Positions 1 to 64,000 of a DNA stretch of 64,000 nt are shown piece after piece. The notes beneath the pieces were generated by a model. That model saw nothing but the letters and a program-made list of their open reading frames with translations, was not told the DNA's origin and made no database searches. This DNA comes from Anas platyrhynchos. Lineage: Eukaryota > Chordata > Aves > Anseriformes > Anatidae. Numbering within the stretch: the first letter of the stretch is position 1; each line of letters opens with the position of its first letter. The stretch lies in assembly GCF_047663525.1 (NCBI RefSeq), contig NC_092606.1, positions 6,694,501 to 6,758,500 on the forward strand, in the 5' to 3' direction. A program made the position numbers and the translations under genes.

Positions 1-3000
1 TGCCTGCCCTCCCCTGTGTGGAAGACACAGCTGCCAGCCAAAAATTGGGCAGGTTCACCTGCCACCAGCCCTGGCAGCTTTCATGCTCAGACACTGCAAT
101 AAAGCCAGCCCAAGCTCAAACCCCGAGGCAGGGGGCTGTCTCCAAGCCCCAGGAATTTTGTTCTGGAAGTAATGCACGGGTATGAGCAGCATCTCCAGCA
201 ACGAGCTTGACAGCTAGAAGGTGCTCCAGGTTTTAATTCCATCTGCCAGCTCTTGGGGGTCCTGACACAGGACACTGGTATCCCAGCAAAAGGCAATGAA
301 ATAAAACTGAATTTCTGCTGCCAATTTGTAATTTATACTCCACGGAAAAAATCTAAATGCTAAATTGCCTTGTTGTGTCTTCTGCCACCTTCAGTTCAGT
401 TAAAGAAAATGTCATTATAACCCAACAATTTTCAGTAGGACACCTGCTTTTCTAAAATTTTAACACAGAAATAAGACACAACAGTCAATACGTCAACCAT
501 AGAAACGATATCAAAGCTTTCAAGCCCTTGATTATGGTCCCAATTCACTGGGACAGCATTATCCAGCACACGTATGTTTTGTTTTGAAAGTGTACAGCAG
601 CACAGACATAAATTTTAAAAACAAAACCCAACAATCTAAAAACACGGAGAAAGTCCATGACCAATACAGCCAAGATGTTCCAGGACGTGAGGATTTTACT
701 TCAGATGCTGAGGTAAAACGTGTGCACCATGACTCAGAAGCGATGGAGCTGGATATATACAATGCACAGGCAGTTGTAGCCTAAAGCCTCATTTAACTTT
801 GCAATACATATTCTGTGCCTTGGATTGCAAGCGTTAGTGCAATCCAATGCTTTTCAATTACTGTTTTTTAATTAAAGGCTGTAGAAATATGTTTTTGCCC
901 ACATGTGCTTCAGCAGATTATCTCCTGCTCAGTCTCCCACGACTGACCCAACCAAAATCTGCAGCCGTTCAGCAGCAGATACGCTCACTGACGGGTGAGT
1001 GCCTTCCTCCACTTCGGAGTCCCTGCCCACGTGCACTTTATAACAAGGCTGCAGTGTGTTACACACATGGGAGTGCAGGGCAAAGCTTCCTAAGATCCTC
1101 GGGAGGCGTGCAGACCTGCTGCAGGAACTGAAATCAAACAGATGAGCTGATAGGCAGCCTCGCATCTTCCCCTCTCCGAGACCTGAAGCGTAAGCCTCAG
1201 TGTCAGGAACTGAGCCACTTTCAGAAGATGTGGAACGTTTAATTTCAGCATTTCACAGTCTCTTGCTTCATCCGTCTGGCACACAGATCAAACATATGAC
1301 TGACCAGATGCAGTTTGGGGTTTTAGCACTCAACGCAAGGATCACAAACAAGTTGCTAAGACTCAGCAAGACCACCACCAAAGGTAAAACAGAAGAGAAC
1401 TGGAGCAGCCAGAGAGTGTACGTGACACCATTCACGGTGGTAAAACTTACTGCTATGAAAAATATTATCAGCTGCTCTTCCATACTTGGTCACACATCTA
1501 AACATCATCTACTTGAGTGTAAATGCAGTTCACCTGAACACTGCTTACCTCAGCTGGGAGCAATTCAAATTACAGGCTCGGTTACATGGAAAGCTCAACG
1601 CTACGCAGACAAATGATACACAGAAGTGATCAGATATTGGCAGCAGCAGCACTAACAATTCAGGAACCAAATTTTCACCTCTGACGTGTATCTATGCCTC
1701 ATCAAGTGCGTGGGAGTTACATGTAAGGATGTGATTTTGCAAACAAGAAAGGAATGCTTAGAGCACTCCTTGTGAAGTCACCGGCAGATGGCTTTTTCTG
1801 CTGCCCGTATTTATTGCCTCTGCTCATGTTTCCCCAAAGCCTATATGTGCTTGAGCTTAGCCTCTTACAAGTTAAACATTGATTTGAACACAAACCACCC
1901 CATTATAAAAACCTTGTGCGTTATGCTGGAGTTTCTTGATACCGCAGCAAGCTAACTCCCACTCGGAATGGCTAATATAGCAATTAAGCTGCGTAAGTAA
2001 TTCCTGTTTATAGTGCAGATCTGGAAAAGAACAAAATCTGCGTTGAGCAAAGTTAGCCATACCCCAGAATGTGGTCATCAAAATTCTTTTTGAAACTGCA
2101 CCAATGTAATTTCACTAACAAATTCACGAGCAAATTCAATGGCAAAGCTGCTCCCGTTTGGTCCAGACTCTAACAGAAGGGCGCTTGCGTGGGTACAGGT
2201 ACTCGACTGGCTGAATGGCTCTTCTGAGGTGGGAGAGAACAGCCCTGCTTTGTATTGCTACTGGATTTCCCACTTGCATGCTTAATCAAAACAATTCAGT
2301 CCCATAACCACAATTAGCAATTAATTCCTCATTTTTTAGATGAGGACTAAGAAGAAGAAGAAAAAGACTTGTTCTACAAGGGAACAACCTGGTGTAACCG
2401 CTTTCTAACCCTAACAACTCAAAGAGGAGCCTCTTCTATTACGGGTTAAAGAAAATGATTTTGTTTCTTAGCCAAAAATGTGACTTTTTGAGATCATCAA
2501 TTTTCAAAGCTTCAAAATGAAAGGGCAGAAAAATCGAGTACTAGATTCCCAAAAGATGTAATTTAAGATCATTCAAAAAATCTGAAGAATACTTTTGAAA
2601 CCCCCAGTTACTAAGATTAATAAGTGAACAGCTGACATATGAAAATAATTATTCTCTATCATCATATCAGCTAGGGAAACTGCAAAGCAATTTCTCAAGA
2701 TATTCTTCTCAGTGCTGCATGACTTTGAACAGGCACAGAAGAAAAATGAGTGCAGAAAGCGTTCGCTACAGTGTGCATGCAGGTCATTCTAGTTTTCAGA
2801 ATAATGATTCACACCTTAACTTTACCAAATGTATTTTAAAATATTTGATAAAGGGTACTCATAGAAATGTGAGCTCTCAACATTTAAAAATGCTAATTTG
2901 ATTTTACCCCAAATCTTCCAGCATTTTTTGCACTGCCAGACTCTCTGAGAGATACACAGGGTAAGCTTCTATGGGCTTATTGGAGCTGGCAAGAATCCTG

Positions 3001-5531
3001 CAATAAAACAAATGTCCAACCAGTGCCCAAAGTCTCTGATTTCACTAGTGCAGGACAGCAACGTGCCAGCAACCAAACGCCTTTGAACAGGATGCGTTCA
3101 TTGCCCAGCACCACAGACTAAATTAGGCAATACAGCTGTGAGAACACCAGTGACTGGGTAACGCTTACTGATGAACAAGCTGCAGCAAGTTTCCCCTGCT
3201 TTTCATCACAAGGGAAGACAATTTTTATTGCTAGCTGGCACAAAAGAGATTCATCTGCTAAGATCTCAAATCAGCTATTAGTCTTTTTCATAAAGTCCAG
3301 GAACAAGAAATGAAAAAAATCGAAACCAAGCACTATATCATTTGAGAAGTCTGTTTAGGTGATTTAGAAATATCGATTTTGTGTGTTGACAGTACTCGTT
3401 TACACATTAGTTTCTAATCATAAAAATCAAAGCCTATTTTACTACAACAGTGCAAACATCTCTGTAGATGAGATTGTTAGATAGATATTTCCTAATGGCT
3501 ATGGAATTTCCACAATTTAAACATCAAAATACAATCAAAGTTAAAAAAAAAAATGAAGTTCTTGGAGTTAGAATTGACATTCCTATACAAGCTGTCCTTA
3601 GGAAAAAAAAAAAACAAAACCCAAAGAAACAAAACCAAAAAACTGCCCTGAAACTCCACATTTTCACAGGACCAAACACGATTTCTTACCCGATCTTAGC
3701 TTCCCCTCGACCACAGCTTGCTATATAATTTAACCTTTTACCCTTTTCCAATAAGCATATGACTTATGTAAAATACATTTGTTAAAAGCAGAATCCCCAA
3801 TTACAATTGTGCAAAAAGACTGAAAAAACACTGACAGTCCTTTAGTTTCATAAAAAAATTCAATGCAAATGGCATTAAAGACTGCGTCGTTTAACAGAAG
3901 CAGAAAGACTTCACAATAAATATCTCTAACGTCTTCCCACTTCCATCGAGATCCCCCCATCTCTCCATTCACACCTTCACTCTTTTCCTTCTTTGGGCTT
4001 TCAAGTCCAGTGATGTACTATTATCCACGTGGACGCGTGAACAAAAATTTTCTTTCATTTTGGAAAAATACGGTAAGAGGCTTTATTTTCACAGACATTA
4101 ATTTATCTTATTTTCGTCTTGCACAGACAGAGGTTTGTTTCAAAGCAATCAAGCCTACCAAATGTTTTTTGAAGCTCACATTTATTTCTCCTATTGGAAA
4201 GGGCATAGGGATATGAAAAGACCTCATCCATGGTTTAAAAACAAATGTTCAGGTTTAACTGTAAATGAACTTAGAAATTATTTAGCTAGTTAAGTTTACA
4301 TTAATATTAAAAATTGCTGTGTTTTTATATAAGTAACTGCTACCATGTCTAATTAAAAGAGGTAATGGTCCACCTACGTAATCCAAATAGCAAACCATGA
4401 AGTACCATCTGGGACAACCTTAGGAGAAAGCAAACTTTAAATGTGGTTTAAAAAGAAGTATTTTTTAAAGTAATTTAGTCTTAACATGCTGTTGGATTAC
4501 TTTATTTTAATTAGATCAGCTCACATGAATGGCACTGTATACTTAATGTGCTTTATCTGGAGTTTATGCAATAACCCAGAGTTGTGCAGTCTGCTAAAGG
4601 GAAAGTGATGTTGGCAAGCAACGCTGCAAAGCTCACTGGAAGCCTCAAAATTCTTCCTTTGTATGAATGAACACTCTGCATCCCACAGCCATAACACGGA
4701 GGTACATAATTAACTGTCACAATCGGCTACATTTTAAGAAATAGCCATGTAATTTGTCCTAATTCAATAGGATTAAAACAAAGGTTCCAGTCTCTCGGAC
4801 CTACGAGTGAAAAAAAGTCTACAAGCACAAAATTTAGTATGTGCATAAATCTTCTTTACAGGGCAGGGCCTAGGTCAATGGCAGACGGGGAAACAGAAAT
4901 GTAAGCATTAAAAATTCACCTAAAATAAATGGGTTTATACTGACAGCTAAACCAATAAAAAAAGCTGTATTTTAATTAAAGATTAGAACTGAAAAAAAAA
5001 AGAAGTAAAGAAAAAACAATGTTACTAGAGTAAATCAAAAGATAAACTTTTGATTAAAAAAATATTTAGGAAGCAGAAAGATAATTATCTAACCTTACTG
5101 TAATGATTTGTCACCATAAAGTCAAAATACCTCCCTGCCGAAAAGTTAGCTGCTTTAGCCATGAATTTTATAAAACCGTCTCAAACCCTGTCTGCTGGTT
5201 TTCTCAATATTTAAAAAAAGAATATCATAGGTTTTAAATATCCTATTTCAAGTGATGGGTTCTGGCAGTTCTTTTATTGCAACTAATGTAATATAATATA
5301 TAGCTATGTGTCATAAAAATCAAATACTTTGGTCTCAATCTGTCTGAATGTAAATGCTTTTCTCGGGCAAAATGCATTTCTGCTCAGTGCAGGAAGGCTT
5401 AGCTTTAGAAACCAACTACCTTCCATTTTTGGAAATCTAAATCAAGTTAGGAATAATAATAAAATTTAAAAACAGCTAAATAATAAGATAGAAGGGTAAA
5501 GAACTGCAGGCACTGAAATGAGATTACTTAC
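1..5531 (-). other. TAF15 intron 7 (incomplete), AT-rich
   Basis: This stretch lies downstream of the exon 7 donor (GTAAG, reading minus from 5531). I looked on the minus strand for the expected next exon (a GGF/NFGG RGG stretch, then the RRM segment with FVQGLG) and found none, so it appears to be one intron of more than 5.5 kb. It is AT-rich with several A-runs. No gene, RNA gene or recognisable transposon was seen. Confidence 0.7.
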
Positions 5532-8500
5532 CTATATCCAGACATATGACCTCTTCCATCCATGTCATAGCCCCCTCTACCTCCTCCCTGTGACCCGCCA
5601 TATCCTCTATTATCTTCTCCATACCTACTCTTTTCACGACGATCATCTGAAGGGGAACAAAAAGACAAAACATGAGTAAGTTGCAGTGCAAATGGCAGCC
5701 CTACAAAATTCCTGCCCTACAATTTGTTTTCCTTAAGTCTGACACTTTCTAGATATAAGTGGCAATTTCTAAATATCACAGTTCCATTATCTACTCCAGG
5801 GAGTAATGGAGCAAAGTCTGATTTTGCTCCAGTTACATTCCTTGGCTTCCAGCACCACACATTATCTCAAAAAGCAAACACCGTCTATTTTAATTTTCAT
5901 ATCACTACTACATTTTCCAAATTTTTAACACATATTGTCTAAAATATACTTTTCATTATACTTCCACTTCGCCTTCCTAGTTTGCAAAAGAAACCACTGA
6001 AGGCAGAACAAGGATGAGTGTGGGCCCAGCTGCTTGTGTCAAGATTTTGCAGAAAAAGGTCAGTCTTACAATTCTCATTTCTGTCTATCTCAGAATTCAC
6101 CAATACAGCATAAAGCTGGAATGTGAGGTAGAAAAGCTTGTCATGACCGATCAAGACATGTCATCTTCACACAAGAAAAAGGTGCAAAATAATTTATAAG
6201 AAAATTTCACCTAGAGCTTTAGAACTCAAGAGACATGAACTCTGCAAGGATGCCTCCAACAAATGCAACCACAACACTTTCAGGGCCCCAGCAGTTTTTC
6301 ATCTCCACATAACATTTTGAAAGTCTTAACAAACAGAACATTCCCCAAGAATACCAACATGGAAAAAAGAGCTTTTCACTATTCATCAAGTTATCAGTTG
6401 GATTTTCTTCCGCAGACAATTTCACAGTGTTTCTGTTCAATTTTACTAGCCAATATTGAATTCAACCTCTGAATTTTACCTTGGCTGTTGTGGCTATAGC
6501 TTCCCTTCTGAGACTGGTAGGATTGCTGGGAGTGGCCATATGAGCTTTGGTGCTGGTTATAGCCTGACTTTTGGTCATATGAGCTCTGGTGGCCATACCC
6601 CGACTGCTGGTCGTATGAGCCCTGGTGGCCATAGCCCGACTGCTGGTCGTATGAGCTTGACTGCTGGTCATAAGAGTCTTGGTTTTGTCCATAGCTTGAC
6701 TGCTGGTCATAAGAGCTTTGGTGCTGACCATAGTTTGACTTTTGTTCATAAGAGCCTCTTCCACTTAAAATAAACAGAATGTGTATTAATAGCTAAATGT
6801 TCACAGAATAGAGAGCAAAGTAATGGCTGAAAACACATAACATTGCTAAAAAACTCCTAGTCACAGTTACCTTCCAAGTCATTACTGGCATATTGAAATG
6901 AAAATGCTGTACATTTCACCTCTGTTGGGACGTATCTGGCTTCCAGTAAAACCAAGAGAGAAAAGCATGTATTACTATCACTTTCAAGACGTCCTCAATT
7001 TCCACTGCACATGAAACTTAACAGCAGTGCTCCCTTTACATGTTCCAGTACAAGGTTGGCTCCCCAGTCGCGTGACAACAGCTGATGCAAAGCCAATGAC
7101 CCACAGAACACCAAACCCTCTCCTACAGAGCAGTAGGGAAGACACAGGCTGCTCACACTGTATTGTGCAGCTGCTACTTCCAGTCTACAAAAAGCCCTCA
7201 AAACTTTGCGTTACTGAACTGCACCCTATCTTCTGGTGTTCCACCATTTTGCCAAGAACTTATTCTAACTGTAGTGATGTCCTCTAACAAACTTGCAGTT
7301 CTTCCCATTTTAGTGCCATCTGTATATATTATCCAACCAGCTTTTACCAGAAACATTGACCTCTTGGATATTATAACCCAACGTGCCTCGAAGTTCTAAG
7401 AGGGAGTCATCAATAACTCTTCTCTGACTATGTTATTTAATCAACTTTACAGCAACCACAAGAAAACCTCACCTACACCACATGTCCCTAGGCTACTTCC
7501 TAATTCAGCATGCAAGGTAGAAGCAGAAGTATTTTGAAAAACTAGATATGCAAGGCAATTATTGTTCCAGTTAGGTTACACTGTCATAGCAATAGATTGC
7601 ATAAATTTATGAGAAATAAATTGTATCCATGGAACACTGACTGTTACTCATCTTTTTGTTTTCCCCCAGGTGCTTCATTGCAGCTTAACTGTATTACCTT
7701 TCCAGTAACTGAAATTAATCACTGACCTGTCACCCTTTCTTCTCTTCCTCCTCCCTTCTCTCACCTTTTTTCAAAAAATGAGGCACCACATTTGTCATTC
7801 TCAAGTCTTTATCAATCTTAGCTGCTCCCCAAAATGCCTCAGAAAACCAACCAAACAAAAAGCTAAAAGCCTACAGGAAGTTTCCAGCAGCTTTTCAAAG
7901 AACTCTAAGATGAAATCCATTCGCACCAACCAATCTCAAACTATCCCATGTAACTAAATACTCGTGTAACCTGCTCTCTCCCAGTTCTAGCCTAGATCTT
8001 ACCTTCAACGTCACTAATCCCAGTAACAAAGAGATTGCTAAGACTTTGTTTATATCTTAATTTCAAAAAAAGACAGAAAGACAGGCTCCTTTAGCTTTTT
8101 CACCATCACCAACAACAGAAGCCATCACTGAGAGCCTCCACTATTTGCAGTTTTTCCTTCCTCCCTTCCCTCAGGAAGCGAGAGCTACGATTTTGTGATC
8201 ATCCTCTCCAAAGCTATCATTTTTACCATCCCAGTTTCTCCTTATTTGTTACAACCATACATAAAACAGTTTCCCTCCAATTTCTATTTTAATTTTCCTG
8301 GTCAAAACCAACTGTTTTGGAGAATCTACGCCCTACTGCAGTGTTTTTCCACCGGATGTCCTACAGAGCTAAAAACCACGTTATTGCCTAGTCTTGTGTA
8401 TGTTTGTACAACTCTTAAAAATTCTCAGGAAACAAAGCAAAGATAACCAAAACTTAACCATGTACCTGCCTTCCTTTGAGATGTGCAAAGGACACTCTAC

Positions 8501-11500
8501 TCTGAGTGACATCACCTACAGTTCAGATTAAAATCGTGCTTGTTTATATTAAGATGTTTGGCAATAACAACTACAAAACCAGAAACCAAGTACTGGTTTG
8601 CTGAAGTCCGGATTGTTATATAAACCTTGCAAAACAAAGTAAGAATTTTTGGACCATGAACACAGGAATGAGCTTTAGTGCGTACAGTGTATTTTAATAG
8701 GCCACTTGAGCCTCATTAAAGAACTACCGTAAGACGTGACCTTAGAGTGTAAACATGGAGCTTGCAAATTACACAATAAAGGTATTCTAGCACCAAGTGG
8801 CCTTTTAACTCATTATGGGAAGCTGGACTGTGTTTTCCAGGATATTTTCAAAGCTGCATTATTAATCCCCCTGAAACTAATTTGAGTACAACATTTAAGA
8901 AATAAAATACATTTTTAACTGTGTAAAGTACTGAACTAAGTGCAGTAATCCCACTTCTGTTCATTATAAAGCTCTTAAAAGTGGGAATTTTCAGATGTTT
9001 GTTGGTTGTTCTGTTGTTTGCTTTTTATTTTAGCAACTGTAGCTGGAAACTTCTTATAGTTCTAGTTAGGAACGCACAACTATTAGACAGTAGTTTAAGC
9101 AAATATTGCTTAAGCTTCCTTACCCTCTGGACGACCCCTTCTGCTGTCCCTGACTGCTGTAAGACTGCTGGTTGTATGAGCTCTGATTCTGATTATCATA
9201 ACCGGATTCATCATCATACCCCTGGGAATCTTGTCCATAACCTGAAAATCAAGGAAAAAAAATTTTCAGCAAATATTCACCTTTTAATTACTGCCAATGA
9301 ATGTAACAAGCTAGCCAAACCTGTTTGATTTTGTCCATAGTTCCCATGATAGTTTCCATAGTTCTGTCCATAGGAGGAATTGTCTCCACTCTGCCCATAA
9401 CCAGAATATCCCTGTAATTTAAATAACGTATTCAAATAAGTGCAAATTCCACAGCAGGTAATTGCAGTTTTTCTTTGCTAGACACGACTGCAAACAACAA
9501 GCACAAACTGAGAACATTTCTTACCAGCCCTGACATGGCCAGGAACAAATTTTTATTTTACTCAAACATCTGCTTTGAAAGACACGATGACTTTTCTCAA
9601 CTTACCTGTGTTTGTCCGTAACTTTGACTGCCCTGATTGCCATAGGAGGAATAGCTGGAAGAGAAAAACACAGCTAGTAAGCTTTTACAGCACTGGAAAA
9701 TGAAGGCACTTTGGGTGTTATTTTAAGTTTCTTTTCATTTTGAAAAGAGGTGTTTCATCTGAGTCCTGCAGTTTTAGGCATATTAGAAAAGCATCAGTAT
9801 GGTTGCCACAGCTAATTGGCAGAGCTATAAGCACTTATTTTAATTTCTGCTGTGTTTCAAGTGTAAATTTAAAATACTTGAAAGTTGGGCTTACTACAAT
9901 TTGATAGGTTCTTACGAATCACAGAAAATTGTATCATACATACCCATGGCATTTTAACTTTTTCAGTACATTCTCATAAAGTTAATTTTATTTCAGTCAG
10001 TTGCTGTCAATTTGGTGTTTGCTGGACAATTTGACATCACCACCATCAAAAACCGCACTAGCTTTCGATTATACTTACTCATTATTCTGCCAATTTAAGG
10101 TTTCATGAACTTACAGAAGAATCATGTGCTGAAACTCACATCAAACTCAGATATAAACTCAAACTCACATACTGCCAGATGCACAGAACCCGATCACTTT
10201 CCTTAGCACAGTCAGTATTATCCATGAATCTCATGCTTCTGTAAGAACACTTCTCTTTTACTGATTAAAATACAACCTCACCCCAAAAATCTTACAGCTA
10301 TTTTTAAATGGCTTTTAAATTACACTATTATGAACAGTTTTCAAAGTTTGTTTGTTTGTTTTTGTTTTGTTTTTTATATAAAAAAAGTCCCTCTACTGGG
10401 CAAGTCAAATATTAACGTGGCCATCACCTTTATGCTTGTATAAACTTTGACTAATACCTCAGTGAGCAGCTTAAGGCAGACGTATGAAAATATTTCTCTA
10501 TATCCATGACATTTCAAAAGTTCTTCTTATTAAAAGATAGCCTTCCATTTCAACCCTCCTTGTTTTCTTCCCTTCAGGAACATCAACTTTTCTCTGTTTT
10601 ATAAGGATTCTTAATAAAGGCCCAAGGCTACAAGCTTTCTACAACTGTTCCTGTCAAAAATGTTATCAACACCATATCACACTCCAAGATTCAAATGCCT
10701 TGCTGGGAATCCTAAATTGCCTTTATTTTGCACATTTAATTGCCAAGAGAAAGAAACAAACAAAAATACCATACCTCTGCTGGCCCCCGGACTGACTGTA
10801 ACTTCCCGAATCTAGAAGAAGAAGAAGTAGAGACATGTTGAGAACTTCCAATTAATACTTTATTCCTCTACTTAATATAAAAGGAAGAATTTGGGGGAGA
10901 GGAAGGAAGGTGTAGACACTAGACAACGCAGGTACTTTCCCAGCAGAATCTGAGAGCTGCTTCTGGCCAGCAGATGAGAAATCCTGATGGGGAGAAGGGG
11001 AGCACAGCGTGGGGGGGTACAAATGCTTTGAACTTCTCTCTGTGAAGCATCTGGATTCCATTTTCGTGGTGCATCCTCAGATTCAGGACTGCACAACCCC
11101 CTCTAATGGCTACTGAATACAGTCCCATCAGCAAGGCTCAGAATGCAGCTGCTTAATTAATCAAGCAAAGCTAAGTAGGCCAGGCCCACCCCATTGAAGG
11201 CACCCTACAAAAGCTCTGCCTAGCACAGAGACAGAATCTGGAGATGACATTTCCCTTGCTGATAGCCCCAACCACGCAAGAATTAATTCATTTACATACA
11301 GCTTGTCCAGACAGGTATTACAGAGGTTATTGCCAATTAATCTAAACATCAGATATCATGGAAATGGATTCTTGAAAGACAAACACACTGGAAGAATATG
11401 GATTTCAGAATACAATTTCAAGTAAGAAAAAAGAAAAATCACTGAAATTGATTTGAAGTATGGCATCTAACCTGTAAAAGCTATCAATGTCACAAAAACA

Positions 11501-13261
11501 AACACGCAAACTAATACCTAAGCTGGAACTCAGTTCCTAAATATGCTGCTTTGCCTTTATTGATTTAGCTTACCACATTTTGTCTTGTTAATGGCAGAAA
11601 GACAGATTCCCTGGCTTCTGTAAAAAATTCAAATTTCTGAGTACTAAGAGCTGTCTCAGCACCAAGGGAAGCACCAAGCCCTACAGACTGTCTCCCCAGC
11701 TGGCCACACGTGCCAGGAGTGGGGCCGTAGCACCCACACGCTTTGCTCCACCACCTTCAGGCCCTTCGGGTGCAGATCTCCAGAGCGGGCTCCAGCACTT
11801 CATGGCCACGGCCTCCCAGCCACACGGCCTCTGCTGGCCTTGCTGCTCTGTGCAGGTGCCTCAAATCCTGACCTTTACGCTTGAAGTTTCCATCTTCTGG
11901 TCAAAACCCAGCACCGGGTTCTCTCTGCCAGTACTGTCAGTCTGGAAACAGCCTCGGGATGCTCCTGGTCCTTCTGAATCACCCCAAGAAGCGGTACAAA
12001 CATTGGGGTACCACAGTCTAAGAACGGATGCCAAGAACTGGTTTTAGTCTTTCCCCTCTCTCTTTCCCTATATCTAACCACTACACCTGGAATTGCCTAA
12101 AAAGCTGAAGCTGAGGGTGAATTCCAGTTCAGGATGAATGCCATAAGCCATACACAAACAGCTACAACCATTCTGCAACGAAAACACACACCAAATCGCC
12201 CCAAATCTGCTCAGTGTACCTCCCTCCCCTGCTCATAACCCCACTCCTGCCAGTGTCTACTCACACGTGTACAGGGCAGGTCAGAAATTTTTTGTTATTT
12301 CCATTTGAACGATAACAAAGCTTCCCATTAAATATGTTGCAGCATTTAAAAATGCCTCACTTAAAATTTATATGCCATTAATGGTGCTAATTAAAGCAAA
12401 GAACACGAGGGGTCATCTCAGGAAGAATTCCTGAGGAAGGACGTAACTTCCTCCGAACTACAGCAGTGCAGTTCATCCCCGCAGCTTCTCCCTCACCAAC
12501 TTGTGCCAAAACACAGCGTTTTGGAAGGAGACTGAAAGCCACCAGATAAGGAGCCCGTAAAATATGAATACATAGAAGCGGAGGAATTTCCTCTATTTAT
12601 GCATTTTTGTGCGTGCCAAGCAGCCTTTCTCAGAGTGCTCCCCGGCCTCCTGAGGGGTTCATTCTGGTGGGCTCAGGAACCTCACAGTAGCTCTGCAAAC
12701 CGCATTTTTTGCTGGAAAATGACGGATCTGGGGGCATCTTCCCTGAAAGCAGCCAAAGTTCAGAGAGAAAGGTGCTGGGAAGGAGGGAGGGGCACAGCAG
12801 AGCCCCTCCTCACACAGCCCTGGAGCCACATCCCAATTAAAACACGGTAATTGGGGGGGGGGGGGGTGTCAAAATTTGGGGGGGGGGCAGGTTCTGAGGG
12901 GGGCTGGAAGCCACCCACCCCTCACTCCCCCGCCCCTGGCAGAAAGGGGGCGTGGCCTCGCAGAGCCCCGCCCCCATTGGGAAAAGAGGGCGTGGCCACC
13001 CCATGCCCCGCCCTATGAGAAAAGGGGGCGTGTCCACACTGACCCCCCCGTGGAGTGGGCGTGGCCTCCACAAAAGGGGCGTGGCCTCCGGGCGCCATCA
13101 GGGGGGCGTGGCCCCTCCCGCATCCCCCCCTCCCCCCCACCCCCTCCCTCACCCCGCGGCGCCCTCTCCGCTCCCCCCCCCTCATTTTCTCCCCCCTCCC
13201 TCCCGGGAGGCTCAGGCCCCGCCCCCCCCGCGCTTGCCCCGCGGCACCCACCCGAGGCCAT
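5532..13261 (-). CDS. TAF15: TAF15, 5' part (exons 1-7 of a FET-family RNA-binding protein; 3' part outside window)
   Basis: Coding exons, in gene order: 13252-13261, 10775-10811, 9606-9654, 9321-9411, 9124-9241, 6480-6763 and 5532-5646. All have AG/GT borders and phases that join cleanly (704 nt, 234 codons plus 2 bases). The start is ATG at 13261: exon 1 gives M-A-S and splices to [12 protein letters not shown], matching the mammalian TAF15 start (MSDSGSYGQSGG). Exons 2-6 encode the Ser/Tyr/Gly/Gln prion-like domain with repeated SYDQQ and GYG units. Exon 7 has [20 protein letters not shown] followed by GGGRGG, the start of the first RGG region, and this separates TAF15 from FUS and EWSR1. 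The family acts in the nucleus in transcription (TFIID-associated) and RNA processing, and forms condensates through this domain. The RRM, zinc finger and C-terminal RGG exons were not found and should lie left of position 1. The gene is divergent from RHBDD2. Confidence 0.93.
5647..10774 (-). other. TAF15 introns 2-6 (between the listed exons)
   Basis: Noncoding, AT-rich spacers between the prion-like-domain exons. The largest are 6764-9123 and 9655-10774. Splice donors are GTAAG- or GTTTGG-type and acceptors follow pyrimidine tracts. I see no repeat family or RNA gene in them. Confidence 0.7.
12852..12888. repeat. Two poly-G runs
   Basis: Two runs of about 10-14 G on the plus strand, separated by a short AT-containing spacer, lie inside TAF15 intron 1. 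They are potential quadruplex formers and are prone to sequencing error, so the exact lengths are unreliable. Confidence 0.8.
12946..13113 (+). repeat. Degenerate tandem array of six GGGCGTGG/T boxes
   Basis: The core GGGGGCGTGGCC or a close variant recurs at 12946-12957, 12987-12998, 13024-13035, 13055-13066, 13076-13086 and 13101-13113. The spacing shrinks from about 40 to about 20 bp. Inverted CCCCGCCC boxes lie between copies (for example near 12965 and 13004). The core matches the GC/CACCC sites bound by SP/KLF factors. It sits 150-300 bp downstream of the TAF15 start codon, in intron 1, so it could act as an intronic promoter element. Confidence 0.7.
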
Positions 13262-13420
13262 GGCGGCGGCGGCGGCAGCAGCGGGAGGAGGGGGGGGGGG
13301 GCAGTGACCGAGCGCCGCGCCGGCCGCGCGCGCACTGAGGCCCCCGCAGCTCGCGCGGACTGCGGGGCCCGGCAGCCAATGGCAGCGCGCGGCCACTCCC
13401 ACCCGAGGGGGGGGGGGAGG
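13262..13420 (-). promoter_or_regulatory. TAF15: TAF15 5' UTR and CpG-rich promoter
   Basis: The sequence just upstream of the TAF15 ATG is CpG-dense (CGCGCGC-type stretches), has a GCC-repeat leader, and carries a CCAAT motif on the plus strand at 13376-13380. There is no TATA box. The transcription start is inferred to lie near 13300-13350; it is not defined by the sequence. Confidence 0.6.
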
Positions 13421-13453
13421 AGGAGAGGAGGGAGGGGAGCGTACCAAGTGCAT

Positions 13454-13530
13454 GGGGGGGGGTAGGGGGATGATGGGGGTAGGGGGGAGGGGGGGGGTTG
13501 GGGGGGGCTTGGGGGGGGTTGGAGGAACCT
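13454..13530 (+). repeat. G-run low-complexity tract
   Basis: Successive G-runs of 5-9 bases separated by T, A or CT. It lies upstream of the TAF15 promoter and is a quadruplex candidate on the plus strand. Confidence 0.75.
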
Positions 13531-14814
13531 ATAGGTAAAGTAGGGGAGGTAAAGGGAGGCAGCTCGCAGGGTGCTGGGGTTGGAATGGCTGGGAAGGGTC
13601 TGCGGGGGGGTCTGGTGGCACCATCAGAAGGGAAGCTGCGTTGTCAGAGCACAGATATTAAAAAAAATATATAAAAAAATACAAATATTGGCTCAGAAAG
13701 CGAGTTTCTGAGACAAGGGGTCGCGGGCTGGCAAGGCGCAGGGGGTGTGGAGCAGGAGGTGTTGCTGCACAAGTGCAGCTGGATCAGGAGCATTCACCCT
13801 CGCTGTGTGAGAGCAGCCGCCTGCATAGGAGTTTGTCCAAAAAGTTGCCGTGAGACACAGCTCTGTGCTTTGTGTCCAGTGGCTGTACCCGCACCAGCAT
13901 TTACAGGGCAGCTGGGGGAACGGCGCTGTGAGCTTTTACCTTTTTTTTTTCTATTTTAGCGGGATTGAAGAGCATTCTCTGGTTCCAGCTGAATGGGTTG
14001 AGCAGCTCTGCAAACAAGCCGGGTTGTTTCTTTCCCCCGGGGCACAGCAGCAGGAGGCCCATGGCCTAAGATGAGTTTCTGCAAAACAAGCAGCGACTTG
14101 GAGGATAAATCTCAAAAGGGTCAAGGTCTCTGCCTGTCTTTCGTGTTTCTCCTTGAAAAACTTCATCATCTCCTCCAGCCTCGGTGCCTTGTCCAGCACC
14201 ACCGGCCTTCCTGGGCCTGTGACAAGCTGGGACCTTTTGATGAAGGCTCCCTTTGAAGTGTGCTGAGGGATTAGGGCAGGTCCCAAACAACGCTCCAGGG
14301 GCAGGGTGGGGGAGATGGTATTTGCTCTGTGTAGCCTCTCAGGACCTTTGTGCTCCTAAGAGATGGAGGTGTCCATAGAAATAGAAAATGGCATTGAGAC
14401 TCAGAGCTGAGCTCACGTATTTTTTGCCTGCTGATAGATCTGGGACTCCTGAATGCTTACAGCAGACTCGGAGGGAAAGCTCATGTGCTGTGCTCCCCCT
14501 TTGCTCCCAAACAAAAATATTGAACCTGGGGTGGGGAAAAGATTTCAGATTTCAGACCTTGGCCCCCTGCTCATCCCTATCGGATGAGAGGGAGCTGGCA
14601 GCAGGGAGCGTTTGTGGCACTCGGTTGTTTAGGGCAAGGTGGGAGCACCGGGAGCTGGATGAGGCGCGTCCCTGCTCAGCTCCCACCACTCTCAGAGCAA
14701 AGCCTCTCTCTTTTTCTCACTTTTTTCCTGCTTTATCCTTCTCACGCAGGTCCTTCCCTGGCCCCTTCCTCTGTTGTTTCCTTCAGGCAGCGGTGTGTCC
14801 GTCACGGAAGGGGA
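13531..14814. other. Intergenic spacer between TAF15 and RHBDD2
   Basis: No gene could be assigned. One minus-strand open frame (13951-14286, 111 codons) has a stretch that looks more protein-like than random (LEEMMKFFKEKHERQ). I do not recognise it and see no clear splice or promoter context; it is discussed under findings. The rest is ordinary intergenic DNA. Confidence 0.5.
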
Positions 14815-15240
14815 AAAAATAAAGAAGGGAAAGGAAAGGAAAGGAAAGGAAAGGAAAGGGGAAAAAAAGGAAAAAAGGAAAGGGAAAAAAAAAAGGAATG
14901 GGAAATAAAAAAGGAAAAAAGGAAAGGGAAATAAATGAAAAAAGGAAAGGGAAAGAAGGAAAGGGAAATAAAAAAGGAAAAAAAAGAAAGGGGGAAAAAA
15001 GGAAAAGGGAAACGAGGTTATTAACATTAAACAAAAATAGAAAAGGTGGAGGAGAATTAAAAGTTTAAAAAAAATAGAGAAGGAATTAAAATTTAAAAAA
15101 AAAAAGAGAGAGAATGGGGATTAAAAGTTAAAAAAAAAAGAGAAAGGGGATTAAAACTTTAAAAAAAAAACAAAGGAAATGGAAAGGGGATTAAAAATTA
15201 AAAAAAATAATAATAAAAGAGGGATTAAAAAATAAAAAAA
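14815..15240 (+). repeat. Purine-rich tract: (GGAAA)n microsatellite grading into A-rich repeats
   Basis: The tract begins with about six perfect AAAGG units (14824-14860), continues as GGAAA/GGGAAA variants to about 15015, and then becomes repeated units of the type GGGATTAAAA followed by a long A-run, to about 15240. It is almost pure purine on the plus strand for about 200 bp. It ends right at the RHBDD2 promoter. Confidence 0.9.
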
Positions 15241-15353
15241 GGGAAAAGCGAGGCCCGTCGCCATGGCAACAGAGGGCCCGCCGCGCCTGGCGTTGCCATG
15301 GTAACGGCGCAGGCCTTCCGGCGGCGGCCGGAAGCGGGGCGGCGCGCGGCAAG
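15241..15353 (+). promoter_or_regulatory. RHBDD2: RHBDD2 core promoter with two X-box-like palindromes
   Basis: GC-rich, TATA-less promoter. Two RFX-type X-box palindromes are visible: GTCGCCATGGCAAC at 15257-15270 and GTTGCCATGGTAAC at 15292-15305. An ETS-like CCGGAAGC follows near 15329, and the YY1-type motif AAGATGGCGGC at 15351-15361 overlaps the start codon. Motif identity is read directly; factor binding is inferred. Confidence 0.65.
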
Positions 15354-19410
<4,057 letters not shown>

Positions 19411-21195
19411 TCCTCCCGAGGGCAGCGGGGCTCCTCTGGCACGGGAGGACTGTGTATGGTGCTCGTGCGGCAGCTGGCCACTGTTGCTGAATGGGTTATT
19501 TAATTGTTTCCTTTGGAATTTTGATACTTTTTTAGTATTTTCTGCCCCCCTAAACCCCCCTAAACTCATCAACAAGGCAGCTCAGATATGTGAAAAATAG
19601 TGTAAGTGTCCTCAGGGGGGGATTTTGGCCGTTTGTGCAGCGAGCATGACACCAAGGAGCTGGGAGGGACCTTGAGAGAGGGTTAGAAGAGTGAACTGGA
19701 ACGATGCCGTTCCACTGGGGTGCTCACATGGCTCAGCTGGAGGTGTGTTGCCCACCAGCACTAGCACAACCTCTCTGTTTCCTTCAGAGGGGGTGGGAAG
19801 ATGTGTGGGAGAGGAGTTTCCAGCAAGGGATGGAGAGCAGGGCGCTGTGCGGTGCTGGTGGCAGAGGGGTGGGGTTGGTGGCACTTGCTGGGCTTTGTTT
19901 CCCACCGTGCTGTGCCCGGGAGGAATCTCCTCTTTCTGTCTGTGAAACGGGCAGGATCTCAGCTGCTGCGTTGATCAGCTGCTTGGAGGTTTATTCTCAG
20001 AGAAAATAACAACAAGAAGTGCTGCGTGAAGCTCCAGGTGCCTTTGCTGCTCTGGGGAATGGCCTCGCCGTGCCTGCCCTGCCTCCTCAGGGCTCCTCCG
20101 TGCTATCCCAGCCCGCAGGTAGGAGGCAGCATGGATGGCTGCGTGCCCCAAAGCACCCACGTGCCTTTTCCTTTCCCCCTTTCCCCTTTTTGGGTGCCTG
20201 AGGAGGCCCCGTGTTGCTGCACAGCACCTGTACCAGCAGCTCTGCTGCCACGGTGACGCGTGGCCTCGCAGGGGCTTTTTTTGGGGGCAGACTGCAGTGA
20301 AAGCCGAGGGCTCAGACCTCAGCTCTGTGCTCGTCTGAAGCTGCTTGCAGAGGTGGAGGCTGGAGAGAGAGAGGGGCTTTCTGGGGGGTGCAGCCCTCGG
20401 AAGCAGCCTGTGGGGGCTGGAGTTGGTGGCTGGCTCCATCCTGGTTGTTTCCCCCCTCCCTGGGATCTCAGGTGGGTTTGGTTTCGTGGTCCCGTTCCTC
20501 CCGAGCTGCTGGCAGCAATTGCGTTGTTTAACGTGGAGCAACGACAGGATGAGGAGCTCGCCTGAAACTTAACAGGGAAACTTCAAAAAGGAACTTTAAT
20601 ACCAGGAAGGAGCTGCTAGAGATGATTGAAGCCCTGATGTTCCCCTCGATTAGTGCCTTGGTGCCCTCCCTCGTGAGAGCCTTCCCCCGAACCATGACAT
20701 TTTCCCACTCTTGTTTCCAGAATCGTGCAGAGAACCCAGGAGGGTGACGAGGACTTCCAGTATCGTGTACCCTCAAACCAAAAGCTTGAAATACAACTGG
20801 AAACAAACCGCTGTGACTCCTGGTTTGCTTTCAAGTGGGGAGAGCTCTCCTGGGGTGGGCTCAGCCCCCAGGGACTGCAGGGTGGGGCCGGGGCAGCAGA
20901 GCTCCTTCCAGGAGGAATCTAGGGCTGGGATTTGGCTCAAAACCCCTTAAAAGGGCTGGCAGGGAGGGGTGGGACAGGGTGGGACGCGGGCAAACGCGGC
21001 TGAAAGGAGGAATGGGATTGAGGAGAGGGAGGCAAACATCAGCTGCTTGGGGTTGGAGATCTCAGATGGGGTCACTGATGGCGAGTTGCAGTTCCAGGTC
21101 CCTTCCTTGGAGGGGAGGCAGAGAACTGAAGTTCCTCGTTCCCTCTCTGCTTTTCTTTTTTCTTAAAAATCAATAAAACTGCGGGATGGCTGCCC
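19411..21195 (+). other. RHBDD2: RHBDD2 3' UTR (inferred) ending after AATAAA at 21172-21177
   Basis: The first canonical AATAAA seen downstream of the stop codon on this strand is at 21172-21177, which would give a 3' UTR of about 1.8 kb. It is followed by a GT-rich stretch. An earlier non-canonical site cannot be excluded. Confidence 0.45.
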
Positions 21196-21989
21196 CGGGA
21201 ACACGCTGTCTCCGAAGGTTTGTTACTCCGTGTCCTGCTGCGTTCCCAGTACAACTGGTGCTCTGTCAAAGCTCAGGGTCGCTACTGCACCTGGAAGCAG
21301 GGTGAAACGTGACCCCAGAAAGCCCCTCGGTCACCCCTCTGTCCCCAGGGGGTGACAGGAGCGTGGGGACGAGCACTGGGAGCTGGCAGGGTGCTCGCCC
21401 TGCACACAGGGCAGCGGGATGGGTGTTCTGGCAGAGCCCAGCTCCTTCCTGCTGCTCTTCCACCCTGCCGTGGTGGAAGGAGGGCGGCTTTGGGGTCTGG
21501 GATACCCGCTCCCCTGCTCACCCCCCTGCCCCGCAGGGTGTCCCCGACCCCTCTGTCACTGCGGGGCCATGCCTGGGGACCTGGATCTCTGCGGCTCGCT
21601 GCCTCTCCTCGGTGCCCCTGGTTCACCCTCATGGACTTTGCGCCCTCTCCGTGGGCGTCATCGGCTCTGATCTCGGCCATAGGTGATAGCAGCGGGACCG
21701 TGGCCCCAATGGCACAAAATCCCCCCTGGATGCCCCACACCTCTCCTGCAGCCCTGTCGTGGTGGCTCACCCCCTGAGCCCAGCCCGTCACCGAAGTGTT
21801 CCTGTGGGGTTTGCAGTCCCGGCGTGGGGAAAAACCCCAAAAGAGAGCCGTGGCCCTCTGCAGGTTGTGAAATTTCCCCCAAAAAGAGACGTTTTTGGAG
21901 CCTCTTGAGCGATTCGGGTGGCGGCCAGGCGAGCTTTGCCTGGGAGCCCTGCCGAAATGCCCAAAAAGTGTGTGTTGTGCCCAAAGCAG
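21196..21989. other. Spacer between RHBDD2 and the POR-upstream minisatellite
   Basis: GC-rich sequence with no recognisable gene. The long open frames on both strands here run into the adjacent low-complexity array and look like composition artefacts. Confidence 0.5.
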
Positions 21990-22815
21990 GGCGCTGAGTC
22001 TGTCTGTGTCCGTCTGTCTGTCTGTGCACGCCTGTACCGTGCCCACGCACCTGTAGCTGGCCTTATGGCCGTGTACCCGTGTCTGTCTGTCTGTCTGTCC
22101 ATATGCTTCTATCTGTCCGTGTACCTTTGGCTGTCCGTATGTCCATACACCTACACCTCTATGTCGGGTACCTGTCTGTCTGTCCACGTACCTACATCTG
22201 TCTGTCCGTCTGTCTACGTACCTCTCTGTCTTTATGTCCATATACCCATGTCTGTCCGTGTGTCTGTCCGTCCATGTACCTACATCTCTTTATGTCCATA
22301 TACCTATATGTCCGTCCATGTACCTATGTCTGTCTGTCTGTCCTGTACCTATGTCCATCCACCCGCGTACCTATCTGTCTGTCTGTCCATCTGTCCATGT
22401 GTCCATCTGTCCATCCACGTCCCTATATCCGTCTGTCTGTCCCCCCATACCCATGCTATATATAGGGTGGCAGGCACTGTATACCTACCATACCTATACC
22501 TGTCCCCATACCTCTGTCTGTCTGTCCCTGTACCTCCATCTGTCTTTATCCCCATGTACCTATATCCGTCTGTCCGTCCACGACCCTGTCCGTCTGTCCA
22601 CGTTCCTATATCCATCAGTCCATATACCCCTGTATCTGTCCCCCCATACCTGATGCTGTATATATATGGCAGCAGGCAGGGTATATCTGCCATTCCTATA
22701 CCTGTCCCCATACCCCTGTCCGTCTGTCCGTGTACCCGTGTCCGTCTGTCCGTCCGTGTCCCTATACCCATGTCCCTATACCCATGTCCCTATACCCATG
22801 TCCCTATATCCATTC
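21990..22815 (+). repeat. Pyrimidine-rich (CTGT/CCGT)-based minisatellite with higher-order duplication
   Basis: About 800 bp built from CTGT tetranucleotides interleaved with CCATATACC- and CATGTACCTA-type spacers. A block that starts with CCCCCATACC and contains a TATATA plus GGCAGGCA segment occurs at about 22442 and again at about 22641, an offset of 199 bp. The array ends with four near-perfect 14-bp units (ATGTCCCTATACCC type) at 22756-22811. It stops about 40 bp before the CpG-rich POR promoter. Confidence 0.9.
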
Positions 22816-23044
22816 CCCCGTCGCTGCCCCTTTAACGCCCCCCCCCATTTGGCGCGCCGGGACCGTACCACCTCGGGCAGGACGGGGGGAGCCAAACTCC
22901 CGCGGGGCCTCCCCCTCCGGCGCCTCCCATTGGCTGCGCGGCGGGGGCGGGGCGGGGCTCCCCCCGCTGCGGAGTCGCGGTGGTGCGGGCCGGGCTGCGC
23001 GCGGCGGCGGGGCCGGGCCGGGAGGGGCAGAGCGGGGAGAGCAG
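22816..23044 (+). promoter_or_regulatory. POR: POR CpG-island promoter and noncoding exon 1
   Basis: CpG-dense sequence with an inverted CCAAT box (ATTGG, 22929-22933) followed by GC boxes (GGGGCGGGGCGGGG, about 22943-22957) and no TATA box. A strong donor, GCAG followed by GTGAGG, sits at 23044/23045, so exon 1 (noncoding) probably ends at 23044 and starts somewhere in 22960-23000. This matches the known layout of mammalian POR, whose first exon is untranslated. Confidence 0.65.
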
Positions 23045-23730
23045 GTGAGGGGGGAGGGGGGGGCTGGGGGGGGGGTGTGGGGTAAGGGGGGGGGGTTATG
23101 GGGTGAGGGGGGGGTTATGGGGTAAGGGGGGGTCGTGGCTCCTCTGCTGGGGGGTTTGGGGTGTGGGGGGCTCGCTGCTGGGGGGTTTGGGGCGAGAGGA
23201 CCCCGTTTTGGGGGGTTTTTGGGGGTGTTAAGGGGGGGTTTGGGGTGCTGGGGGGTTATTGGGGGGTTGGGGGTGAGGGGGGGTGGGGATGGGGGGGGCA
23301 GGGCCCTGTAAGGGGGGCTGGGGGTGTGGGGTGCTGTTAGGGGGGTTATTGGGGGCTGGGGGGTGTTATTGGGGGGCTGGGGTAATTGGGGGGGCGTTAG
23401 TGGAAGGATTGGGGTGGGGGGGGGCCCACTGGGTGGGGGGGTCTGGGATTGGGGGGCTGCGGGGAGCACGATCCTATTAATGGGGGGCTGGGGGTGAGCA
23501 GGACCCCGGTATTGGGGTCAGATCCCATTATTGGGGGGCTTGGGGTGAGTAGGGCCCCGTTACTGGGGGGCTTGGGGCGAGGAAGACCCCGGTATTGGGG
23601 TAAAACCCCGGTATTGGGGTGAGCGGGGTTGCTGGGGGGCTTGGGGTGAGCACAGTCCTTCTATTTGGGGTGCCTGGGGTGATGGGACCCCATTACTGGG
23701 CTGCCTGGGGCGGGCTGAGCCCTGTTATTG
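23045..23730 (+). repeat. G-rich low-complexity DNA with an about 37-bp degenerate minisatellite at the start of POR intron 1
   Basis: From the exon 1 donor onward the plus (nontemplate) strand is dominated by G-runs. From about 23470 a degenerate unit of roughly 37 bp recurs, of the type TATTGGGGGGCTTGGGGTGAG then CAGGGCCCCG, at least five times. The strong G skew just downstream of a CpG-island start site is a classic R-loop and quadruplex setting. Confidence 0.8.
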
Positions 23731-26700
23731 GGGGGTCTCCTGGGGTTTGGGGCTCCCCCACTGCTGGGTTCCCCCCTCCGAGGGGCTGCTGTGCCCTGGA
23801 AGCCCCCCCGGGGGCTCCTCCCTGCCCTTGCCCTGGGAGCAGGGAGGCTGATAGTGATGGATAATGGGTTGATAGATAATGATAGGTAACGATTGGGAGG
23901 AGAAAGGTGCCATTTAGGGTTTCTGCCTAATCTCAGTAAATTACCCTGCTGCAGGTAATGAAATTGGGGAGCTGCCCCCCCCGAGCACCCCGTGCTGCCC
24001 CAGCGCTCGGTTTTCCTTCGGGCTCGTATTTTATGGGGTGTTTGCTGGGCGTTGGGGTGCGCACAGCTCCCGGTGCCTCGTTTTGGGGCCGTGCTGGGTC
24101 CCTGCAGCACGTGGAGGTGGCTCCTGCGGTGTAAAAAGGTGGGAAAAAAAAAAAAAGCCTCGGAGAAGGAACGGGGTGGGCAGGAGGGAGGAGCTGCCGC
24201 CACCCAGCTGGCTTCACCCTTACAGAGCTCGTAAATCTCCTCGTGCAGCCTCTCCCCGCGGACCTCGGAGGGAAATCTCCTGCCCTGTCATCACTTTGAG
24301 CCGCCTCCCGTTCAATCTGCGGGGTGGTGCCTGTGTGGGGTTGAGCAAGTGAGTGCTTTCTGCAGCTTTTGCTTTGCTTTCTCCCCCCCCTGACCCCAAG
24401 CAGCTGCGGGGGGAGCTCGCCGGGACCCCCGGTCCCCCCATTCCTGCTCTGCAGGGAGGCGTTTGGTGCCGCTCGCCCTCCGTGCCGGAGCTCCTGGGCA
24501 CCCTCAGCGCCTGCTCACGGAGCTGTGGGAGCGAGGTAATGAGTTTGGTCTGACCCCACAGGCTGGGGGGGCACCCCTGGGTGCCGATGGGGGTGTGGGG
24601 ACGAGCTGGCAGTTACCCCTGGTGGCACTGAACTTTGTGCTGTTGCCTGACCCGAGCCCTGCTCGCGGGGCTTGCAGGAGCCCCGCGGTGTGCGCCTGCC
24701 GGGGTTGGTTTCTGCGGGGTCTCAAATTTCCCAGAACGGAGCAAATAACAGCAGGCTGCTCCTAATTCCTCACCCAAATAAATGTTGGGGTCAGCTGTGT
24801 GCTGCCCGGTGCTCGGAGCCCTCGAAGAGGCAGGGAGTGCCCGCGGCTCTGGTGGCTTCTCCGAGGCCACCGGGTCCAAAGGGCGGCCGAGTTCGGTCCC
24901 TGGGGGCAGGTGATCGAAGTGTGCCCAGAGTTGTTCCTTTGCAAGGAATTCAGGAGGATTACTCATTAATTTTCTTCTCCATCCAGACCAGGGGATGGGG
25001 AGGATGGGGCTGGGTTTTCCTCCCTGGAAAATCTCTCTGAGGGGCTGGTGGGCAGCTCGGGGGGTTGGGGGGGGTCTGTCCTGGTGGCGCTGGGTGACTT
25101 TTTGGGAAACGTTTGAGCGAGCTTCAGGCTTCGGAGGAGGAAGCTGGTGGAGCGCCTGCGAGGATTGTGCAAGCCCTGGTTGTGTAACGGGGCCGCGTGT
25201 GCAGTTACTGGAGGTACGAGGAGCAGCCGGGCGTGCGGAGGGGAGGAACAACGGTGAGCCGGGTGCCTCCTGTTCTGCGGAGAGCCATGGCTCTTCCAGG
25301 AGATCTCCTTTCAGCCTGGGTTTTCTTAACTTTTCCTCTCTTAAGTAAATCAACAACCCCTCCAAACACACTGCTCCGATCAGAGGTCTGCACGGACCTC
25401 AGGGTTAGGGTTAGGGTCAGGGTTAGGGTCAGGGTTAGGGTTAGGGTTGCTGGATGTGTTTTCGCCACGTCCCTCTGGTGCTCACCCAGCCGTTTGGTTC
25501 CGAGCAAACCTCTGAAGGAGAGCAGCGTTGGAGGCTTTTGCCACCCGAAGGTGGCCTGCAGCTCCTCCAGTCCTGCCCCAGCTTCTCGGCGCTCGTTCCC
25601 CGTTCCAAGCGTGCCCTCGACGCCCTGGGAGGGGAGGCTGGGGAGCAGGATTAGCCAGCGGAGGAGCTCAATTCACCTGCCCCGTCTCAGGTTTTGTTGA
25701 TCCCCTAATCCTGCAGCCTTGTTTTTCTCTCCTGCACGCTTGTTTATCCGCGCTGGCTCCTGTTCATCAGGTGCAGGTGCCGGTGAGACGCCTCCCACCC
25801 CTGTGCAGGTTTTTTTCTACCTGGGGAAGGGAAGGGACAGGACAATGCCTCAAGTCCCTTGGTGCAGTGCCCTGCCCTCGCTGCTGGCCCCACCGTGGCA
25901 CAGCACCTCTCCTCGTGTTCCCTTCCTGGCTCTTCCAGCTGCTCTGCTGTCCTTGCTGGGACCTGTTGGCCAGAGAAAGCCCCGGTGGGACACCAAACGC
26001 TCCCATACGCAGCGTTTCGCCTCCAGATGCACGCTCCACATCTGTTTCGTGCTGAAAATAACAATTCTGCTGATGTCTGGGCCGGTGTGTCAAGGCCCGC
26101 TTGGAAGCGACCTTGCACAGCGAGGAGAATTTGTTTAAAGCTGTGGGTTTTATTTTTAAGGCTTCTTCTCCATGGTGCCATATCAGCGGTCACCGTGAGC
26201 CAGCAGGGATGTTCCGGGGCACGCCGACATCCCCGGCACGGAGCTCCCGGCGCTGGGATCGTGAGAGCTGTGCTTCTGCTTTCTGTGCTAACCCAAAATC
26301 TGTGCTGAGTCAGGGGCACGAGGGGCGTCATGTGGCTGCAGGAAGCCAGAGGGGCGCCGTGCCGATTTCCGAGCTTGATTTGGCTCAGAAAACCCCCAAA
26401 AAAGCTCAGCTGGCTGTGTCGGTAGGCTCAGCGGTGCGGGAGGTGGATCTGGGGCAGGAGGCACGGGTGCAGCTTTTTTTTTTTGGTGTCATCCCGTAAT
26501 GCTGCCCCCAGCCGCGTGCAAGAGAGGGAGAGCAGTGGTTCCTTTGGGGTTGCTGACCGCTTGTTTTTTTAGGGCACTTCCCCTTCCTTCTTGTTATAAT
26601 GTCATGTAATACCTCGGTGCTGCTATCCAGGTGGCACAGAGGCACCTTTAGTCCCCATGGAAATCCTGGGGGATTAAATCAGCCCCAGTGATCTGCAAGC

Positions 26701-28819
26701 TGCCGTTACCATGCAAATTCCCAGGTTTGGGAGGCTGAAAAAATGGGGGAAAATGCAGCAGAGCTGCTTGGCTGCAGCCTTTCTGAACGGGTGAGTGGTT
26801 TGGTACCTCGCGTCCCGGCTGAGACGGGTGCTGTGAGCAGAAACCAGGAAATTAAAAAAAAAAAGTGGGAAGAGATTGAATGTCTGCCTTATCTTGGCCG
26901 AGAGTACAATAAACATTGGGGATAGAAGAGCTGGCCTTGAAGCTGATGGAAGGGGAACTCGTGCATCGTGCTTTTTGTCCAGGAAAGGGGGCTGAAGATG
27001 GGCTATGGCTGGGGATAAATGTGCTGGCGTGGCCGTGGCTGCCCTGAGGTGGGCTGTGTGTCCTGAAAAAAGCATCCTGAAGGCTCGGAGGTGTTCCTGC
27101 AGAAGAGCTGGGGGTTTCCCGCGTGTGAGCAGCCACTGAGGCTCCCTGGGGAAGCCCCCGTGGATTTTTTCTGCTGTAAAACATAAAAAAGCAGCTTGAG
27201 AGCTGAGCAGGAGCCCGGGCTGTGCGCGAGGGGGCGGCTGCCTGGCGGGGGCTGAGCTCTTCCCGCAGATGAGCCGGGGTGGCAGCGAGGATTTGGGGTT
27301 CATCAGGAGGGGAGGCAACGAAGGAGCAGCACTTCCAACACTTCTCCTCCCCGGCATTTCCCTCCCTGGGTGCCAGTGGCTGGAGCAAACGGGGAGGAGG
27401 AGAGGAGGGAGCCCGCGGGGAGCTGCTGGCAGCCGGGCTCCCTGGCCTGGAGGTTTAGTCTGCGGCTGGGCAGGAGCACAGCCAGCCCTCGCCTGGCTCC
27501 GAGGGAGGGGAGGACAGGGTGCCCTGCCCAAAAGGAGCAGGCGTTTTGCTCGTCTGCAGCCGCATTGCTCGCATTTTTCTTCCCACCCCCTGCCTGGTGC
27601 CATCTCCGCCAGCCCAGTGGTAAATGGGGAGCTCTGCGGTGCTTTAGTGCCTTTGGTGGGGTGGTGTGCCAAGCTCCTGGCTAAATTAAACACCTGGTGG
27701 GGCTGAGGACCTGTTGGGATGCAGAAATGCCCAGGAGCCTGTCCGGGATGGCAGGCAGCAGGCTGTGGGTTCCCCCGAGCTGTGCAGGAGCTGGATGCGT
27801 CCTTAGCAGGGGTGGGCTGGGGTAAAAACCGGCTGCTGTGTGGTTTTGGGGGATAAAATGATGGGCTGGAGGGAGAGCCTGGGTGTAGGTTGGGCAAACT
27901 GCTGTGAACGAGTTGGTGGCTGGTGCCTGCTCTCACATCCCACAGGATGCTGCCCCGGGGAGTGCTTCTGCAATTTTGGGGTCCTTTGGTGTGGCTGGGG
28001 TTTGGTTGGGATCAGCACCTGGCAGCAGGGCAGACACAAGGGGAGCGGGGTCAGGGAGCCACCTCTTCCTCCCGACCCCCTGCGTTCCTCTTCCAAGACC
28101 TCCCCCCGTCTCCCTCCTGCCCCCTGAGCATCGCCTTCTCTTCCCTTCCCAATTCCCCGAACCTGAAACCTCAGCCTCTTTTCCTTCCCAGCCCAGGCAC
28201 AGCTTGGGGTTTGCTGCTTCTCCCTCGGTCCTTTAGGACAGCCACCCAGGAGCTCCTCTAGCCGAGCCTCTGACCCTCCTCTCCTGCCCTGCCACGTCCC
28301 ATCCGCGGCTCTGACTCACTGCTGCGTGCGAGTTCAAATGTCCATGGTCTCCCTCCCGGCTTGGCGAGCTGCCCGAGCCCGAGGAGAGTCACTTTGCCCC
28401 CGCCAATCGAGTTTGGAGTTAATTATCTCTTTGCCTGGACACAGTGTGCCCTTGCGTGCCCGGATGATAAAGCTGCTATCGGCGCAGCGGGGTTCAGAGC
28501 CGGGCAGGGCAGGGGGAGGGGGCGAGGGGTGGCCCAGGGGGGGGCAGAAATTGAGCTGGGGAATTGTGCGAGGGGAAGGGACGAGCTTGGCAGCACGGTG
28601 AGCCACCTGGGGACGTGCAGGCACCTCGCTGGACATGAAAGGACCTCGCCGAACCTGGTGGAAGCTCTCCAAAAATGCCGTGGGGCTGCCTGGTGCTCCT
28701 GGAGCTGGATGCGTAGTGGAAAAGCACCTTCCCAACAGCCTTCAGTTCTGTTCCTCTGTGCCCGTGTGCTGCCGCAGGCGTTCGGTTATTTATTTCTCCT
28801 AATTTCTCTCTCCTTCCAG
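23731..28819 (+). other. POR intron 1, remainder
   Basis: GC-rich intron ending at the TTCCAG acceptor (28819). Apart from the telomere-like tract listed separately, no transposon, RNA gene or exon was recognised. The many open frames here reflect high GC content. Confidence 0.65.
25401..25448 (+). repeat. Interstitial telomere-like (TTAGGG)n tract
   Basis: About eight uninterrupted hexamer units in the TTAGGG orientation, with two TCAGGG variants, lie inside POR intron 1. No subtelomeric repeat is visible on either side. Confidence 0.93.
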
Positions 28820-28833
28820 CCTCTCTGATCGCC

Positions 28834-31800
28834 ATGGGGGACGCAGGCGTGGGCGCGCCTCCCGCGGGCAGCGTGCAGCAGGACTCCTTCTTCAGCATGA
28901 CCGACGTCTTCCTCATCTCCCTCATCACCGGGCTCTTCACCTACTGGTTCTTCTTCCGCAAGAAAAAGGAGGAGATCCCCGAGCTCCCCAAAATCCAGAC
29001 AGCGTAAGTAACAACTCGGGGAGGGGGCAGCGGCTTTCGGTCTTGGTGCCAGTCCCCCTGGGGGCTGGGACTGCAGGCTCCCGGGAGCAGAGGGCTGCTG
29101 GCTGTGTCTGAGGGTGTTTAAATGGGATTTCCAGCCTTTCCCTCAGCTTGTTCCGTGGGGTTTCCAGATGTGGGGTCTTTTTGAGCTGTGCGTTTCCTTC
29201 ACAATGCTGAAATCCCCCTGGAAGAACCAAGCTCCAGCTCTCTTACCCTGCTCCGTGGCTCAAATCAGTAATTTGTCTTGCCAAGCGAGGCGAGAAGAGG
29301 CTTTAAAATCCCCTGGCTGCACTTCAAAATGCTCCGGGATTGCTTTGGCTGTTCTCTTCATTTTCTGATAAGTCACAGATAAATCTGAAGAAAGACGAAT
29401 TTTGTTCTTAAGCAGGTTTCTTCTGTCGGAAATCTTATCTGCTCTTAGCTGTCAGGAGAAGAAATAGGGCCTTGGGAAATGGGGGATAGTTTCTGGGCAC
29501 GAGCTGCTTGGCAGCTCTTACGAAACGTGCCCGGCTTCGCTGCCTGGCCTCTGCGGCAGCAGGAGGCTGGGGAGGGACGGGGAGGGGTCCTTGTTCCACC
29601 CCGTCTGCTCCCGAGGATTTAGGGCCAGGAGCGAGCTGCGGCAGGGGTGGTCTGGGGGAGGTTGGTTCTTCGCCTGGCACGTACAAAACTCAACATCAGT
29701 TTTCTTGCTGGCCTTTTTAAGCCCATTCCTTCTGTTTCTCCTGGGAGCAGGATAACACGGTTGGTACAGGCTGGAAACCCTGCCCCGGAGAGCTCGGGAG
29801 CCGGCGCCGTGCGGTACCGTCCCTCCTGGGATCCGCTCTGAGGATGCAGCTTGCCCCGGGGCAGAAAGCCAGCTCAGTGTTGGGTCTCTGCAGAACCTAA
29901 CCTCTGTGTGGGGTGAATCCTCTGTGTCTGTAGGGCTGGGTGCAGGCTCTCTGCAGCTCCCTGCTGAGCTGGGAGCCGGGTGGGTGGCTGCACAGCCACG
30001 AGGGGCAGGAGCTCTCCGTGGATGGGTCAGGTGAGGCTGTTTGGTGATGAGCCAGGGCACTGCGCAGGAGCCAAGGCATTTTGTACTCCTGTTACCCCGT
30101 GTGGACACAGCACGAGGTTGCGGGCCTCTTATCTCTTTTATCTCCTCGGCTTCTGTAAGTTTTGTGAAGCCCCTGGGTGATGGGAAGAGCAGCACACCCC
30201 TGGTGATCAGCTGTAAGGCAGGCTGCACGCACCAGTGCGCATTTCCTGGGTGGAAAGGGTTTGGGAGAGGAAAAATGTCCCTGGCTGCAGTACCACGTGG
30301 CAAACAGGTGTGTGCGAGGCTGATAGCAGCTATCAGCGAATGATTCCCAGCCTTATCTGGGGCATTTGTTTTGTTGAATCAGTGAAATACTTTCCCTCCC
30401 GTGCCCGCAAGAGCCGTGTGGATGTGTGCGTGCGGAGCCGGGACCGCGATGGGGCACGGCCAGAGAGCGAGCGGAGCTGAGCTGGCTGCAGGAACAGCAC
30501 CAGCAGCTGGAAGTTAGATCCCGACCGACCCCAAAACTCCCATCCTGCCTGTCCTTGTGACATCCCACCAGCACACGCAGCTCTTCCCCAGGCTGCCGTG
30601 ACCTTGCAGAGAAGTGGCGCTGCGGAGGAGCTCGCCAGGCACCCCGGGTGTCTCCTCCTGCCCCGTTGTGCTGCGGGACCCTGAGCTGTGGGTATCATTT
30701 AGGGACCATTTAGGGACTGCCTGGTGGGTTTGCCCATGCTGTGCTGCCTCCTCTGCCTGGCAGACAGCTGGGTGCAGCTGCTGCTTGTGAGCTGCTGGGG
30801 AGGAGCAGCACCTTGTGTCCCCGACAGCCAGGCTGGAAGGCCGCGGTGCTCCCGACCTCGTCTGACACGGTCCCGTTTTGGCAAAGTGACAGCCAGGCAG
30901 GTGAAGAGTGAGAAAAAAAAGCCTTGAAATAGGTTTTTCTATACAGGAAACCTGCCCCTGCTGCAGCCCTGGTGTGGGCATCACAGACCCGTCATGGGTG
31001 ATGGCACGTCCATCCCCTGGGGAGTGGACAGCAGCCTCCTGCAGCTTTGGCACTGTTATTTCATGGCACGTTTGGGTCTGGGAGGGAAAGGAGTTGGGGA
31101 AAATAAGCTCGTTCAGCCTTGGATTTCCTTCCCTGGGGTGGGGCTTCCTTGCTGTTGAGCAAGCAGATGAGGAAAGCAGGTCACCATGGGGCAGGGCAGG
31201 GAGGTCTGGACCCACGGAGGCAGAGGAGCCCTTGGCTGGGGCTGTTTCAGGCTGACGTGGAGAACCTTGGCCTTTGGAGGTGCTGCCTTGCTTCAGCACT
31301 TTCCCTCCAGCTGCGCCTCGACTCACCAAAACGTCCCGATGTGCCTTATCTGGCAGCACGGGGGGACGGTTTCTGACACAGCCCTTTAGCCCCCAGCTTC
31401 AGCCTTGAGAGATTGGGGGACAAAAGGGTTGGACAGGGGTTCAGATGCGTTGTGAGGGGAGCTGCCTGGATGGGTTTGCTGCAAGGTGTGAGAGTGCAAG
31501 CAGGGGCTCCATCCACACGTGGGCTCTGGTGCCGTGGTGCCCTTTTGGGAGCTGCCCACATGCCTCAACCAAGCCAAGGCACAAAGAAAATGCCTCTGCT
31601 GCTGACTGTGGAGGAAGAAATGCACCAAATCCCCTGTTCTGGGTGGGATCTGGGTTGGGTTCACTTTCTGTGGCCCCGCACAACCACGCTCTCCCTCTGC
31701 CTGCGTGTCTGGGGTCCCGGAGAGGGGACAGAGCTGGGACCAGGTACAAGCTCCTTGCAGGCAAGACGTGGTGTACCTGTGCTGTGTGACACACGTGGGG

Positions 31801-34800
31801 CAGCCCAGGGTGCTGCCACCGAGGATTTGTAGCATTTTGGCCATTTTCAGAAGTAATCGAAGCCACCAGCACGTTCCCAGCCACCTGCTCTGCAGATGTC
31901 CCCGGGGAGAGCAGCTCCTGCGCCCCGTGCAGCCACGGCGAGGGTGGCTGTGTGCCCTCTCGGTGACATTATTGGGGCATGCACTCCTTTTCCTATTTCC
32001 TTCCCCTCGGCCAGGCCAGCTCTGCGTGTTCCTCAATCACAGATTTCCTCCCTCCCTCCCTCGTGTGCCTGCGGTGCACAGATTGCTCCCCGGGGAGCCA
32101 CGGGTGAGCCCCCGATGGGCGCACTTGGTGCCAGCCCCCCCCCATCCTCCTCCCCCTCGTCTTTGACGTTGTTTGGGGCAGAAAGGGGCTTATCTCGGCT
32201 CTGCAGCTACACAACCCCCTTCCCTGGTGCTCGTCGGGTTTCCTGTGGCAGGAATTGCTCCAACTTCTCAGCCTGATCAGCTCGCTGCTGCCTGCGTGCG
32301 TCAGAGGCAGAGACCCGCTCCGATTCCATTGGGATTGGGACCCCGGGGGGAACAAACTCCTTGGGGCCACCCCCGGCGTGGCACTGCTCACGCCGTGCCT
32401 GGAACCCTTTCATTCAGCTGCGACGCTGACTTTTGTGTTTTTTTTTTTTTGTTTTGTTTTTTTTAAAAAAAGGAGATATCTAAAAGCAGCTGGATACAAA
32501 CCGTTTCCAAGGTAACGGGGCTGGAGGAGGGTTTTGTGCCCTGTCCCCCCCCCCTTCCCTCCCTGCTCCATGGGGACGGGAGAGGGACGAGCGCTGCGGG
32601 GAATCCTGGGAGGTCTGGTTCCCTGCTCCTAATTCCTCGCTGCCCCTGCTGCCAGATGTTGCTGCCGCGGCTTGGGGCCGCGCGGATCCGCTCGGGACCT
32701 CCCCGAGCTCCTGCTATGACCCGCGCCGGGACCTCTTGCGCCGCCTCTCTTCTCCTTAACAAAAGGCTGACGCCTGGCTTCGGAGCCCGGGGGGAGCAGA
32801 ATGGAGAGGCCTGTCCCTGAATCCCCACCGAGGAGCTAAGTTAGAGCCTTCCCCCAGCGCTCCCCCCGCAGACACGGCCGCCCCGGGACTCTTTGTTTGC
32901 CTGTGCCCTCGCCATGGGATGCGCCTACTCGGTGCCAGGAGAAGAGGCGGCTGTGGCCAGGTGAGTTTGTCTGCCCCACGAAGGGGATGGCTCGGAGCAG
33001 GGGGGAGCTCCCGCTCCCCCCAGGGAGCTGCTTGGGCAGGAGAGTGCAGGGAGAGCCGTGCCGGGAGGCATCTTGCTGCCAGGAGGTCCCTGAGCGCACG
33101 GAGAGCTGTGCCGGGGGGCACCTCGCCGCCAGGAGGTCCCGGCAGTGGTGCCCGAGCCAGAGCAGTGCGTGTCCAGGTTGGTTTCTCTTCGGTGTCTGCC
33201 TGTGCCTTCAGTAGGCAGGACATTTTGGGGGGCTCTGGGAAGGAAAGGTGTGCAGCTGAACCGAGACCGAGGCTTGATGGAGCGGAGACTTTGGTAACGT
33301 TGCTGAGCTGCCGGTGATTTCCTCCCCTCCTCCTGAAATCGAACCAAAAGGGAGCTCTTTGGGCTTGGGCTCTCACCGAGGGCTCTCAGCCTGCACACAC
33401 TAAGCTAACGGAGTTAATCCCTCTCCTCCACCCGGCACTTCTTCTCTCTTACAAACGCTACCCTGAGCTGTCAAACTCTTAAGAGCGGTCGGTGCTAACA
33501 ACGTGATTTTCTGCTACGTTTTCTTTTCGTTCTCTGAGTAGTGAAAACGAGCGTCCTTTCTGTCTTCAGGATCTGTGCTTGGATTTTCAAGCCGCCGTGC
33601 TGAGGCGGTTTCAGGGAGTCCTGTAGCTCTTTTTTGCAGAAGCCAGACTCGTTTCTTCTGTGCCCGAGCCGCAGGCTGCTCCACCACAGCCCCTCGGTGC
33701 GGGCTCGCCTCCTTTGAAAGCCGACCAGCTCCGTGCGTGCCCTTTCTTCTTCTAAAGGGAGCTCGCTGAAAAGATCCCAAACTCTATTTTTTTTTTTTCT
33801 CCTTCCTCTCCAAGCGTTCTGTCAAGCTGCTGACCCAACAGCTATTGTAGCTGGATGGGACGCACCCGCGGCAGCACGGGAAGGCCGAACGGGGGCACAA
33901 AGCGTCCCTCCTGGGAGCACTGCCTCCATGGGAAGCTTTTTTGGGTAGCGTTGGCTCATCTTTCGTTCATGCTGTATGGGAATGTAAGTGCTGGGTGCTG
34001 TGGGGCCTGGTTACGGAGCTCCTTGTGGGGTTGGGGTGCTCGGGGGCGTGCTGGGTTGGACGCCCCCCACCCCGCTGCTCCCTGCGTGCGCTCTGCGAGA
34101 GCCTGCGCAGATCCCCCCCTCCGAGCCACGGGGTTTAGGAAACTGTTAGTGAGCTCTGCACATTCTCACATGGGCCGGAGCCAAAACCATTTGTTTTTTG
34201 CCTGGAGGCTTCTCTCTTCCCACAGGAGACCCAGCCTTGCATTCTTCCATTGTGAAAGAGGAATGGGAACGGGTCCCGCGTTCCCCCCTCTTCCACAGCG
34301 GGGCAGGCAGCAAGTGAGCTCCTGGCACTTGTCCTCCTGCCTTGAAGAGGCTCCGGTGGCAAATCTGCTGCAGCCACAGGGCCTGGGGGTGCCCGGCTTC
34401 CACCGGGGCTGGGTCACTCTCGTGCTGTGACACTAAAAACCGGTGAATGCGCTCAGGGCGCTTAGGGCAGCCGGGTTCTCTTGGCATTCCACCTAGCAGG
34501 GTAGCTGTAGCAGGGCGAGCTTCTGCCTGGCTGATCCTGACACTGGTGTGGTTCATCCCTCGTTCCAAGCAAAGAAAGCCACCTCCGTGCCCTCTGTGCT
34601 GGGGACAGGAGCCCTGGTGTGGGACTGAGCACCGCGGGACCCCGAAGGGCAGCGGTCGCCTTGCCAGCGGCTCCAATCCGCCGCGGAGCCTCTGTGTGTC
34701 CCTGGGGCTCCCGGCTCTGGGATTCGTGTCTGGCACGCTCTGGGAAGGTCTGTTTTGAGGTCAGAACAGCTGGTTTTTAGCCTTGTGTGACTTCAAGCTT

Positions 34801-37800
34801 GGAGAACCCGCCCCTGGGGGCATGGCTGAGAATGCAGGCAGAGGGGGGAGGCAGGGAGCGCTCCCGTCCCTCCTCTCGCACCGTGGTTAATCTGAAGGCA
34901 TCCTCGCATCCCAGCTCCATGAGGTCCCCTCAACCTGCCCGGCGGTTACGGAGCAGTTTTCAGAGTTAAAAGTTTCCTGCTGCCCGGGGCTGAGCTGCTG
35001 GGCTCCTCCTAGCAGCTCGCTGTCCTCTGCTCTGTGGCTGTGTGTGCAGAAGCCACCCTGCAGCTGAGCTGAGTGCTGGGCAGCCCTGGGACAGGCTAAA
35101 CACATGTTTGGTGGGGAATCTCCCTGCTTTGAAAGCCTTCCTGAGACCCGAGATAGGTTGGGGAGCTTTTTTTCCCTACTTGCTTATTCCTGACCTTAAA
35201 GAGCGTGCTCATCTGAGCGGGGATTCCTCCTGTCTTTCAGACCAGCCTCGCCGAGAGACAGCAGCTTCATTGAGAAGATGAAGAAGACGGTAAGCTGCCT
35301 GCGTGCACGCTGTGCTGGGGGGGTGACGGAGCTGGTGGCATTCCCTTGCCCCCAGGGACTGCCAGCTGCCAGCAGGGGGGACCTCTTTGCCCCCAGAGAC
35401 CTGTCTGCTGCAAGGAGCGCCCAGAGACGGGGAGGCAGGAGCAGCTCGAGCGGTCTGTGCACGAGGGTTGCTCTTAGAGAAAGTTAAAGTGACAATTGGA
35501 TGCAAGAAAAAAAAAAAATGTAACATGAGATGGAATTCAGGAGGGAAACGGCAGGGACTTCAAAGTTGTTGACTGCCAGCTGTGTGTCTGTGGGGCTGGT
35601 TCCCGAACCTGGCTCGCTCTGAGATGGGAATTGCACACAGAGCTGGCAGCTGCTGGCTGCTGGACGGCACGCAAGAGGAAGCTTTGGGAAAAGCAAGGGC
35701 TGGATACGTTTCCCATTGTGCATCAAAGTAGCTGGCTTGCTGCAGAGCAGGAGCTCCTGTGCTCGGGCACTTCCCCAAAGCTTTGGCAAAGCTGCTCTCA
35801 TCCAGGGAGTTCCCCGCACAGCCTCGAGGCTGAGAGCAAACCTCGAGGGGTTGTCCTTTGCTTTGGTTTTAGTCCTCCCCGAGTCACCTCGGAGACGAGC
35901 AGGGCGATATTCCTGCTGACAGCTCAGCCTTGAGGTTTCTGCCACGATCCTGGTGGCAGCTCCAGGACGAACGCAGGCTCCTTCCAGCTGCAGGGCTCCT
36001 GGTCCCAGGCTTCTGTGACGAGAAGCACTTCCTCTGCGCCTCTGCCAGATGAGTAATCACCATTTAACGGGGATTTCTTCTTCTCTCCAGGGACGCAACA
36101 TCGTGGTTTTCTACGGCTCCCAGACGGGCACGGCGGAGGAGTTTGCCAATCGCCTCTCCAAGGACGCTCACCGCTACGGCCTCCGCGGCATGGCAGCAGA
36201 CCCCGAGGAGTATGACCTGGTAACTGGGACACAAGCACGGCCTCGGGATGGATCATATCCACCCAGCAGTCCCCAAAAAGCAGACAGAGCTTGGCCACGG
36301 GGCTGTTGCCCTGTTGGCGGTGGTACTCAGAGGAGCAAAGGAGGTTGAATGAGGTGGAGAGGTGCTGAGGTGGGCTCGGTCCTCGTCAGCCTATGGATTT
36401 GGGGTGAACTCTGCAACGTGTCTGGAAAGGGAGGGTAGCCTGGGGTGTTTGGGAGCCGTGTCACACTGTTATCAGTGTGAAAAATGCTCCGTGTTCATTC
36501 TGTAGTCAGCATTGGTCCCATGGGCCTGCAGCAGCCTGGCACAGGGGCACTGATGTTCCGCTCTCAGGATAAAACAATCCTGTCCCGTACAGCCTAGACA
36601 GAAAACCCAATCGCTTTTTTAGGGGGCAGCAGTGCTGATTTCACCCCAGCCCCTGTTGTAATTATTTTGCCGTGCCGTGGTGCTGCTCTGCGCAGCGGGG
36701 CTGTGGCTGTGCTGTAGGAACAGCTGTGCCCGATACCCCTCTCGTGGGATCCCTGGAGCTTTATTCTCTGCTGTGTTGCAGTCGGACCTGAGCCGCCTCT
36801 CCGAGATCGACAAGTCCCTGGCTGTGTTCTGTATGGCCACGTATGGGGAGGGCGACCCCACGGACAATGCCCAGGACTTCTACGACTGGCTGCAGGAGGC
36901 AGACGCCGACCTCTCGGGTCTCCGGTTCGCAGTAAGTCAATTCCTTCCCGTTTCTGCTGCATTTGGGCAGGAAAAGCCCAAAACCCTCCGCTGTGAGCTG
37001 CTCCGTTCCAGTTTCTGCTGCATTTGGGCAGCAAAAGCCAAAAACCTTCCGCTGTGCTTGCACGTGGCTTGGGTAAAGGCACAACATGATGCCTGTGCCT
37101 CGTCTGGATGCGGTCCCTGTTGTCTCTGTCTGCACAGATATTTGCAGGCACGTATCCGGGGGCTTTAAACGCAGCTGCCGGAGCCCTCTCTCCACTCCCT
37201 AAATCATGAGGGTTCGCTGGCGATGCCTCGCCGCAAACAGCCCAGCAGGCATCGAGTGTAAGGTCTGGAAATGAGTTACAGACTGCTGCTGCTGTTCAGA
37301 AGCTAATTGAGCAGCCCTTGGCCACATCTTCTCCCACAAATTAAATCACTCGGAGGAGTGCGTGGCTCTTCTCCTGTGCCGAGCTGAATAATTGGCGGAG
37401 ACACAGCCACCTCGCCTAAACCCCAGCCAAGTTCCTCAGGCTGCATCACAATTGCAAAGGGAGGGGAAAATCCTCTGCTGGAGAGGCGAAGCTGCTCGGC
37501 ACAGAGCAGCCAGGAAGCGTTCGCTGGGTGGTTTTTGGGAGCTGGGGGGGACACAAGTGGTCTGCTGGCAGCACAGCCCCTCGCTGGCCCCTGGGGGAGC
37601 TGGCACAGGCAGCTCCTGCCTGCACGTCCCCTCGCTGTGCCTGAATCCTGGCTCGGAGCAGAGCTGCCAGCTGAGCGAAGCCAGGGGCAGGTTGTAACTC
37701 AGAAAGTTCACAAACAGCTGGTAGGGACCCGGGAGAGTTACTGCTGTCTGCCTTCTGCGTTCCTTATCTCATCATCCTCTGCCTGCTGCTGGCCAGGGGA

Positions 37801-40800
37801 AATCCCCTCCTTGCTGCTCCGTGCTTATCAGCATTCTCCTCCAGGTCTTCGGGCTGGGGAACAAGACGTACGAACACTTCAATGCCATGGGGAAGTACGT
37901 GGACAAGAGGCTGGAGGAGCTTGGGGCTCAGCGCATCTTTGAACTTGGGCTGGGCGATGACGATGGCAAGTGAGTGGCTCGGCTCTAGGGGCGGTCTGAG
38001 CTGGCTAAAGCAGCGTGGGAAGGACCTTGGCAGGGAGCTGGATCTACTGCCAAGGCAGAAATTAACTCCTCAGGGCTGGTTGTGGCAGCTGGCATGGCCC
38101 TGAGTGTGTGTCTGGTCCCTCTCCTACAGAGATCAGTCAGATCCCTGGGTCCCTTGAGCATCCTGGGGAATCCCGAACCTGGGGAAATCCCACATCAGCT
38201 TTAAATGCCCGTAGCTGTGTTCTTTGCAAGGCTTCACAGCCTCTTCTGCCTTTGCCCTGCTGCAGCTCCCCTGATATCCCAGCCATGGATAAGCTCCTCC
38301 ATCCCCGTGGAGGAGCCAGGCTCCATCTCCTTGTGAACTGTTTGTTTTATGCCAGAACGCAGCCCTGCTCCAACTCAGAGCTCCAGAAATGTCTGTGCTC
38401 ACCTAACACCCTTCTGGCAGGAGCTTAAGCGTGGAAATTACATCAACCTGGGGCTGTGCCTCCAAGGACTGCAAGATTTAATTCGAGGGCTGTGCCATGT
38501 GTGGGAGGCTCTGAGTCTAGGAAAATGAACCTTTCCAGGCGACTTAATGCCAGGAGTGGGCAAGGGGGAGCTGAGTTGGGCAAAAACCGAGTGTGAATAA
38601 CAAAACCCTCCTTGGCAGAGCGCAGAAGGGAGGGGTGGGTGGTGCAGCAGGCATCCCTCCCATCCCCTTCGTGCCCTGAAGATGCTCTGAGGCTGGTCTG
38701 TGGGCACGTGGAGGTACCAAAACTGCCCGGCTCCGAGGGCAAATGGTGAAGGAGGGGGTTCAGAGGGATCTGGGACGGCTCCTCCGGGAATGCCCCTCTG
38801 GGAACGCCCCTCTGGGAGTGCCCCTCTGGGAGTGCCCCTCTGCTCCCTCGTGGGCAGCGTTACTGAACCCCTCTTCTGCCCTGCCTAGCCTGGAGGAGGA
38901 CTTCATCACCTGGAGGGAGCAGTTCTGGCCGGCCGTGTGTGAGCACTTCGGGGTGGAGGCCACAGGAGAGGAGTCCAGGTGGGTGCCAGGGGGATCGACC
39001 CCCGTTAAGTGGTGGCTGCAGCATCAGGCTGGAGCCACTGCCCAATTCCTGCGGGCTGGGGGGCGCACAGGGGGCAGGTCAGCGAGTGGGGCTCTTGGGA
39101 CTGAGCCTGTCCTGGGGCAAATTCGAGTGCAGCTCTGGAGTTCTGGTTTGAAGGGTGGATGTGCTGGGTGCTGGGTTTTTTACCTTGTTGTTCCCACTTT
39201 GACTTTTTTCCTCTTTCCTTTCCCCGTTTCTCCCAGCATCCGCCAGTACGAGCTCGTGGTGCACACGGACGTGAACATGAGCAAAGTGTACACGGGTGAG
39301 ATGGGTCGCCTCAAGAGCTACGAGAACCAGAAGCCGTGAGTGCCGGGCTGCCCTACACGGGGTGTGAGGGGTCAGGCTTCAGCTGCTGCTGCTCCTGATG
39401 TTTCAAACACCACAGGCAGGGTCATTTTGGCAGCACAGCCATGGGGCAGATGTCTGCCTGAGAGATGTGGGCTCAGATCTCCCCTGGGACTCCTGGGGGA
39501 TCCCCAGTTAATGAATTATTGAGAAGTCGGCTGTGTTCACAGGCGCAGTTTTGGCTGCTAAGTTCCCAGCATTTGTCTCGAGGTCAGTCTGGAGCCTTTC
39601 GTCCCCCAGAGTAATTAACGCACGATGGCTGCTTGCAGCATTGCTGGGGGGAGATGAATTGTGTAAATGAATTCCAACCTGAAATGTCGCTCTGAGACGT
39701 GACACTCCCTCTAATCCCCTGTTGCATCACTTGTTCTTCACGGGGTAGGAGCTGTTGACTGCTGGGCTGTGCTTACAAGGAAAATAATCTGTTTTCTTTG
39801 CCAGCGTGGGTAGCAGCAGGATCGTAATTTGTTTCGTGCTGTGGGGTGCTTTGAAACAAGAGCCGGGGCAGCCCCGTGCTCCGATGGTGGAAGCCTGCTC
39901 TGGAGCATTCCTGGATGAAAGCAGAGCTGCGAGCCCGCGGGAGGGTAACCCAGAGGTCCTTGTCTTTCCTTCCAGACCTTTTGATGCCAAGAATCCCTTC
40001 CTGGCCATGGTTACAGAGAACCGTAAGCTGAACGAGGGCGGAGAGCGACACCTCATGCACCTGGAGCTGGACATCTCCAACTCCAAAATCAGGTAGTTGC
40101 CCGCGAGAGGCTGCTCCCCTCTTCTGGCTGCAGCCAAAACTTAACAGTGCCCCCTCTTGGCGCCTGGACCACACACCAGGTACTCCAAATCAGGGTTTTC
40201 TCCCACCTTTGGGGCTGTACCTGGCCACCCTGATGAGCCCCTCCATAGCAGGCTGCGCATCCATCCCACCTGGGCAGTGCCAGCTGCAAGAATTCCCTAA
40301 TTCAAAGAAAAAGGGAGCAGACAAACTGTGAGAGGCAGGAACTGGGGATGGCTCATGCCTGTTTGCTTGGCTTAGATGTACGAGCAAAGGGAGGCTAGAG
40401 CCCTGCTCTTCAGCCCTCTTGCTGGCTTAAATTCGTTGGTGTGCTTGTGAGAAAGCACGGGGCAGGGAGCTGGCCTGTCCTTGCTGGAAGTCTGGCCTCG
40501 TTAAAGTCTCTGGCAAAATTGCAGTTATCTTGGAGCTTCCCCAGGTTGTTAAAACCAGTATTCCCCAGTGGTCCCGTGCTGCTCTGCCTGCCAGCTCTGG
40601 GGTCTGGCCCTGCAGGTGCTGTGCAGCAGCTCAGCTCTGCTGTCCTGCTGAGCCCCAGCCTGTTCGTCCCCCAGCTGAGCAGCTCGGGCTCGGCGTGGGC
40701 GAGAAGTGCCAATTTTCATCTCTTCTCTTCCTGTTTTTGTACCAGGTACGAGTCTGGGGACCACGTGGCCGTGTACCCGGCCAATGACTCATCCCTGGTG

Positions 40801-43800
40801 AATCAGATCGGCGAGATCCTGGGCACGGACCTGGACACGATCATGTCCCTGAACAACTTGGACGGTGAGTGTGGATCTCCCCTGAGCATCAGCAGCTCTC
40901 CTTCTGCCACGGCCTCTTGTCCTTGCACCAGAGCAGAGGTCAGATCCCCTTCGGGATTGAGGCAAACGGGGACATCCCGCGGCCACTCCGAGTGCGCAGC
41001 CATTTAGCGGCAGCGGCTCGGAGCCTGCTGCGAGCCAGCCGAAGTGGGTCAGTTGTGAAATGTCCTCGCTGTGCCCATCCAACAACACGTTACGTAACAG
41101 CACGCTCCTAATCACAGAGCACCAGCCCACCAGAGCATCCCTCTGCTGCTGCTGCAGCCCCAGAGCTCGGGAGGAGCTTTGGAGCCTGAAACGCTGGTGG
41201 TGAGCCCCTGGAGGACGCACAGCCCTGGGGACGGAGCTGTCGGAGGAGAGCTCCTCTCAGTGCTGATTCAAAGAGCTTCTCTTGGGCATCGTTCCCAGCA
41301 GAGCTGGCCTCTGGCAAGAGGGAGCTTGCAGCTGCTGCCCATCTTGCTCCCAAAGCGGTGAAGCCTGCGCCAAGGCATCAGAGCTGCTGGCCCAGGAGCT
41401 GGCTCCTGGTTTGCAGAGAGCGACTGGCTTTAATGCGCTGCTGGAGCTCTGTCCCAGTCTCTGGCCTCATATCATCGTTTGTGTCCCTTACGGTGCTCTT
41501 AGTTTGCTAAATTGAACAGCTCCAGCCTTGGCTGCTGCTGCTTCACCTCCCCGGGGGGCTGTGAGCACAGATGTCCGTGGCCAAAGGATGCTTCTGAGGG
41601 CAGGTCTGACGGAGGCATTAAGAGCATGAGGCCAAATTAGCCCTGCAGAGCCCCCTCCTGCTGGGCCTGGCAGTTCTCTGGGTGTCTCTGCCATGAGCTC
41701 GCCCTGGAAAACTACTCCCACCTCTGCCTGGGCCCCAGGCTCCGAGCACTGCTGCTCTCCAGGCTGAGGGCAGTGCCTTCCGCGTGGCCTTCCCAAGGTG
41801 TCTGTGCAGTGACGCTTCCCATGGGAGGCAGGGAACAAAACTGCGTCCACCTCCTGTGCTGCACACAGCTGCTGGCAGCAAATCTCTAATTTAACAAATA
41901 GTTACTGGTTTACTTTTTTTTTATTATTTTTTTCCTCTTTCCTCTCATCTCCTCCAGAGGAATCCAATAAGAAACACCCCTTCCCCTGCCCCACGTCGTA
42001 CCGCACAGCCCTGACGTACTACCTGGACATCACCAACCCGCCCCGCACCAACGTGCTCTACGAGCTGGCGCAGTACGCCACCGACAGCAGCGAGCAGGAG
42101 CGCCTCCGAAAGATGGCATCGTCCTCTGCGGAGGGCAAGGTGGGAGCTGCAGCCCTCCCAGCACAGCTGCTGGGGTGAACTGGGGCTGGGGAGGGGGACC
42201 AGAAGGGGATGTGGGGCCGCTGGGCGCCCTGTGCGGGGAGCTCTGCGGGTGTTTGGTGGCTGCATGGGGTCACCGTGCGTGTGCCCTCCTCGCCCGCAGG
42301 CTCTCTACCTCAGCTGGGTGGTGGAAGCCCGGAGGAACATCCTGGCCATCCTGCAGGACATGCCCTCGCTGCGCCCCCCCATTGACCACTTGTGTGAGCT
42401 TCTGCCCCGCCTGCAGGCCCGCTACTACTCCATCGCCTCCTCCTCCAAGGTGAGCTGCGGCACCACGGGGTCCCTCCGTGCCCGAGGAGCGGGGTTACCC
42501 CGACCTGTGTAGGGTCCGCAGGGGGAAACCGGGTGTCCCACGCTGCAGCCAGCTGTGGGGGCTCCCCGTCTGCCTGCCTCTGACGTCCCCTCCCCGCAGG
42601 TTCACCCCAACGCCATCCACATCTGCGCCGTGACGGTGGAGTACGAGACCAAGACGGGGCGGCTGAACAAAGGGGTGGCCACCAACTGGCTGAAAAGCAA
42701 GGTGCCCAACGAGAACGGGAGCAACTCCCTGGTGCCCATGTACGTCAGGAAGTCGCAGTTCCGCCTGCCCTTCAAGCCCAGCACGCCCGTCATCATGATC
42801 GGACCGGGCACTGGCATAGCTCCCTTCATCGGCTTCATCCAGGAGCGTGCCTGGCTCAAGCAGCAAGGTGAGCGCCCAAAAACCTCCCCGGGCAGGAGCT
42901 GCTGCAGGGCTCTGCTCTGCGGGGCCGGCCAGCACCTCCAGCCTGTGCTGGCCACACGCTGATGGGTCAGGGACGTGGGCCTGGCAAAGCAGGGGCTGTG
43001 GAGCTGGGTGAGGAGCTGCCGAGTGCTTTATTGCAGCACCAGGGTGCTTTGAGCTCTTCTGGCTGCAGAGGATGTTTGAGGGGCAGACAGACCTAAGGCA
43101 ATTTTTTGACCTCCGCAACCACCTCCCCAAATAGCCAGAGTCGGGTCGCTTACACTCGTTTCTAACAGGTGTAGCTATTGAATGAGTTTCTCCCCTCAAA
43201 CAGAGGCAGCAGCACAGCGCTGCCAGCCCCGAATCACACAGTCATTAGGTTGGAAGAGCCCTCCAAGATCACCCAGCCCAACCTCTGACCCAACACAAGT
43301 CCTCCACTAACCCATATCCCTGAGCTCTACATCTAAACGTCTTTTAAAGACCTCCAGGGATGGTGACTCCACCAGTTCCCTGGGCAGCCCATCCCAATGC
43401 CTCACAACCCTTTTGGTAAAGAAGTTTTTTCCTGGGCGAGCTGGACAGGGGGAGGTGGGGGTGGCAGGGCTGGGGGATTAACGTGGACCCTGGGACCCCA
43501 CAGGCAAGGAGGTGGGCGAGACGGTGCTGTACTACGGCTGCCGCCACGAGCGTGAGGACTACCTGTACCGCCAGGAGCTGGCCCAATTCCAGCAGGAGGG
43601 CGTCCTCACCCAGCTCAACGTCGCCTTCTCCAGGGACCAGGCTGAGAAGGTACCGCTCCTGCCCGCTCACCGTGGTGCTGGGGGGGGGAAATAAGGCTGG
43701 AAACACGCAGCCCGCTGCCAGGGAACGGCCGTGGCAGTCACGGGAAGCCCCAGCTCGTCTGGGTGAGCTGTGGGCCCTGTGACAGCTCCTGGGGGCACGG

Positions 43801-44255
43801 GGACTCTGCCCCTCTCACCTCCCCCTTGTTCCCTGCCAGGTTTACGTTCAGCACTTGCTGAAGAAGAACAAGGAGAACATCTGGAAGCTGCTGCATGACG
43901 GAAACGCTCACATCTACGTGTGCGGGTAAGTCGAGGGGTGGGGAGGGGATTTTGGGAAAGGGTTCCTATTTTTTGGCAAATAAGCGTGACTCAGCTTACC
44001 CACTGCTCCATGTGCTGGGCTGAGCAAGCCCCCCACATCTGGGCGTTCAGAGCCAACCAGGGCTCGGTGGCCCCGTGTCCCCACCTCGCTCACGGTCCTC
44101 TCCTTTCCAGGGATGCCCGCAACATGGCCCGGGACGTACAGAACACTTTCTACGAGATCGTGGCTGAGTATGGGAACATGAGCCAGTCCCAGGCCACGGA
44201 CTATGTAAAGAAACTGATGACTAAGGGCCGCTACTCCTTGGACGTCTGGAGCTAA
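28834..44255 (+). CDS. POR: POR, NADPH-cytochrome P450 reductase (15 coding exons, 674 aa)
   Basis: Coding exons: 28834-29003, 35241-35289, 36091-36219, 36782-36931, 37845-37969, 38889-38978, 39237-39335, 39976-40092, 40746-40864, 41958-42139, 42300-42449, 42600-42867, 43504-43649, 43840-43925 and 44111-44255. They total 2025 nt with consistent phases. The start is ATG in GCCATGG (MGDAG), 14 nt into exon 2. Residues 24-41 form the ER membrane anchor, followed by the stop-transfer RKKK. The FMN (flavodoxin-like) domain has [10 protein letters not shown] (81-90), [11 protein letters not shown] (135-145) and [11 protein letters not shown] (168-178). The FAD domain has RYYS (451-454). The NADPH domain has GPGTGIAPF (528-536), CGDARNMA (626-633) and the C-terminal DVWS, whose Trp stacks on the flavin. 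The enzyme passes electrons from NADPH through FAD and FMN to microsomal P450s, haem oxygenase and squalene monooxygenase. It looks intact and strongly conserved. Confidence 0.98.
32640..32913 (+). promoter_or_regulatory. Candidate internal CpG-rich POR promoter or leader
   Basis: This patch within intron 2 is unusually rich in CpG (GCCGCGCGGATCCGCTCGGG-type sequence). It lies directly upstream of a Kozak-context ATG (GCCATGG at 32911-32917). A pyrimidine-rich CCCCCCGCAG ending at 32871 could alternatively be a splice acceptor. The call rests on composition and position only. Confidence 0.35.
32914..32960 (+). CDS. Candidate alternative first coding exon of POR (acylation-signal N-terminus)
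   Basis: The ATG at 32914 in GCCATGG opens a 15-codon frame ([15 protein letters not shown] plus AG) that ends exactly at a strong donor, GGCCAG followed by GTGAGT (32961). It ends in phase 2, the same phase as normal exon 2 (ends at 29003), so splicing to exon 3 (35241) continues in frame with R-PASPRDSS and then the full FMN domain. The start M-G-C-A-Y-S fits the N-myristoylation pattern (Gly2, Ser6) with a Cys3 for palmitoylation. The predicted product is about 633 aa and lacks the transmembrane helix. The exon may extend upstream to a possible acceptor at 32871/32872. No transcript evidence can be seen from sequence alone, and a chance match remains possible because the exon is short. Confidence 0.4.
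33051..33140 (+). repeat. 50-bp tandem duplication in POR intron 2
   Basis: A 40-bp core beginning GAGAGCCGTGCCGGG and ending CCAGGAGGTCCC lies at 33051-33090. It recurs with a few changes at 33101-33140. It starts 90 bp after the candidate alternative exon. Confidence 0.85.
36951..37056 (+). repeat. 61-bp tandem duplication in POR intron 5
   Basis: The segment TTTCTGCTGCATTTGGGCAG continuing to CCTCCGCTGTG at 36951-36995 is repeated with minor changes at 37012-37056. It begins only about 20 bp after the exon 5 donor. Confidence 0.88.
38786..38841 (+). repeat. 14-bp x 4 minisatellite in POR intron 6
   Basis: Four contiguous units of GGGAGTGCCCCTCT (two exact, two with one or two changes). 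The array ends 47 bp before the exon 7 acceptor, within or near the expected branch-point region. Confidence 0.92.
43231..43432 (-). mobile_element. CR1 LINE 3' fragment in POR intron 13
   Basis: Reading plus, it starts CACAGTCATTAGGTTGGAAG, passes through ACCTCCAGGGATGGTGACTC and ends GTAAAGAAGTTTTTTCCT. This is the reverse complement of the CR1 3' region, so the element is antisense to POR. It is 5'-truncated, as usual, and moderately conserved. It ends about 70 bp upstream of exon 14. Confidence 0.93.
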
Positions 44256-44965
44256 GAGCGGGGCTGGTGGGGCCAGGGAGAGAACGGATCCCTGGGATGG
44301 GCCTGTGGGAGGCAGGAGGTGCCTGCCCGCTGCCCCCGTGGGCGACTGCCCCGTCCCCAGTCTCCAGCGACCCCAGTGTCACCCCCAGCCCCTCCTGGGC
44401 CGCAGCCGACTCCAGGACAGGCTGGGTGGAAAGGGCTGAGAGGGGCAGGGGGGTGGCTGGGGCTCTGTCCCCGGTGTTCGCCTTGGGGTCGGTGACAGCC
44501 GAGGGACGGGTGGCACCGGGGGAGCTCTGGGCTCCTTCCTGCACACGAGGTGCTGCCTTATTCCTGGTGCTGCCCAATTCCCAGAGCCCCAGGGCTGGTG
44601 GCCGGCTGCTCTGAGGAAAAGGCAGAGCCAGCGCCCAGCTGGGACCCCGCAGGCACCCCTCTCCTTCCCCTGCCGCCCTCCTGGTGGCTCCTGTCCCCTC
44701 TGGAAGAGACCTGCTCTGGGGTCACGGCTGCCGGGGCCCCGCTGGCTCCCGTGGGTCCTGCAGCCGCCGGCTCCCCTGTGCCCAGCCCCCTCCGTCATGC
44801 TGTGTAGGCTCATTTTTTTAAATACTATTTTTATTTTAACATCTTTGTGATTTAATCATGGAAAAAAAAAAAAAAAAAAAAAAGAACGAACTTTTCAGGC
44901 TTTCCAATGACTGTAAATTATTTAAATATACTCGCCCTTGGAATAAAAACACTGTTTCTGGAGCT
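44256..44965 (+). other. POR: POR 3' UTR with polyadenylation signal AATAAA at 44942-44947
   Basis: The first 500 bp after the stop codon are GC-rich. A T-rich stretch and a run of more than 20 A (about 44859-44883) follow, then the canonical signal. The A-run is a likely internal oligo-dT priming site in cDNA libraries. Confidence 0.8.
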
Positions 44966-45464
44966 TGCTTCCTGCCCTCCCCTGCACCCCCTGCTCAGAC
45001 GAAGGAGGCAGAGAGGCAGGAGCAGCCTCGCAGCCTTCCCTGCGTGGAGGGGACCTGGGGAAGAGGCAGCAGCTGTGGGATCAGCTGGCAGGAGGCTCGG
45101 GGCTCCCCGAGGTGCCAGGCGCAGGCAGGGAGGTGAGGACAGCAGCGGTGCTCAGCAGGTGGCTCGGGATGGAGACACGGCTGCACTGGAAATGCTCTTT
45201 GGTTTCCTGCATTTCAGGAGTTCCCTGCAGTAGTACCGGGCTTTGGGGACACTGGATCCTGCCCGGGGTGTCCCTGCTCCGGTGGCACGGGGGGGGGGGG
45301 AGCTGGCAGCTCCCAGCCCCGCTCTGCTCGGCCCTCCCAGCCCCAGCGCACCCCATGCTGGTGTGGGGGCTGCTGGGGATGGGTTTCTTCCCTCCCCACC
45401 ACCTTCCTGCCACAGCCCACAGCCAGGCAGAGCCTGCAAATTGTGCCACGACCCCAGCAGACCG
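44966..45464. other. Convergent intergenic spacer between POR and TMEM120A
   Basis: About 0.5 kb between the inferred 3' ends of two convergent genes. It contains a short poly-G run near 45290. Nothing else was recognised. Confidence 0.6.
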
Positions 45465-46149
45465 AGGCAGCGCCTTCCCTTTATTATTTCTGCACGTGCA
45501 TCCTGCAGAGATGCAAGCCCAGGGTGCTGCTCACACAGCTCGAGTAAGGCCTGGGGCAGGCTCATGGTGCTCTCACCCTTTCCCCGGCCCCAGCTCAGCC
45601 CCCCCTGCAGCGAGGAGGAACCAGGGGCAGCCCATGCTGGAAATCAGGGTGTCTGCATGGCCCCTAACCTTCCCCACAAGCCCAGGGGGCCTCTGCCTCC
45701 AGCACCAGGAGCTGCCCTGGCTGCAGGGCTGGGGACAGGACCAGCCTCACACCCAGCCCCGTCCCAAAGGGTGCTGATGCGAGCTGGGTGCCCCAGGCTG
45801 CTCCCTGCCCGCAGCAGGGCGAGGAAGAGTCGGGCTCCACCCCAGAACCATCCTTGAGACTGTCTTCAGGGCAAAGAGGAGGGAAGCGGCTGTCCTGAGC
45901 CCCCCTGCTCCTCCCGGGGGAGGAGGGCAGGCAGGACAGAGGTGCAGGGTGCTCCTGCTGCCAGGTGAGCGACACGGGCACAGCTCCAGCACCGCAGCCA
46001 ACGCTTCTATTCACGAGCAGCCCCCGAGCTCTGTCCCACGGAACGGGGAGAGACACCCACGTCCGGACAGCATCGAGGCGAGGAGCTGGGAATGGAGGAC
46101 GGAGCCAGCGGGGAGAAACAAACAGTCCTGGCCCCCGCTGCGCCCCGCT
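45465..46149 (-). other. TMEM120A: TMEM120A 3' UTR with polyadenylation signal (AATAAA on minus, 45480-45485)
   Basis: TTTATT on the plus strand at 45480-45485 is AATAAA in the gene's orientation, about 660 bp after the stop codon. The cleavage point is approximate. Confidence 0.7.
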
Positions 46150-49100
46150 TCAGTCCCGCTTGGTGTCTTTGTTCTGGTTCTGAAACTTCTGGTGGACGAC
46201 GCGGAGGGTGGTGAAGAAGTTCCCCAGGAAGAGGATGAAGAAGGGGAGGCCGCACATGAGGACCTGCGGGAGGCGGGGGTCAGCGGAGGGATGTGCCCGG
46301 CGCAGACGCTCCCTCCCCGGGCAGCTGCTGGAGCCCCCCCCTTACCTGCCACTCCTTGCACTCCGGGTGCTGGAGCATCCTGAAGAGCGTGACGGCGTTG
46401 TACAGCTGCCAGAACTGCAGAGACACGAGGCTTAGCGCTTTTCCAAGGCTCAGCCCCGTGCTGCTGCTCATCCCAACACCTCCTCTGGGCACAAGCCTTG
46501 CATGAGGCCAGCCTGCCCCGGCACGGCACCAGGATCACAGCGCTCAGCCCCCAGGGGACCCAGCTGGGACATTTTCCCCCTTCCCTGCCACCTTCTGGAG
46601 CCCTGCAGCAAGCCCCCCACCAGCTTTTTCGGCCATCAGCCTGACCGAGTCAAGGAGGAACTGGACCTCGGGCAGCAGCTCGAGAGCTGACGTTCAGCAG
46701 GGTTTGGGGAGGGTTGGCAGAGCCAGCCCCGCTGCTGTACTTTGCACATCGCTCGAGCGCTTGGCACAGCTGCCCCACCTCGCTAGCCAGGCTGTGGAGG
46801 TGGTGCTTCGGAGGAAAAAGGAAAGGCTCAGCCTCTGCAAGGCACAGCAGGAATGCTCTACAACTCATCCCCCCCGAGGATCGGTGCGCACTCACCTGCC
46901 CGAAGAAGAGGAAGGGGAGCAGGAACGTGAGGCCTCGCCACATCCAGGACTGGAAGCCCTCTGCAGAGGATGAAGGTTTGCTGAGAGCACGCTCGTTACG
47001 GGGCCGCATGGAGCCAAGCTCCTGAGCTCAGGGGCAGGGAGGTGCAGTGGCCGTGTCCCTCACTGAGGCCCCGAAGGCTCACGCAGCCTCCCCACGGGCA
47101 CTTGTGCGTGCAGGGAGGACTCAGGCAGGTTTTCCTAGCCCTGGGGTCAGTGGGGACTCTGGAGGAAGCTCCTCTCGTGGGACCACCCTCCCAGCGAGCT
47201 CCCTGGGCTGCAGAGGCCGCCGTCTAGATTGCTGCTAACAGGAACCACAGCTCCCACTTAGCTTAGCACCAGTTGTACTGGGAGGGAGGCTGCCAGAAGC
47301 CGTGGGCCCGGGAAAATCAGTGACAGCAGCTCTGGGACAAGCAGCAAGGGGAATGCTGGCTTACCCACAGTGAGATCCATGTTGTGCCTCTCGCCCAGCG
47401 CTCGGAGCCGGTACAAGCACCCGCTCTGGTAGTAGTACTGGAGGAACTGCACAAAGCCTGCAAGGACAGGGCGGGTGAGGGCAGGAGGCACCAGTCTGCG
47501 GTGCTCAGCCCCGGCATCGTCCCCACCCTGAGACCTTTCTCGCCCCGGGGAGGCCAAAAAAAAGAGAAAAGCCAAGGGAAAACCCAGGAGAGCTGAGAGC
47601 TGTGAGCAACCACAGCCAGTTTGCCACATGTCAAGAGCCCAGCAGGCCTGGCAGCACTTACTCTGGTACATGGAGAAGGAGAGGAACTGGTTCCTGAACA
47701 TCTGGTACATCAGCCCGTCCGGCCTGGGGAGAGAGGATGCTGGTTGGGGCGTGCGGGGCTGCGAGGAGATGCCTTCAGCCCTGCCTGCCCCACGGCTGTG
47801 GTAACGGCACCGCTGCCACCAAAACAGGGGGCTCCCCAGCTCGGGTACCCCAGCGCAGCTCCCCCGTGTCAGTGCCTTGTTGAACAGTTTGCAGTGTGAA
47901 AGTGTCCGGCCTGGGGAGCCACCACAGAGGCTGGTGCAGGGGTCAGGAAAACACTGCGGCAGCCCTTGGAGGAGGATTGCAACACTTTGGGGTCGCGTTT
48001 CCCAACCCAGAGCCCCGAGTGGTGCTGCCTGCCCCGCTGGGTGCTGGTGGCTGCTGCTCTTTGGAGCGCTTGGGCCCGGTGAGGGCTGCGTGGAGCTGCC
48101 CGTTAGATCTCAACATTCGTGGAGCAGGAATAGAGCTACGGGTCAGAGCTTGTAGGGCCAAGGCCCCGTCAGCAGGCAGGCTGCAGTCCCTACCCCCAGG
48201 AGCCGAGGGGACGCAGGCTTACCAAGTCAGCATGACGCCCGACAGGAACGTGGAGACGTAGTGGTGGAACACCCACCAGCCCTTGATTCTGGAAGGCAGA
48301 CACAGGCCAGGGGTCAGGAGTTGAGATCCAAGCACAGCCCAGGGAGGCAGAGCCAGCCATGTGCCAGCCACCCCCTGGCTCCCAGGGCAAGGCGAGGAGC
48401 AGGGATGGCCACGAAATGGCTACAAGCAGAGCAGGGACCCAGCGCCTCCAGTCCAGGTGGCACTCGGGGGCTGCTCCGGCTTCCCTGCCACCTCCACACG
48501 GTGAGTTCATCCCTCCCACGCCAGCAGCTGCCTCCTAAAGCCAGCTCGTGCGGCTAATTACCAGGGTTTGCTACACGCCCTGAGTAGGAGGCATCAGCTG
48601 CTCCCTTGGGAAGTGCAAAGCTGCACCATGGCCCCACGGGGGGGGACCAGGTGGCTGCACGCCCCCTCCCCGAGCCCCCAGGGACTCACTTGGATCCGTT
48701 GTTGATCAGGATGCTCTCCCGGATGGTGAGGGTGCAGTAGTACCACACCAGGAGGAAGTTGAAGACGGCGTCTGTCACCCTGGGGTGCAGCAGAGCGGTG
48801 TCAGAGGGCAGCAGTGGGGCTCAGGCACCGAGCAGCAGCAGCTGCAGGACACCCAGCACCCAGCCCAGGCTCACCTGGAGTTGAGGAGGAACCGACAGGA
48901 GAAGGACACGATGAGCAAGATGATGGTGAGGTAGAGCTTGAACTTCTCGTACTCGTCTTTGTAGGCAAACCTGCGGGGAAGCACAAGCTTGGAGCAAGGT
49001 GGCTGCTGCCAGTCTGCGTCCTCCCATCCCGTCCTGCCCAGCTGGGCAAAAGCGCTGCTCTGCTGGGAACCTCTCGGAGGTGTGAAGGGAAATCCCTGTC

Positions 49101-52100
49101 CCCGGGCACTTCTGAGAGAGCAAACCACGCTGCGCTCACACTGGTGAGCAGGGGGGCTCCCAGGGGAGCCGGGCAGACCGGGGTCTGGTCAGCATTTTTT
49201 GGGGAGCTGATGGAATGGGATGGGGTCAGGGCTCTCTGCTCAGCACCTCCCTGCGTGTGGGGGCTGAGGACCAAGCCCGGCGTTTCCCCAGGGGAAGAGG
49301 AGGGGGCTGGCCATGACTGTCCCTCCTGGAAGTCCCTGACGTGGGGGAAACTCAGGCACAGCGTTGGTGGCAGATCCGAACGGTCTGTCCCAGCACGGCC
49401 CCGGGAGCTGAGCAGAGCCCAAGGGCCAGTTCTGGGAAAGGAAGAACTGAACAGAGCAGGGACGGAATCTGCACGAGGTGGGCCAAGGCAGCCACGTGCC
49501 CAGGGGAAGATTTATGGCTTCCTTGTGACGAGGGGCTCCCAAATCCCCCCCCGAAGCACACACCCGCCGTGACACAGGGGCCGTACTTAGCCTGCTTGCT
49601 GAGCAGCGTGACGTTGACGTTCCCGAGCACCAGACTCAGGTACAACCTGGAGAGAGAGAGCAGAGGCGTGCGGTGGGCACCTGCCCAGGGCTGGCTGTCA
49701 CCTCCCTGTCCCCATCCCTGTCCCGTGCACGGTGACAGCGGGGAAGGGGCACACGAGATGTTTTCCAGCGGGTGCTGCCAGGAGGCGTGCGTGCTGCTGG
49801 CATCCTGCCCCGAGGGTGGCAGGCGGGTGGCTGAGGGCAGAGCCACCCCCTCTGTTGGCACCCAGCGGGTGCTGGTCAGGGGTTCAAGGGCAGGGGAAGG
49901 TGGTGGCGGGGCCCAGGGAGGTTGGGGCTGGCTCCGTCCCAGGCGTCCTGGGGCAGCAAGGCGGCTGCAGCCAAGGGCAGGGCGACAGCAGGGTCGTGCC
50001 TTGTGGTGTTACAGCTGCTGGGGGCTTGTGCTGCACATCGAAGGTTTTTGTCATCCCAAAAAGGACCCTAAGGTTCCCTCCAGGGGTGGAGGTGAAGGAT
50101 CTGGCCCCGGGGACAGCTTCCAAGGGCAGCAGCCACCTCCCAGCCCTCCGCCTCCCCCAGGAGCTCCTCTGGCAGGGAGAGGATCGGCTGCGGGGGGACC
50201 CTGGCACCCGCAGAGCCCGGCTGTCCCAAATCCCTCTGGAAAAGGGACTGTGAAGCACCTCTTACCCGTTCTTCTTTGGCAGATAGGCCTCCATCTCGAA
50301 GAAGACGTTCTGCCGCTCTTTGATGAGGCTCTGGGTCTCCTGGATGGACTCCTGCTGCTCGGGACTCGCGTGGGCCTTGCATCTGGGGAGGAAAGGCAGG
50401 CGCTGGCAGCAGGGAAGCCTCGGTCACAGCCCAGCACGGGTTGGTGTGATGCGAGGCTGTGTCTCGGACAAGGACACCCCAAGGACGGGAAGGACACACG
50501 GGAGGGAGTCGGCACCTCCAGCTGCACGGAGAGCTCCTGCGGGAGTTTTTTTGGGGGTTGCTGGAGGGAAGGGAGCAGGGGTGAAAGGGAGGGGGCAGCA
50601 GCTCTTCCCAGCTCTTCCCCCCACCAGGTGGGCAGCTCAAGCTGCCAACTGCAGCCTGAGCACAACTGGGGAAGGGAAAGCCGAGGAAAAAACCTGCCTG
50701 GATACAGCCAGACCTCAACAGCCCTTTTTTAACGTTTGCACTGGGGAGAGCTGGGAGCACGTGCAGTAGCCCCGTCCTCATGGCTCTCTCCTCCCCGGCT
50801 GTCTCAGGATGCCAGCTTACTTTTTGAGGGACAAGGACAGCTCCTTCAGCCGCTTCTTCTGCCGTGCGATGGAGCTGGAGATCCCGTCCTGCAGCTTGGT
50901 TAGCTCCTCCAGCTTCTGCTTGTACAGCTTGTGATTATCCTGGGCACGAGAGAGAGCAGCACGCTCCAGATACCTGCTCCAGGAGGCCGCAGGGTGCCTG
51001 ATGCCCACATGGAGAAACTGGGCAGGCTCTGTTATTTTGGCAGAACCCCCCAGCTGCAGCCAAGGGGCTGTGATTCAAACACTGCTGTGGGGGGCACAGA
51101 GGTGGCTTTGCTGCTGCTGTCACCCCAGGTGCCCGTGGTTTGGGCCAGGCCCCCCCCGGTCCTGCCCTGGGATGTTGGAGGGAGCCCCTGCTCCAGGAGG
51201 GCTCGTGGTGGGGCCGGCTGCAGGGCCCCACGTGCCGCTGTCACCCAACAGCACCTGGGTAACGCTAGATGCCATTCTTCTGCTATATTTAGACAGGAAA
51301 GGAGAGAACCGCGCTGTGTCAATGCTCCTTGTCCCAGTCAGCTGAAAAACAACCTTAACCCGGCCGCGGGCAGCCCCGGCGCTGCCACCTCCAAAGAATT
51401 CCACGCTGCTCACGACAACCCTTGGACTAGACCTTGGTGCAGACGCGTTTCAGGCTCTGCGCTTCTTATCAAGCACTTTATCAGCAGCTGTCAAAGCCCT
51501 TCCCAGCAGGGAAAGGTGAAAGCAAGGCACAGAGGAGGGAAATACCTCAGTCTCCCTCCTGGGGTGAGCAGCGTGGCCGCAGCAGGGGGGGGGAACAGAT
51601 CCCAGATGCTCCCCGCTCCCCCAGCAGTGATTTATGTCCCAGCAGCACGTTTGTGCTCCACAAACCCCTTTTCCTGCTCCTGCTGCTCCCAGGTAGCCGG
51701 GACCCAGTGCCGTGTGTGCCACCTGCTCCTAAAGAGCTTCAGGTCTGGGTCCTGCTGCTCCAAACCACCCCGGGACCACCGCGCTCCGAGGGGGCTTCTG
51801 GAGAGATCGTGCCAGGCCGGGGGGGCTCAGGGCTATAGGATGGAGCTGTCACATCCCCAGGGCTGGCACCAGGCTGTCCCCACAACCCCTGTGGAGCAAG
51901 AGCGGGTTTCTCAAAGCCTCCCTTGCCCCAGATCTGGGCACAGCCGCCTGCAACAGCCGCGGGGGGGAAGGAAGGAGGGGAAAAGGGAACCGGGGCCGGC
52001 CGGGAGGGGGGGGTCGAGCAGGAGGTGCCAGCCCCTGCCCAGGGGCAGAGCTCAGCCTCTCCGGGGAGGTTTCGCGGAGCAGAGGGGCACGGAGCCATGG

Positions 52101-52271
52101 GGGGGGGGGGGTTGGTATTAAAGGGGGGGGTCCTGAACCTTTTGGGCACAACGGGGGTGCGGCTGGGTGGAGGCTGTGCTCGGTGCCCGGCGGTACCTGG
52201 ATGCGCTGGTAGCCCTCCTGCAGCTCTTCCCACTCCCGCAGGCAGTCGGCGGCCGAGGCGCCGCTGGCCAT
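46150..52271 (-). CDS. TMEM120A: TMEM120A (TACAN), coenzyme A-binding membrane protein
   Basis: Twelve coding exons, in gene order: 52197-52271, 50821-50939, 50266-50382, 49587-49646, 48875-48970, 48690-48779, 48223-48288, 47662-47723, 47365-47457, 46896-46960, 46346-46414 and 46150-46263. They total 1026 nt, 341 aa (human 343). The ATG at 52271 gives [18 protein letters not shown]. Exons 2-3 encode the N-terminal coiled coil ([20 protein letters not shown]). Exon 4 has [20 protein letters not shown], near-identical to human. Exons 5-12 hold the six-helix membrane core, including [56 protein letters not shown] and [13 protein letters not shown]. Structures of the mammalian protein show an ELOVL-like fold holding coenzyme A; a mechanosensitive-channel role is debated, and a nuclear-envelope/ER role in adipocytes is reported. 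It is convergent with POR, and STYXL1 lies upstream on the same strand. Paralogue TMEM120B is excluded mainly by synteny. Confidence 0.96.
50940..52196 (-). other. TMEM120A intron 1
   Basis: The largest intron of the gene. Its 5' part (about 51960-52140) carries several G-runs on the plus strand. The remaining introns hold only short GC-rich low-complexity patches. No transposon was recognised. Confidence 0.65.
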
Positions 52272-52460
52272 GGCGGAGAGGCAGCGGAGGCTGGAGGCCG
52301 GCAGGGAAAGCAGCGGAGGAGGAGAAGCAGCGAGGCTGGAGGCCGCCAGGCACCGGGCCCGGCGCTGCCGCCGTCTTCCGGGCACGCCCCGAGCCGGGAG
52401 AGGCGGGACCGGCACCGGGAGGGGGGGACCCGGAGGGGGGCTGCCGGGACCCGGCCTCCC
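52272..52460 (-). promoter_or_regulatory. TMEM120A: TMEM120A CpG-rich promoter and 5' UTR
   Basis: GC-rich, TATA-less sequence upstream of the ATG. The minus strand carries an ETS-type CCGGAAG (52375-52381) followed by GACGGCGGC. The STYXL1 3' end is only about 200-400 bp further upstream on the same strand. Confidence 0.55.
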
Positions 52461-52644
52461 CCGAGCAGCCCCGGTCTCGGTTTGGGGTGTTTGGGTTCGC
52501 AACGGGGGTAACGGGTGGAGCTACCCCCCCCCCAACGATGCTGGGGGTTAGGGGAGGATGGGGAAGGGCAGGGAGGGGGGGGGGGGAGCACCCCGAGCCA
52601 CGCGGTGATAAATGCTTAGCATGGAGTGCAGGGAGAGCCCAGGA

Positions 52645-53283
52645 GGGTTTTTGTGTAGGGTTTTTATTTTGTGGTGTCCGTGGAAGGAGTCGGAGTGCTG
52701 CAGGGCAGAGGGGCAGCACGGCTGGCGTGGTCCTATAATATTACCAGGGCCTCCAAAGTGGCTGCCAGGCAAGGTCAGGTCGCTGGATTTGGGGGGAAGC
52801 ACGGTCCTGCCTGCCAGCCAAAACCAGAGGGTGAGGGTCCGGTGCCTGCCAGGGTCTGCAGAGACTCTTATGGAACAGGGGAGCTCCTGAAATGGGGAGG
52901 TTCTGCCCTCGTCTCCCTGGGCTGGGACCAGGTGCAGTCAAATTCTAAATTTGCCTTTCAGAGGGAGCACTGATGACTTCCCCGTAGCTGGGGCAGGAAG
53001 CAGGCCCGATAACGTGGCCATAAACCCGCTGGCTTACAGAGGAGGCAAGTGGTGCTGAACGGGCCGCGTCCTGCAGGCCTCGCCTTCCCCAAACCACCTT
53101 TAGCAACGCAGGCACACTCCCCTAACGGCTCCAAAACTTCACCCAGTATGATAAGAGCTAAAGATGAAGGAATTCCATTATGTTAAGAGCTTTTTCAACT
53201 GATTTCCGTTAACCTTCTACCTACGGGACAGATGGTGGTGCGGACAGGGAAGCGTCTTCCCCTGCTGGGTGTTCCCTGTGCTG
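52645..53283 (-). other. STYXL1: STYXL1 3' UTR with polyadenylation signal (AATAAA on minus, 52663-52668)
   Basis: TTTATT at 52663-52668 on the plus strand is the first canonical signal downstream of the STYXL1 stop codon, giving a 3' UTR of about 0.6 kb. Confidence 0.65.
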
Positions 53284-56200
53284 TCAGTAGTTTGGTTCGG
53301 AGATGTCTGTGATCGTGGTCCCATAGATCTGGGCCTCCCAGTCTGAAAGCTGTTTCACAAAGCCCCGGTGCGGTCTCATGTTCTCTTTGCATTTCAGAAC
53401 GTGGTCCCAAGCTTTCTGGAAGTCGAAAGAAAGCAAAGAAGCGTTAGAAATTTGAGCTGAAAAATAATTTATTGTAGTTACGCTAAGCAGCTACATTTGT
53501 GAACAAAACAGCTTTGTATTTACTGCCCGTGATAGACTTTGGCAGATAAGACTTTGGCTACCAAAGCAAGGACATAACGGATCCAGATGTGAACTTCAGA
53601 GAAGCCTTTCATCTTTATACCCGGCTTTCCTGGCTATGAGGATAGCTCATGCTTCTTTCATTAGCTGATGTGTTTCTTGTATTGTTTACGCTGACAGAGC
53701 AGTGCAGTCCTGGATTTTCTGCGCTAAAAAGCCATTTCTTCCATGGGTGATAAGCGAAGCAGAGAAGTATCAGCTATTTACAGGCAAGAAACCAAAGTTT
53801 GCACATTTCTGAACTGGTGTGACCTGGTGTGGCAGAGCGGCTATTAAGCTCCAGTTATCCCACCACGTTAATTACAGCCATCTTAATGATTTGTTAGTTC
53901 CGTGTAATCAGCTAGGAACTCTGCTACACAGAGGGCAAATCCGCCAGCATTACTCTGCTTTGCTCAGCTACGTCCTGGGGTTTACCCAGTAGTGCTCATC
54001 TTCCTGCTGATTCCCCCCAGCAATCAGAGGATTGCTTAAGTGTAACGAGACCAAAGGTCACAAGATAGTGCTCCATTGGTTTGCTTTTTTTCTAATCTCA
54101 GCAATTCTGCAGGCTCTGAACCTCATCTTCCAATATTTACTCCTCTGCCCATGGTATGTGTGTCTGTAGTTCCTCTGAACCCCGCAGATCTACTCAGATT
54201 GATTCCTAATAGACTGAGGGGCCACACGTCCCAAATCTGTGTTTCTTTTGCAATATCTCTGGAAATTTTCACAGATCTCTGCCCAGATTGGGCAAAGGGT
54301 CACACAGAAATCTGTTGAGTTGCTTTAGTCTACAAGAAACAAACTCATCTGCCAGGAAAATCCCCCAGGAAGGCTTTGCCCAGGCCAGCTGCAGGACACC
54401 ACAGCGCTCAGCAAAACGCTGAGACCAACCTGTTGATACCAACTGGGAGAAACTGCAAGGATCAGCTTTGACTTTTGCTCTGCCATCACAAACGTCTCTG
54501 GCAGTTTAGCATGCAGGGGAAAACAGCAAGGGAATGGTTATCGATGTGCTGGGGCAATCACACCCAGCATTACTAGCAGAGACCAAATAGTGTCTGCTGC
54601 CCAGCTGGCACGCTCAACCCGAAATTACCCTTTGGCACACACCGATGGTAAGAGATTTCCTCTTATGTTGCAAATGTTTGCACAAAATCAATTAAATGAT
54701 TAGATACAGACCCAGCTCCAGTGAAGCTTGAATCAATCCTTTCAGGCTCCCAAAGGAGGTCACGCTTTCCAAACAAAGACAAGACTTTTAAGGAGAAACC
54801 TTTCAGTTCTCATGGGAAAAAGGCTGCTCTGTGCCAAGCAGGCAGCACGAGCTGGTGCCTACAGCAGCACAGTGCCCGTGTTTTGTCCCCAAAGGGATAA
54901 AGGGCTGGCATCTGGGGAGAGGCTGCCAGTCTCACCACGCCACAGGGTCATTCTCAGCCTTCATTCCTTATTTTTCATATGTTATTCAGAGCTCTGGAAC
55001 AGAATGTACCATCCTTTTCACCTGGGTGTCCCTCCCAGGCTAGTGTTATCCCGTTCCAGATTTCTTTACAGTGGTGTCTGTGGGAGGGGATTGCTTCTGG
55101 GGAAATATAACAAGGTTTCAGAAGTCAGTGCTGATGAGCCCAGCGGTAAATCAGAGCTCTGCAGGTACCAGGGTGTGAACGTCCCTGTAACCACCTGGCA
55201 TTAAGAGACGGGATTAAGTCTGGTAGCTTCCAGACACTCTTTTTCTCAGATCCAGGAGAGTGGAAGAGCTAAGATCTGTAATCTGCTTTATTTTTATAGC
55301 CCTGTGGTTAAGTAGGGAAATACAAGAATATCACAGGTGCCAGGTAAGAGCTCAGAGATCCAAAATCGCACCTAAGCCGCCTCCTTAAAGGTACAAGATA
55401 CAACTGATGTAAGAGAATCTCTTACATTGTTAGGTGGATAGTCTGCATGAATGCACAGATAATTTCTTTCTTGTTAACACAGCAATGAGGCTTCGGGAAC
55501 AGAAATAAACTTCAGACCCAGCCAGTATCTGTGGGAAGAATGACAGTGATGTACCTTCAGGGAAAACTGGTGGGAATGCATAAGATAGGCCATGGTGACT
55601 GTGCTGCTCCGGCTTATCCCCAGGGTGGAGAACACCAGCACTGCTCCGAGATCCAGCTGAGCATCTGAGTAAAGAAATGCCAATCACAGATTAGTGATCG
55701 GGGAAATCAAAATTCCAGTTGTAAAGTCAAGCTCTAATTCAGTGAAAACTGACAGGCAGCTAGCCTGAGAGACAGGAACCGTCATGAACCTTGATAGGAA
55801 CAGATGGGCACTGCCAGCTTTTGTTTCTATAACCATTTGCCTTTCTTAAAACCGCACTGAGTTAAAAAGTGGCTTTTTTGAGGACTAGAATCAAATGACA
55901 ATGATCAGTCAATGCTTCGTGACAGATCAGTGTCACCTTTTTAGCAGGTGACTGTGAGAAAAAGTGGCCCACCAGGACCAAGCAGCTGTGGTCAGCATCA
56001 CACCAGCAACTCAAAACTCTTCCAGGTAGGTTTAAAGCTAACAAAATGTCTGTTGAATGCAAACCTCACTGTTGTCCACTCAAGCTGGAGGAATTGGCTC
56101 TCAAACTGGCAGGGACTTGACTTCAAATCCCTTACCCCTCCGTGGGGATCACCAGTGGGAAGTACGTGCATGGCAGTTAGGGTGCTGTTTTTCTCATGTT

Positions 56201-59200
56201 GTGCATGCTTTGCAGTGGAAATCTGTAAGGCCAGCAAACTCATTTCCTACAGAAGCCAAGCCCACTTGGCTTGAGGATGCTGTCATTCACTGCTAACCAC
56301 ATCAACTCTGCTATCTATTTCCATAATTTAGTAATAAACCTTTTACTTCTTTCCCTCCCTCTCCAGAGTAGACAGCACGACGTGTTTTTGGAATATCAGC
56401 AACTGTGCTCTAGAATTTGTAGGGCAAAGCCTATTCTGCTGTTGCTGAGAGGTTGTTTTCTTTTTTTTTTTTTTTTTAAATTTTCTTCCAAGCACTCTTC
56501 CAGGCTGGGTAAAAAGATGGGGCAAAATGCAGGACAAGTAAGTGGATATCAGCGTGTGGGTTTCAATGCATGCCAGTCATGAAATTCAGTTTAGGACTAC
56601 AGGATTATATCCTCAGCTTTCACTTCCTTGTTTTTTTGTGTCCAATTGTTATTTCTGACTTTGTACTTGCATTACAAGTTCTGTGGGGACAGAGTGGTCT
56701 TTTGCTCCTGGGTCTGTAGGGCACTTAGCACAGCAGGGCCTTGGTCTGAGGCAGATGCTGTTTTGTAGGTGCAATACAAGACAACGACGCAGGTGGACAC
56801 CATCATGGGATGAAGCTGCAGGAACTATGCCTGCCGTGCTGCTGCAGGTACTGAGCTGGTATGTTTTTCTTTGCCCTTTCTGATATAATCAGCTGAAGGC
56901 AGGTTTATGTTGTCCAACCTGAAAGTTTCTCTAGGCCCTACAGCGAGTCTGCACAGCAAACCCCAAGGGTTGAGAGTGTCTCATGGTAAATTCTCCAATG
57001 GGCATCACACTCCTGCTCAAATAAAGCTCCGGTGGTTGAAGATTTGGGCTGGTGAGTCGAACAGTTGTATTTAAACACAAAGGAATAGGAGGGGATCCTG
57101 TGAAGTCCTCACAGACATCCCAAAAGCCTTCTCACACCTAGTGGAAAGCTCACTGCTATGACAGTGAGGTGTTCTTTAAAGTGAGTACTCTCTGTCAGGA
57201 ACATCAGTGTCAGATGCCCTCTAAAATCTCCTCTCTGTGTCAGGCTGGTTACTGAGACAGCTCTGGTGTACATTCGGGTGTGGGCTGGCTTGGGAGTATG
57301 CTGAGATCTTGAAAGATTACGACCCTCCCGTTTGAGCTTCCTGCTGGAGTCAATTGCAGTCACTCCCATTTAATATCTCAGAGTGAACAAGGGCTCAGGA
57401 ATTCCAGATCAGGAACAACTCACCTATGAAATGACAAATGGTGGGAAAGGAAGAAAAAAGATTTGCTTCGAGTGAATCTGGAACAGATATATGGAGATAT
57501 TTGTCTTCTGCAAACCTGTAAAAAGAGCACGCAGCATTACATGGGCCAACAAAGCAACTGTGGGGGAAAATTGTTTGTTAGAGGCAAGATGATAATTTTG
57601 TTTGCTGTTACGTGTGTGAGTTTTTCATCATTAACACTACAGTAAGGGATTGTTATGGTAAGACACTGAGGCACACGTAATACAGAACCAGCTTAATTAC
57701 TGATTTTGCATTCCACGTGGTATCAGCATTGATGCCTTAATTTTATCCTACAGCCTCCCTTATCTGAGAGCTAAATGAAAACAGATGAACTGAAAGCAAG
57801 AGTGCCTTCGCAGCGTGCACGTTAGCAGTTATGGCAACAGGGCTCCATGAGTCACTTCATGTGGTTTTCTGTGACAGCATCCTCCCGCTTCTAGAAGCTC
57901 AGAGAACTCAGCTCAGAGAACTAATGGCACAAAACACCAGTGAGGCATTTCTGAAATGTGAAAGCACGTCACACAGATGGCAAGGGGAGATCACACAGGG
58001 TACAGAGACCTTTGATGTCTTCTGAAACCAGAGGCAGGAGAAATGCCTGCTGGTACACGTGTCCTGAGGTAAGTAACTGGACTTGTTGCTTACTTTGCTT
58101 TGGCCAAGACCCTGAGAAATGCCACTGGATTTTTCATTGGATGAAATGACATTTCCAGCACAGCCTGACTGAGCTGAGCGGTCATGGACAGAAGAAGTTA
58201 AGGAAGGAAGATGAACAATGTGAAACATCAATGATTTAGCTTTTACACTGATGTGTTTGTAAGATTTTGCTCAGAAGGCTACTGTTCTACCTGAAGGATG
58301 GTGGCATGTAACAGACTGGAAATGCTGAGGACCTCCCAGTCCTCACAATCTGTCACAGTAAATGGCTACAGGAATGCATTGCTGCTGTGCAAACTCTTGC
58401 TATGCAAGTAGAGATCACAAAACTGAGTGTGAAATAGCACCCAAATCTGCAGTGAAAAAACAGAGTTTTCCCTGGAAGTTTATAGGCACTTGCTGCTGTG
58501 ATGCTGTGCCACCTCACAGGCACAGACATCAGTGAGAATACACCCTGAAAACTTACAGTGTAGAAGGCTGCTCAGAAATATTGACTTGAGCTTTGATCTT
58601 CAAATCTTTCTGAATTTGTTGGTCACAGGCCTGCTTGAAATTGCCCATGTATAACTTTGCAGGCAGTATTTCTACAGGGTACAGCTGGAAGTTGTCTAGT
58701 TCCTGCAAGGAGAGAAGCCGTGGGTTCAGTTCAGAGCATATTTGCTCTTTTAGCTCCTTAAACAGAAGTCACGTAGAGAAATGAACACACACTTAGTCAG
58801 CAGCCCATGACACATTTGAATGTAATGATGCATTCAATCACCCGGACATTCTGAAATATGGAAGTCTTGCTAGATTTAGTGAGAATAATTAACAAAAACA
58901 CTGTCATTGTGGCATTACTTGAAACAAATCCTAACTAAACAGGTGGAAGAATATATTCTTTGCAATGTCTGGAGGAACCACAGCATAACGGATTCATTTG
59001 ATGTTTTCTCCGGTTATCGTTCACAAGGCCAACTGAAGTCATCTGCCACCTGCAGAGCTGCAGGTGCAACGTCGTGGCACAGCACAAGTCCACAGAGATT
59101 TTGTCTCTGTGCTGCCGAAAGGCTGAGAACAAAAATATACAAGTAGGCAGCAGTGCTTCTACATCCATAACTGATACTCCGTAATGCTGCATCGGAACAA

Positions 59201-62200
59201 AACTGCAGCTCAACAGCTTAGAGCATCAGAGAGCAACAGCTTAAACTGAGCTGAGGAGGTAATTCTGTGTCCAGCTGAATCTGCTGGGGGAGTTTAGCAG
59301 TTTGCTGCCCCTCACAAAGGAGCACAGTGAATTCATTTTCTGTGCTGTAGCATCCCGCAAGGTTGGCACTGTGTCGTGGGCTGCTTCGTGTGAAGCAGAT
59401 GTGAAGTAGTAGGAATTGGACACAAAGGATGTTGCTGTACAGTGCCCTCTAAATCTGCCCTGCTGCAGGTCCTGTCCTAGATGTGAAAATAGGACAATTG
59501 TTTCTCCCAAGTTAAATAGATCAATGTTTGCAGGTGAAACCAAACAATCAAGGTACCAGTGTACCAGTGGATGGCTCCTTTCTTTCTGGGCCTATTGAAG
59601 CAATGCTCCAACATTTGCTTTGTGACCCTTCCAGACAAAAAGCTTTATAGGCATGAAATACAGGGCTTGATAGTTGCACCTCTGTCTGGAAACATTTACT
59701 GTGTAACATCTCAGATAACCTCATATAAAAGAGATTAAAGAGGAGCCTGCCTTATTTCATTGTTTGCTACTGTTTGTTTAGTTATCTGCACTCTCCAGTA
59801 GGCCAGTTTTGGGGTTATCAGAGGAGGCTTCCTTGGCTGCTTCCACGAGCTAGCTTTCACGCAATAGGAGAGGAAAAAAAAAAAGACAGTGTGGCTGCAA
59901 AAGAATTTGTGGTGACACTCGGGGGAAGAGCAGTAATTTAAATTACATTTAATTCCTTTGTTTGAAATTACTCTGATAGCAGGCTTACAGCACCACTTAG
60001 CTATTCATTAGCTATCATCAGATGAATACGAACGCTCATGTCTTTTACTTGCAAATTGGCCTAGTCTCACCTGAGGCATCCACAGTATCTTCTGAGTCCT
60101 CAGAAAATGATAGCAAGCTGAAAACCGCTTGTATCCTCCCCTCAGGACCAGCACGGGATGGCGGGTGAATTGCTGCAAGCTTCTGGCATGTCGGACGGCA
60201 GTTCCTTCCTCGGCATCTAATGAGATCAAAAAGCTATTTGCTGGGGCAGGTTTAGTGTGCCTCCAACAGCCCTGGGGGTTAAATCTGGCCCTCTGGCACC
60301 ACCAGCAAACTCCTTTTCATTTCATCTAATGGTCTGGAGAAAGCCTTGTTAAAAGCCAGACTTATTATTTATGTAACTGTTGCTGCAGGTCAGTAACAAG
60401 CTGCTGCTCACCTCTAGTCCTATTCCTCTCCTGTTTTCTTTTGTAAGTCCAATTAAAGTTTTTATTCTCTCCCCATTATTCTTTGGGAAATGCTTGTAAT
60501 AAGTTCCCATAATAGCAAAGCATTATTAGTATAAATCTAGTAATTTTAGTTGCATGGAGACCCTTTTCTATAGCCTACAAAAGGAAGTGAAAGAGGTGTC
60601 TTGAACACATTCTTCCCAAGCATTTCAAACACTCCCTCAGCGAAGCAAATCATATGAGAGATGGTTTTGCCCCCTCCTTCTTCCCCTGGATCCATCTAGG
60701 TTGCCTCTAGCTCTGCCTGCTTTAGAAACAGATGAGTGCAACAGAAACCTGCTGCTGACTCTTCACACCTTCCATGCTCATGTCTCATCACCAAGTACTT
60801 CTGAATGCTTGCTTTGTCCATTCTGCTTACACTCCCAGATTTTTTTCTTAAAAATTGGGGTGTGGGCTAGATGTAGTCTTTGCTAAAACTGCAGTAGCCT
60901 TTATAAAGCTGGTTGGAGCCAAACAAATGTAAAGAAGTGGTTCTGCATAGAGCAGCACTCCTGGCTAGAGGATGTGTTGCAACTATACATTTCCATGGTT
61001 CAAAGAAGCCTGAACAATTACAGGGAGAAGTTTCCAGCTTTTCACACTTTTCAGTGAACTCCATTACCTCAGCACCCACGTTAAAGCTACGTCTTCTTCA
61101 ATGTGATAACGTGAAGGTTTCGTAACCCTCAGAGAAGGAAATACTCACTCTGTGAACATACGGAGCTTGAGTCAGTGTTTTCAGTCTCTGAAGAACCATT
61201 GCTCCCTGAAAGGCAACCGTTGGACAAGCTCAATTTCAGTGAGATGTGAAAAAATAAGAATAATTTAAAAGATCAATTCCTTTCAAGCAACAACTTCAGA
61301 GGGGTCAGTCTACAGATAGGAAAGCAGGCCTGCCAGGAAGCTCACTAAAGTAATGAGGAGTGGGAAGAATACCCATCCTGCAGTGAGGTCTTCACTGACA
61401 TGAGTCACAGGTACCTTTTTCTTTCTCCTCTTCCTCATCGTCAGACAAGTCTAAAGAGCTGGTCTCGCAGTCATACACCACGCAGTATTTGACACACGCA
61501 AGCTCCTCTGCATCCGGCACCAGGTACTCCCCTGTAGGGCTCTGACAAAATCACAGAATTCTATCAGGAGCACAGCTCCACGCTTTTCTTGTGGCATCAA
61601 CACAAGGAGAAGAGATTGGGTCTATGTCTGTGCTTTATGCCGAAAGACCCAGGTAGAATTCAGAAATCATGCAGGCTGCTCCAGATTGCTTCATCTGCTG
61701 CAGTGGTAAAGATGTCAGCACTGTCCTTTGTGAGACAAGCCTGCAATATGTCAGTTCTTGTGCAACATTTTCTTGATACACAGCCTCAGCGTGCCAATCC
61801 TTTGGGCTACTGAAGCCAGCTCTTCTGTGTGACAGAACACATCCCCCCAGCGGCAGAACTGGAGCATGGCTGAAGGAGGCAGGGGAGAGGCGAGGACAAC
61901 TCCCTTGTTTTTTAAGCCCATTTCATGTACTGCTAATTGCTAAATGCAGAGATTATTTACACAAACTGCAATCCTTCCTCACCTGTTCAATCCTGCGTGC
62001 TGTAACAATGTGGCTCTCGTTGTACTCGCGCTGAGTACGGGCATCTGGAAAAAAAAAAAAAAAAGATAACCAAGGTGGAGCAATTGGCTTATTTGGTGCT
62101 TTTAAGGTAGAATCCTGCTTCAAATTCAGCAAGTGGGAATTCAGGCACCAATGTCAGCAAGAGAAAGACTCTGTTTCTTATAAATGGAGACTTTACACAT

Positions 62201-62896
62201 GGATAAACAACCCCCAACACTGATGTGATTCTAAGTATGAGCAGCACAAGGCGATGCCAACAGCCCCGAAGCTGCCCTGAGCACGGTGCTGTGCCCTCCA
62301 GCACCTCCTGAGGAGGGCACACGGCAGGGCCCCCATCCTGCTCCCAATCTGTCCGACCCCCTGACCAAAAGGTGCAGTGTGTGGCACCATTTGGGGACTC
62401 TGGGCACCCCGAAGGACGCAAACACTTATCGGGATGCTTTGTGTGATGGCCAGCACCTCTCGTCTGCCTGCCTGCACCGCTGGGAGCAGGGCAGGGGGAT
62501 GCAGGGGTCAGGGAGCGGGGAGCTGGATGCGGGATGGAGTTGAAGCAGCAGCCAGGATTATAAATAAGTAGAAAACTTCCTTATTTATATTTTACTCTCC
62601 CTGTGGGGCCAAGTGCCACACGGGGCCGCTTTCCACTCCGCATGAAGAACGACAGCAGCGCATCCCTGCCTCACAGCGAGCAACGGGGCGGCCACACACC
62701 CCTCAAGCAAGGCCTCGGTGACCCACAGGAGCCCTCCCTACGCCTTCACGAGCCCCGTGAGCCCGCACAGCTCCTGCCCGTGGGCGTCCTCACCCAGCAG
62801 GCTGAGGTAGTTGTGCTCGGCCAGGCGGGGCAGGCGGCGCTGCTGCTGGAGGGCGTTGTAGAGGCGGCCGGGCTCGCACAGCAGCACCCCCGCCAT
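53284..62896 (-). CDS. STYXL1: STYXL1 (MK-STYX), rhodanese-like plus dead dual-specificity phosphatase
   Basis: Nine coding exons, in gene order: 62794-62896, 61983-62044, 61415-61541, 61149-61205, 60071-60216, 58557-58702, 57424-57515, 55555-55664 and 53284-53415. They total 975 nt, 324 aa (human 313). The start is [16 protein letters not shown] (human MPGLLLCEP). An upstream in-frame ATG at 62935 was not chosen because homology begins here. The N-terminal rhodanese/CH2-like domain has NYLSLL then [17 protein letters not shown], ending with [19 protein letters not shown]. An acidic linker ([10 protein letters not shown]) interrupts it. The phosphatase domain has [20 protein letters not shown] and FSTLGISRS (256-264). 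Active enzymes read HCxxGxxR here, so His and the nucleophilic Cys are replaced by Phe256 and Ser257 while Arg263 is kept, the same lesion as in human MK-STYX. The family binds G3BP1 and PTPMT1 and affects stress granules and apoptosis. It is divergent from MDH2. Confidence 0.96.
53416..55554 (-). other. STYXL1 intron 8
   Basis: AT-rich intron between the last two coding exons. No repeat family, exon or RNA gene was recognised. Confidence 0.65.
55665..60070 (-). other. STYXL1 introns 5-7
   Basis: AT-rich introns around the small exons 57424-57515 and 58557-58702. A T-run at about 56460-56477 is the only low-complexity feature of note. No transposon was recognised. Confidence 0.65.
60217..62793 (-). 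other. STYXL1 introns 1-4
   Basis: Noncoding spacers around exons 61149-61205, 61415-61541 and 61983-62044. An A-run at 62048-62064 is the polypyrimidine tract of the exon 2 acceptor seen from the plus strand. Nothing else was recognised. Confidence 0.65.
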
Positions 62897-63147
62897 GGCT
62901 CCCCGCGGACCAGGCCGCGCTCCGCCCGTTGCCATGGCAACGCCTCCCCCCCTTCCCGCCCAGCCCGTTGCTAGGGGGTGACGTCACGCGCCGAAACCTC
63001 GCGATGCTTCCTCGGCGCGGCGGCCGGGTGGATGGGGGGTGAGGGCGGGGAGGTCTCGCGAGAACTGGAGGCGGGAGGGGCGGAAGTCTCGCGAGAGGCG
63101 GAGCTGTGGAGGTCGTTGGAGTCGCCTCAGCCGCTGCCGCCGCCGCC
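62897..63147. promoter_or_regulatory. Bidirectional STYXL1/MDH2 promoter with X-box, CRE and two TCTCGCGAGA elements
   Basis: The two start codons are 251 bp apart on opposite strands, within a CpG-rich region. Visible motifs are a perfect X-box palindrome GTTGCCATGGCAAC (62928-62941), a half X-box-like GTTGCTAGG (62968-62976), a CRE TGACGTCA (62979-62986), TCTCGCGAGA at 63054-63063 and again at 63087-63096, and an ETS-like CGGAAGT (63081-63087) adjoining the second copy. TCTCGCGAGA is a known housekeeping motif of bidirectional promoters. No TATA box is present. Confidence 0.85.
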
Positions 63148-63219
63148 ATGCTGCCCCGCATCGCCCGCCCCGCCGCTGCCGCCGCTGCCCTGCGCCGAGG
63201 GTTGGCCACCTCCGGGCCG
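63148..63219 (+). CDS. MDH2: MDH2 exon 1, mitochondrial malate dehydrogenase (rest outside window)
   Basis: Only the first coding exon is present. The ATG at 63148 gives MLPRIARP, an alanine run, then LRRGLATSGP, and ends at a donor GTGGGT (63220). This is an Arg/Ala-rich, acid-free mitochondrial targeting peptide resembling mammalian MDH2 (MLSALARPAS...LRRSFSTS). The catalytic NAD-binding domain (NNAKVAVLGASGG in the family) should begin in exon 2, to the right. The identity rests on the presequence and on the conserved position next to STYXL1. The mature enzyme interconverts malate and oxaloacetate in the mitochondrial matrix. Confidence 0.88.
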
Positions 63220-64000
63220 GTGGGTGCTGGGGGGACGGGGAGGGATGGGGGGGAACGGGGGGGGACGGGGGGGGAGCGGGGGGAAGCGGGGAGGGGGGTG
63301 GGAAAGCGTGGGGGGGGGGTGGAGGGGGAGATGGGCCTAGTGGGGGGGGCTGGGTCCTGTCAGGGGAGGGGGGGATGGGAGGGGGAGGGGGGGGGGGCTT
63401 GGGGGTGATGGGGGTGATATGGGGGCAGGGAGGTGGGTACGGGCAGGGGAGGTGGTGAGGGGGTGATGGAGAGGGAGCTGGAGGTGGTCCTGGCAAGGGG
63501 GAGGGGGTGAGGGGGGGCTGGGGGTGATGGGGAGGTGGTGGGGGGGTGAGTGGGGGTGATGGGGGGGAGTTGGGAGGTGTACCCCGTTAGGAGGAGGTGA
63601 TGGGGGGGAGCTGGGAGCTGGGCACAGGCAGGGGAGGTGGTGGGGAGATGACTGGGGGTGATGGGGGAGCAGGGTCCTGTCAGGGGGAGGCGGCAGGGGG
63701 TGTCTGAGGGTGATGGGGAGGGAGCTGGGAGCAGGTTGTAGGGATCGGCCAGGGGGTAGAGATGGGGATGGGGGATAGCTGGGAGGTGGTAGGGGGTGCC
63801 CAGGGGTGATGGGGAGCAGGTTGTGAGGTTTGGTCTAGGGTGGTGGTGGTGGTGAGGGAGCTGGGGGCAGTCAGGAAGAGGCAGTGGGGGGGTTGCCTAG
63901 GGATGGGGGGGGAGCAGGGTTCTGGCAGGGGCAGGTGGCAGGGGGTGCCCAGGGGTGATGGTGAGGCAGCTGGGGGCAGCTGGTGGGGCTTGTCCCAGGG
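63220..64000 (+). repeat. MDH2 intron 1 start: G-rich degenerate minisatellite
   Basis: From the exon 1 donor to the window edge the plus strand consists of GGGGGTGATGGGG-, GAGCTGGGA- and GCAGGGTCCTGTCAGGGG-type units repeated irregularly (periods about 20-60 bp). Its composition resembles the start of POR intron 1. No exon was recognised. Confidence 0.8.

Follow-up and report, generated by a model that had tools for sequence, protein, structure and literature searches.

Intron 2 of the POR gene very probably contains a real and deeply conserved alternative first coding exon, here called exon 2b, which would give rise to an acyl-anchored POR devoid of the transmembrane helix; the expression, acylation, location and partner of this form are predictions drawn from sequence. 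POR is classically taught as the ER-bound electron donor to microsomal P450s and heme oxygenase, and exon 2b looks like an old, overlooked second form of this textbook enzyme. A lipid-anchored isoform starting from an exon in intron 2 had been proposed in a preliminary description of the window (the whole 64-kb stretch of DNA analyzed), and the proposal is now supported by 20 deposited POR models in which a Met-Gly-Cys (MGC) N-terminus is joined at exon 3, acylation itself being predicted.

The POR gene occupies the + strand of the window, where the coding exons, mapped with a human POR sequence as the query, span positions 28834-44255 and yield a complete canonical POR when joined (Table 1). 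The ATG at 32914 in a GCCATGG context, the 15 codons that follow and the phase 2 end at CAG/GTGAGT, all described previously, were found again upon re-reading of the sequence. Exon 2 has a phase 2 end, and the codon is completed by a single base from exon 3, so that exon 2b enters exon 3 in frame, and its joining to exons 3-16 produces a 633-aa protein free of early stops. Its donor agrees with the consensus at 9/9 positions versus 6-8 for the 14 coding donors of POR. The catalytic part of the predicted protein is complete, with isoform residues 21-633 aligning to solved soluble POR (e.g. residues 6-618 of 5fa6), while the ER helix is encoded by exon 2 and hence missing from the alternative isoform; the 15-residue MGC head is probably disordered. 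A protein search of the same genome with the first 32 residues of the isoform retrieved only exon 2b and exon 3, and a second copy was absent.

Table 1. Position of exon 2b and associated features with respect to the canonical POR exons, in window coordinates
Feature	Position	Strand	Remarks
Canonical POR exon 2	28834..29003	+	Encodes the start codon and the transmembrane helix for the ER; donor in phase 2
Moderately CpG-rich patch, candidate alternative promoter	32651..32950	+	CpG o/e 0.76
Exon 2b, possible 5' UTR	32858..32913	+	Weak acceptor-like AGs end at 32857 and 32871; crow model P0002 joins approximately here
Exon 2b, alternative first coding exon	32914..32960	+	15 codons + AG, phase 2; N-terminus matched in 20 deposited POR models
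M-G-C-A-Y-S codons, predicted N-myristoylation (Gly2) / S-palmitoylation (Cys3) signal	32914..32931	+	Residue conservation
Exon 2b 5' splice site GTGAGT (CAG/GTGAGT)	32961..32966	+	9/9 consensus positions
POR exon 3	35241..35289	+	Acceptor common to exon 2 and exon 2b
POR exons 4-16 (n = 13)	36091..44255	+	FMN, FAD and NADPH domains common to both isoforms

The 5' boundary of exon 2b is less sharply drawn than its donor. Stops interrupt its frame upstream of the ATG, and no other ATG is present in 32858-32913. Among the 430 AGs of 29050-35235, those resembling acceptors at 32857 and 32871 rank 66 and 94 (zero-based), these scores being rough as the matrix was built from 14 POR acceptors that were left in the scoring; position 32872, where the feature had initially been taken to start, directly follows the second of these weak AGs. 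In the crow model P0002, exon 2 is read in another frame, with the join to the MGC exon at the counterpart of ~32857, so that exon 2b may also be a cassette. A promoter of its own is a candidate alternative. The CpG-rich patch reported just upstream exists, although at a moderate level only: in windows of 300 nt, 38/1274 have a CpG observed/expected ratio higher than that of 32651-32950 (median 0.39), and the ratio is ~0.5 in windows starting at 32751-32901.

The comparative evidence comes from protein searches with residues 1-42 of the isoform and then with the deer and tarpon matches as queries, which listed 124 proteins in all; the closest matches to the isoform were avian, with a quail protein first. 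In 20 of the 124, all of them POR models, the MGC N-terminus meets the exon-3 part at the junction, a number that may miss any MGC start with an altered anchor, five of the 124 proteins being without the EKM anchor on which the script relied. They belong to 18 genera, comprising birds (Callipepla, Corvus and Limosa), mammals (Bos, Cervus and Canis), bichirs (Erpetoichthys and Polypterus), the sturgeon Acipenser (two copies), the gar Lepisosteus and the bowfin Amia, and teleosts (Anguilla, Albula, Megalops, Scleropages, Denticeps, Engraulis and Clupea, the latter with two genes). Erpetoichthys belongs to Cladistia, and from its presence in this set we infer that the MGC exon predates the split between ray-finned fish and tetrapods. 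No MGC start was seen among the primate, rodent, marsupial, platypus, squamate, turtle, Oncorhynchus and catfish rows of the 124 listed proteins, where some may be concealed by the word-based search and the 90% clustering, nor in any of four lgn-source rows (P0038, P0040, P0041 and P0102); amphibian and shark PORs are absent from this list altogether. The deposited MGC proteins are predicted models; 'X' isoforms from the NCBI pipeline are usually supported by RNA-seq.

Within this set, Gly2 and Cys3 are found in 20/20 deposited models and Ser6 in 18/20, the exceptions being the two sturgeon copies, which have Ala; conservation of these three residues across species, which the preliminary description had made a point to verify, is thus largely borne out. 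At 99.5% core identity, the sturgeon copies add little to the comparison. With the second of them dropped as a duplicate and the window included (20 rows), residues 1-3 do not vary, residue 5 is always aromatic (Y or F), S6 occurs in 19/20 and P8 in 18/20. All 21 sequences (the window and the 20 models) start with Met-Gly-Cys, the rows having been selected for MGC, yet found by similarity over the whole region, and all 21 fit the PROSITE myristoylation pattern PS00008. Changes between lineages are mostly conservative (V/A/T/M at residue 4, Y/F at residue 5), and between the window and the ropefish Erpetoichthys the first eight residues are identical (8/8), with 11/16 identical in the overall alignment. 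The frame is intact in species as distant as bichir and dog and in those between, and the distance to SF[IV]EKM stays within 22-25 residues. As judged by eye, Arg precedes the exon-3 part in 21/21 rows, as expected of a junction codon AG/A or AG/G. Of phase and donor, whose conservation was also to be examined, a conserved phase is in keeping with this Arg; for the donor, DNA and junction codon were read in the window, the other species being represented by proteins.

Past the junction, the MGC model and its canonical counterpart agree at 607/607 residues in each of Denticeps, Engraulis, Megalops and Amia, which establishes one gene with two starts in these four fish; the two herring MGC models are 78% identical in the core and lie on contigs of unequal size. 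Seven species have both N-termini, and in ungapped comparison of the resulting 21 pairs, mean identity over residues 2-8 amounts to 67% for the alternative start versus 39% for the canonical start. The godwit and crow models have exon 2 sequence followed by the MGC exon; since exon 2 sequence stands ahead, the MGC exon is located between exons 2 and 3 in these birds too. Other helix-less N-termini joined at the exon-3 part were noticed in Mirounga (P0083, P0084 and P0092) and Monodon (P0037), and these elephant seal and narwhal models may mean that the POR gene has more than one alternative start.

Several explanations other than an acyl-anchored isoform were weighed. On both strands of the window, three ATG frames of 10-40 codons reach AG/GTRAGT in phase 2, and among them exon 2b alone has GCCATGG and alone starts with MGC. 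A search of the 1.26-Gb genome with the pattern GCCATGGG, a Cys codon, two codons, a TCN Ser codon, a variable spacer and AGGTRAGT returned one match, exon 2b itself (such genome pattern counts can be lower bounds), and the reversed control of this Kozak-MGCxxS-donor pattern returned none in the same 1.26 Gb. With a length of only 15 codons, exon 2b could be viewed as a chance open frame endowed with a good Kozak context and a donor, and it had been cautioned earlier that chance could not be dismissed. Homology overturns this caveat: 20 POR models have the MGC N-terminus at exon 3, and they extend over birds, mammals and at least six orders of ray-finned fish. Together with the single match of the combined pattern in 1.26 Gb, this conservation leads us to reject chance, which we regard as exceedingly improbable unless the annotation of one model had been transferred to the others in disagreement with the genomes themselves.

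Conservation by itself could serve another function, the most serious contender being a regulatory poison cassette, whereby inclusion of exon 2b after exon 2 would shift the frame, create an early stop and lower POR through nonsense-mediated decay, with the MGC protein minor or absent. The crow model P0002, which reads as exon 2 (in another frame) and the MGC exon in one transcript, is in line with this scheme, as is the fact that exons 2, 2b and 3 of the window, read from the canonical ATG, meet a stop inside exon 3 with either acceptor. However, retention of an ATG, G2, C3, an aromatic residue 5, S6, P8 and a phase that restores POR would serve no purpose in a poison cassette, and 18/20 models overall, including 14/14 fish models, start directly at the MGC Met and leave out exon 2. 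As the principal role of exon 2b it therefore appears unlikely, yet the poison-exon and MGC-isoform roles can coexist. Less plausible still, and in our estimation quite unlikely, is that the stretch is kept for a reason at the DNA or RNA level (alternative promoter, enhancer or splice regulator) with the MGC frame as a passenger. The modest CpG-rich patch directly upstream would suit such an element, and over a short stretch 5' of the ATG the godwit model and the window resemble each other in another frame (DTAA..LFVC..P), with a score of 42 against a maximum of 35 in 200 shuffles, but the mostly conservative character of the lineage changes at the protein level, the 22-25 residue spacing and the frame retained between bichir and dog speak against it, and a pure DNA-element explanation is rejected on account of this conservation.

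Under the acyl-anchored isoform, which is thus preferred, a transcript with exon 2b in place of exon 2 would be translated from the exon 2b ATG into the 633-aa reductase, which would have lost the ER transmembrane helix while keeping the entire diflavin enzyme behind its Met-Gly-Cys head. N-myristoyltransferase would then acylate Gly2 and a DHHC enzyme would palmitoylate Cys3, and this dual acylation would hold MGC-POR on the faces of the Golgi or the plasma membrane, as for eNOS, Src-family kinases and G-alpha. Anchor-free POR reduces cytochrome c and supports microsomal P450s poorly, so that an acyl anchor would maintain a hold on membranes and change which membrane is held. From there, electrons of NADPH may be passed to partners outside the bulk ER, such as caveolar heme oxygenase-1, P450s present locally or small acceptors of single electrons. 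The choice of heme oxygenase-1 is a guess, guided by the report that this enzyme uses POR and is present in caveolae (excerpts of PMC8044534).

A broader proposal, to which we give only slightly better than even chances, is that an additional POR, dually acylated and produced by means of a mutually exclusive first coding exon, is part of the inheritance of bony vertebrates, and that this form transfers electrons at a site other than the ER (the Golgi, the plasma membrane or caveolae), apart from the support of microsomal P450s and unrecognized in POR physiology and disease. MGC-POR would have been overlooked because its only records are predicted models of the 'isoform X2' kind. If kept since the bony-vertebrate ancestor, the acyl-anchored form would constitute a second subcellular pool of reductase, and it might account for POR-dependent effects outside the ER, such as those that involve caveolar heme oxygenase, the peroxidation of lipids or the activation of prodrugs. 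In that case, knockouts or variants restricted to exon 2 would spare MGC-POR, whereas lesions in exons 3-16 would hit both forms. No account of an MGC-POR isoform was found in the literature covered, preprints and most subscription papers being outside its scope, and the excerpts of PMC4023047 and PMC10741880 mention only an untranslated exon 1.

Comparison with known systems shows that the proposed design has parallels. The closest relative is canonical ER POR, made from the same gene with the same exons 3-16 and complete FMN, FAD and NADPH domains, but with the helix-bearing exon 2 where the MGC form has a 15-codon MGC exon. eNOS (NOS3) is also a diflavin reductase, with an oxygenase domain in addition, unlike POR. 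It represents the nearest precedent, being placed at the Golgi and plasma membrane by Gly2 myristate and palmitate as proposed for MGC-POR, and it moves between Golgi and caveolae; however, it is palmitoylated at Cys15 and Cys26 and is said to diverge from the Met-Gly-Cys motif named in the same source (excerpts of PMC11678294). CYB5R3 has two isoforms with different N-termini, of which the membrane form is N-myristoylated on Gly2 (excerpts of PMC9706631), but it is an unrelated single-flavin enzyme and its other form is soluble rather than helix-anchored. The NAD(P)H flavoprotein FSP1 (AIFM2) is directed to the plasma membrane and lipid droplets by N-myristoylation (excerpts of PMC10295722). 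It differs by its fold and by being a quinone reductase. To our knowledge, FSP1 has no helix-anchored twin. Lastly, a human POR whose ER anchor was exchanged for a myristoylation signal from v-Src retains function at the inner plasma membrane (excerpts of PMC7660101). The latter protein is a laboratory construct, whereas here the same design is apparently encoded by the genome.

Other features of the locus and of the listed proteins deserve mention. Upstream of POR and on the same strand, positions 15375-19275 hold an RHBDD2-like gene. Such a rhomboid-like N-terminus is fused to POR in some deposited proteins (P0012 from Turdus and P0031 from Apteryx were read), which suggests read-through transcripts or joined models. 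A GC-rich and CpG-rich patch at ~22800-23060, with AGCAG/GTGAGG close to its end, may correspond to the main promoter of POR and to its first exon, which is untranslated. An Rfam scan of the window gave zero matches at gathering scores. Directly past the exon 2b donor, two 49-nt direct repeats that are 86% alike occupy 33042-33140. Finally, the squamate PORs P0070 (Candoia) and P0072 (Podarcis) have an MGTASSK start ahead of the ER helix, which looks to be of the myristoylation type.
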